31,247 nt of DNA from a virus. This document shows positions 1 to 31,247 of this stretch, in pieces. The translations under genes were made by a program, and so were the position numbers. Within the stretch, counting starts at the first letter, position 1; every line of letters begins with the position of its first letter. Location: IMG/VR virus record IMGVR_UViG_3300043570_002009, positions 1 through 31,247 of that record, one strand, 5' to 3'. The notes under the pieces were generated by a model. It had not been told where the DNA came from. It worked only from the letters and a program-made list of their open reading frames with translations, and made no database searches.

Positions 1-17
1 ATGCTACTGCTCGACCA

Positions 18-46
18 TTGACAGGGCGTATTAATTCTGATACAAT
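18..46 (+). promoter_or_regulatory. sigma70-type promoter for the RNase H gene
   Basis: The -35 box TTGACA (18-23) and -10 box TACAAT (41-46) are separated by 17 bp. Transcription would start near 53, giving a leader of about 24 nt before the ATG at 77. It is one of the few promoters here with a consensus TTGACA -35. Confidence 0.75.
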
Positions 47-76
47 CCTCTGTAGAGTAATTAAATAAGGTATACA

Positions 77-922
77 ATGCTGTTAGTTGATTTGAACCAG
101 GTCTTATTGGCTGGTCTCATGGTCCAGATTTCTGGACAAAAGAATATCAAACTTGAAGAAAATTTGATCCGTCATCTAGTTCTCAATATTCTTCGCGGTC
201 ACGTTCGACAGTTCCGCCAAGAATATGGTGAAGTCGTACTTTGTTGCGATAATCAAAGGTACTGGCGGAAAGAATACTTTCCTTTCTATAAGGCATCACG
301 GAAGAAGAACCGCGATAAGTCACCACTCGACTGGCATCTGATCTTTTCAATACTGGGTAACCTTAAGCAGGAATTGAAAGATAACTTCCCATACAAAGTT
401 ATTGATGTTGACGGAGCAGAAGCTGATGATATCATTGGTACTCTAGCACCTCGACACTCTGGTACCGAGAAGGTTCTAATCCTTTCAAGTGACGGAGATT
501 TCCTTCAATTGCAAAAGTACAATAACGTTAAACAGTACAGTCCAACAACCAAGAAGTATTTGGTGTCAGTGAATCCTACTTCTGAGTTGAAAGCCAAAAT
601 CATCGGTGGTGATACTGGTGACGGCATACCCAATATTCTATCCCCGGGTGATACGTTGGTTCGTGGAATTCGCCAAAAGAGTATGACCGAAATCAAACTA
701 AATGCTTTTCTAAATGAAGATCACAACAACTATGATGAAGTTGCGAGAACTGGTTTTACTCGCAATCAAGTGCTGATTGACCTTATTAATATTCCTACAG
801 ATATTAAGGAATCAATTATTCATACATATGATAACACTAAACAGGCTCCACGTTCTAAGCTAATCCCTTATTTCATGGACAAGAAACTTAAGAATTTAAT
901 GGATGTAATTGGAGAATTTTAA
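77..922 (+). CDS. rnh: T4-type RNase H, FEN-family 5'-3' exonuclease
   Basis: This 281-residue protein matches the flap-endonuclease/5'-3' exonuclease superfamily and is close in length to T4 RNase H. In T4 that enzyme removes RNA primers and adjacent DNA from lagging-strand fragments. The acidic metal-site motifs are visible in order: VDLNQ at the N terminus, the YKASRKK basic patch near residue 73, EADDIIG near 115, SSDGDFLQLQ near 137, and GDTGDGIPN near 178. The ATG at 77 follows a short AAGG ribosome site and its own promoter at 18-46. The stop overlaps the next ATG by one base (TAATG), so the two genes are probably translationally coupled. The assignment rests on motifs read by eye and no search was run. 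Confidence 0.93.
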   Translation: MLLVDLNQVLLAGLMVQISGQKNIKLEENLIRHLVLNILRGHVRQFRQEYGEVVLCCDNQRYWRKEYFPFYKASRKKNRDKSPLDWHLIFSILGNLKQELKDNFPYKVIDVDGAEADDIIGTLAPRHSGTEKVLILSSDGDFLQLQKYNNVKQYSPTTKKYLVSVNPTSELKAKIIGGDTGDGIPNILSPGDTLVRGIRQKSMTEIKLNAFLNEDHNNYDEVARTGFTRNQVLIDLINIPTDIKESIIHTYDNTKQAPRSKLIPYFMDKKLKNLMDVIGEF

Positions 923-1347
923 TGCGTAAGAATGTATATGAGATTTTTGATGAGTTTGTGAAAGCAGACACTAAACAAGATAAGATTGAAGTATTGGCGA
1001 AGAATTGGACACCGACCTTGAAATTGGTACTTCAGTTGGCTTATCGACCAGAAGTGAAGTGGAAATATGATTCATATCCTCCAAACTATAAGAAGCCAGA
1101 CACTAAACCTGGTATTTCTTTTGCGTCACTGGAAACTGAATTGAAACGTCTATACAGATTTCAACAAGGTAATGAAACCGCAGAGAAACTACGGCCACGC
1201 CGTTCGGAAGAACTTCTTTTGATGTTCTTGGAATCTCTTGAACCCCGTGAAGCGGATATTGTTATTGGTATTTTCAAAAAGGACCTGGGTGTTCGGGGCT
1301 TGACTTACAAGTTCATTAAAGAAAACATCCCAGATATTGTTAGTTAA
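922..1347 (+). CDS. DUF6433-type conserved phage protein
   Basis: A 141-residue protein of the family I recognise as DUF6433, found beside RNase H in T4-type phages and of unknown biochemical role. The family pattern is visible: an N-terminal helix with a KQDKIEVL segment, a PPNYKKPD stretch near residue 50, a run of basic residues before RRSEELLLMFLESLEP, and a C-terminal FIKENIPDIV. No catalytic motif is evident. It starts on the base that ends the RNase H stop codon, which points to a shared transcript and possibly a replication-linked role (inference from context only). Confidence 0.8.
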   Translation: MRKNVYEIFDEFVKADTKQDKIEVLAKNWTPTLKLVLQLAYRPEVKWKYDSYPPNYKKPDTKPGISFASLETELKRLYRFQQGNETAEKLRPRRSEELLLMFLESLEPREADIVIGIFKKDLGVRGLTYKFIKENIPDIVS

Positions 1348-1362
1348 TTACGGAGAAAAGAA

Positions 1363-1545
1363 GTGGGAAAATCAGTTGATAGATATCGTTACGGATCAGA
1401 ATATTCGGATGAATATGAATCTATGCAAAATTTTGTGAAGAACAAACAACGGAAGAAAGAAACCGTAGAATTGAAGAAAACCAGGCAAAGAAGCCGTGAT
1501 GAAGATTACGGATTTGAGATTGCGAAACCGGCGCGCAGAAAGTGA
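1363..1545 (+). CDS. small basic hypothetical protein (GTG start)
   Basis: A 60-residue, highly charged protein rich in Lys, Arg, Glu and Tyr with no membrane segment. The GTG at 1363 follows a good CGGAGA ribosome site, which decides the start. It is the last gene of the RNase H transcript: the next gene has its own promoter at 1565-1593. The composition is compatible with nucleic-acid binding, but no family was recognised. Confidence 0.7.
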   Translation: MGKSVDRYRYGSEYSDEYESMQNFVKNKQRKKETVELKKTRQRSRDEDYGFEIAKPARRK

Positions 1546-1564
1546 CTTAAAAACAACACACCAC

Positions 1565-1593
1565 TTGACTTTTAACACCTATGCTGCTATAAT
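1565..1593 (+). promoter_or_regulatory. sigma70-type promoter inside an inverted repeat
   Basis: TTGACT (1565-1570), 17 bp, TATAAT (1588-1593). An AAACAACA tract lies just upstream at 1551-1558. The -10 box sits between the arms of a perfect 9-bp inverted repeat (1578-1586 and 1602-1610), so a bound repressor or a hairpin at the transcript start could control it. Confidence 0.8.
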
Positions 1594-1610
1594 GATACTA
1601 ACAGCATAGG
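1578..1610. promoter_or_regulatory. operator-like 9-bp inverted repeat around a -10 box
   Basis: CCTATGCTG (1578-1586) and its exact reverse complement CAGCATAGG (1602-1610) are 15 bp apart and flank the -10 box and the predicted start site. The right arm runs straight into the GGAG ribosome site of the gene at 1620, so pairing in RNA could also mask translation. Confidence 0.55.
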
Positions 1611-1619
1611 AGATACTTT

Positions 1620-1955
1620 ATGATGATTTTTGCAAATATTAGGAAGTCCAAGATGAAGCTCAAACCTAAAAAGGAACGTGAGCAATATGAACAATGGCTT
1701 TCTAAACACCAAACAGCATATACCACTAAGGTTTCTAAATATGAACCTTTGGTGTACAGTTTACCCACGCCCGTAGGCAGAACTAATACTAAACATATTC
1801 CTTCCTTGGATACAGGACTCTCCGTTGCACCAGCACGTATTAGAAATGTATACACAGGAAATAAAATGATTGGTATTGGTACACTACACAAGTCAAATGC
1901 TGTGCCAGTATTCAGTATTGAAGAAGCACAAGATATGGCCAAAATGCGGAGGTAA
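1620..1955 (+). CDS. conserved T4-type phage hypothetical protein
   Basis: A 111-residue soluble protein of a small family I recognise from many myoviruses, function unknown. The basic N terminus (MKLKPKKEREQYEQWL) is followed by the family block HIPSLDTGLSVAP near residue 59, then VYTGNKMIGIGT and HKSNAVPVFS, ending in a short helix MAKMRR. Two ATGs (1620, 1623) are possible behind the GGAG at 1608-1611. Its last codons contain the GGAGG that serves the next gene. Confidence 0.8.
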   Translation: MMIFANIRKSKMKLKPKKEREQYEQWLSKHQTAYTTKVSKYEPLVYSLPTPVGRTNTKHIPSLDTGLSVAPARIRNVYTGNKMIGIGTLHKSNAVPVFSIEEAQDMAKMRR

Positions 1956-1956
1956 A

Positions 1957-2085
1957 ATGAAGATGATACTAAAATTGAAAAAGCCGGTATGTCGTATACC
2001 AATCAAGCCTGGAATGCGCCACAAGATTGAAACGAAATATCAACGCAAATCTAAACACCCTTTGAAGGACAAAAATGACAATTGA
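1957..2085 (+). CDS. small basic hypothetical protein
   Basis: A 42-residue, strongly basic peptide (many Lys and Arg, few acidic residues). The ATG at 1957 follows a strong GGAGG (1948-1952) that overlaps the end of the previous gene, which fixes the start. It overlaps the next gene by 11 bp. No family was recognised; the charge suggests nucleic-acid contact, which is only an inference. Confidence 0.6.
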   Translation: MKMILKLKKPVCRIPIKPGMRHKIETKYQRKSKHPLKDKNDN

Positions 2086-2236
2086 TGAAGAAACACAAGA
2101 ATTTCTAAACGGGCTCGAAAATATGAGTTGGGAACAACTTCAGGAGGTACTAATGGACGTTAATCTTGCAGTTGCACAAAAACAGAACAAAATTGTGTTT
2201 AAAATTGTGTTTTCGGGGCGCGATAATGTCCAATGA
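2075..2236 (+). CDS. small acidic hypothetical protein
   Basis: A 53-residue frame starting at an ATG with a GAAGGA ribosome site inside the preceding gene. The first 35 residues are acidic and predicted helical (MTIDEETQEFLNGLENM, then MSWEQLQEVL); the tail is more basic. It overlaps both neighbours by about 11 bp, a pattern usual for coupled phage genes. No family was recognised. Confidence 0.55.
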   Translation: MTIDEETQEFLNGLENMSWEQLQEVLMDVNLAVAQKQNKIVFKIVFSGRDNVQ

Positions 2237-2465
2237 TATTGAAACTTTAGAGCCTTGGCAACATTTGACACAAGTTGTTGACAATTGGGTCAATCCGAAA
2301 CCAAAAACTTACGGTACTATGTTCATCGAAGACGCCGAAGACGGCTCCGGTGACGGAATACTCACTTTTCCTCCCGAAATGATAGATGAACTCGGATGGA
2401 AAGAAGGAGACACACTAAATTTCGAAGCCAATGAAGATGGAATCATAATTTTAAAAAAAGTGTGA
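2226..2465 (+). CDS. AbrB/MazE-like swapped-hairpin protein
   Basis: A 79-residue protein. The C-terminal half (GDGILTFPPEMIDELGWKEG, then DTLNF and GIIILKKV) has the signature of AbrB/SpoVT/MazE swapped-hairpin DNA-binding domains: a beta strand, P-P-x-M-x-x-x-L-G-W-K-E-G-D, and a final strand. AbrB-like proteins are DNA-binding regulators. The ATG at 2226 is chosen because the N terminus MSNDIETLEPW looks family-like and the GGGGCG stretch precedes it. It is the last gene before the promoter at 2485-2512. Confidence 0.7.
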   Translation: MSNDIETLEPWQHLTQVVDNWVNPKPKTYGTMFIEDAEDGSGDGILTFPPEMIDELGWKEGDTLNFEANEDGIIILKKV

Positions 2466-2484
2466 CAAAAAAACAACATTGAGG

Positions 2485-2512
2485 TTGCCAATCCTTGTGG
2501 ATTTGCTATAAT
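2485..2512 (+). promoter_or_regulatory. TTGCCA-type sigma70 promoter
   Basis: TTGCCA (2485-2490), 16 bp, TATAAT (2507-2512), with AAACAACA at 2471-2478 just upstream. It drives the CobT-like gene and the long run behind it. The leader is about 27 nt. Confidence 0.8.
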
Positions 2513-2545
2513 ATATACATAAACACACAAGGAATAGAGAAAAAT

Positions 2546-4795
2546 ATGCTAGTCGAATCAAAATCTAATCTGGCTCGCCTGATGGCTTCGGAAAATTTGA
2601 TTGTTGAACAGAAAAATGTTCACACTGCAACGTTTGACACTAAAAACCGTGTCTTGACTGTTCCCCTGCTGAACGGCGAACTCTCTCCTGAAGTTTATGA
2701 CCTGCTACTAGGTCACGAAGTTGGTCATGCACTCGAAACCCCGGCCGAAGGCTGGCATCACTGTGTTATTGATCTCAAAGTCAATCGTTCCATTCTCAAT
2801 GTGTGTGAGGATGTTCGCATCGAAAAGAAAATCAAGCGTAAATTCCCAGGTATTCGTATTTCCTTTGTCAAGGGTTATCAAGAACTGATGGAACTCAACT
2901 TTTTCGGCGTCAAAGGCAAGAACCTAAACAAGCTCAATTTCATTGACCGCATCAACCTCTATACAAAAGGTGGTGCCGCGCAGATTATCGACTTCACTGT
3001 TGAAGAAACCGTACTTCTCCGCGAAGTGGAAGTAGCGGAGACATTCGAGGAAACTGTCGAAATTGCAAAAAAGATTCAAGCATTCATGCAGATGAAAAAA
3101 GACGAAAAACCGAAGCAACCTAAACCAACAAAAGGTCAGAAATCTGAGGAAGAAACCGATGGTTCAGGTGAATATGGTGGTGATTTTGATTTTGATGAAG
3201 ATTCTCAAGAAGAAACTGAATCTTCTGGTGGTGAAGAAAAAGACGGTGAAGAAAAAGACGGTGAAATTGATTCATCTGCCGGTGACGGTGGAAAACCTGA
3301 AACTCCAGAGTCAAAAGAAAACGAACCCGACAGTAAAGAAAACGGCAAGCAAGGGGGTACCGAAGGTTCGAATGATTCTGAACAATTGCTAGAATCTGAA
3401 ACTGACAATTCTTTCCGTGAAAAAGAGAAGGAACTGTTTGACACCAAGAACAAACGTGACATGAGATATGGAAACATTCCGAAAATCAATACCAAAGAGG
3501 TCATTGTTGGTTACAAAACCATTCTGAACGAAATTACCACACACAACCTGACCGGTTATAATGGTTCAATCAAAGACTACTATAACCCTACAGTAATGAA
3601 AAGCAATTTTCAGAAGTTTCGCATAGAATCCAACAAAGTTGTGTCTTATCTCGCCAAAGAATTTGAAATGCGTAAGAATGCTGAACAACAAAGCCGTGCA
3701 AAGATATCTAAAACTGGCGAATTGAACCTTTCCAAAATCCATGAATACAAATTCACGGACGATATCTTTGCACGTATGACTAAAGTGCCTAATGGTAAGT
3801 CTCATGGTTTGGTTATGTTCATTGACTGGTCTGGTTCTATGCTAGACCATATCAATGCAACAGTCAAACAATTGTTGAATATTGCAATGTTCTGTAAAAA
3901 GGTTAACATTCCATTCGATGTATATGCATTCTCAACTCATCTATTTGCTGGACGCAAAGAAGGTAATCAACAAGTTGACAAAGTTGGTGATATTAAAATT
4001 AGTGAGTTTTCACTGTTGAACCTCCTTTCACATAAAATGAGTGCGGCTGAGTTTACTCAAATGGCTTCTCACCTGCTAGATTTTGGTTCTACTGGTAATA
4101 GGCGCCGTTATTCTTGCACAAACTTTGAGCCTCCAGAAATCCTGCAACTCTCCGGTACTCCACTGAATGAGGCAATCATTACCGCGTTCGAATTGGTTCC
4201 CCAGTTCCGCAAGGAAAATAAACTGGAGATTGTGAATACTGTTATACTCACTGATGGTGAAGGCTCCAGTGTTCGCGGTCGTATTCACGCCATGGAAAAA
4301 GAAAAGCATAGCCTAAAAGAACATTCCTTCACTGAACTCATGGATTTAGATTATCGCAGGCGTTGTTTCTTCCGAGATCCAGTTACGAAAGCTACGGCCG
4401 AAATTGTGGGCCGATCTGGTAATAGTGGACATGCTCAGTCAGTTGCACTTCTAAAACTGTTGAAACAACGTATTGATTCTAACCTCATTGGTTTCTTTGT
4501 GGCAACACCACGAGATGCCCGGCGTACAATCGAAATGTATATGCCAGAAAATAGTTCAGTCTTGATTGAAAATAAGGTCGCAGAATTACGCAAGAACAAC
4601 TTCACCTATCTAGATTGTGCAGGATATGATGAATATTATTTCCTGCGAGCCGATAAACTTGATCCGGACGAAGATGCCGAATTTGAAGTTACTTCAACAA
4701 CAACCCGCGGAATGGTATCTGCGTTCTCCAAATATACTGGAAACAAAGTGTCTAGCCGAGTGGTTCTGAACCGTTTCATTAATTTGATTGCATAA
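2546..4795 (+). CDS. CobT-like metallopeptidase/VWA protein
   Basis: A 749-residue protein. An N-terminal zinc-peptidase signature HEVGH (residues 57-61) is followed by a helix with E-D-V-R-I-E-K near residue 90, a plausible third ligand. Residues of about 195-295 form an acidic, low-complexity Glu/Asp/Ser/Gly linker. The C-terminal half is a von Willebrand A domain with an intact MIDAS motif DWSGS (D427) and TDGEGS (D570). This layout matches the CobT-like/VWA partner of MoxR-type AAA+ ATPases; T4-type marine phages carry such genes beside or apart from 'cobS'. A real cobalamin role is not implied. The start at 2546 is chosen over an upstream TTG because GGAATAGAG precedes it and the upstream frame overlaps the promoter. 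The likely partner is the ATPase at 22575. Confidence 0.85.
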   Translation: MLVESKSNLARLMASENLIVEQKNVHTATFDTKNRVLTVPLLNGELSPEVYDLLLGHEVGHALETPAEGWHHCVIDLKVNRSILNVCEDVRIEKKIKRKFPGIRISFVKGYQELMELNFFGVKGKNLNKLNFIDRINLYTKGGAAQIIDFTVEETVLLREVEVAETFEETVEIAKKIQAFMQMKKDEKPKQPKPTKGQKSEEETDGSGEYGGDFDFDEDSQEETESSGGEEKDGEEKDGEIDSSAGDGGKPETPESKENEPDSKENGKQGGTEGSNDSEQLLESETDNSFREKEKELFDTKNKRDMRYGNIPKINTKEVIVGYKTILNEITTHNLTGYNGSIKDYYNPTVMKSNFQKFRIESNKVVSYLAKEFEMRKNAEQQSRAKISKTGELNLSKIHEYKFTDDIFARMTKVPNGKSHGLVMFIDWSGSMLDHINATVKQLLNIAMFCKKVNIPFDVYAFSTHLFAGRKEGNQQVDKVGDIKISEFSLLNLLSHKMSAAEFTQMASHLLDFGSTGNRRRYSCTNFEPPEILQLSGTPLNEAIITAFELVPQFRKENKLEIVNTVILTDGEGSSVRGRIHAMEKEKHSLKEHSFTELMDLDYRRRCFFRDPVTKATAEIVGRSGNSGHAQSVALLKLLKQRIDSNLIGFFVATPRDARRTIEMYMPENSSVLIENKVAELRKNNFTYLDCAGYDEYYFLRADKLDPDEDAEFEVTSTTTRGMVSAFSKYTGNKVSSRVVLNRFINLIA

Positions 4796-4796
4796 C

Positions 4797-5339
4797 GTGA
4801 TATATGCACATGAAGATACCTTGAGTGAAGAACTCATTCAGGGAATCCTACTTTGGAATGAATCCTCCAAAGGAGGTGACGTTTGGGCATCCAACCAAGT
4901 AAAATGGGTGGATTCACTCAAGATGGCAACTTCAGGTACAATTCTTTCTAGGGTTTTTTCTGATGAAATGAAAGTGGGAATTTTCACCGAATTGCAACAG
5001 AGGGGTAAACTGAATTATTTCCCATACTCCTCTGCTGCTGTCTTTTATCTTGGCTTTCCAAACTCTTGCGTTAACTGGCATGCCGACTACCCCGATTATG
5101 ATGCAATGTCAATCTATCTCAACAAAAGGTGGGATTCAAATTGGGGTGGTTGGTTTGCATATACTGAGGATTACAATCGAAGACAAGACCAAGTTGAACC
5201 TATGAATGGAACTTTTATTGTTCCTCGATATAACACATCAATCCATTCTACTGATATGGAATGGCATTGTACTACTCCAATCTCACCTTTTGCTGAGACA
5301 CGAGTTTCGATTCAACTTTTTTTCTCAAAAGAAGTATGA
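4797..5339 (+). CDS. 2-oxoglutarate/Fe(II) oxygenase
   Basis: A 180-residue protein of the 2OG-Fe(II) oxygenase superfamily (prolyl-hydroxylase-like fold, common in phages). The iron ligands are visible as H95-x-D97 in NWHADYPD and distal H157 in EWHCTTPI; R169 in ETRVSIQLFF is the expected 2-oxoglutarate contact. The substrate cannot be told; phage members may hydroxylate proteins or nucleobases. The start is uncertain: GTG 4797 lies just after the CobT-like stop, and an upstream TTG at 4788 would add three residues. No strong ribosome site is seen, so coupling to the upstream gene is likely. Confidence 0.82.
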   Translation: MIYAHEDTLSEELIQGILLWNESSKGGDVWASNQVKWVDSLKMATSGTILSRVFSDEMKVGIFTELQQRGKLNYFPYSSAAVFYLGFPNSCVNWHADYPDYDAMSIYLNKRWDSNWGGWFAYTEDYNRRQDQVEPMNGTFIVPRYNTSIHSTDMEWHCTTPISPFAETRVSIQLFFSKEV

Positions 5340-5731
5340 GTCAGAAAAAGAAATCTTTTGTTGCAAACCTGATTAAGTACAGACAGGCGGATATGAAAGA
5401 CCCAGTTTGGTTCTGGATTAATCCGAGTACGGGAACAATTATCTCAGATCAATTTAAGACTTCTGAGGCCGCAGAGAAGTGGTTCGATGGTGTGCTAAAC
5501 ATCCATAATGAAACCTACGATCTGATTGAACGTTCGATGAATGGACAGTTCTTTAAGGTAAAAGGTAAAGTTGATGTTGGAGATGTCATTTCTTCCAAAA
5601 AAGCGAACGAGTGCCCCTTTACAATGCACCTAGAAGATGATATAATGGAGTTTGAGGTATTGGCCAAGGATGAAGATGGTGCCAAAAAAAGGGTATCAGA
5701 ATTCTTTGAAATTTTGGAATGGTATGGATGA
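5336..5731 (+). CDS. conserved T4-type phage hypothetical protein
   Basis: A 131-residue soluble protein. The segments WFWINPSTGTI, INIHNETYDLIERS-like text (LNIHNETYDLIERSMNGQFF) and the block ANECPFTMHLEDDIMEFEVLAKD are familiar from T4-type phage proteins of unknown role. It overlaps the oxygenase stop (ATGA), so the two are translationally coupled. There is no catalytic motif, membrane segment or signal peptide. Confidence 0.78.
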   Translation: MSQKKKSFVANLIKYRQADMKDPVWFWINPSTGTIISDQFKTSEAAEKWFDGVLNIHNETYDLIERSMNGQFFKVKGKVDVGDVISSKKANECPFTMHLEDDIMEFEVLAKDEDGAKKRVSEFFEILEWYG

Positions 5732-5900
5732 TGTAAAATTTTTGATGATTAGTCTGGGTTCTCTCAATCTATTCTCTTTTGTCATGGGTATGTTCTTTGC
5801 ATCTTCTCTCTGGTTTCCTAAACGTGTCCTTCCATATGTTGTTGGATATTTTATGTGTGTTGCATTTTACTATTATTTGAAATCAACGTCTGTTATTTAA
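5724..5900 (+). CDS. small two-helix membrane protein
   Basis: A 58-residue protein with two predicted transmembrane segments, roughly residues 7-28 and 35-53, separated by a short basic turn (FPKR). The ATG at 5724 overlaps the preceding gene by 8 bp. An inner-membrane location is expected; no family was recognised. Confidence 0.65.
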   Translation: MDDVKFLMISLGSLNLFSFVMGMFFASSLWFPKRVLPYVVGYFMCVAFYYYLKSTSVI

Positions 5901-5913
5901 TTTTGGAGTTATT

Positions 5914-6108
5914 ATGAAAAATTTTGGAGCTATTTCTTTTATTGCTTTGTTCGCTGTTATCATTGTCTTTGGTCCTCTTTGCACAATTTGGGCATTCAAT
6001 ACACTCTTTTCACTCAGTATTGCATATACATTTGAAACTTGGATTGCATCAATCATCCTCACCTCTATCGTATCTGGTAATGGTGTCTCTGCTTCATTCA
6101 AGAAATGA
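5914..6108 (+). CDS. conserved small phage membrane protein
   Basis: A 64-residue protein with two hydrophobic segments (about residues 5-33 and 38-53). GPLCTIWAFNTLF followed by AYTFETWIAS is a pattern I recognise in small membrane proteins of many myoviruses, function unknown. The ribosome site is TTTGGAGTTATT-ATG. It overlaps the next gene by four bases. Confidence 0.75.
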   Translation: MKNFGAISFIALFAVIIVFGPLCTIWAFNTLFSLSIAYTFETWIASIILTSIVSGNGVSASFKK

Positions 6109-6314
6109 AATATTGGTCAATCAATTATCCGGGTGATTCCGGTGAAGATATTGTAGAGACACTCTCAGAGAAAGAAATTCTAGAACAATACTATCCCTAT
6201 TGGAGTGGCAAGATGATTGAAAAATATGGTCAGAAAGAATTTGAAAAAACATGGTCGAAACAGGAATGCATCGAGGACTGGGTTGTTGTTCATTGGGCAT
6301 GGGAAAGTGAATAA
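6105..6314 (+). CDS. conserved small phage protein
   Basis: A 69-residue soluble protein. The pattern YPGDSGED near the start, YYPYWSGKM in the middle and CIEDWVVVHWAW at the end belongs to a widespread small-protein family of phages with unknown role. It is coupled by overlap to both neighbours. Confidence 0.75.
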   Translation: MKYWSINYPGDSGEDIVETLSEKEILEQYYPYWSGKMIEKYGQKEFEKTWSKQECIEDWVVVHWAWESE

Positions 6315-6889
6315 TGTACGTATTTGATGTTGAAACTCTAGGTAAAGAATCCTCTGCCGTTATTCTTTCAATGGCTTGTGTATACTTTGATCCGGTGAAA
6401 GGGACTTCTCCAGAGGAGATGCGGAAGGATGCATTCTTTGTGAAACTGGATGCTCAGGACCAAGTGGAACGACTGAACCGTTCTATTACCCGTTCCTCTC
6501 TAGAGTGGTGGGCAAAGCAGTGTGTAAACGTAAAGGTTAAGTCCTTCAAACCTTCCTCGGAAGATGTTACTCCTGAGATTGGGTTAGGGTTATTCAAAAC
6601 CTGGTCAAAGAAGTATCCCGACAAAAAAGGAGAATGGGTATGGGCACGAGGTAACCTTGACCAGTTGGTACTAGACTCAATGGAGGAAAAGTTGGGTGTC
6701 GATCCAATATTTCACTACAACCGTTGGAGGGACATTCGGACTGGTCTAGACTTCCTCACAGGTTCGGATAATGGTTACTGTGATGTGGATTATCCAGGGT
6801 TTGATTCTCACCTGCATATCACTAAGCACGATCCGGTAGACGATTGTATCCTTGATGCAATGATGCTCATGCATGGAGTAAAAAAATGA
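6314..6889 (+). CDS. DEDD 3'-5' exonuclease, Rv2179c-like
   Basis: A 191-residue DnaQ/RNase T-like exonuclease. Exo I is DVETLG (D5, E7), followed by AVILSMACVYFDP. The middle motif is WARGNLDQLVLD near residue 113. Exo III is H172-D-P-V-D-D177 in KHDPVDDCILDA. This matches phage 3'-5' exoribonuclease-type proteins (Rv2179c/DUF5051-like). The substrate, RNA or DNA, cannot be told from sequence. A second DEDD nuclease lies in the same run at 7413. It starts within the stop of the previous gene (TAATG). Confidence 0.85.
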   Translation: MYVFDVETLGKESSAVILSMACVYFDPVKGTSPEEMRKDAFFVKLDAQDQVERLNRSITRSSLEWWAKQCVNVKVKSFKPSSEDVTPEIGLGLFKTWSKKYPDKKGEWVWARGNLDQLVLDSMEEKLGVDPIFHYNRWRDIRTGLDFLTGSDNGYCDVDYPGFDSHLHITKHDPVDDCILDAMMLMHGVKK

Positions 6890-7068
6890 AATTAGATTTA
6901 GACACCGAAGAACAATGTAATGCATTCGATGAATGGTCCCAGAAAACTGCCGACTTCTATGATAGGCAGCGCCACCATTCTGGTGCAGTTGGTTATGACG
7001 AGATTGAATGGGATGCATTTCAAGAAGGATGGAATGCTGCAAAGAAATGCTTTGGAATTAAAGAATGA
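6886..7068 (+). CDS. small conserved phage protein
   Basis: A 60-residue acidic protein ending in DAFQEGWNAAKK, a motif common in small phage proteins of unknown function. Its 3' end GGAATTAAAGAATGATG supplies the ribosome site and overlaps the next start, like the ends of the MNERIKELAEQA genes further on. Confidence 0.7.
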   Translation: MKLDLDTEEQCNAFDEWSQKTADFYDRQRHHSGAVGYDEIEWDAFQEGWNAAKKCFGIKE

Positions 7069-7235
7069 TGTGTGATATTGAAGAACTGCTGGACCATATA
7101 GAGGACTACCTCTATATGGGTGGGTTATTCAATCCTGAATTGGCTAACCATGAAGCAGTTCGTAATTTGTTAATTGATATAAGGGATACACTAAATGGAA
7201 ATACTACCTTGCCCAATGTGCGGGTCACCTGCTGA
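7068..7235 (+). CDS. small conserved phage protein
   Basis: A 55-residue frame. The central YLYMGGLFNPELANHEA followed by LLIDIRDTL is familiar from small coupled phage proteins, function unknown. The ATG shares its first base with the stop of the preceding gene (TGATG). Its 3' end overlaps the next gene by about 40 bp, so the last 13 residues are probably poorly constrained. Confidence 0.65.
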   Translation: MCDIEELLDHIEDYLYMGGLFNPELANHEAVRNLLIDIRDTLNGNTTLPNVRVTC

Positions 7236-7416
7236 AATGGATTCGTCTGGAACATCAGAGTATTACGGGCATGCCTGGCAGACTATACACATCGAATGTA
7301 CCAGAGAGAAAGACGAATATTGTAGTATGGAGCTTTCACTGATCGCAGACTTCCAGAATATCAGGAACTCCGGAGAACAACTCACAAAATGCTGGAATGG
7401 ACTGGATAGAAAATGA
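7195..7416 (+). CDS. Lar-like zinc-ribbon protein
   Basis: A 73-residue protein opening with LPCPMCGSPA and carrying four cysteines in C-x2-C (C6, C9) and later C35 and C43, a single zinc ribbon. The layout, including a final W-N, resembles the restriction-alleviation (Lar) family of phages and prophages, which protect DNA from type I restriction. With only motif evidence the family call is tentative and anti-restriction activity is inference. Confidence 0.6.
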   Translation: MEILPCPMCGSPAEMDSSGTSEYYGHAWQTIHIECTREKDEYCSMELSLIADFQNIRNSGEQLTKCWNGLDRK

Positions 7417-7841
7417 GACTATTTTTAGATACAGAATTTAATGGCTTCAATGGAAAGCTATTGTCTTTTGCGCTGGTACCCGAGGATGAGAGTGTTGAAA
7501 AATTCTACTGTGAACTTGAGATGAATGACCAGTTGGATCCTTGGGTGAAAGAGAATGTCGTTCCTCATATGATACTGATTCCTTCTTCGAGGTCCAAGTT
7601 CCAGGATGCCCTCACCAGATACCTGAACGAGTTCAAAGAATGCAGAATCGTTGCAGACTGGCCAGACGATATTCGCCATTTCTGTGAATCACTCATTACT
7701 GGACCCGGTGAAAGACTTCTAATCAAAACCAAAATCACCTTCGAACTGGACCTGACAATCGAGTACGAATCGAAGGTTCCACACAATGCACTATTTGATG
7801 CAATTGCTATTAGAGAAACATACCTGAGGGGATTAAAATGA
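7413..7841 (+). CDS. DEDD exonuclease-like protein (second copy)
   Basis: A 142-residue RNase H-fold protein. Exo I reads LDTEFNG (D6, E8) with GKLLSFALVPED after it, exo II is VADWPDDI near residue 86, and exo III is HNALFDAIAI near residue 125. It belongs to the small phage 3'-5' exonuclease group and is shorter than the gene at 6314. It overlaps both neighbours by four bases. The two nucleases are too different to be a recent duplication. Confidence 0.8.
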   Translation: MRLFLDTEFNGFNGKLLSFALVPEDESVEKFYCELEMNDQLDPWVKENVVPHMILIPSSRSKFQDALTRYLNEFKECRIVADWPDDIRHFCESLITGPGERLLIKTKITFELDLTIEYESKVPHNALFDAIAIRETYLRGLK

Positions 7842-8407
7842 AACAAGAACTAGATAAACTGCTCTGCGAGAAGTATCCGAAGATGATGGTGAACCGGAAC
7901 AAGTCCATGATGGAAACTTGTATGTGTTGGGGCTTCTCATGTGGAGATGGTTGGTTCAATATATTGGACCAGCTTATGAGTAATATTCAGCACCACCTTG
8001 ATTGGAAAATAAAGCAACAAAATTATGATATTGATTATAATGAAATGGCTACACAGGCCAAGGCTGGTAACCTTGCTCTATTCGAAGAAGATATGAAAAC
8101 TGTCATCCTTCAAGAGTATAAAGATAGACGCCTGAAAGAAATTATCGCCGGAGATTTGAGAGAAGTACAAGAATCTATTACACAAGTAACATTGGACCAA
8201 GTCAAAGAAAAGTTTGGTACACTCAGATTTTACTATACGGGTGGTGATGACTACATCAGTGGTATGGTGAGAATGGCAGAAAGCATGAGTGGAGTTACTT
8301 GTGAAGAATGTGGTGCACCTGGTGAACAAAATGATGGTGGATGGATCAGAACATTGTGTGAAGAACATGGAGCATCAAGGGCCATAGGAAATGAAATCCT
8401 GCTGTAA
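7838..8407 (+). CDS. conserved phage protein with C-terminal zinc ribbon
   Basis: A 189-residue protein of a family common in phages. The N-terminal half has FSCGDGWFNILD and SNIQHHL, and the C-terminal half has VKEKFGTLRFYY, GMVRMAESMS and a C-x2-C...C-x2-H zinc site (CEECGAPG, then LCEEH). Function unknown; the zinc ribbon suggests binding to nucleic acid or protein. It overlaps the next gene by 17 bp. Confidence 0.75.
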   Translation: MKQELDKLLCEKYPKMMVNRNKSMMETCMCWGFSCGDGWFNILDQLMSNIQHHLDWKIKQQNYDIDYNEMATQAKAGNLALFEEDMKTVILQEYKDRRLKEIIAGDLREVQESITQVTLDQVKEKFGTLRFYYTGGDDYISGMVRMAESMSGVTCEECGAPGEQNDGGWIRTLCEEHGASRAIGNEILL

Positions 8408-8627
8408 CAACAATTGTGAACAGGGTAGAAACTGCCCAGAGAGAAGAAGTATACCAGTGAAACCCCTCCTAGAAAAAATTCTAAGGAGCATTCTGCACCT
8501 TTTCTTTTTTGTACTCAAGGTTATATGTGGAGCAGCATCTATCTTCCTTTTTCTGTGTCTTGGAATGATTTTCTATGGGCTCGCTGGAGAATTTCTGAAG
8601 TTCGCTCTGAATGGGCTGGTGGGATAA
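8391..8627 (+). CDS. Cys-rich N-terminus membrane protein
   Basis: A 78-residue protein. The first 17 residues contain CCNNNCEQGRNCPER, a cysteine cluster seen in small phage membrane proteins. Residues of about 33-72 are strongly hydrophobic, enough for one long or two short membrane helices. It ends the coupled run that began at 2546; four copies of an 11-bp repeat follow 3 bp after its stop codon. Confidence 0.65.
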   Translation: MKSCCNNNCEQGRNCPERRSIPVKPLLEKILRSILHLFFFVLKVICGAASIFLFLCLGMIFYGLAGEFLKFALNGLVG

Positions 8628-8630
8628 ACT

Positions 8631-8679
8631 CTGAGGACCTACTGAGGACCTACTGAGGACCTACTGAGGACCTACTGAG
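8631..8679. repeat. four tandem copies of an 11-bp repeat
   Basis: CTGAGGACCTA is repeated four times without change (8631-8641, 8642-8652, 8653-8663, 8664-8674) and followed by a partial copy CTGAG. The unit is not a multiple of three and lies just downstream of a stop codon, so it is noncoding. Length variation between isolates by slippage is likely. Confidence 0.9.
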
Positions 8680-8933
8680 AATTTCTGGAACTGCGTAGGG
8701 GCCCCAGAAAAATAAATATTAAAAGAAAGAGTTTGGGCCTAACGGCACTTTTCCTTACACTAGTTTACCTTTAGGGTACTGGCCCCATACCTTTAAGCAT
8801 ACCGCGCCGAGTATGCCGCCGGGCTGGGTGCCACCGGGCTGGGTGCCACCACCCGTGGCGCCGAGTATGCCGGAGCCTCCGCTGTTGGATTCCTGCAACA
8901 CCTGAAACACCTGCACCTATTTGCCAAAACCGC
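8680..8933. other. gene-free stretch at the left edge of the island
   Basis: No supported gene lies here. It contains a perfect GGGGCCCC palindrome (8698-8705), an AT-rich AATAAATA (8711-8718) loosely similar to T4 late promoters, and a GC-rich nested repeat at 8804-8872. Long minus-strand frames exist but read repeats and promoters backwards. Confidence 0.5.
8804..8872. repeat. nested 15-bp repeats
   Basis: GCGCCGAGTATGCCG occurs at 8804-8818 and again at 8858-8872, enclosing two perfect tandem copies of GGGCTGGGTGCCACC (8821-8835, 8836-8850). The block is much more GC-rich than the flanks and marks the border where composition changes. Confidence 0.85.
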
Positions 8934-8961
8934 TTGCCATTCCTGCCGGAACCTGTATACT
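8934..8961 (+). promoter_or_regulatory. island cassette promoter
   Basis: TTGCCA (8934-8939), 16 bp, TATACT (8956-8961). The following leader (CCATACAACGCAACAAAGG) is shared with other island cassettes and ends in the ribosome site of the gene at 8993. Confidence 0.75.
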
Positions 8962-8992
8962 CCAATCCATACAACGCAACAAAGGAAACTAA

Positions 8993-9238
8993 ATGGCATC
9001 CATTACCACCCACGCCAAAGCCCGGAATCTGGCATCCGATCTGGTCCACAACCTGACCGACCGTTACATGGCAGATACACCGGACGCTACCTCATCCGAT
9101 GCATACACCTTCACCTGTGGGTACCTTGAGTCCATGCTGGCCACCATCATGGCTGACCACCCATCCGTACGGAAGGCAGTGGCTGAACGTTTGGTTGAAA
9201 TTCGGGCTCACATGGTTGCCAAGGGCACCTGGGTGTGA
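8993..9238 (+). CDS. hypothetical island protein
   Basis: An 81-residue, mostly helical soluble protein with no recognised family. The ATG follows AAAGGAAACTAA. Its last codons (..MVAKGTWV) are encoded by the -35 region of the next promoter (9216-9244), so the C terminus is partly dictated by a regulatory site. It is the first gene of the GC-richer island. Confidence 0.7.
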   Translation: MASITTHAKARNLASDLVHNLTDRYMADTPDATSSDAYTFTCGYLESMLATIMADHPSVRKAVAERLVEIRAHMVAKGTWV

Positions 9239-9244
9239 TATAAT
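9216..9244 (+). promoter_or_regulatory. promoter inside the end of a gene, leaderless-type
   Basis: TTGCCA (9216-9221), 17 bp, TATAAT (9239-9244). The ATG of the next gene is at 9251, 7 bp after the -10 box and just where transcription should begin. Confidence 0.7.
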
Positions 9245-9250
9245 AACACC

Positions 9251-9346
9251 ATGACACGATTCCTCTCTGACCTCCTGAACGCCGCCTTGGTAGCCCTGCT
9301 ACTTGGTGGTCCCTTTGTTCTATACTTCTACCAGATGAAACCATGA
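9251..9346 (+). CDS. 31-residue membrane peptide, probably leaderless
   Basis: MTRFLSDLLNAALVALLLGG is followed by a hydrophobic stretch and a short basic tail, so one transmembrane segment covers residues of about 8-27. No ribosome site is present; the ATG coincides with the predicted transcription start of the promoter at 9216-9244. It overlaps the next frame (ATGA). Too short for family assignment. Confidence 0.55.
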   Translation: MTRFLSDLLNAALVALLLGGPFVLYFYQMKP

Positions 9347-9450
9347 TCTTCACCAAAACCGAAACCGTTCTGTTCATCCTGTCGGGCATCCTCGCCGGTC
9401 TCTCACTGGCGTCCTCCCTGGTGTACCTCCAGGAATACCTGTACCAATGA
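9343..9450 (+). CDS. 35-residue membrane peptide
   Basis: A single hydrophobic helix (about residues 8-27, VLFILSGILAGLSLASSLVY) lies between a short polar N terminus and LQEYLYQ. It is coupled to both neighbours by ATGA overlaps. Two adjacent tiny membrane proteins recall phage holin/spanin or lysis-control pairs, but nothing specific supports that. Confidence 0.5.
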   Translation: MIFTKTETVLFILSGILAGLSLASSLVYLQEYLYQ

Positions 9451-9662
9451 CCGAATTGGAGAACATCAAAGCCCTCCTACATGATGACCTGTTTCCAGAT
9501 TCCAAGGTCTGGACCGAAGGAACCACACTCGAACGGGCTCAATGGCTACTGAAAAAGTACCAGACCATCCATGAGGAAGCCCAACGGTTGAACCTAAACG
9601 ACCTGTACTACCAGGAACCATGGACACTCACTGCATCCATGAAATCTATGCGGTCGAAGTGA
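9447..9662 (+). CDS. hypothetical island protein
   Basis: A 71-residue soluble, helical, acidic protein with no recognised family. It is the last gene of the 9251 mini-operon. Its final 21 bases and first bases after the stop are repeated 50 bp downstream (9692-9714), a sign of recombination at the gene end. Confidence 0.65.
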   Translation: MTELENIKALLHDDLFPDSKVWTEGTTLERAQWLLKKYQTIHEEAQRLNLNDLYYQEPWTLTASMKSMRSK

Positions 9663-9714
9663 TTCCATTCAAAAAAGCTGTTGGGGGAGCAAAATCTATG
9701 CGGTCGAAATGATT
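9642..9714. repeat. 23-bp direct repeat of a gene end
   Basis: The bases at 9642-9664 (end of the previous gene) recur at 9692-9714 with one mismatch. The second copy leads into the promoter at 9725. It looks like a relic of duplication or exchange at a cassette boundary. Confidence 0.8.
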
Positions 9715-9724
9715 GTTGGGCTGG

Positions 9725-9752
9725 TTGCCATTCCCTCCGGTTCTGCTATAAT
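9725..9752 (+). promoter_or_regulatory. promoter of candidate small RNA 1
   Basis: TTGCCA (9725-9730), 16 bp, TATAAT (9747-9752). No gene follows within the transcript; see the RNA at 9759. Confidence 0.75.
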
Positions 9753-9758
9753 AGGACC

Positions 9759-9840
9759 ATTCGAAAGGCACTGGGATGGACGTGGAGGCTGTCTGACACT
9801 TTTTGAGGGCAGTCCAACGCCGGCGTGGTTTTCTTTTCTG
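9759..9840 (+). ncRNA. candidate small RNA 1 (GGATGGACGTGGAG family)
   Basis: Predicted transcript of about 80 nt from the promoter at 9725. It opens with ATTCGAAAG, carries the family block GGGATGGACGTGGAGGCTG, and ends in a terminator-like hairpin: CCA-CG/CG-TGG with loop CCGG (9814-9828) followed by TTTTCTTTT. A six-codon frame (MDVEAV) sits in the conserved block. Two relatives lie at 9884 and 13677. No known RNA family was recognised. Confidence 0.5.
9814..9837 (+). terminator. terminator-like hairpin
   Basis: Short GC stem (9814-9819 with 9824-9828, one bulged A, loop CCGG) followed directly by TTTTCTTTT (9829-9837). It would end small RNA 1. Confidence 0.55.
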
Positions 9841-9848
9841 CGGGAAGG

Positions 9849-9877
9849 TTGCCAAGGGCTGGAGACTGTGATATAAT
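9849..9877 (+). promoter_or_regulatory. promoter of candidate small RNA 2
   Basis: TTGCCA (9849-9854), 17 bp, TATAAT (9872-9877), starting 12 bp after the terminator-like run of the preceding RNA. Confidence 0.75.
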
Positions 9878-9883
9878 AGGACC

Positions 9884-9995
9884 ATTCGAAAGCAGGCTGG
9901 GATGGACGTAGAGGCTGCCTGGGGTCCACTGAAAACCACTGCACCTCGGCTGCACCTTGCTGGGCGCCAGGCAGCCTTGCCATGGTGTTTTTTTT
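9884..9995 (+). ncRNA. candidate small RNA 2 with long-range 11-bp stem
   Basis: Predicted transcript of about 110 nt. After the same ATTCGAAAG and GGGATGGACGTAGAGG blocks as RNA 1, a perfect 11-bp inverted repeat (AGGCTGCCTGG 9912-9922 with CCAGGCAGCCT 9967-9977) closes a 44-nt loop. Eight T residues (9988-9995) follow. An open frame exists from 9902 but runs through the hairpin and T-tract, so RNA is the better reading. Confidence 0.55.
9967..9995 (+). terminator. terminator overlapping the next promoter
   Basis: The 3' arm of the RNA 2 stem (9967-9977) and the T8 tract (9988-9995) form the end of the transcript. The same bases contain TTGCCA (9977-9982), the -35 box of the next promoter. 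Confidence 0.5.
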
Positions 9996-10005
9996 GTGCT
10001 ATAAT
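9977..10005 (+). promoter_or_regulatory. promoter of candidate RNA 3
   Basis: TTGCCA (9977-9982), 17 bp containing a T8 tract, TATAAT (10000-10005). An ATG lies at 10014, giving a 20-codon frame, but the downstream sequence looks structural. Confidence 0.7.
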
Positions 10006-10011
10006 GGTGGA

Positions 10012-10235
10012 ATATGGGTGAAATTGTTCGGAAACCGGCTGATAGCCAGAAACTAAGAGCCTCTGGTTTTCCATAGGCTGCGAGGATGACCGCGCCCTCG
10101 ATCTAAATGAGAATCATCCGCATCCACAGGGCTGGTTGCGACACCACCAGCGAAGGGTATCCATGAAAGCGCCCTTGCATCGGCACAAAGGAGATTAAAG
10201 GATGCTTTCATCGGAGCGGATGCTTTCATAAGATG
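10012..10235 (+). ncRNA. candidate structured RNA 3 (about 220 nt)
   Basis: Downstream of the promoter at 9977 a chain of hairpins is visible: CGAGG/CCTCG (10081-10085, 10096-10100), GCTGGT/ACCAGC (10131-10136, 10146-10151), AAGGG/CCCTT (10153-10157, 10172-10176). ATGAAAGC (10163-10170) can pair with either of two identical GCTTTCAT copies (10204-10211, 10222-10229). GGATGA/TCATCC (10084-10089, 10114-10119) competes with the first hairpin. The only frame, 20 codons from 10014, has no family. Competing pairs suggest a switch-like RNA; no known class was recognised and no clear terminator was found. Confidence 0.45.
10200..10230. repeat. direct repeat GGATGCTTTCAT
   Basis: Twelve bases are repeated exactly at 10200-10211 and 10218-10229, 6 bp apart. 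Both copies are complementary to 10163-10170. Confidence 0.85.
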
Positions 10236-10258
10236 GTGTTGTTCTTCCTTCCTAATTG

Positions 10259-10275
10259 TTGACCAAACCGGTCAA
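10259..10275. promoter_or_regulatory. palindrome TTGACC-N5-GGTCAA
   Basis: Perfect 6-bp arms (10259-10264, 10270-10275), 7 bp upstream of the -35 box at 10283. It could be a protein-binding site or a short RNA stem at the end of the upstream transcript. Confidence 0.65.
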
Positions 10276-10282
10276 GTACCAC

Positions 10283-10310
10283 TTGCCATTCCTACCAAAA
10301 CCTGTATACT
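10283..10310 (+). promoter_or_regulatory. island cassette promoter
   Basis: TTGCCA (10283-10288), 16 bp, TATACT (10305-10310), with a leader ending in GAAAGAGG before the gene at 10339. Confidence 0.75.
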
Positions 10311-10338
10311 CTATCCATACATTGAAAGAGGTTAAAAA

Positions 10339-10563
10339 ATGCAAGTATTCTCCCTGCTAGGTTTCGTGGATTATGAAGGTTCCGAGTTGGTTGGTGTGTT
10401 CGGTTCCCTTGATGACCTCCTCTCCCATGTTCGGGAATCTCGGTTCTGGTTCGACGCCCTTGGCTATGTTGAATCGGCTCTCGGGCAAGTCCGGGCTGAT
10501 GATCGGGGAGATGTGGTTTATGTTCAATTCACCGACCAGGATGGCGTTGTTCATCCTTCCTAA
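10339..10563 (+). CDS. hypothetical island protein
   Basis: A 74-residue acidic protein. It has alternating strands and helices (MQVFSLLGFVDYEGSELVGV, then SLDDLLSHV), reminiscent of small phage proteins that report on or modulate something, but no family was recognised. The ATG follows GAAAGAGG and the cassette promoter at 10283. A relic of a relative's 3' end lies upstream at 10232-10255. Confidence 0.7.
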   Translation: MQVFSLLGFVDYEGSELVGVFGSLDDLLSHVRESRFWFDALGYVESALGQVRADDRGDVVYVQFTDQDGVVHPS

Positions 10564-10566
10564 TAC

Positions 10567-10583
10567 ACGACCGGAATGGTCAA
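10567..10583. promoter_or_regulatory. imperfect palindrome with conserved GGTCAA arm
   Basis: ACGACC (10567-10572) and GGTCAA (10578-10583) with a 5-bp spacer, 7 bp from the -35 box. The right arm matches the island consensus and the left arm has two changes. Confidence 0.55.
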
Positions 10584-10590
10584 GTACCAC

Positions 10591-10618
10591 TTGCCATTCC
10601 TACCAAGTCCTGTATACT
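10591..10618 (+). promoter_or_regulatory. promoter of the GP88-family gene
   Basis: TTGCCA (10591-10596), 16 bp, TATACT (10613-10618), followed by the common leader CCATACACTGAAAC and AAAAGG before the ATG at 10651. Confidence 0.78.
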
Positions 10619-10650
10619 CCAATCCATACACTGAAACAAAAGGCTCTATT

Positions 10651-11397
10651 ATGAATCTACTCTCCACCGGCAACCCTAAGGTCCTCAAAGGTCAAAAACA
10701 AGGTTATATGACCTTCATCCTCCACCTTGCACCGGCTTCGGTCTCCGGTTATAATACTTGCCCCAAGGCTACCAAAGGTTGTAAGGCGGCGTGCCTTAAC
10801 CTTGCTGGTCGTGGTGGTATGTTCCGCAAGGGTGAATTTACTAATGTAATTCAGAAGGCACGTATCCGCAAGACTAAAATGTTTTTTGAGAATCGTTCCA
10901 TATTCATGGAGTTATTGGTTAAGGATATTGTCCTTGGTATTAAACAGGCGGAGAAAAAGGATATGGTTCCTGTATTCCGCCTGAATGGCACCTCTGATAT
11001 TGCATGGGAAAAGTATTCGGTTATCCGTTCTGGTGTTGAATATGCCAATATCTTCCTTGCATTCCCCGAGGTTACCTTCTATGATTACACCAAAATACTT
11101 GGTCGTAAGGTATCACTCGCCAATTATTCTCTTACATTCTCGGATGCCGATGGTAATGATTCTGATGTGGTGAAAGCCATTTCCCAAGGTTACAATATCG
11201 CAACCGTGTTTGGTGTCAAGAAAACGGCTGCTCTTCCATTGTCTTACCGTGGTATCCCAGTATTCAATGGCGACGAATCAGACCTCCGCTTCCTTGATCC
11301 TAAAGGTGTGGTTGTCGGGCTCTATGCCAAAGGTCCTGCAAAGAAGGATACTTCCGGCTTCGTGAAATACCCCTCCATTATGATGGCAACCGCTTGA
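10651..11397 (+). CDS. GP88-family phage protein
   Basis: A 248-residue protein of the family I recognise as 'gene product 88' (GP88/DUF7227-like), widespread in phages and of unknown function. The hallmark is an N-terminal cysteine motif C37-x6-C44-x3-C48 (TCPKATKGCKAAC), then an Arg-rich NVIQKARIRKT segment, RLNGTSDIAWE near residue 112, FYDYTK near 144 and NYSLTFS near 159. The cysteines suggest metal or iron-sulfur binding; the alternating strand-helix pattern suggests a barrel. Both are inference. The ATG at 10651 follows AAAGG and a strong promoter; an upstream in-frame start would run through that promoter. Confidence 0.8.
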   Translation: MNLLSTGNPKVLKGQKQGYMTFILHLAPASVSGYNTCPKATKGCKAACLNLAGRGGMFRKGEFTNVIQKARIRKTKMFFENRSIFMELLVKDIVLGIKQAEKKDMVPVFRLNGTSDIAWEKYSVIRSGVEYANIFLAFPEVTFYDYTKILGRKVSLANYSLTFSDADGNDSDVVKAISQGYNIATVFGVKKTAALPLSYRGIPVFNGDESDLRFLDPKGVVVGLYAKGPAKKDTSGFVKYPSIMMATA

Positions 11398-11431
11398 ATT
11401 TATTAATTAATTGAAAAGAAAAGGATATATT

Positions 11432-11620
11432 ATGACTAAAGTTTACGTGGTCCGCGCCCAGAATTATGGTAACCCGGAGTCCTTCCTGTGCGGGCTCTAT
11501 CCCACCGAGGCGGACGCCGGAGCCCGTATTGCAGTCCTCAAGGGTGACGAATATGGATTTTCATATGCATGGTATGATGAAGTGAAGGTTTCCCCAACTT
11601 CTGGCGATTGTCTAATCTAA
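11432..11620 (+). CDS. hypothetical island protein
   Basis: A 62-residue soluble protein opening with two strands (TKVYVVRAQNYG) and ending in YDEVKV. The ATG at 11432 is preferred over one 21 bp upstream because AAAGGA lies in front of it. It has no promoter of its own and probably shares the GP88 transcript. No family recognised. Confidence 0.65.
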   Translation: MTKVYVVRAQNYGNPESFLCGLYPTEADAGARIAVLKGDEYGFSYAWYDEVKVSPTSGDCLI

Positions 11621-11638
11621 TATTGCTCTATTCATAAT
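11608..11638 (+). promoter_or_regulatory. weak promoter candidate, leaderless-type
   Basis: CATAAT (11633-11638) is followed by GGGCTCCATGAAAC, which parallels the GGACTCTATTGAAAC leader of other island promoters. The best -35, TTGTCT (11608-11613), is 19 bp away, so the promoter is weaker than its relatives. Confidence 0.4.
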
Positions 11639-11645
11639 GGGCTCC

Positions 11646-11855
11646 ATGAAACAAACGAACCGTTACATCCTCATTACCAAGACCGGGCGGACCATGGTGT
11701 TCTCCGTACAGTCCGTGGCTGACCTGTACCTTTCCCTCTACGGAGGCGCTCTCACAATACTCCAGCCCTCCGGTCGTGTATTGGTTGCCAAACCGAAGGA
11801 AACCTGTACAATGGGCTCTATTGAATCGAAAAAGGAAATAAAATGCTTCAAGTAA
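11646..11855 (+). CDS. hypothetical island protein, possibly leaderless
   Basis: A 69-residue protein with two strands (RYILITKTG, RTMVFSV) and a helix. No ribosome site is visible; the ATG lies 8 bp after a CATAAT box, where transcription should begin. An alternative ATG at 11637 overlaps that box. The last 20 or so codons are read from the promoter and leader of the next gene (11785-11835), so the C terminus is probably an extension gained when the original stop was lost. Confidence 0.55.
   Translation: MKQTNRYILITKTGRTMVFSVQSVADLYLSLYGGALTILQPSGRVLVAKPKETCTMGSIESKKEIKCFK
11785..11812 (+). promoter_or_regulatory. promoter within the end of the upstream gene
   Basis: TTGCCA (11785-11790), 16 bp, TACAAT (11807-11812). 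The leader GGGCTCTATTGAATCG runs to AAAAAGGA before the ATG at 11843. Confidence 0.72.
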
Positions 11856-12046
11856 TCCAGAACGAATTGACAGGTACCTACTCCGTGTTCAACGTGGTGA
11901 GTACCGGCACCTCCGTCCGCGGAGAGTCCCTCACGCAGCCGATGACGGAAGCCGATGCTCTTGAGGTTCTGGAAGACCTTCATATCATGGCTTGCTCTGT
12001 CCAGCAGGAACAATACAATTCCCAGGAATGCGAATTCGACCGATAA
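11843..12046 (+). CDS. hypothetical island protein
   Basis: A 67-residue acidic protein starting MLQVIQNELTGTYSVFNVVS and ending in a helix. The shape resembles the gene at 10339 (strands, then an acidic helix), but sequence similarity is slight. The ATG follows AAAAAGGAAATAAA. It overlaps the preceding frame by 13 bp. Confidence 0.65.
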   Translation: MLQVIQNELTGTYSVFNVVSTGTSVRGESLTQPMTEADALEVLEDLHIMACSVQQEQYNSQECEFDR

Positions 12047-12082
12047 TACTCCAGCCCTCCGGTCAAGTAATGTCGCTGCGCC

Positions 12083-12110
12083 TTGCCATTCCCACCAAAG
12101 CCTGTATACT
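12083..12110 (+). promoter_or_regulatory. promoter of the island AAA+ ATPase
   Basis: TTGCCA (12083-12088), 16 bp, TATACT (12105-12110). A GGTCAA half-site lies at 12061-12066, 16 bp upstream. Confidence 0.75.
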
Positions 12111-12137
12111 CCAGTCCATAATATGAAAGGTTCTCCA

Positions 12138-12995
12138 ATGATTCCAGTCTCCTTCGCCAACGGTAAGTATTCCGCAGTTATCAACGGCAAGACCGTGACC
12201 CGCACCAATAAGGCGCACATGGACTACGTTATTAAACGGGCAACCTCCACGGGTGTATCGTTCACCTCCGCCCCTCAATTGTTCGAGGCAGTAAAATCAG
12301 ATTTCTCCGTGATTGAACGGTTCGAATTCATTGGCCAGTTTGTGCGCCTATTGGCTAAAGGTGCAATTAATTCCTTTGTGCTAACTGGTTCTGGTGGTAT
12401 TGGCAAGACCACTGCCGTTATGAAAACCCTCAAGGCTATTGGTCTCAAGGAAGACCTGCCAGGTCAGGACGGCAATTATATGGTTATTCGTGGTTTCTCC
12501 ACTCCCCGTGCCCTGTATGACACACTCTATCAATTCAAGGACAAAATTCTGGTCCTCGATGACGCCGATGCCATCTTCAAGGATCCACTGGGTGCCAATC
12601 TTATCAAGGCGGCACTTGATGACAAGCCAGTCCGTGTACTTAACTGGTCCACTTCCCGTGAAGGTGACTCCGAAACACCAACGCGGTTTATTTACACTGG
12701 CAAGATGATTTTCATCTCCAATATGTCAATCAACCAGTTTCCGCAGGCTATTATCTCGCGGTCGCAAAAGGTCGATGTATCACTAGATACTGAAGAAAAG
12801 CTGGAGATTATCGCCGAGATTTTCAAAGATATCGACCATGATGAAGCCGAGAAAATGGATGTCCTTGAATTCGTGAAAGAAAATGCAGATACCGCCAAGG
12901 ACCTCAATATCCGCTCTGCCGTGTCCTTGCTTACACTCCGCCAGAATTTCGGCGCAAAGTGGGCACGTATTGCCAAGTATTCATTCTGTAACTAA
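12138..12995 (+). CDS. phage AAA+ ATPase
   Basis: A 285-residue P-loop ATPase. Walker A is GSGGIGKT (residues 84-91), Walker B is ILVLDDADAIF (D141), and a sensor-like MIFISNMS with a conserved R in ISRSQKVDV follows. GFSTPRALYDTLY between the motifs is typical of a phage ATPase family found in many myoviruses, role unknown. The N terminus (strand-rich, residues 1-60) may bind a partner. The start at 12138 is preferred because AAAGG precedes it; an in-frame ATG at 12123 is nearer the transcription start. It heads a short operon with 13008 and 13187. Confidence 0.82.
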   Translation: MIPVSFANGKYSAVINGKTVTRTNKAHMDYVIKRATSTGVSFTSAPQLFEAVKSDFSVIERFEFIGQFVRLLAKGAINSFVLTGSGGIGKTTAVMKTLKAIGLKEDLPGQDGNYMVIRGFSTPRALYDTLYQFKDKILVLDDADAIFKDPLGANLIKAALDDKPVRVLNWSTSREGDSETPTRFIYTGKMIFISNMSINQFPQAIISRSQKVDVSLDTEEKLEIIAEIFKDIDHDEAEKMDVLEFVKENADTAKDLNIRSAVSLLTLRQNFGAKWARIAKYSFCN

Positions 12996-13007
12996 AAAGG
13001 AGATAAT

Positions 13008-13190
13008 ATGACCGATAACCAAAACCTCAGTTCTACCCCCGGCTATGTCCACTGGATGTATATGGTCGATTATATGACCAACGGCGGAAATGTCCATGTA
13101 GCCGATACAATGGCTAGTTGGATGGCATCCTCAGCCGGGCAGGTGTCCGCTGGGCGTACCCATAATCTACTGGCTAAACCCATACAATGA
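13008..13190 (+). CDS. hypothetical island protein
   Basis: A 60-residue protein with a Met/Trp-rich core (YVHWMYMVDYMTNGG, then MASWMASSAGQ). A strong AAGGAG ribosome site precedes it. It may be amphipathic, but there is no clear membrane helix. It is coupled to the next gene by an ATGA overlap. Confidence 0.65.
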   Translation: MTDNQNLSSTPGYVHWMYMVDYMTNGGNVHVADTMASWMASSAGQVSAGRTHNLLAKPIQ

Positions 13191-13378
13191 ACACCACTGT
13201 ACCCTTCGATTCGGTACCGATTCGTGCCGCCTTTTTAGATCCAAAAACCGGAATGCGGTACACCAAGGTCACCGACAATAGTGCCGAGTTGGAAACCCAG
13301 ACAAACAGGTGGAACCCGGTCCTTGAACGGTTCCGCTTTGGTCCGTCCGAAGAGGTTCAACCGCTAGGAAATAGTTGA
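13187..13378 (+). CDS. hypothetical island protein
   Basis: A 63-residue soluble protein with a strand-rich middle (AAFLDPKTGMRYTKV) and a NRWNPVLERFRFG tail. It ends the ATPase operon. Its TGA stop (13376-13378) lies inside the left arm of the following palindrome. Confidence 0.6.
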   Translation: MNTTVPFDSVPIRAAFLDPKTGMRYTKVTDNSAELETQTNRWNPVLERFRFGPSEEVQPLGNS

Positions 13379-13391
13379 CCAATCCGGTCAA
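13375..13391. promoter_or_regulatory. palindrome TTGACC-N5-GGTCAA containing a stop codon
   Basis: Perfect arms (13375-13380, 13386-13391) 7 bp before the -35 box. The TGA of the upstream gene is part of the left arm. Confidence 0.65.
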
Positions 13392-13398
13392 CTACTGG

Positions 13399-13427
13399 TT
13401 GCCATTTCCAGCCGCTTCCGCCATAAT
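13399..13427 (+). promoter_or_regulatory. island promoter, leaderless-type
   Basis: TTGCCA (13399-13404), 17 bp, CATAAT (13422-13427). The next ATG (13435) is 8 bp after the -10 box. Confidence 0.65.
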
Positions 13428-13434
13428 CCATTCC

Positions 13435-13617
13435 ATGATGAAAAACAAACCTCAACCAATGACCCGCATCCTGTTCTCCACCACCTTGGCTCTACAGGTG
13501 TGCCGGTATACGTCCATCCACCTGACCCAAGCCGGTTCCCTTTGGTGCGAGGCTTGGTCGACCGATGCCGACCTGGAGACCTTCCGCCTGAATGGATGGA
13601 AATTCGACCTGCTATAA
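13435..13617 (+). CDS. hypothetical island protein, probably leaderless
   Basis: A 60-residue protein. The strand-rich core TRILFSTTLALQVCRYTSIH and the end GWKFDLL show no family. There is no ribosome site: the ATG at 13435 (or 13438) coincides with the predicted transcription start. Longer upstream frames would run through the promoter. Confidence 0.55.
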   Translation: MMKNKPQPMTRILFSTTLALQVCRYTSIHLTQAGSLWCEAWSTDADLETFRLNGWKFDLL

Positions 13618-13641
13618 CCCAGAGGTCCGGTCAACTACTGG

Positions 13642-13670
13642 TTGCCGGATTGAGGAAATGCCTGTATAAT
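13642..13670 (+). promoter_or_regulatory. promoter of candidate RNA 4
   Basis: TTGCCG (13642-13647), 17 bp, TATAAT (13665-13670), 7 bp downstream of a GGTCAA half-site. Confidence 0.65.
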
Positions 13671-13676
13671 GGACTA

Positions 13677-13870
13677 CAATTCGAAGCAAAGGGCAGGGTG
13701 GACGTGGAGAGTGGGCGTTGATTTTCAAGCTCCGAACCAAAGCTCCAGGATCAACGGAGAGCATTCAGAAGGTGCCAATACACCGGAGACATTGGAGGCG
13801 CTCCAGGGCGCTCAATTCGATTCAAGGTGACAGGTGCAGGTGCCGACCTTCCGAGGTCAATCGGTGAATA
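13677..13870 (+). ncRNA. candidate small RNA 4, diverged relative of RNAs 1 and 2
   Basis: After the promoter the transcript begins with ATTCGAAG and then GGGTGGACGTGGAG, matching the conserved block of the RNAs at 9759 and 9884. Possible stems are CGTTGAT/ATCAACG (13716-13722, 13750-13756) and CCAAT/ATTGG further on. The end is not clear. The weaker match and longer length make this the least certain of the three relatives. Confidence 0.4.
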
Positions 13871-13871
13871 C

Positions 13872-13888
13872 TTGACCGGATTGGTCAA
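13872..13888. promoter_or_regulatory. palindrome TTGACC-N5-GGTCAA
   Basis: Perfect arms (13872-13877, 13883-13888) with spacer GGATT, 14 bp upstream of the -35 box. Confidence 0.65.
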
Positions 13889-13902
13889 GAACTAAAAAAT
13901 GG

Positions 13903-13930
13903 TTGCCAAACCGTGCTGGACCTGTATAAT
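13903..13930 (+). promoter_or_regulatory. island cassette promoter
   Basis: TTGCCA (13903-13908), 16 bp, TATAAT (13925-13930). The leader GGACTCTATTGAAACGCAAC is shared with the promoter at 14882. Confidence 0.78.
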
Positions 13931-13961
13931 GGACTCTATTGAAACGCAACAAGGGCACACA

Positions 13962-14159
13962 ATGAATCAATCAATGACCACCGGGCAAGCCAGGCAAATT
14001 GTCAACCAATACGGCATCCGTATCAATGCAGCCGATTTCATGGATTGTATAGAATCAATGGATGACAACCTTTTCCAACTCACGGTCGCCGAACGGTCGG
14101 CTTATTTGATTTTGGTGCATGAAATGGACAATATGTCGGACGTTTGTAATGCTTGGTAA
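13962..14159 (+). CDS. hypothetical island protein
   Basis: A 65-residue helical protein (TGQARQIVNQYGIRINAADF, then a DDNLFQLTVAERSAY helix). The ATG follows AAGGGCACACA. A longer upstream frame would be translated promoter and is rejected. No family recognised. It overlaps the next gene by 11 bp. Confidence 0.65.
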   Translation: MNQSMTTGQARQIVNQYGIRINAADFMDCIESMDDNLFQLTVAERSAYLILVHEMDNMSDVCNAW

Positions 14160-14409
14160 AATATACTTCAACAAGGCGATATCCCATAATCAAATGGGGG
14201 GTAAAAAAGTATTATTGGTTCCATTTACTATGGCGTCCAAAGGTTACTCTTTTCTCCATGAGTCGGATTATAATCTTACACTGAACGAACGGAATACTAA
14301 AAACGATATTGCCGATAGAATAATCACAGCCTTACTTAAGGCCGGGATTGCACAGGATAATATTGGAATCATTAGTTTTTCAACAATGCATATCACAATC
14401 AAGGTTTGA
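14149..14409 (+). CDS. hypothetical island protein
   Basis: An 86-residue protein. The region from KKVLLVPFTMASKGYSF to ITIKV alternates strands and helices (NTKNDIADRIITALLKAG, then IGIISFSTMH). The start is uncertain: ATG 14149 overlaps the upstream gene, ATG 14194 would give 71 residues, and neither has a good ribosome site. Its bases are more AT-rich than the neighbours. Confidence 0.6.
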   Translation: MLGKIYFNKAISHNQMGGKKVLLVPFTMASKGYSFLHESDYNLTLNERNTKNDIADRIITALLKAGIAQDNIGIISFSTMHITIKV

Positions 14410-14415
14410 CAATTC

Positions 14416-14432
14416 TTGACCGGATTGGTCAA
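14416..14432. promoter_or_regulatory. palindrome TTGACC-N5-GGTCAA
   Basis: Perfect arms (14416-14421, 14427-14432) with spacer GGATT, 7 bp before the -35 box. The 17-bp palindrome is identical to the copy at 13872. Confidence 0.68.
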
Positions 14433-14439
14433 GAACTGG

Positions 14440-14467
14440 TTGCCATCCGAAGCGGAACCTGTATAAT
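14440..14467 (+). promoter_or_regulatory. island promoter, leaderless-type
   Basis: TTGCCA (14440-14445), 16 bp, TATAAT (14462-14467). The next ATG (14475) is 8 bp after the -10 box. The usual leader text CTCTATTGAAACG is changed here to CTCTATGATAAACG, creating the start codon. Confidence 0.72.
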
Positions 14468-14474
14468 GGACTCT

Positions 14475-14849
14475 ATGATAAACGAAAACACTCTCCCCTC
14501 CTTCTCCGACCTCTCCGAGTTGGAACAACTTCAATCCATTTATTGGGACGCCTTCAAGGACGCCCATGGTGTCCGCCCCCGTGGTATCGACACCTCCGCC
14601 TGGACGGTTCAGGACTTCAAGGCTGAATTGGACTCCTTGGGCGAAATCGCCGACCGTGCCGAGGCAGTCCGGCGGTCAGGCGAAGCGGCGGCAGTGGAGG
14701 TACTAGAGGCGCGTATCGGAGACCTCCGCGACATTGGTGCAGGGGACCGTGCCACTGCCCTTGCATGGATCGCCGAGGCTGAGGGTGCCCAGAATGATAT
14801 GGAATATCTTTGCTTCCTGCTGGGACTTCCTTACGGCTATTTCAAATAA
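14475..14849 (+). CDS. hypothetical helical protein, probably leaderless
   Basis: A 124-residue protein, almost wholly helical, Ala/Glu-rich and GC-rich (SLGEIADRAEAVRRSGEAAA, then RATALAWIAEAEGA). HGVRPRGIDTSAW near residue 30 is a pattern seen in small phage proteins, function unknown. No ribosome site precedes the ATG; it lies at the predicted transcription start. Confidence 0.65.
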   Translation: MINENTLPSFSDLSELEQLQSIYWDAFKDAHGVRPRGIDTSAWTVQDFKAELDSLGEIADRAEAVRRSGEAAAVEVLEARIGDLRDIGAGDRATALAWIAEAEGAQNDMEYLCFLLGLPYGYFK

Positions 14850-14860
14850 CCCACCGGTTT

Positions 14861-14866
14861 GGTCAA
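14861..14866. promoter_or_regulatory. GGTCAA half-site
   Basis: The right arm GGTCAA is kept 15 bp upstream of the -35 box while the left arm (14850-14855, CCCACC) has decayed. The one-sided conservation favours a DNA element over an RNA stem. Confidence 0.5.
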
Positions 14867-14881
14867 CTATTAAAATAATGG

Positions 14882-14909
14882 TTGCCTATCTCAGCGGAAC
14901 CTGTATAAT
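14882..14909 (+). promoter_or_regulatory. island cassette promoter
   Basis: TTGCCT (14882-14887), 16 bp, TATAAT (14904-14909), followed by the common leader and AAAAAGGA before the ATG at 14941. Confidence 0.76.
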
Positions 14910-14940
14910 GGACTCTATTGAAACGCAAAAAGGACAATCA

Positions 14941-15177
14941 ATGAAAATCGGTTCTATCGTGAAAGCCCTGGACTTCCCAGGCACTACCGGGCACTACATG
15001 GTCGGCAAGGTGGTCTCCATTTCGGACATGGAATCCACAATCCGGTGCGAGGTGATCAAGGTCGTGGTGTCCGGGCAAGTTAAAAAAACGAAAAACCCCG
15101 ACTTTTTTGTGACACCACTCCAAGGATTCCATTTTCTGGATGCATCCTTTCCGGGTCGCCTGACCATTCTAGATTAA
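14941..15177 (+). CDS. hypothetical island protein
   Basis: A 78-residue, strand-rich basic protein (MKIGSIVKALDFPGTTGHYM, then VGKVVSISD and EVIKVVVSG), compatible with a small beta-barrel such as an SH3- or OB-like fold. That is inference. The ATG follows AAAAAGGACAATCA. It is co-transcribed with the gene at 15194. Confidence 0.65.
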   Translation: MKIGSIVKALDFPGTTGHYMVGKVVSISDMESTIRCEVIKVVVSGQVKKTKNPDFFVTPLQGFHFLDASFPGRLTILD

Positions 15178-15193
15178 ACCAAAGGACACCAAA

Positions 15194-15583
15194 ATGGCTT
15201 ATATGGACCAAGAGAGGAAGGCGATTATCGGCGCCGCACTGAAACTGGCAACCGCTGGTACCGGGCTGAAATATTCGCTTTCAGTGCAGAATCATTCGTG
15301 CATTGTAATGACAATGAAATCCGGACCCATTGATTTTATCTCGGATTACAACCAGGTCGGAGCGCGGAGCAAGCCTGCCACAAATTACCTATACATTAAC
15401 AAATATTTCTTCCAAGAACACTTTACCCCTGGCGTCCAGGTGGTGATTCGCAAGATTGTGGATGCCATGCATTCCGCTGGTCATTATGACCGTTCCGATA
15501 TACAATCGGATTATTTTGATCATGCATATTACATCGAAATCCAAGTTGGTGCATGGGATAAACCATACATTTTGACCAAGTAA
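15194..15583 (+). CDS. conserved phage hypothetical protein
   Basis: A 129-residue protein. The central MKSGPIDFISDYNQ and YLYINKYFFQEHF belong to a family I recognise in several phages, function unknown; C-terminal ADDMH-like helix then YYIEIQVGAW. The ribosome site is AAAGGA. A strong terminator follows immediately. Confidence 0.72.
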   Translation: MAYMDQERKAIIGAALKLATAGTGLKYSLSVQNHSCIVMTMKSGPIDFISDYNQVGARSKPATNYLYINKYFFQEHFTPGVQVVIRKIVDAMHSAGHYDRSDIQSDYFDHAYYIEIQVGAWDKPYILTK

Positions 15584-15607
15584 CCACCGAGTCCCGGTGG
15601 TCTTTTT
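15583..15607 (+). terminator. rho-independent terminator at the island's right end
   Basis: ACCACCG (15583-15589) pairs with CGGTGGT (15595-15601) over loop AGTCC, followed by CTTTTT. The stem overlaps the stop codon of the gene before it. Confidence 0.85.
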
Positions 15608-15631
15608 CGACATTATTAATTGGAGTATATT

Positions 15632-15907
15632 ATGGGTAGAGTAAATGAAATTCATGTGGAAATTACTGAAATGCTGGAGAAGGGGGCAACCTTTGAAGCC
15701 ATGGTGAACCATCTCCAGGTGGTATATTCCTTCTCTTATGAAGCCGCCGAGAATTGGGTTCTTGACATTGAAGCCGATGTTATCATGCGAGAGGAAGGGG
15801 AATACCACAATGATTCGGATAATTCCGATGATGGTTATGCGCTGGCGTCCGCAGGATTCGGGACGGATGAGGACTATGGTTCTTATTCAGACATTGAAGA
15901 TTATTGA
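15632..15907 (+). CDS. acidic hypothetical protein
   Basis: A 91-residue protein with helical N-terminal half (NEIHVEITEMLEKGATFEAM) and a very acidic, Asp/Ser/Tyr-rich tail (NDSDNSDDGYA, then GTDEDYGSYSD). The ATG at 15632 follows TTGGAGTATATT. No promoter is clear between the terminator at 15583 and this gene. No family recognised; the tail could be a protein-binding or DNA-mimicking surface (speculative). Confidence 0.68.
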   Translation: MGRVNEIHVEITEMLEKGATFEAMVNHLQVVYSFSYEAAENWVLDIEADVIMREEGEYHNDSDNSDDGYALASAGFGTDEDYGSYSDIEDY

Positions 15908-15918
15908 TGCCCGGTGGT

Positions 15919-15938
15919 CTGTTGCATAGAAACAACAG
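15919..15938 (+). promoter_or_regulatory. cassette stem-loop CTGTTG/CAACAG
   Basis: Six-bp stem (15919-15924, 15933-15938) with an 8-nt loop CATAGAAA, between a stop codon and the promoter at 15944. It belongs to the stem-loop set at 19258, 20795, 23735 and 27419. Confidence 0.6.
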
Positions 15939-15943
15939 GCTAG

Positions 15944-15972
15944 TTGCCTATCCCGGTGGTTTCTGTTATAAT
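15944..15972 (+). promoter_or_regulatory. TTGCCT-type promoter
   Basis: TTGCCT (15944-15949), 17 bp, TATAAT (15967-15972). It drives the long small-gene run 16002-19267. Confidence 0.8.
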
Positions 15973-16001
15973 TGAATCTTATTAGTTGATTGGAGTTTGG
16001 T

Positions 16002-16460
16002 ATGGGAACACGTTCGGTTATTGGTGTGATGCACGGTGACGTATGCAAAGCCGTATACTGCCACTGGGATGGTTACCTTTCCCACAATGGGCGCATTCTC
16101 CATGAGCATTACGACTCAGCCAAAGCCAATCACCTGGTGGCACTCGGTGACATTTCCTCACTTGAAAAGAACATTGGCGAAAAACATCCTTTCAGTCCGT
16201 TTCATTTACCCAATGAATTGCGTAATATGACAGAAGGGCAATTTGAGGATGCTTACGGTGAGATGACCACGTTTTATGATCGTGACCGGGATCAGGAAGG
16301 TTGTGAATTCAAATCATTAATGAATTTTGAATCATTGTTAGATTTCTTTTATTCGGTTGATGGTGAATTCTGCTACATTATGAAGGATGGTGTTTGGTTC
16401 TTGTTTGACTCCGATAACCTTACACTCCGTGAATTGGCTACTGAATTACAAAAGGTATAA
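16002..16460 (+). CDS. conserved phage hypothetical protein (GTRS family)
   Basis: A 152-residue soluble protein. The N terminus GTRSVIGVMHGDVCKAVYCH followed by WDGYLSHNG and a helix HYDSAKANHLVALGDIS is a pattern common to a phage family of unknown role. The start at 16002 is chosen because TTGGAG precedes it. It is the first gene of a run of at least thirteen coupled small genes. Confidence 0.78.
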   Translation: MGTRSVIGVMHGDVCKAVYCHWDGYLSHNGRILHEHYDSAKANHLVALGDISSLEKNIGEKHPFSPFHLPNELRNMTEGQFEDAYGEMTTFYDRDRDQEGCEFKSLMNFESLLDFFYSVDGEFCYIMKDGVWFLFDSDNLTLRELATELQKV

Positions 16461-16465
16461 GTATA

Positions 16466-16690
16466 ATGAACGAACGAATTAAAGAACTGCTGAAAATGTC
16501 AACCAAATCAGTTGGCCCTGAAAATTGTGTATGGGACCCTGAAAATCGTGTATGGGTGTTTTCTAAGGTTGATCAAGAAAAGTTCGCCGAGTTGATTGTC
16601 AAAGAAACAATGCAGGTTGTGGCCAATAATTTCCCGCAGAACACTTACCTTGATATTGCTGATGCAGTGATAGAACATTTCAAGGAGTAA
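16466..16690 (+). CDS. MNERIKELAEQA-family small protein 1
   Basis: A 74-residue member of a paralogous family with a shared MNERIKEL start, a central EKFAELIVKE helix and a C-terminal H-F end. Eight copies lie in this window. This one carries an internal 21-bp tandem duplication giving GPENCVW-DPENRVW near residue 17. Function unknown; the family is widespread in phages. Its end (CAAGGAGTAA) supplies a ribosome site for the next gene. Confidence 0.8.
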   Translation: MNERIKELLKMSTKSVGPENCVWDPENRVWVFSKVDQEKFAELIVKETMQVVANNFPQNTYLDIADAVIEHFKE

Positions 16691-16693
16691 CGC

Positions 16694-16804
16694 ATGATTG
16701 TTGAATTGTTTCAGTTTATTGTTGGAGTGTATTGTCTTGTTAAATTCTTTCAATATTTAGATACACAGCCAAAAGAAGATCATCCACAAGATTACATGGG
16801 TTGA
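16694..16804 (+). CDS. 36-residue membrane peptide
   Basis: MIVELFQFIVGVYCLVKFF forms one hydrophobic helix, followed by a polar tail DTQPKEDHPQDYMG. The ribosome site is AAGGAG with good spacing. Likely a single-pass membrane peptide; no family recognised. Confidence 0.6.
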   Translation: MIVELFQFIVGVYCLVKFFQYLDTQPKEDHPQDYMG

Positions 16805-16807
16805 AGA

Positions 16808-16987
16808 ATGACACATTATACGAACACAAATAATCCAATTGATTTTCCCAAACGGGAAGAAATAGATTGCCCCCGGTGTGGTGGTGCATGGTATATGGAC
16901 CTCGATGAGCAAGGGCGGCCGTATACCTGTTTTGATTGTCATAATGGCACATCAAAATGTTATTCTGATGAGGAAGAAAATGAATGA
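16808..16987 (+). CDS. small zinc-ribbon protein
   Basis: A 59-residue protein with a C2C2 zinc ribbon: C21-x2-C24 (DCPRCGG) and C41-x2-C44 (TCFDCHNG), plus a further Cys at 51. The acidic tail ends YSDEEENE. Such ribbons usually bind nucleic acid or RNA polymerase. It overlaps the next gene by 8 bp. Confidence 0.7.
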   Translation: MTHYTNTNNPIDFPKREEIDCPRCGGAWYMDLDEQGRPYTCFDCHNGTSKCYSDEEENE

Positions 16988-17234
16988 TAAGATTAAAGAA
17001 CTCGCGAAGCAGGCTAGAATCCAGGATCATTGGAGTGTTGATGAACAATATTATCTCACTGACTATCTGGATGAACAGAAGTTCGCCGAGTTGATCGTGC
17101 GGGAATGTTGTGCCATACTGAATGAAATGCACTCATGGCAGACTATGAATAATCAAGAATACTCAAGTAATTGGCATGATGCCGTAGATCAAGGTTTTGA
17201 TCAAATCAAAGAACATTTCGGAGTTGAAGAATGA
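16980..17234 (+). CDS. MNERIKELAEQA-family small protein 2
   Basis: An 84-residue member: MNDKIKELAKQARIQ start, central EQKFAELIVRECCAIL, C-terminal IKEHFGVEE. Start and end are well conserved with the other copies while the middle differs. The 3' end CGGAGTTGAAGAATGA is both the last codons and the ribosome site and start of the next copy. Confidence 0.82.
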   Translation: MNDKIKELAKQARIQDHWSVDEQYYLTDYLDEQKFAELIVRECCAILNEMHSWQTMNNQEYSSNWHDAVDQGFDQIKEHFGVEE

Positions 17235-17446
17235 ACAAACAAATTAAAGAACTTGTTATACAGGCTGACAAATATGCCAATGATATTTGCGATACCGATG
17301 CCAATGCAGATTGGTATGACACCAGGGATGAAAAGTTCGCCCAGTTGATTGTGGAAGAATGTGCCAACATTGCTGACCTTGCGGATGAGAATGAATGCGA
17401 GTGGATTGGTGGTAATATACTCACACACTTTGGAGTTAAAGAATGA
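17231..17446 (+). CDS. MNERIKELAEQA-family small protein 3
   Basis: A 71-residue member: MNKQIKELVIQAD start, DEKFAQLIVEECANI centre, LTHFGVKE end. It is directly tandem with the previous copy (ATGA overlap), but the middle segments differ so much that the duplication is old or the middle was exchanged. Confidence 0.82.
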   Translation: MNKQIKELVIQADKYANDICDTDANADWYDTRDEKFAQLIVEECANIADLADENECEWIGGNILTHFGVKE

Positions 17447-17607
17447 GTAGGTATTTTATTGTTGTTTGTACAGAGTGTTCCGAAGAACATGACACAGAAA
17501 AAGTTAAATTTTTAAATATAGAGGAAGATATTCAAGGTCGGGATATAATGTACTTTGAATGCCCCGTAACTAACTCAGAGGCCAAAAGTCTGGTCTATGC
17601 AAAATGA
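17443..17607 (+). CDS. small hypothetical protein
   Basis: A 54-residue protein with strand-like IVVCTECSEEHDTEK and a C-x2-C pair (C9, C12) plus a later Cys, perhaps a degenerate zinc site. It is inserted between two family copies and uses the GGAGTTAAAGA end of copy 3 as its ribosome site. Confidence 0.6.
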   Translation: MSRYFIVVCTECSEEHDTEKVKFLNIEEDIQGRDIMYFECPVTNSEAKSLVYAK

Positions 17608-17819
17608 ACGAACGAATTCTATCACTTGCTGAACAGGCATCACACCAAAGTCCGGATGGATATCCTGTGACTATTCCGTACAGTAAAGATTTTGTTGAAA
17701 AGTTTGCTCAGTTGATTGTGCGGGAATGTGCTTCTCTGTTTCCGCAAACATTTACCGACGAACAGTATCAGCGGAGAATTGATAAAACGATTAAAAAACA
17801 TTTTGGAGTTGAAAGATGA
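17604..17819 (+). CDS. MNERIKELAEQA-family small protein 4
   Basis: A 71-residue member: MNERILSLAEQAS start, VEKFAQLIVRECASLF centre, KKHFGVER end. The 3' end GGAGTTGAAAGATGA serves as ribosome site and start for the next gene, which is unrelated to the family. Confidence 0.82.
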   Translation: MNERILSLAEQASHQSPDGYPVTIPYSKDFVEKFAQLIVRECASLFPQTFTDEQYQRRIDKTIKKHFGVER

Positions 17820-18064
17820 AAACAATTTACAAATACCCAGTACCCGGGCGAGGTGACATATTAATGCCCATCGGTGCGAAAATATTACACATCAATATGC
17901 AAGGTAGCGATATTTGTATGTGGGCATTGGTGAACACCGAAGCCGTGACGGAATACCGAACCTTTGAGGTTGTAGGAACAGGATGGGAACTAGATGAAAA
18001 TATGTTCTACATTGGTACCTGTGAGGAAGGTTCCTTTGTTTGGCATATTATGGAGATTATGTAA
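17816..18064 (+). CDS. DUF7352-type conserved phage protein
   Basis: An 82-residue strand-rich protein. MKTIYKYPVPGRGD, LPIGAKIL-like text (MPIGAKILHINMQG), ICMWALVNTE and VVGTGWELD near residue 54, then FVWHIMEI, match a small phage family I recognise as DUF7352-like, function unknown. It is coupled to the previous gene. Confidence 0.75.
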   Translation: MKTIYKYPVPGRGDILMPIGAKILHINMQGSDICMWALVNTEAVTEYRTFEVVGTGWELDENMFYIGTCEEGSFVWHIMEIM

Positions 18065-18280
18065 ATGATTCGCAAGAAAAAACCTAAATCACACCAGATT
18101 ATTGACCTGACTGGACCGGAGGGTAATGGATATGTACTGCTAGGATATGCACGGAATTATGCCAAGCAACTTGGCCTAAACTCTGATACAATCACGGAGG
18201 AAATGATGGCAGGTGACTATGAAAACCTGTTGTCCGTTTTCGATTCTTATTTTGGTGCTTATGTAATTTTGGAGAGATAA
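18065..18280 (+). CDS. conserved small phage protein
   Basis: A 71-residue protein. IIDLTGPEGNGYVLLGYARN followed by YAKQLGL and MMAGDYENLLSVFDSYFG is a familiar small phage family with unknown role. It begins one base after the stop of the previous gene; TTATGGAGATT upstream contains the ribosome site GGAG. Confidence 0.78.
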   Translation: MIRKKKPKSHQIIDLTGPEGNGYVLLGYARNYAKQLGLNSDTITEEMMAGDYENLLSVFDSYFGAYVILER

Positions 18281-18281
18281 T

Positions 18282-18500
18282 ATGGCTTATATTGATGGAA
18301 CAGTGGACCTGGATGATTTTGATGATGATGAACTATTGGAAGAGGTCGTCGCACGGAATCTTGTTATTGCATTATCAGAGACAGAAGGCTCAGAGACATA
18401 TCAACTCATTACATCCATTTGGAACAAACGTAGACTCGGTGTGAATTATGACGCAGATATTGATGCACTAATTTACCACGCAATTGGTAAGGTAGTCTAA
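18282..18500 (+). CDS. conserved small acidic phage protein
   Basis: A 72-residue protein with acidic N terminus (DLDDFDDDELLEEVVARN), a pattern common among small phage proteins, and a helical C terminus. The ribosome site is TTGGAGAGATA. Function unknown. Confidence 0.72.
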   Translation: MAYIDGTVDLDDFDDDELLEEVVARNLVIALSETEGSETYQLITSIWNKRRLGVNYDADIDALIYHAIGKVV

Positions 18501-18649
18501 TGACGGACGAGGACTATAATCAAATTCGTGAAGAACTCATTAAAATGTTTGGTGATAGACTACCAAACCCTGAGCATGAGCCAATTCAATTTCATTATTA
18601 TTTGAAAATGTACAATTTTCAGAGGCAACTCCAAAATGGGGCTGGCTGA
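18500..18649 (+). CDS. small hypothetical protein
   Basis: A 49-residue helical protein (MTDEDYNQIREELIKMFGDR, then FHYYLKMYNFQRQL). The ATG shares a base with the preceding stop (TAATG) and the 3' end overlaps the next gene by 14 bp. No family recognised. Confidence 0.6.
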   Translation: MTDEDYNQIREELIKMFGDRLPNPEHEPIQFHYYLKMYNFQRQLQNGAG

Positions 18650-18872
18650 ATATTTCAATGCAAACCGATATGAACCAAAATATTATATCGGTGACAGGCT
18701 CATTGGTAAATGGAATAAAATTCCGTTTGTTGGTACTGTAGGTATTGATACTCTTATTAATTATGAGGAAGGACCAAGGATAAGTATTCTCCTTGATCTA
18801 CCAATAAAATACAATGACAAGTGGCATTATAGTATTATAGTGAAACACAAGGACGTTAAGGTGTACAAATAA
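18636..18872 (+). CDS. conserved small phage protein
   Basis: A 78-residue strand-rich protein. YYIGDRLIGKWNKIPFVGTV, then GPRISILLDLPIKY and IIVKHKDVKVY, match a phage family I have seen often, of unknown function. It is likely a small beta fold. The start lies within the upstream gene. Confidence 0.75.
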   Translation: MGLAEYFNANRYEPKYYIGDRLIGKWNKIPFVGTVGIDTLINYEEGPRISILLDLPIKYNDKWHYSIIVKHKDVKVYK

Positions 18873-18928
18873 TGGCAGCACAAGGATGGCGTAAGCGGAG
18901 AATAACTAATTTAATTGAGGAAGATAAT

Positions 18929-19267
18929 ATGGAAAAGTATATCATGGACGGAAAAGTGGCGGTACTGTACTCCTCCGGTTTTGGTGCAGGATGGTCGACC
19001 TGGAACTCAGGACGTGACTGGAACGGTCAGGACCTCGGTCAGGTGCTACTGTATGCACCAGCTATCGTGGAGATGGTTCTGACTGACGCCAAGCAGGAAG
19101 ATATTAGATACTACTGTGAGAAATTATATGGTGCTGCAGGGTACTTCGGTGGAGCCGCAGACCTTAGGGTGGAATGGATGAAACCAGGAACCCAATTCAT
19201 GGTGCGCGAGTATGATGGTTCCGAATCTATTCAATACAACGAAGATATCAACTGGCTTGTTGCGTAA
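18929..19267 (+). CDS. conserved phage hypothetical protein
   Basis: A 112-residue protein with an N-terminal strand-loop VAVLYSSGFGAGWSTWN and a helix VEMVLTDAKQEDIRYYCEKL. The start at 18929 is chosen for the TTGAGGAAGATA ribosome site; an in-frame ATG at 18872 would add 19 residues and also touches the previous stop. Its stop codon lies in the loop of the stem-loop at 19258-19275. Function unknown. Confidence 0.68.
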   Translation: MEKYIMDGKVAVLYSSGFGAGWSTWNSGRDWNGQDLGQVLLYAPAIVEMVLTDAKQEDIRYYCEKLYGAAGYFGGAADLRVEWMKPGTQFMVREYDGSESIQYNEDINWLVA

Positions 19268-19275
19268 AAGCAACA
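19258..19275 (+). promoter_or_regulatory. cassette stem-loop TGTTGC/GCAACA
   Basis: Perfect 6-bp stem (19258-19263, 19270-19275) with loop GTAAAA, which contains the TAA of the upstream gene. The closing pair is C-G here and T-A at 20795, a compensatory change that supports a real stem. Confidence 0.65.
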
Positions 19276-19284
19276 TATAGATGG

Positions 19285-19313
19285 TTGCCATCCTTCTCCC
19301 GGTGGTGTATAAT
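19285..19313 (+). promoter_or_regulatory. promoter of the RNA ligase
   Basis: TTGCCA (19285-19290), 17 bp, TATAAT (19308-19313). The spacer TCCTTCTCCCGGTGGTG resembles the one at 15950-15966. Confidence 0.8.
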
Positions 19314-19339
19314 AGAGATATAGTAACAAAGGATTAATT

Positions 19340-20362
19340 ATGCGTAAAATGGCAACCATCCGTAAGATTGATGCACTGAACCCGATTGTTGGTGCAGATG
19401 TTATCGAGGCCGCTACCATCGGTGGATGGAAGGTCGTGGTGAAGAAGGGTGATTTTTCAGTTGGTGACCGCGTGGTCTACTGTGAGATTGACTCATGGAT
19501 TCCAACCAACCTGGCACCGTTCCTCTCCAAAGGTAAGGAACCCCGTGAATTCGAGGGTATCAAGGGCGAACGCCTACGTACCGTTAAGCTCCGTGGTCAA
19601 CTGTCACAAGGTCTCCTGTTGAACCTTGATATGGCTATTCCACAAACCAATTCATTCGATGAAGGTGATGATGTATCAGAACTGCTAGGTATTGTAAAGT
19701 GGGAACTTCCCATGAATGCACAACTGGCCGGGCTGGCACGGGGTAACTTCCCATCATTTATTCCAAAGACTGACCAAGAACGGGCGCAAAACCTGGTTGG
19801 TGAAATCCTTGCGGCGGCCGATGCTGGCACCAAGTTTGAAATCACGGAAAAGCTAGAAGGTTCTTCAATGACCGTTTACCTTTACCACGGAGAGTTTGGT
19901 GTATGCTCACGCAACCTTGACCTAAAGGAAACGGAGGGTAATGCATTTTGGACTACCGCACGGCGTGATGGTATTGAACAAAAAATGCGGGCTGTTCCAA
20001 CTGGCGGCGACTTTGCTATTCAGGGTGAGTTGATTGGTCCTGGAATTCAGGGTAATATCTACAAACTACATGAACCAGAGTTCCATGTGTTTGATGTGTA
20101 CAATATATCTGGTGGATTTTACATGAATCCTGAAGGTCGCCGTGGGCTTGTTAATATGATGGATCTAAATCATGTTCCTGTGCTATATATTGACAAGGAC
20201 CTTGGTGTCGGTTCAGTAGAAGAAATCCTTCAATGGGCAGAAGCAAAGTCTGTGATGGGTGGTATCAATGGTACAGAACGTGAGGGCATTGTGTTCAAGG
20301 AAGTAAATGGTGGAATGACCTTCAAATGCGTGAGCAATTCTTATCTAATAGGAGAAAAGTAA
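19340..20362 (+). CDS. RNA ligase, Rnl5/DRB0094-like
   Basis: A 340-residue ATP-dependent RNA ligase. An N-terminal barrel-like domain (about residues 1-100, with VGDRVVYCEIDSWIP) precedes the nucleotidyltransferase domain. Motif I is EKLEGSS with nucleotidyl lysine K171, followed by VCSRNLDL, IQGELIGPGIQGN, motif III FHVFDVYN, motif IV EGIVFKE and motif V FKCVSN near the end. The architecture fits the Deinococcus DRB0094 (Rnl5) group rather than T4 Rnl1 or Rnl2. The likely role is sealing RNA breaks, for example host-inflicted tRNA cuts (inference). No end-healing kinase is seen in this window. It has its own promoter and overlaps the next gene by one base. Confidence 0.88.
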   Translation: MRKMATIRKIDALNPIVGADVIEAATIGGWKVVVKKGDFSVGDRVVYCEIDSWIPTNLAPFLSKGKEPREFEGIKGERLRTVKLRGQLSQGLLLNLDMAIPQTNSFDEGDDVSELLGIVKWELPMNAQLAGLARGNFPSFIPKTDQERAQNLVGEILAAADAGTKFEITEKLEGSSMTVYLYHGEFGVCSRNLDLKETEGNAFWTTARRDGIEQKMRAVPTGGDFAIQGELIGPGIQGNIYKLHEPEFHVFDVYNISGGFYMNPEGRRGLVNMMDLNHVPVLYIDKDLGVGSVEEILQWAEAKSVMGGINGTEREGIVFKEVNGGMTFKCVSNSYLIGEK

Positions 20363-20793
20363 TGTATTCAGTTGAATGTGTGACATGTGGTGTAGAAATG
20401 CCGATGGGTGATGTTGTACATGTATGCTCCACTGAATCAATAGCGAAAGAGATTCCAGAATTTGTGGAGCCAGTTATTGAAAAGGTTCCAATGTGGAAAC
20501 TTGGCATTATGATCCATGGATATCGGCTGGTTCAAACCTGTTCAGCATGTCCAGAGCAATATGACGTATTCGATGACCTTGGTCAACAAGTGGCTTACTT
20601 CCGTCTCCGTCATGGTGGATTCACGGTGAGTGTACCTGACGTTGGTGGTGATCAAGTATACCGAGCCAATCCAAAAGGTGACGAATGGTCCGGTGTATTC
20701 TATGATGATGAACGAGTGAAGTACCTCACCGAGGGCATCCTGGCAGTCCAGGAATATTACATCAACCGCCGTTGGAGTGTGGATTTCGAGTGA
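20362..20793 (+). CDS. zinc-knuckle protein with unknown C-terminal domain
   Basis: A 143-residue protein. The N terminus is a zinc module C6-x2-C9-x10-H20-x-C22 (ECVTCGVEM...VHVC), identical in spacing to that of the gene at 29102. The rest (VFDDLGQQVAYFRLRHGGFT, then VPDVGGDQVYRA) is strand-rich and unrelated to it. The start at 20362 follows AGGAGAAAAGTA and overlaps the ligase stop. Co-transcription with the ligase may hint at an RNA-related role. Confidence 0.72.
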   Translation: MYSVECVTCGVEMPMGDVVHVCSTESIAKEIPEFVEPVIEKVPMWKLGIMIHGYRLVQTCSACPEQYDVFDDLGQQVAYFRLRHGGFTVSVPDVGGDQVYRANPKGDEWSGVFYDDERVKYLTEGILAVQEYYINRRWSVDFE

Positions 20794-20794
20794 G

Positions 20795-20812
20795 TGTTGT
20801 AAAAACACAACA
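20795..20812 (+). promoter_or_regulatory. cassette stem-loop TGTTGT/ACAACA
   Basis: Perfect 6-bp stem (20795-20800, 20807-20812), loop AAAAAC, starting 1 bp after the stop codon and followed by the terminator at 20814. Confidence 0.62.
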
Positions 20813-20813
20813 G

Positions 20814-20843
20814 AGGGCAATCTTTATGGTTGCCTTTTTTTTT
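20814..20843 (+). terminator. terminator sharing bases with the next promoter
   Basis: GGCAA (20816-20820) pairs with TTGCC (20830-20834) over a 9-nt loop, then nine T residues (20835-20843). Wobble and A-T pairs with the T-run can extend the stem. TTGCC also belongs to the -35 box of the next promoter. Confidence 0.8.
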
Positions 20844-20857
20844 GGTTGTGGTATAAT
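20830..20857 (+). promoter_or_regulatory. promoter fused to a terminator
   Basis: TTGCCT (20830-20835), 16 bp, TATAAT (20852-20857). The -35 is the 3' arm of the terminator stem and the T9 run lies in the spacer. The leader CCATACACAGCAACAAAGG resembles that at 8963. Confidence 0.78.
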
Positions 20858-20886
20858 AGAACCATACACAGCAACAAAGGAACACA

Positions 20887-21141
20887 ATGCGTACCGTGCA
20901 AATCATCAAGGGCCTCAAAAATACCCAACGAATCCGTGTGATTCTGAATGGTGTTGGCTTTTATACCACTGTTAAAGGCGCCAATGAACTTCCCTTTTCC
21001 ACTCAAGGAATGGCAGTAATGTCGGCGTTAACCTCACTGGCCTCAGGTAAAGAGGAATCCACTGGTTTTGGTACCCGTGTGTCTGTATACAACGGCAAAA
21101 TGGAACGTGAATCCTTTGATGTACAGGTAGACCTGGTGTGA
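20887..21141 (+). CDS. hypothetical protein
   Basis: An 84-residue protein with strands (RTVQIIKGLKN, RIRVILNGVGFY), a helix with many small residues and a final strand pair. The ATG follows AAAGGAACACA. It is monocistronic between its promoter at 20830 and the inverted repeat at 21157. No family recognised. Confidence 0.68.
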   Translation: MRTVQIIKGLKNTQRIRVILNGVGFYTTVKGANELPFSTQGMAVMSALTSLASGKEESTGFGTRVSVYNGKMERESFDVQVDLV

Positions 21142-21156
21142 GTACACCAACCAAGC

Positions 21157-21192
21157 AACCACACTCCTTCACTAGGAAATTGGTGTGTGGTT
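21157..21192 (+). repeat. inverted repeat after the gene at 20887
   Basis: AACCACAC (21157-21164) and GTGTGGTT (21185-21192) form a perfect 8-bp stem with a 20-nt loop and no T-run. It may stabilise or weakly end the transcript. The rest of 21142-21276 shows nothing further. Confidence 0.55.
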
Positions 21193-21276
21193 ACATATAC
21201 TGTATCCATTGTGGTCTGGTTCGACTGAACAATAAGGCTACTGAGGTAGCCATTAAGGCATCATGCCCGCGATAAT

Positions 21277-21783
21277 ATGCCACGTCCATTACTAATAAAC
21301 ACTCTATTTGATGGATCTCAATATATGGATATATCACCATTATGTTCACATGAAGGTTGCGAATATCACCGTATGTCCGGAGGAAATGGTAGATACTTAA
21401 AACTATGTTCGATGCACCACCGAATGAAATATGGTAAAGATGGTTTCGCTTACAAAAAACATCGTAAAGAATATTGTGAAAATATTGATGGTCGATTAGA
21501 TTTTGTTTGCACAACAACCATTATGGATATATGTCAATTAGATGCTGACCATATTAATGGTGACCCCAGTGATAATCATCCGGATAATATTCAAACATTA
21601 TGTAAATGTTGCCATGCAATCAAAACTAAAAAAAATAAAGACAATCTTTCTCCCGGTAGAACCAAAATGAAACTAAGTGGGAGAGTAGATGAAACTGATA
21701 ATCATTCCACTAAAGAAGAAATATTAGAGAGAGAAAAAAGGGAAGCACTAAAAGAAGAAATGTTTAATCGAATGTTTAGTTAG
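21277..21783 (+). CDS. HNH endonuclease
   Basis: A 168-residue HNH nuclease. Zinc-type cysteines occur at the N terminus (SPLCSHEGCEYHRM) and in the core: the HNH signature reads LDADHINGDPSDNHPDNIQT followed by LCKCCHAIKT. The C terminus is charged and helical. This fits the free-standing homing endonucleases common in T4-type phages. Only a weak ribosome site precedes the ATG. It ends convergent with the minus-strand gene at 21780, the two stops overlapping by four bases, and together they look like an inserted pair. Confidence 0.88.
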   Translation: MPRPLLINTLFDGSQYMDISPLCSHEGCEYHRMSGGNGRYLKLCSMHHRMKYGKDGFAYKKHRKEYCENIDGRLDFVCTTTIMDICQLDADHINGDPSDNHPDNIQTLCKCCHAIKTKKNKDNLSPGRTKMKLSGRVDETDNHSTKEEILEREKREALKEEMFNRMFS

Positions 21784-22400
21784 TGTAATCCACGAGTTAG
21801 GATAAAATCCAGATTCGGTGTCCGAACAATCTTATTCAACATATTTTTATGCAATAGATAATCTTGGAGTTTTTGTTCGGGTATATCATAATATGAGTGA
21901 GAATAATTCCTTTCCACATACCAATCATAAATGTTTCCGAATAGGTTAAAGTAATTCTCTTGATTTAGAATCATTAGATTATCGTCAAACAGGTGGTGAT
22001 TAGGCCAATGGCATTCTGCAACATGGAGTGAATTATTATCCAATGAATGGAAATCTATTTTGTTATACAGTGCAATATCATGGCGTGTACGAACTATAAA
22101 ATCATATTGAATTTCGTTTGTATCAACGTATGACTGAAAAGACTTACATGCCATTTGAAGCCCATACCAATGAGAGTATACATTAACATTGGTTTCACCA
22201 TACTTAGAAAAGAAATCTATTGGCTCTTGATACTGTAATATCTTATGATTGTAATGAAGGGCTAATTCTCTATATTCTTCACACTGCCATACATAAGAGA
22301 ATATATCAACATCATTATGTTCAATCATTCTATCCTTAAAATAGGAAGAACTACGTTCTATTAATCTTGGTATACCGGTATAAACTATTGCTATCTTCAT
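21780..22400 (-). CDS. putative glycosyltransferase-like protein
   Basis: A 206-residue protein, the only minus-strand gene in the window. The N terminus MKIAIVYTGIPRLIERSSSY and DVDIFSYVWQ, then YDFIVRTRHDIALY near residue 110, resemble glycosyltransferase-like proteins of phages and capsule loci; RTRHD takes the place of a DxD motif. A role in modifying phage or host glycans is inference. The ATG at 22400 has no good ribosome site; a GTG at 22445 in frame has GGAG directly in front but too close. The gene is more AT-rich than its flanks, and it may travel with the convergent HNH gene. Confidence 0.6.
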   Translation of the reverse strand: MKIAIVYTGIPRLIERSSSYFKDRMIEHNDVDIFSYVWQCEEYRELALHYNHKILQYQEPIDFFSKYGETNVNVYSHWYGLQMACKSFQSYVDTNEIQYDFIVRTRHDIALYNKIDFHSLDNNSLHVAECHWPNHHLFDDNLMILNQENYFNLFGNIYDWYVERNYSHSYYDIPEQKLQDYLLHKNMLNKIVRTPNLDFILTRGLH

Positions 22401-22521
22401 GGATGGTGGTGGAGGTAATGGATGAAATATCTGAAAACCGGACACTCCTACTTAGCCATTCGGTAACTATTATTTGATGAAAAAAAGAGGCAGTCTTGTT
22501 ACAACCACGCAACAGTACCAC

Positions 22522-22550
22522 TTGCCATTTACCAACAACTGTGATATAAT
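22522..22550 (+). promoter_or_regulatory. promoter of the MoxR ATPase
   Basis: TTGCCA (22522-22527), 17 bp, TATAAT (22545-22550). The sequence before it (TTGTTACAACCACGCAACAG) is a degenerate form of the TGTTG/CAACA stem-loop. Confidence 0.78.
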
Positions 22551-22574
22551 TAATTTTTTACTATGGAGTATTTT

Positions 22575-23732
22575 ATGAATCGTAATGCAAGGGCCTTTGT
22601 TGAAACCGCGTCCCGCCTCTTTGGTAACAATGCGGTGCTGACCCGTGAGGACATTCAGCGTGTGGTTGATACCGAAGGTGTGCCCTATCCCTTCTGGTTC
22701 GTGACTAGACAAGACTTCCGGGCTGGTCGTGGCTCCTATCGCCTTCCAGACGCTCCCGGTGGCTTCCTAGCGCCAGTGGTAGCCGTCTCCTCACCTGCGC
22801 CAGGTACAGAAGCCATAGTTGAAATGTCTGCAACGGTGACTGTACTCCGTCAGAAAAAGCTCCAAGATGATTCTGATACTGCCATTCCAGAGAAATTCCC
22901 TGGTTATGTTCCGTTTGGTTTCTACAAAGACCTGACCTCGATTATCACCTCAAAGCAATTCTTCCCTGTGTTTGTCACTGGTATGTCGGGTAACGGTAAG
23001 ACTCTGATGGTTGAACAGGTTTGTGCAACCCTCAAACGTGAATGCATCCGTGTTAATATCTCGATTGAAACAGATGAATCTGATCTGATTGGTGGTCCAA
23101 CACTGGTTGATGGTAACGTGGTGTACCGTGACGGTCCTGTTATGACCGCAATGAAGCGTGGTGCCATTCTACTAATTGATGAAGTAGATCGTGGTTCAAA
23201 CAAGCTAATGTGCCTCCAAGGTATTCTCGAAGGTAAACCATACTTCAACAAAAAGTCTGGTGAATACATTCATCCAGTAGAGGGCTTCAACGTGGTTGCA
23301 ACTGCAAACACCAAGGGTCGTGGCTCAGAAGAAGGTCGTTACCTCTCGCAAATTCTAGATGATGCATTCCTCGAACGTTTCAATGTGACCGTTGAACAGG
23401 AATATCCAGAAGCCAAAGTTGAACTCAAGATTCTGAAACCATTGGTGAATGATGACGAGTTTGCCGAGAATCTGGTGAAGTGGGCAGATATTATCCGGAA
23501 AACCTTTGCAGAAGGTGGTATTGATGAAATTATCTCTACTCGCCGTTTGGTGCATATTGCAAAGACATATGGCATTTTCAAAGACCGTAAGAAAGCCATT
23601 CAACTTTGCGTGAACCGATTCGATCAAGAGACCAAGGATTCGTTCCTTGACCTGTATGCCAAAGTGGATGTAAAGGTTGCGGAAGCTCCGGCAGCAAACA
23701 CTACATACGCCGGCGATGAAATTCCGTTCTAA
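22575..23732 (+). CDS. MoxR-type AAA+ ATPase, CobS-like
   Basis: A 385-residue AAA+ ATPase of the MoxR/CbbQ/CobS group. Walker A is GMSGNGKT (residues 136-143), Walker B is ILLIDEVD (D202, E203), and a sensor NVVATANTKG and the FLERF segment follow. The first 110 residues are a separate helical and Pro-rich region. T4-type cyanophages carry a relative annotated cobS; such ATPases usually act with VWA-domain partners to remodel proteins or insert metals, and the CobT-like protein at 2546 is the obvious candidate. The start at 22575 is chosen for GGAG at 22565-22568. Confidence 0.86.
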   Translation: MNRNARAFVETASRLFGNNAVLTREDIQRVVDTEGVPYPFWFVTRQDFRAGRGSYRLPDAPGGFLAPVVAVSSPAPGTEAIVEMSATVTVLRQKKLQDDSDTAIPEKFPGYVPFGFYKDLTSIITSKQFFPVFVTGMSGNGKTLMVEQVCATLKRECIRVNISIETDESDLIGGPTLVDGNVVYRDGPVMTAMKRGAILLIDEVDRGSNKLMCLQGILEGKPYFNKKSGEYIHPVEGFNVVATANTKGRGSEEGRYLSQILDDAFLERFNVTVEQEYPEAKVELKILKPLVNDDEFAENLVKWADIIRKTFAEGGIDEIISTRRLVHIAKTYGIFKDRKKAIQLCVNRFDQETKDSFLDLYAKVDVKVAEAPAANTTYAGDEIPF

Positions 23733-23734
23733 TC

Positions 23735-23752
23735 TGTTGTACGGAAACAACA
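23735..23752 (+). promoter_or_regulatory. cassette stem-loop TGTTGT/ACAACA
   Basis: Perfect 6-bp stem (23735-23740, 23747-23752), loop ACGGAA, just after the ATPase stop. It partly overlaps the larger inverted repeat at 23749. Confidence 0.62.
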
Positions 23753-23782
23753 CAGTGGTTGCCACCAGACTCCCACTGTGTT
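23749..23782. promoter_or_regulatory. 10-bp inverted repeat bracketing a -35 box
   Basis: AACACAGTGG (23749-23758) and CCACTGTGTT (23773-23782) match perfectly. The -35 box (23759-23764) lies between the arms and the right arm touches the -10 box. There is no T-run, so an operator is at least as likely as a terminator; the next gene looks like a winged-helix protein. Confidence 0.6.
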
Positions 23783-23787
23783 ATAAT
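23759..23787 (+). promoter_or_regulatory. TTGCCA-type promoter
   Basis: TTGCCA (23759-23764), 17 bp, TATAAT (23782-23787), embedded in the inverted repeat described at 23749. Confidence 0.8.
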
Positions 23788-23823
23788 GGTATCTGGGTTA
23801 TTTAATTGAACAAGGAATATATT

Positions 23824-24156
23824 ATGTCTAAGCACAACGGTAAAATCAATCGCCATGAGAAAATTGCATGTGTCATGCTCTCCGGTAAACCAGTCTCTCC
23901 GGCTGATATTGAAGAATGTTTCAAGGGAACGGATCAAGAAGCGGTTCTCTATCGCCTCTCCACCAATATCTACAACATCCGCAAGGATGGTGGTATTGTG
24001 AAGGTGTATAAAGAAGGTCGGAAAGTTACTGGCTACCAGTTGGTTAACTTCACCGAATTCAATGCTGATGGTCGCTACATTGGTCGAGCCGTTAAGGCTC
24101 CCGGTGGTGTTCCTAAAGCTGTGGTTGCCCCTGTTGAAGTTGCAGAGACTGTATGA
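23824..24156 (+). CDS. winged-helix-like small protein
   Basis: A 110-residue protein. NRHEKIACVMLSGKPVSPAD, then YRLSTNIYNIRKDGGIVKVY and GRKVTGYQLV, follow the helix-helix-helix-wing order of winged helix-turn-helix domains, so DNA binding is plausible. The tail is Pro/Ala/Val-rich. The start at 23824 follows CAAGGAATATT. It sits directly under the promoter with a 10-bp inverted repeat and could regulate itself (inference). It is conserved beside cobS-like genes as far as I recall; not checked. Confidence 0.65.
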   Translation: MSKHNGKINRHEKIACVMLSGKPVSPADIEECFKGTDQEAVLYRLSTNIYNIRKDGGIVKVYKEGRKVTGYQLVNFTEFNADGRYIGRAVKAPGGVPKAVVAPVEVAETV

Positions 24157-24374
24157 CCGATAGTATAACATTGGACTATGAAACGGCAGACCGCATCGCG
24201 GTACTATCGTTGAAGGATGCATTCAATTATATGCAGACTGAAATTGCAGAGATTGAACAGTTGATCCAAGAATCATTGGATGTTCCAGATTACAAAATGG
24301 AAGACTATGTTCATAACAAACGTTTGTGTGAAGCTATTCGTATGGTACTTCATTATTACGGAGAAACTGTGTGA
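24153..24374 (+). CDS. conserved T4-type phage small protein
   Basis: A 73-residue helical acidic protein. LDYETADRIAVLSLKDAFNY and the later VHNKRLCEAIRMVLHYYG resemble a small protein family seen in T4-type phages, function unknown. It is coupled to both neighbours (ATGA and GTGA overlaps). The end TTACGGAGAAACTGTGTGA supplies the ribosome site for the next gene. Confidence 0.75.
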   Translation: MTDSITLDYETADRIAVLSLKDAFNYMQTEIAEIEQLIQESLDVPDYKMEDYVHNKRLCEAIRMVLHYYGETV

Positions 24375-24688
24375 ACTTAGGTGTGAAAGATGATTATGAT
24401 ATCACTTTCAAAACTGTGGAAATTCCAATTGGTGGTAAAATTGTCACATTAACCGTAGCAGTTACAGAACAGCAGATTATATCAATGTCTGATGTTCATG
24501 TTAGAGACCATTTCAAGGAACAAATGGCGAAACTTCTTGCAACATATATGTTGGAAAATAATCTGGTTGAAACAACACATTATTTGAATCAAATAGATGG
24601 CACCAGAAAGGTAAATGTTCGGTGTTATCTTTCTCCTAATGACCAAATTAAAATATTGAGAACTGCTTATGCAGCAAGCTACATTTAG
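24371..24688 (+). CDS. hypothetical protein (GTG start)
   Basis: A 105-residue protein with two strands near the start (TVEIPIGGKIVTLTVAV) and helices later (HFKEQMAKLLATYML). The GTG at 24371 is preceded by GGAG and overlaps the previous stop. It overlaps the next gene by 20 bp. No family recognised. Confidence 0.7.
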   Translation: MNLGVKDDYDITFKTVEIPIGGKIVTLTVAVTEQQIISMSDVHVRDHFKEQMAKLLATYMLENNLVETTHYLNQIDGTRKVNVRCYLSPNDQIKILRTAYAASYI

Positions 24689-25244
24689 TGTGACCGAAAT
24701 CGAAGACCTCAAATTCATTAAGCACAAAATGAAGAAAGAGGTTAGATTAGCAATTGAAAAAACATTCAACATTTATATGAGTGATTTTTTGTTTAATAAT
24801 ACCATACTTACGGGTGGTGCAACTGCATCCATTTTTCATGGTGACTATCCTTCAGATTGGGATTTATATCTTAAAGATCAAGTCAAGATTGATTCATTCA
24901 ACGGATGGATAAAAAATCCAGACAATGCACAATGTATTCAAGATGTTGATGAACAATATCTTGGGAGGTTTGACCACGGAACTGATGGTAAAATGATTAC
25001 TGCTCGGGCAGTCACTTTCAAGAATAAGATTCAAGTTATCACAATGCAAACTGCTGAGAAGCGGACTCAGTTCGATATGATTCATTGTATGCCATGGTAT
25101 GATATGAAAAATGATGTGATACATATTTCACGGGCACAATATGAATCCATTCGTGATAGGAAAATTGTGCCGAACCCACACATTGATGCTTTTCCTATCT
25201 CCTCATACAGAATGGAAAAGTATAAGAACCGAGGATGGAAATGA
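24669..25244 (+). CDS. nucleotidyltransferase-like protein
   Basis: A 191-residue protein. LTGGATASIF followed after a short loop by SDWDLYL fits the nucleotidyltransferase signature (hGG...D-h-D-h), with a possible third acidic residue in the strand RTQFDMIHCM. PWYDMKND near residue 145 is a shared feature of similar T4-type phage proteins as I remember them. The substrate is unknown; the fold includes tRNA nucleotidyltransferases and antitoxin-like MNT proteins. No adjacent HEPN partner is visible. It overlaps the next gene by four bases. Confidence 0.62.
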   Translation: MQQATFSVTEIEDLKFIKHKMKKEVRLAIEKTFNIYMSDFLFNNTILTGGATASIFHGDYPSDWDLYLKDQVKIDSFNGWIKNPDNAQCIQDVDEQYLGRFDHGTDGKMITARAVTFKNKIQVITMQTAEKRTQFDMIHCMPWYDMKNDVIHISRAQYESIRDRKIVPNPHIDAFPISSYRMEKYKNRGWK

Positions 25245-25468
25245 ACGAACGAATTAAACAAATGTGTGAACATTCTAAAGCGTATGCTACTGAGTGTACT
25301 AAGGATTTTACTGGTGATGAGCCAGTAGAGTGGATGGATTATTATACAGAAAAGTTTGCCGAGTTGATTGTTATTAAATGCCTCGACATTGTTGATAAAA
25401 AAGTATCAGGCATGGTAGGAGTCGCTGCGATGAAAGAGATAGAAGAATATTTCGGTATTGAAGAATGA
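25241..25468 (+). CDS. MNERIKELAEQA-family small protein 5
   Basis: A 75-residue member: MNERIKQMCEHSKAY start, TEKFAELIVIKCLDIV centre, EEYFGIEE end. The ATG overlaps the stop of the nucleotidyltransferase-like gene. It is tandem with copy 6 via an ATGA overlap, and the end CGGTATTGAAGAATGA lacks the usual GGAG, so re-initiation probably serves the next start. Confidence 0.82.
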   Translation: MNERIKQMCEHSKAYATECTKDFTGDEPVEWMDYYTEKFAELIVIKCLDIVDKKVSGMVGVAAMKEIEEYFGIEE

Positions 25469-25749
25469 ACGAACGAATTAAAGAACTCGCTGAACAGGCT
25501 CGGGTCTTATCAGGTGAATTTCACGAGCGATGGAAAGCTGGCCCTAGTAATGAAGAATTTTTTCAAGAAAAGTTCGCCAAGTTGATTGTTCAAGAATGTG
25601 TTTCTATATTAGAAACGGAGATTGAGTTGGTGCAAGGATATAAATCTACAGCCTTTAACGATTTAGATATTAGATGGCACGAAGGTAAGATTGAACACTT
25701 CACTGAACTTATAGAAAAGTGCAAGAAACATTTCGGAGTTAAAGAATGA
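25465..25749 (+). CDS. MNERIKELAEQA-family small protein 6
   Basis: A 94-residue member: MNERIKELAEQARVL start, QEKFAKLIVQECVSIL centre, KKHFGVKE end. The region between centre and end is extended by about 20 residues compared with copies 3 and 4. The end GGAGTTAAAGAATGA provides the ribosome site of the next gene. Confidence 0.83.
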   Translation: MNERIKELAEQARVLSGEFHERWKAGPSNEEFFQEKFAKLIVQECVSILETEIELVQGYKSTAFNDLDIRWHEGKIEHFTELIEKCKKHFGVKE

Positions 25750-25949
25750 AATTTGATTGTGGATCTTCCACCAAGAAACCAGACTCTCGCCTGACCTGGC
25801 ATCATTGGTTCGCATGGTATCCGGTGCGTATCTCTGATAATGATTGCCGTTGGTTAGAGACCGTGGATCGCCGAGGAAATATGGAATATTACTATGGTGG
25901 TGATAATTATTGGAAATATGAGTACCGACCACTTGACAAAATTGTTTGA
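25746..25949 (+). CDS. conserved small phage protein (WFAWYPVR family)
   Basis: A 67-residue protein. WHHWFAWYPVRISDNDCRWL followed by ETVDRRGN is a pattern I recognise in many phage small proteins, function unknown. The start overlaps the preceding family copy (ATGA). It ends before a strong promoter at 25933. Confidence 0.76.
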   Translation: MKFDCGSSTKKPDSRLTWHHWFAWYPVRISDNDCRWLETVDRRGNMEYYYGGDNYWKYEYRPLDKIV

Positions 25950-25961
25950 CTCATATATAAT
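25933..25961 (+). promoter_or_regulatory. consensus sigma70-type promoter
   Basis: TTGACA (25933-25938), 17 bp, TATAAT (25956-25961): both boxes match the consensus exactly. The -35 lies in the last codons of the previous gene. It drives 25983-27418. Confidence 0.85.
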
Positions 25962-25982
25962 GAATGAAATAGGAGATTAATT

Positions 25983-26099
25983 ATGAAAAGCAAAGACTTC
26001 TTCTACTTGCTCGATATATGGGCATTTTGTAAACAAAACAACGTACCTTTCGAAAATGTAAAGCGTAAAGACTGGAAAACCTGGACAGTTGAATGGTAA
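25983..26099 (+). CDS. 38-residue hypothetical protein
   Basis: MKSKDFFYLLDIWAFCKQNN and the end KDWKTWTVEW give a small aromatic-rich protein, not clearly membranous. AGGAGATTAATT-ATG is an excellent ribosome site and the promoter at 25933 leads straight into it, so it is probably real despite its size. Its stop is 3 bp before the next ATG. Confidence 0.68.
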   Translation: MKSKDFFYLLDIWAFCKQNNVPFENVKRKDWKTWTVEW

Positions 26100-26102
26100 T
26101 TT

Positions 26103-27224
26103 ATGGCACGCACAGCCGAAAATTTAAAATGGTTGCGAAAACGAATGGCACAATCTATTAAAACAAAACGTAGATCAAAACGATTCAATAGTTTTTATTC
26201 TGAACGTGAACAACCAATGAACTCATATAAAGAAATGAACAAAGATATTTTTCTAGGTGCATCAGACCTACCCGACTACTTCACTGATAAAATCATATCT
26301 GCTCGTGCGGAAGAGGATATGCACACACACTTTGATACTTTCTCGGTGTATGCAACAAAGAAGGAATGGAAAGTGTTTCTTGAAACTCTCTCTGACCTCC
26401 GTAGAATGCAAATCAATGATGATCAGGGTTATTTTTTCAATGATGACCGACTATCCTATCTACAATTTCAAGTACACTCGACACATGTAACTGTGACACT
26501 CATTGGTGACAAAGTATTCTTGGATGAACACAAATTGAACTTGGCAGAAAAATTTGAGTTTGTGACCAACCAAATCGAATGGATTTATTCCAATGATGGT
26601 AACTCTATTGAGATTCCTCTCCGTCACGACCGTATGCCCGTTAAGGAGATGTATCCATTCCTAGGTGAACAGACACTCGAAGAATTCTACGAAGGGTTCA
26701 TGGAATCCTCTGCGTCCATCCTCCTGCTGATTGGACCTCCAGGTACTGGTAAGACTACGTTCATTCGTGGTATGCTCCAACACCTCGCCGCATCCGCAAT
26801 TGTATCCTATGATGCTGCTGTTCTAGAGAAAGATTATCTCTTTGCACAGTTTATCGAAGGTGAAAAATCTGTGATGGTACTAGAAGATGCTGATATGTTC
26901 CTGAAGTCCCGTAAAGAAGGAAACACAATGATGCACAAGTTTCTGAACGTTGGTGACGGGCTTGTTACAACCAAGAATAAGAAGATGGTATTCTCTACCA
27001 ATCTTCCTTCTATCTCAGATATTGATCCTGCTCTGGTTCGTCCAGGTCGATGCTATGACATTCTGAAGTTTGAAGAATTGAACCAGACACAGGCGGAAGC
27101 ACTAGCAAAGAAAATGAATGTGACCCTTCAAGGTACTCGTGAAAAGTGGTCAATCGCCGATGTATTCTTTGAACAGAATACCAATGTTAAAAAACCAACC
27201 GAACGAAAGATGGGGTTTGTATGA
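26103..27224 (+). CDS. BCS1/proteasome-type AAA+ ATPase
   Basis: A 373-residue ATPase. Walker A is GPPGTGKT (residues 211-218), Walker B reads VMVLEDADMFL (E261, D262), the sensor is VFSTNLPS, and DPALVRPGRCYD holds the arginine finger, as in classic AAA (BCS1- or FtsH-like) proteins. The first 200 residues include a basic tail and a domain with YATKKEWKVFLETLSDLRRM. Substrate unknown; this type unfolds or threads proteins. Only a weak ribosome site precedes the ATG, and an ATG at 26218 is an alternative start. It overlaps the next gene by four bases, which repeats an EWQKF-type motif. Confidence 0.83.
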   Translation: MARTAENLKWLRKRMAQSIKTKRRSKRFNSFYSEREQPMNSYKEMNKDIFLGASDLPDYFTDKIISARAEEDMHTHFDTFSVYATKKEWKVFLETLSDLRRMQINDDQGYFFNDDRLSYLQFQVHSTHVTVTLIGDKVFLDEHKLNLAEKFEFVTNQIEWIYSNDGNSIEIPLRHDRMPVKEMYPFLGEQTLEEFYEGFMESSASILLLIGPPGTGKTTFIRGMLQHLAASAIVSYDAAVLEKDYLFAQFIEGEKSVMVLEDADMFLKSRKEGNTMMHKFLNVGDGLVTTKNKKMVFSTNLPSISDIDPALVRPGRCYDILKFEELNQTQAEALAKKMNVTLQGTREKWSIADVFFEQNTNVKKPTERKMGFV

Positions 27225-27418
27225 TCTTTAATATCTCTGATGAATACCAACAATACAAATATATGTTGGAGGTTGCCGATGTTGGTGAATTGAAGCACGT
27301 TAAGGTGTACACACAGTACCAAGGTGCAAAGTTTCCAGATGCTGTACAATCGAAGGTGGAAATGTTTTTGAATGATAGAGAGTGGCAGAAATTCAAGGAT
27401 GCAGTGAACGAGGTTTAG
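27221..27418 (+). CDS. small protein coupled to the AAA+ ATPase
   Basis: A 65-residue protein. FLNDREWQKFKDAVNEV at its end loosely echoes the KKEWKVFLETLSDLRR segment in the N-terminal domain of the upstream ATPase, suggesting a shared fold or an adaptor role (inference). ATGA-coupled to the ATPase. Its stop is followed at once by a cassette stem-loop. Confidence 0.68.
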   Translation: MIFNISDEYQQYKYMLEVADVGELKHVKVYTQYQGAKFPDAVQSKVEMFLNDREWQKFKDAVNEV

Positions 27419-27438
27419 TTGTTGTATGAAAACAACAA
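27419..27438 (+). promoter_or_regulatory. cassette stem-loop TTGTTGT/ACAACAA
   Basis: Seven-bp stem (27419-27425, 27432-27438) with loop ATGAAA, directly after the stop codon and 3 bp before the terminator. Confidence 0.65.
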
Positions 27439-27440
27439 AA

Positions 27441-27466
27441 GGGCAATTTAAGTTGCCTTTTTTTTT
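27441..27466 (+). terminator. terminator sharing bases with the next promoter
   Basis: GGCAA (27442-27446) pairs with TTGCC (27453-27457) over loop TTTAAG, then nine T residues (27458-27466). Wobble and A-T pairs with the T-run can extend the stem. It is built like the one at 20814. Confidence 0.82.
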
Positions 27467-27481
27467 GGTTTGTGTTATAAT
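27453..27481 (+). promoter_or_regulatory. promoter fused to a terminator
   Basis: TTGCCT (27453-27458), 17 bp including the T9 run, TATAAT (27476-27481). It drives the run starting at 27515. Confidence 0.8.
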
Positions 27482-27514
27482 GGATATATGAATAGTTAAT
27501 TGAGGGACAACAGA

Positions 27515-27799
27515 ATGAACAACCAAGAATTACTGGAACTTGCAGCGAAGGCTTGTGGTTGGCAAGTGATCACACGATGGGAATTTGACGGATTGAATGT
27601 CTATGTTAGCGGCAGTGGTACTAGAGTTAAGTGGAACCCTCTTACTGACGATGGCGCCGCACTGCGGTTAGCGGTTCAGTTGCGTCTACCTATCTCAACC
27701 GATATCTGTTTCGCGGAGGTTTCACAGGACAAGCAATGTGAAGTAACCCGACGCGCCATCGTCCACGCTGCCGCGGAAATTGGGAGTAACATGACATGA
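27515..27799 (+). CDS. prophage-type small protein (WNPLTDDGAALRLA family)
   Basis: A 94-residue protein. MNNQELLELAAKACGWQ, the core KWNPLTDDGAALRLAVQLRL and the end TRRAIVHAAAEIG are typical of small proteins in betaproteobacterial and pseudomonad prophages as I recall them; function unknown. The start at 27515 follows GAGGGACAACAG. It is visibly GC-richer than its neighbours, and with the next gene it looks like a recent transfer. Confidence 0.76.
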   Translation: MNNQELLELAAKACGWQVITRWEFDGLNVYVSGSGTRVKWNPLTDDGAALRLAVQLRLPISTDICFAEVSQDKQCEVTRRAIVHAAAEIGSNMT

Positions 27800-28146
27800 A
27801 GATCGCCGCCCCTGTGCCTGCTGTGCCTGTGCCTGTGCATCAGTTTCGCGCACTTGGTTGCTCTGACTGGTATGACGGGCACCCAGACCGCACGATCAAC
27901 GGTCCGTATGAAACGCGGACCCTGTACACACACCCTACCACCCCTGCGCCTGCTGTGCCCGATGGATGGGTGCTGGTGCCGGTGGAGCCGACGCAGAAGA
28001 TGTTAGATGCGATGGAGCGGCAGTGGGCCTGTGGCGCATACCGCGATATGTCGCGCAGAGAATACCGCGCCATGATCGCAGCCGCCCCTGTGCCTGCTGT
28101 GCAATCCGCAGCGCGGGCCATCGCAGCACTGAAGGAAAAGAAATGA
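27796..28146 (+). CDS. prophage-type Pro/Ala-rich protein (DGWVLVP family)
   Basis: A 116-residue GC-rich protein. LGCSDWYDGHPDRTINGPYE and TRTLYTHP, then PDGWVLVPVEPTQKMLDAM and YRAMIAAAPVPA, are hallmarks of a family common in temperate phages of gamma- and betaproteobacteria. Pro-Val-Pro-Ala repeats occur at both ends, and the bases encoding AAPVPAV are nearly identical at 27802 and 28081. Function unknown. It is ATGA-coupled to both neighbours and so was spliced neatly into the run. Confidence 0.76.
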   Translation: MKIAAPVPAVPVPVHQFRALGCSDWYDGHPDRTINGPYETRTLYTHPTTPAPAVPDGWVLVPVEPTQKMLDAMERQWACGAYRDMSRREYRAMIAAAPVPAVQSAARAIAALKEKK

Positions 28147-28424
28147 ACAAACGAATTAAAGAACTTGCTGCCCAGGCTGAGATTAAATGGCAACATCAAG
28201 AAGATGTTATTTACAGCACAATGACCTTGGAACAATTGGAAAAGTTTGCCGAATTGATTGTTCATGAACACCTGCACATTATGAAAACAGAGTGGTATGA
28301 GCTTAATAATATGCCAGTAGATCCAGAAGGTGAATGTCCCAGAGATGTTGGTATGAGGGTCGGTAGGAAAACTGAAGTCATTGCTCTTATGAACAAAGTT
28401 GAGCAACATTTTGGAGTTAAATAA
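28143..28424 (+). CDS. MNERIKELAEQA-family small protein 7
   Basis: A 93-residue member: MNKRIKELAAQAEIK start, LEKFAELIVHEHLHIM centre, EQHFGVK end. It starts inside the stop of the GC-rich acquired gene (ATGA), while its own composition is like the rest of the genome. The end TTGGAGTTAAATAATG serves the next start. Confidence 0.82.
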   Translation: MNKRIKELAAQAEIKWQHQEDVIYSTMTLEQLEKFAELIVHEHLHIMKTEWYELNNMPVDPEGECPRDVGMRVGRKTEVIALMNKVEQHFGVK

Positions 28425-28609
28425 TGAAAACAGAATTTGAAATGACATTGTTTGATGATGCGGAAACGGCAAAGAACTTGACCATGCTAAATCGTCTTGA
28501 AGCATTGTTTGATCATTCAAAGAACAGTTTGCCAGAAGAATACTTTTGGTTCAGCGACAATTTGCCAGTGGGTTCTCGGGTGAAAATTACATTTGAGGTT
28601 ATAGAATGA
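28424..28609 (+). CDS. small hypothetical protein
   Basis: A 61-residue acidic protein (LFDDAETAKNLTMLNRLEAL, then VGSRVKITFEVIE). It resembles generic small phage proteins with an N-terminal helix and C-terminal strands. ATGA-type overlaps join it to both neighbours. No family recognised. Confidence 0.68.
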   Translation: MKTEFEMTLFDDAETAKNLTMLNRLEALFDHSKNSLPEEYFWFSDNLPVGSRVKITFEVIE

Positions 28610-28836
28610 AAACAGTATGGGTAATTTGTGAAACTGTGGACTTGGGCTATCACATGATCAAAGCCTACGATTCATACGACAAGGCGAATGCTGAGTTTGA
28701 ACGAATGCAAGCCAAGGCCATTGTTGATAAAGTAACGGCATTGATGGTACACTGTGCCTACACATTGGAGTCAGCAACAAAGTATGCTAACAGTGTACAA
28801 TACTATGAACTGAACAGTATTGAGGTGGAAGAATGA
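28606..28836 (+). CDS. small hypothetical protein
   Basis: A 76-residue protein with an N-terminal strand (KTVWVICETVDLGY), a Tyr-rich turn and a long helix (YDKANAEFERMQAKAIVDKV). YDSYDKANAEFERM is reminiscent of phage proteins that keep a DALYD-like turn. Function unknown. Its end GAGGTGGAAGAATGA couples to the next gene. Confidence 0.68.
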   Translation: MKTVWVICETVDLGYHMIKAYDSYDKANAEFERMQAKAIVDKVTALMVHCAYTLESATKYANSVQYYELNSIEVEE

Positions 28837-29105
28837 ACGAACGAATTGAAAAGTTAGCTGTCATCTGGGCCAATCGTAGAGCCGAAGATGAAAAGTTGGG
28901 CATCACATATACCTTTAGTGAACCAGCATTGGAAATGTTCACCGGACTGATTATTAAAGAATGTATGCGGCAGGTTGAAGAACAATATCTACCTATTTTA
29001 GAAGATGAAATTATGATGAAGGATACGCACTGGGATGGTTATGTACAGTGTGGTGTTGACAGCTATGTGGCCATTAGAGAACATTTTTACGGAGAGGAAG
29101 AATGA
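28833..29105 (+). CDS. MNERIKELAEQA-family small protein 8 (diverged)
   Basis: A 90-residue member and the most diverged: MNERIEKLAVIWANR start, LEMFTGLIIKECMRQV centre in place of EKFAELIV, IREHFYGEEE end. The conserved ends with a changed middle support modular exchange. The end CGGAGAGGAAGAATGA holds a strong ribosome site for the next gene. Confidence 0.78.
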   Translation: MNERIEKLAVIWANRRAEDEKLGITYTFSEPALEMFTGLIIKECMRQVEEQYLPILEDEIMMKDTHWDGYVQCGVDSYVAIREHFYGEEE

Positions 29106-29410
29106 ACACGATTACTTGTCAATTTTGTGGTGACACTTATCCGGGCTTTGATGTTGCTCATGTCTGTAGTAAAGGCCCATATGCTTATAAAAAGCCCACA
29201 CACAGCGTTTCTGCTGATGTACTCGAAATGTGGGCTGATCCCAGATTTCAAATTCTATCAGAAGTTGATAAATTGCTCACCGCTAGTAAAATGTGGGACG
29301 GTATGGATTGGACCTATCATTCCATTCATCCTGTCAAATATCGCCCGGTGTCTGAAAAGGTTCGCCGAGCATTGTACGATCTTCAAATTGAATACGGAGT
29401 TGAAGAATGA
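29102..29410 (+). CDS. zinc-knuckle protein with unknown C-terminal domain
   Basis: A 102-residue protein. The N terminus has C6-x2-C9-x10-H20-x-C22 (TCQFCGDTY...AHVC), the same spacing as in the gene at 20362; the remaining 80 residues are unrelated to that protein. The C terminus ends IEYGVEE, and its last codons CGGAGTTGAAGAATGA copy the end of the MNERIKELAEQA family although the protein is not a member. Confidence 0.72.
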   Translation: MNTITCQFCGDTYPGFDVAHVCSKGPYAYKKPTHSVSADVLEMWADPRFQILSEVDKLLTASKMWDGMDWTYHSIHPVKYRPVSEKVRRALYDLQIEYGVEE

Positions 29411-29667
29411 ACGCAAATTATTTTCGTATGCTTATCTCGGATGAATTCCGTGAACTCTTTATGTGGGCGGGTCTCGCCGAGAACTACCGCGATATTAAGA
29501 CAAAGGAAGTAGACTCAAAGGGTAAGACTTTCTACCGCCTAAAAATGATTTATGGTGAAGTCCGGATATATTCTCCAAAGATGATTTACATCAATGATTA
29601 CAAAGCAGTATCTATCGGTGAGGCTAAACGCCACCTTCAATTGAGATATATTGAACCCAATCTCTAG
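29407..29667 (+). CDS. hypothetical protein
   Basis: An 86-residue protein (FRMLISDEFRELFMWAGLAE, then TFYRLKMIYGEVRIYSPKMI), a helix followed by strands. It ends the run that starts at 27515; an AT-rich terminator-like hairpin lies 44 bp after the stop. No family recognised. Confidence 0.68.
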   Translation: MNANYFRMLISDEFRELFMWAGLAENYRDIKTKEVDSKGKTFYRLKMIYGEVRIYSPKMIYINDYKAVSIGEAKRHLQLRYIEPNL

Positions 29668-29710
29668 AAAAATGTGCGGTTGCAGCATATATTTTACTAC
29701 ATAATAGGGA

Positions 29711-29740
29711 TAGAAACGCTAATGAGAAGGTTTCTATTTT
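29711..29740 (+). terminator. AT-rich terminator-like hairpin
   Basis: TAGAAAC (29711-29717) pairs with GTTTCTA (29730-29736) over a 12-nt loop, followed by TTTT. The stem is weak but well placed between two transcription units. Confidence 0.55.
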
Positions 29741-29770
29741 CATCAACTCGCTTTATTAAGGGGAAAATCC

Positions 29771-29953
29771 ATGCTAGAAGCAACACAAATTATCGACTCT
29801 ATACAATCCGCAAAGTCCACTGCACTCAACCAAATGGTGTCTGACAAGAACTACCGCGAGCCACTCCAGGCAATGGTAGACGCAGAAGCAAAGCTAATGA
29901 AGTTGGTGTTCGGTTCAATCGAAGATACAATGTCAAAATTTAAGATGATTTAA
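29771..29953 (+). CDS. small helical hypothetical protein
   Basis: A 60-residue helical protein (TQIIDSIQSAKSTALNQMVS, then MVDAEAKLMKLVFGSIEDTM). AAGGGGAAAATCC-ATG is a fair ribosome site. No convincing promoter was found upstream: a CATAAT box at 29700-29705 has only 14 bp to the nearest TTGCAG. No family recognised, though small helical proteins of this kind occur in T4-type phages. Confidence 0.65.
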   Translation: MLEATQIIDSIQSAKSTALNQMVSDKNYREPLQAMVDAEAKLMKLVFGSIEDTMSKFKMI

Positions 29954-29997
29954 TCAACGACTAAATAAAACTCAACTTCATCTTTATCTACTTTATT

Positions 29998-30141
29998 ATG
30001 AATGACAACAACTTTGAAATCTTCCTGGATCAGGTAAAGATATATCAGGAAATCGAAAGACGCCGAAAGTTTAAGGTTTATGCCTTGACATTCGGCGTTT
30101 TTTCGTTTATAATGCTAACTCTATATTGTTTTTTTTACTGA
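29998..30141 (+). CDS. 47-residue membrane peptide whose end encodes a terminator and promoter
   Basis: A short charged N terminus (MNDNNFEIFLDQVKIYQEIE, then RRRKFK) is followed by one hydrophobic helix (VYALTFGVFSFIMLTLYCFF). The topology obeys the positive-inside rule. The 3' half of the frame overlaps the hairpin at 30060-30098, its T-run and the promoter at 30085-30113. No good ribosome site precedes the ATG, so the frame could be chance; the clean membrane topology argues for a gene. Confidence 0.5.
   Translation: MNDNNFEIFLDQVKIYQEIERRRKFKVYALTFGVFSFIMLTLYCFFY
30060..30103 (+). terminator. bidentate terminator with embedded -35 box
   Basis: ACGCCGAA (30060-30067) pairs with TTCGGCGT (30091-30098); inside the loop AAGG and CCTT can form a second stem. 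Six T residues follow (30098-30103). The -35 box TTGACA (30085-30090) lies in the loop. Confidence 0.75.
30085..30113 (+). promoter_or_regulatory. consensus promoter in a terminator
   Basis: TTGACA (30085-30090), 17 bp, TATAAT (30108-30113). The spacer is the 3' arm and T-run of the terminator. It drives 30151-30950. Confidence 0.82.
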
Positions 30142-30150
30142 AAGGTTATT

Positions 30151-30477
30151 ATGTCCACATTTATTGAGGTAACATCTACTGCACCAAAGGCGTGTAAACT
30201 AATTATCAATCTCGATTGTATCATTGAGATTGCACCATTGGTCCAAGGCGGTTGCGTACTCTATTTCTCAACCCTTGAAGCTGGTGGTCCCCGCACAATT
30301 ACTGTTGCTGATTCTTACCAACAATTCATGCAATTTGCAATGCAAACGGTATCTTCCGAAGATATTGCAAAACGTTTTCCCTCAAACAACAAACCAAAAC
30401 GCCCAATGTCAACCTCTGATACTATCAAGCCAGGTGGCACTGGCGTAGAATTTTCTAACAACGTACATGGAGAATAA
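30151..30477 (+). CDS. conserved phage hypothetical protein
   Basis: A 108-residue protein. The first 70 residues are strands with a helix (LIINLDCIIEIAPLVQGGCV, then ITVADSYQQFMQF), similar in pattern to small FlbD-like folds: strand, N-x-D-x-I, strand, S-Y-x-x-F helix. The tail is polar and Lys/Pro-rich, probably disordered. Function unknown. GAAAGGTTATT-ATG gives the start. Confidence 0.68.
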   Translation: MSTFIEVTSTAPKACKLIINLDCIIEIAPLVQGGCVLYFSTLEAGGPRTITVADSYQQFMQFAMQTVSSEDIAKRFPSNNKPKRPMSTSDTIKPGGTGVEFSNNVHGE

Positions 30478-30478
30478 T

Positions 30479-30670
30479 ATGGAACCAAAATATACCTTTA
30501 CCTACGAATATGGCACCGAAGAAGCCGGTGACTATGAAATCGTTCAACACTCCTTCAGTGGAGAGACCTACAATGTAATTCTTGATCGTTTTCAACAATT
30601 TCTTCAGGGTGCAGGATTCTCCTACATCCAACCAGGAACAATTGTTTATGATCCTGAACAGGCTGAGTGA
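30479..30670 (+). CDS. small hypothetical protein
   Basis: A 63-residue protein (YTFTYEYGTEEAGDYEIVQH, then YNVILDRFQQFLQGAGFSYI), strands then a helix. The ATG at 30479 is chosen over 30467 because GGAG at 30469-30472 is correctly spaced. The pattern VILDRFQQFLQGAGF...G is familiar from phage proteins found beside the following membrane protein. Confidence 0.7.
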   Translation: MEPKYTFTYEYGTEEAGDYEIVQHSFSGETYNVILDRFQQFLQGAGFSYIQPGTIVYDPEQAE

Positions 30671-30950
30671 AACAGTTGGCTCAATAAAGTCTTGGATTGA
30701 ACACGACTACCAATCTAATCGTCCTCGCTTTTTTGTAGAGTTGTTGGCTTGGGTTATCAGTATTGGCTGTTCTATCACAATGGCACTCACTGTACCCAAC
30801 CCTCCACTTCTTACACTGTATCCCATTTGGATTTCTGGTTGTGTTATGTATGCATGGGCTTCTTTCAGCCGGAAATCTTTCAGTATGCTCTCAAACTACC
30901 TTCTGTTGGTAACAATTGATTCAGTTGGTTTATTCCGAATGCTCACTTGA
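30648..30950 (+). CDS. conserved T4-type phage membrane protein
   Basis: A 100-residue protein. The soluble start LSETVGSIKSWIEHDYQSNR is followed by RFFVELLAWVISIGCSITMA, PNPPLLTLYPIWISGCVMYA and NYLLLVTIDSVGLFRML, giving three membrane helices. I recognise this text from T4-type marine phages; the role is unknown and resembles none of the small-molecule carriers. ATG 30648, inside the upstream gene, is the likeliest start; the longer frame from 30582 is unlikely. Confidence 0.75.
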   Translation: MILNRLSETVGSIKSWIEHDYQSNRPRFFVELLAWVISIGCSITMALTVPNPPLLTLYPIWISGCVMYAWASFSRKSFSMLSNYLLLVTIDSVGLFRMLT

Positions 30951-30975
30951 CTTTTACTTCCAGGTGGTGTATAAT
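30947..30975 (+). promoter_or_regulatory. sigma70-type promoter, leaderless-type
   Basis: TTGACT (30947-30952), 17 bp, TATAAT (30970-30975). The ATG of the next gene lies only 5 bases beyond the -10 box. The -35 starts inside the stop codon region of the upstream gene. Confidence 0.78.
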
Positions 30976-30980
30976 ACATT

Positions 30981-31247
30981 ATGAACATTTTTTATCTCTC
31001 CCACGACACCAAAGCCTGTGCAGAAATGCACAACGATAAACATACGGTAAAAATGATTCTCGAATATTCCCAACTGTTATCTACTGCTCATCGTGTTCTT
31101 GATGGCAATGCTACTGTTGGTTTATCTGATAGTGGACGTAAGAAAACATCATATGTTCTTATGGATAATCGTGAATCTATTCTTTATGTTGCTACTCATA
31201 TCAATCACCCCTCCGCAGTTTGGGTAAGACAATCGCCAGAAAATTAT
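30981..31247 (+). CDS. conserved phage protein, cut by the window end
   Basis: The first 89 residues of a protein that runs off the window. The N terminus MNIFYLSHDTKACAEMHNDK, then HTVKMILEYSQLLSTAHRVL and NHPSAVWVRQS, match a family I know from many T4-type and other phages, usually left unnamed. The conserved H-D, C-A, H-x-D-K-H and T-A-H-R pattern suggests a metal or nucleotide site. No ribosome site precedes the ATG, which is where transcription from the promoter at 30947 should begin. Confidence 0.78.
   Translation, partial: MNIFYLSHDTKACAEMHNDKHTVKMILEYSQLLSTAHRVLDGNATVGLSDSGRKKTSYVLMDNRESILYVATHINHPSAVWVRQSPENY

Follow-up and report, generated by a model that had tools for sequence, protein, structure and literature searches.

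The arrangement of short repeated sites in one gene island of a T4-like phage suggests that the phage reads the iron-sulphur (Fe-S) state of its host when switching on island genes. IscR, a dimeric Fe-S regulator of the Rrf2 family, is a bacterial iron-sulphur-cluster sensor. Its type 1 operators bind the [2Fe-2S] form of IscR but not apo-IscR; they usually lie over the core promoter and lead to repression, a placement that is usual without being strictly defining. Based on sequence comparison, we consider it likely that host IscR binds type 1-like operators in the phage island and modulates the adjacent promoters. Each element would be such an operator with two half-sites of ∼10 bp, the dimeric IscR of the bacterial host would bind it, probably in the [2Fe-2S] form by analogy to other type 1 sites, and the bound protein would modulate the neighboring sigma-70-type promoter. 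If IscR acts on the island promoters in this way, the island would in turn be a phage regulon tied to the host Fe-S (iron, oxygen, oxidant) state. No earlier case of phage genes wired to a bacterial Fe-S cluster sensor was found in the literature searched. If true, this would be the first known case to our knowledge, and iron supply, oxygen, and oxidative stress would set part of the phage programme.

The window, that is, the whole 31,247-nt stretch of viral DNA analysed, contains the perfect palindrome TTGACC-N5-GGTCAA at exactly four places (10259, 13375, 13872, and 14416), all of them named in the original prediction, while the reversed-order control pattern has no match in the window. The degenerate copies listed with them were located as a whole site at 10567 and as right arms at 12061, 13629, and 14861, each upstream of a promoter. 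One further element had been overlooked, bringing the total in the window to nine: it is centred at 11769 (AATACTCCAGCCCTCCGGTCGTGTATT), carries an altered right arm, and is separated by 7 bp from its promoter at 11785. The view that the right arm GGTCAA is constant in every copy does not hold for this element. The apparent pattern of a kept right and a decaying left arm is an impression from few copies, because both arms share one set of half-sites. Moreover, the other left arms AATAACCC.. and AATACTCC.. were found again in many phages and thus do not represent random decay. A search of the window allowing up to three mismatches gave 27 matches compared with 16.6 expected, so that isolated degenerate copies carry little weight; they gain significance through their placement upstream of a promoter.

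All eight elements listed originally precede a promoter of the type TTGCC[A/T/G]-16/17-[T/C]ATA[A/C]T, with the two spacings that had been described, 7 bp or 14–16 bp. Elements and promoters are given here on the plus strand. The gap between GGTCAA and the –35 box is 7 bp for the boxes at 10283, 10591, 13399, 13642, and 14440. Here, IscR-like element 1 (AATTGTTGACCAAACCGGTCAAGTACC, 10254..10280, score 28.0, perfect core palindrome) is followed by TTGCCA-16-TATACT (10283..10310) and a 74-aa ORF (10339-10563), and element 2 (AATACACGACCGGAATGGTCAAGTACC, 10562..10588, score 25.7) by TTGCCA-16-TATACT (10591..10618) and the GP88 gene. Element 5 (AATAGTTGACCAATCCGGTCAACTACT, 13370..13396, score 32.0) precedes TTGCCA-17-CATAAT (13399..13427), element 6 (TATAACCCAGAGGTCCGGTCAACTACT, 13613..13639, score 23.5) precedes TTGCCG-17-TATAAT (13642..13670), where a non-coding RNA-like leader (TTCGAA...TGGACGTGGAG) starts, and element 8 (AATTCTTGACCGGATTGGTCAAGAACT, 14411..14437, score 29.6) precedes TTGCCA-16-TATAAT (14440..14467) and a 124-aa ORF (14475-14849). 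The overlooked copy, element 3 (11756..11782, score 27.5), likewise stands 7 bp from the –35 box of its promoter, TTGCCA-16-TACAAT (11785..11812). The gap is 14, 15, and 16 bp for the boxes at 13903, 14882, and 12083, respectively: element 7 (AATACTTGACCGGATTGGTCAAGAACT, 13867..13893, score 31.8) is followed by TTGCCA-16-TATAAT (13903..13930), element 9 (AATAACCCACCGGTTTGGTCAACTATT, 14845..14871, score 31.6) by TTGCCT-16-TATAAT (14882..14909), and element 4 (AATACTCCAGCCCTCCGGTCAAGTAAT, 12045..12071, score 28.2) by TTGCCA-16-TATACT (12083..12110) and an AAA ATPase gene.

Related viral contigs define the element as a 27-bp two-arm site, AATA-N-YYSASC-N5-GNTSRR-N-TATT, in which two half-sites of ∼10 bp, one (A)ATASYYGAC[C/T] and the other its mirror image, are separated by 5 bp. 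A motif model trained solely on promoter-upstream phage DNA scored above 8 bits at 104 of 264 promoters and at none in shuffled or reversed DNA. Conversely, a promoter follows 117 of the 119 strong sites at the distance predicted (6.0 expected for random positions in the same islands), which contradicts the possibility that the motif is equally common away from promoters. The distances to the –35 box fall into two narrow classes of 6–8 and 14–17 bp; the centre of the phage site lies at about –50 or –58, i.e., upstream of the –35 box. The array is present in dozens of viral contigs, most carriers having ∼5–9 sites per genome or island, and the gene most frequently found downstream of a site is GP88. 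Each of the six full-size phage genomes has its strong sites confined to one island, an organization that supports the predicted regulon under one regulator. A nucleotide search of annotated phages revealed no relative of the island, and the nearest isolates for single proteins show 30–52% identity.

Inverted repeats of this kind could also act in the transcript, as an RNA hairpin serving as terminator or stability element like the PeSLs of T4-like phages. The repeats are perfect, lie directly after stop codons and directly before promoters, and other promoters in the same phages bear a GTTGY-loop-RCAAC hairpin at that position. However, 58.0% of arm positions pair across the full set of 100 sites, and exchanging arms between sites at random gives 58.5% (P = 0.66), so that the stem-keeping compensatory changes of a PeSL or other RNA stem-loop are not seen and the idea that left-arm changes are always matched on the right is contradicted. 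The arm types a and b are freely combined (aa 18, ba 23, ab 11, bb 12). Among the 43 sites whose right arm is not GGTCAA, pairing lies slightly above the shuffled level (62.4% versus 57.7%, P = 0.0035), which would fit a hairpin. Against it, the hairpin and element classes are mutually exclusive, with a hairpin at 0 of 104 element promoters, the sites in the window have no T-run behind them, and sites serve divergent promoters on either side. We rejected the RNA stem or terminator on the arm shuffling and the free mixing of arm types, and give a hairpin in the transcript hardly any credence. Because the arms show no co-variation, the element appears to be a protein-bound DNA site, as had been favored from the start. 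An Rfam search of the window gave no match. In T4-type phages, the PeSL cassettes (Arbiol 2010 and Comeau 2014, as cited in PMC4503421) likewise repeat a short promoter unit between genes that are small and variable. In contrast to them, the island element would act as a DNA operator instead of a stem-loop; the PeSL-like feature of these genomes is the GTTG..CAAC hairpins at other positions.

The published IscR type 1 consensus comprises 25 bp, ATASYYGACTRWWWYAGTCRRSTAT (PMC3899308, PMC6599224). The phage site agrees with it in length, spacing, and conserved positions; in the phage matrix nearly all conserved positions match, with C/G for T/A beside the centre as the chief difference. Within 6.5 kb of E. 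coli MG1655, this matrix exceeded 5 bits solely at two sites, located 96 and 121 bp upstream of iscR. We also scanned 29 iscR loci of Pseudomonadota (3.4 kb each): the best match fell within 250 bp before iscR in 24 of them (2.1 expected), compared with at most 11 for 300 column-scrambled and at most 13 for 300 palindrome-preserving scrambled matrices. A strict phage-derived consensus matched 22 times in 84,980 genomes, 13 of these upstream of iscR in Pseudoalteromonas, and all three matches of a looser one in 398 Pseudomonadota genomes lie upstream of iscR. In the opposite direction, the literature consensus alone (≤5 mismatches) found 12 matches in 48.8 kb of phage islands versus 2 in 988 kb outside. 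The IscR type 2 consensus was not enriched in the phage islands, and FNR/CRP-type sites were dropped since their spacing and flanks are unlike the phage element. In a lower-scoring group, whose IscR starts with MKLTT[RK]GRYAVTAMLD..., a matching site within 250 bp is missing from most scanned iscR genes; the iscR match is therefore limited to part of the Pseudomonadota.

Like the type 1 operators of Gammaproteobacteria at iscR of E. coli, P. aeruginosa, and Pseudoalteromonas, the phage sites consist of two half-sites around a 5-bp centre within 25–27 bp and share the conserved ATA-S-YYGAC arms, the flanks, and partly asymmetric half-sites. P. aeruginosa site B begins with ATAGTTGACC, which is also the arm present in element 5 of the window. 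The phage sites differ in belonging to a T4-like phage, in serving many promoters, in lying upstream of the –35 box rather than over it, and in that C/G beside the centre is commoner than T/A. In addition, they frequently show an extra arm form, the phage-wide “b” arm YYCANC, which is absent from the E. coli consensus and also occurs at one bacterial iscR promoter. Hybrid a/b arms as well are matched at a bacterial iscR promoter (L274, TATACTTGACCAGAGTGCTGGGTTATT; phage G003, ATTCTTGACCGGAGTGCTGGGTATTGG).

The original prediction had left the regulator unknown; its single-regulator part stands, and by sequence match host IscR is now a strong candidate. Across 23 phage records, among them six full-size genomes with the element, no Rrf2 gene (PF02082) was detected, with control genomes positive and the window being a fragment; host IscR is therefore the likely reader. 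Alternatively, the phage could encode a DNA-binding protein from a different family whose site has converged on the IscR operator, which would make the island a phage-internal switch. Every site lies within one phage island, and an own regulator is the usual solution. We nevertheless regard this explanation as improbable: besides the absence of Rrf2 proteins, convergence is unlikely to give agreement with bacterial iscR promoters over ∼25 positions. Two small island families were examined as candidates and rejected, since their presence does not follow the element. G005, a full-size genome that bears the element, lacks the basic coiled-coil protein, which does occur in genomes where sites are few or absent. 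The small HTH-like protein is missing from G003, G005, G010, and G013; G021-G023 have it. AbrB-like proteins also occur in the comparison genomes. When the gene content of the six element-bearing genomes was compared with G022 (no promoter-near site), G021, and G023, mainly the AAA ATPase (phrog_1250; T4 nrdC.10 family; 12138..12995, plus strand) remained. All six full-size genomes with elements encode it, and G021, G022, and G023 lack it; its gene is itself downstream of an element.

Known E. coli type 1 promoters are repressed (PMC8561392), which by analogy makes repression our leading guess for the sign of regulation by IscR. The phage sites do not show core-promoter placement: they are centred at about –50/–58, whereas bacterial iscR sites overlap the –35/–10 region, so that the bacterial mechanism is not simply transferable. 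This position weakens repression by simple occlusion, not IscR binding itself; from there, IscR might also activate, or it might interfere with the alpha C-terminal domain. The sites might also serve mainly as decoys that titrate host IscR during phage replication and derepress the isc operon, promoter control being secondary. The ∼5–9 sites of most carriers would be multiplied by replication, and should GP88 be an Fe-S protein, the phage might need Fe-S clusters; two narrow distances to the –35 box would, however, be superfluous for decoys, and we consider titration as the main role very unlikely. A broader scenario, in which a widespread T4-like lineage moved IscR operators before the island –35 boxes, so that Fe-S status sets the expression of host-takeover genes including GP88 as a possible radical-SAM-like Fe-S enzyme, and in which titration of IscR by the multiplying operators additionally raises the host Fe-S supply for the phage, seems doubtful.

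Binding sites of a host environmental regulator that is not phage-encoded are also found upstream of phage promoters in T4-like cyanophages, as PhoB-dependent pho boxes (PMC10976474). Those belong to a phosphate two-component system, whereas the sites described here are predicted for an Rrf2-family Fe-S sensor; the present array, known from sequence, is denser, occupies a single island, and recurs in dozens of contigs. The predicted host-factor sites in cyanophages were only partly borne out by gel shift (PMC10976474), a precedent that counts against the IscR prediction. Similarly, SrpA of P. aeruginosa is a host DNA-binding protein acting through a palindrome upstream of a gene of phage K5; it differs in protein family, in site, and in concerning one phage promoter and not an island (PMC5945682).

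If host IscR indeed controls the island, its promoters would form a directly testable set, operator variants would allow host prediction, and the widespread orphan GP88 family would gain a lead to its function. The GP88 family protein of the window (PF17338, Pfam E = 7.4e-39; 10651..11397, plus strand) has three cysteines, C37, C44, and C48, that are invariant in the alignment, and it may be an Fe-S enzyme. A search of its sequence against the PDB gave no match, and Foldseek with the predicted model found none below E 0.08. The predicted fold is of moderate confidence (pLDDT 66), and among its best structural matches are four radical SAM enzymes (QueE, PFL activase, NifB, and viperin), at Z 5–5.6, which is below the level of a clear match.

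The four perfect TTGACC-N5-GGTCAA palindromes of the original prediction (10259, 13375, 13872 and 14416) are the only ones in the window. As predicted, each copy of the element precedes a promoter, here TTGCC[A/T/G]-16/17-[T/C]ATA[A/C]T, whose –35 box is separated from GGTCAA by 7 or 14–16 bp. A ninth element, centred at 11769, had been overlooked because its right arm reads GGTCGT. A near-identical stretch, AATACTCCAGCCCTCCGGTC, lies at 11755–11775 and 12044–12064, ahead of two successive promoters; this repetition points to a cassette duplicated by recombination.

We scanned 2.9 million viral contigs for the palindrome plus promoter, which matched nine other contigs. Two further scans fixed only the right arm and promoter, leaving the left arm readable without selection, and yielded 36 additional loci. 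The left arm had been described as decaying. In these loci, the seemingly decayed left arms are instead recurrent forms, among them (T)AACCCAGC, (T)ACTCCAGC and GACCCACC, with a spacing that is always 5 bp, and the same forms also occur as right arms. Two divergent promoters often share one element. Since few of 80 relatives chosen by their GP88 protein (PF17338) alone carry the element, it is a property of a subset of these phages.

When a motif was fitted iteratively to the 70 bp preceding each of 264 non-redundant promoters, a 27-bp pattern emerged, AATA-N-YYSASC-N5-GNTSRR-N-TATT. It exceeds 8 bits at 104 of these promoters, a frequency biased by the selection of loci by motif, and never in shuffled or reversed DNA. 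Spacing between GGTCAA and the –35 box follows a bimodal distribution, with 28 sites at 6–8 bp and 72 at 14–17 bp. On non-redundant contigs, a promoter lies at the expected place for 117 of 119 strong sites, compared with 6.0 at random positions in the same islands (93 versus 2.5 under a strict promoter definition). In six full-size genomes (157–176 kb), strong sites are confined to one island each. Of two related phage genomes, G021 has just one promoter-associated site and G022 has none. Taken together, the motif is not equally common away from promoters.

A palindrome acting as an RNA stem should show better pairing between its own two arms than between arms drawn from different sites. Pairing was 58.0% within sites and 58.5% after shuffling (P=0.66, n=100), and arms of types a (CA) and b (GG) mix freely (aa 18, ba 23, ab 11, bb 12), which argues for a DNA site, as originally proposed. 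Among the 43 sites whose right arm is not GGTCAA, there is a small pairing excess (62.4% versus 57.7%), which could stem from shared ancestry or a preference for symmetric sites.

A different element, the TGTTGY-loop-RCAACA hairpin, marks promoters outside the island (15944, 19285, 20830, 23759 and 27453) and in many related contigs, mostly 4–17 bp upstream of the –35 box. With inner pairs that vary (T-A, T-G and C-G), it is an RNA-type, PeSL-like element that never accompanies the 27-bp one: the core GTTGY hairpin occurs at 0 of 104 element promoters versus 43 of 158 promoters without the element. Several promoters are followed by a conserved transcript start, TATAAT-~10-TTCGAA-...-CTGGGGTGGACGTRGAGGCTG, found on the plus strand of the window at 9760, 9885 and 13680, in phage genomes G001, G002, G005, G007 and G009, and at loci L125 and L137 of other contigs. 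It resembles a family of phage small RNAs or leaders, and has no match in Rfam.

A strict phage-derived consensus was then scanned across 84,980 bacterial and archaeal genomes. Of its 22 matches, 13 precede a single gene, iscR, in Pseudoalteromonas; with a looser consensus, 398 genomes yielded three matches, each of them again ahead of iscR. The type 1 consensus of IscR, an iron-sulphur-cluster sensor, is ATASYYGACTRWWWYAGTCRRSTAT (PMC3899308, PMC6599224), which shares the 10+5+10 layout of the phage element and agrees at nearly all conserved positions. Within 6.5 kb at E. coli iscR, the phage matrix exceeds 5 bits at two places only, ATAGTTGACCAATTTACTCGGGAAT and ATACCCGACTAAATCAGTCAAGTAA, 96 and 121 bp upstream of the start, both fitting the type 1 consensus. 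We take these to be the characterised IscR sites of that promoter. Across 29 iscR loci of 3.4 kb, the best match is directly upstream of iscR in 24 (2.1 expected), while the best of 300 column-scrambled matrices reached 11 and the best of 300 palindrome-preserving scrambles 13. Conversely, the literature type 1 consensus alone has 12 matches in 48.8 kb of phage islands versus 2 in 988 kb; neither the type 2 consensus nor a reversed control picked out these islands. Even the hybrid a/b arm form has a bacterial counterpart, in the iscR promoter of locus L274. The phage element is thus likely an IscR type 1-like site. Because only one of the about 17 short loci scannable in a lower-scoring iscR group has a site above 15 bits, the fit is restricted to part of the Pseudomonadota. 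In a third arrangement, an IscR-like site that is perfect or nearly so sits ~57 bp from the –35 box, and the spacer is conserved and AATAAAATCAACAGCTTACCGGCGC-like (L049 and L051 around 5059, L143 at 1176, L148 at 11543; all loci of other contigs).

All 23 phage records examined lack a gene for an Rrf2 protein, the family of IscR, while control genomes were positive. We infer that host IscR reads these sites. Two candidate phage regulators were rejected, as their presence fails to track the element. Phages are known to use host regulators, as with pho boxes in cyanophages (PMC10976474) and SrpA (PMC5945682); no description of IscR sites at phage promoters turned up in the literature searched. 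Binding tests confirmed predicted pho boxes only in part (PMC10976474), a caution for sites known from prediction, and we therefore grade the identity of the site as likely.

Type 1 sites are bound by [2Fe-2S]-IscR only, and all known type 1 promoters of E. coli are repressed (PMC8561392). In bacterial iscR promoters the site's own TTGAC occupies the –35 box position, whereas in the phages the site is shifted upstream (centre about –50 or –58) of a promoter with separate good –35 and –10 boxes, so that core-promoter occlusion would not be the obvious mechanism. IscR at the site might interfere with, or recruit, the alpha C-terminal domain. We give repression of the phage promoters roughly an even chance; activation is possible but doubtful, and another effect, such as titration or insulation, would be rather unlikely.

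The first genes behind element-promoter pairs comprise 143 ORFs on 32 contigs. GP88 is the commonest family (11 contigs, with a second divergent form in 4), followed by an AAA ATPase of the T4 nrdC.10 family (10) and a basic coiled-coil protein (9 ORFs, 8 contigs); several small orphans are also frequent. Both GP88 forms lie behind elements (window 10651–11394; L096:5124–5762, on another contig). Three cysteines, C-x6-C-x3-C, are invariant in 20 aligned members of one form, and a moderate-confidence model weakly resembles radical SAM enzymes in structure (Z 5–5.6), suggesting a possibly radical-SAM-like fold. Placing an Fe-S enzyme behind the site of an Fe-S sensor would be sensible, though this is no more than a hint.

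The window is an IMG/VR viral contig of 31,247 bases. Its genes for a T4-type RNase H, a phrog_459 peptidase, an RNA ligase and several AAA proteins identify it as part of a T4-like phage genome; no close relative was found among 50,697 annotated phage records. At 2226–2465 it encodes a small protein that, judged by eye, resembles AbrB/SpoVT-type DNA-binding proteins and has relatives in element-bearing and other phages. At the island's left edge (8631–8679), an 11-bp unit, CTGAGGACCTA, is repeated perfectly four and a half times.
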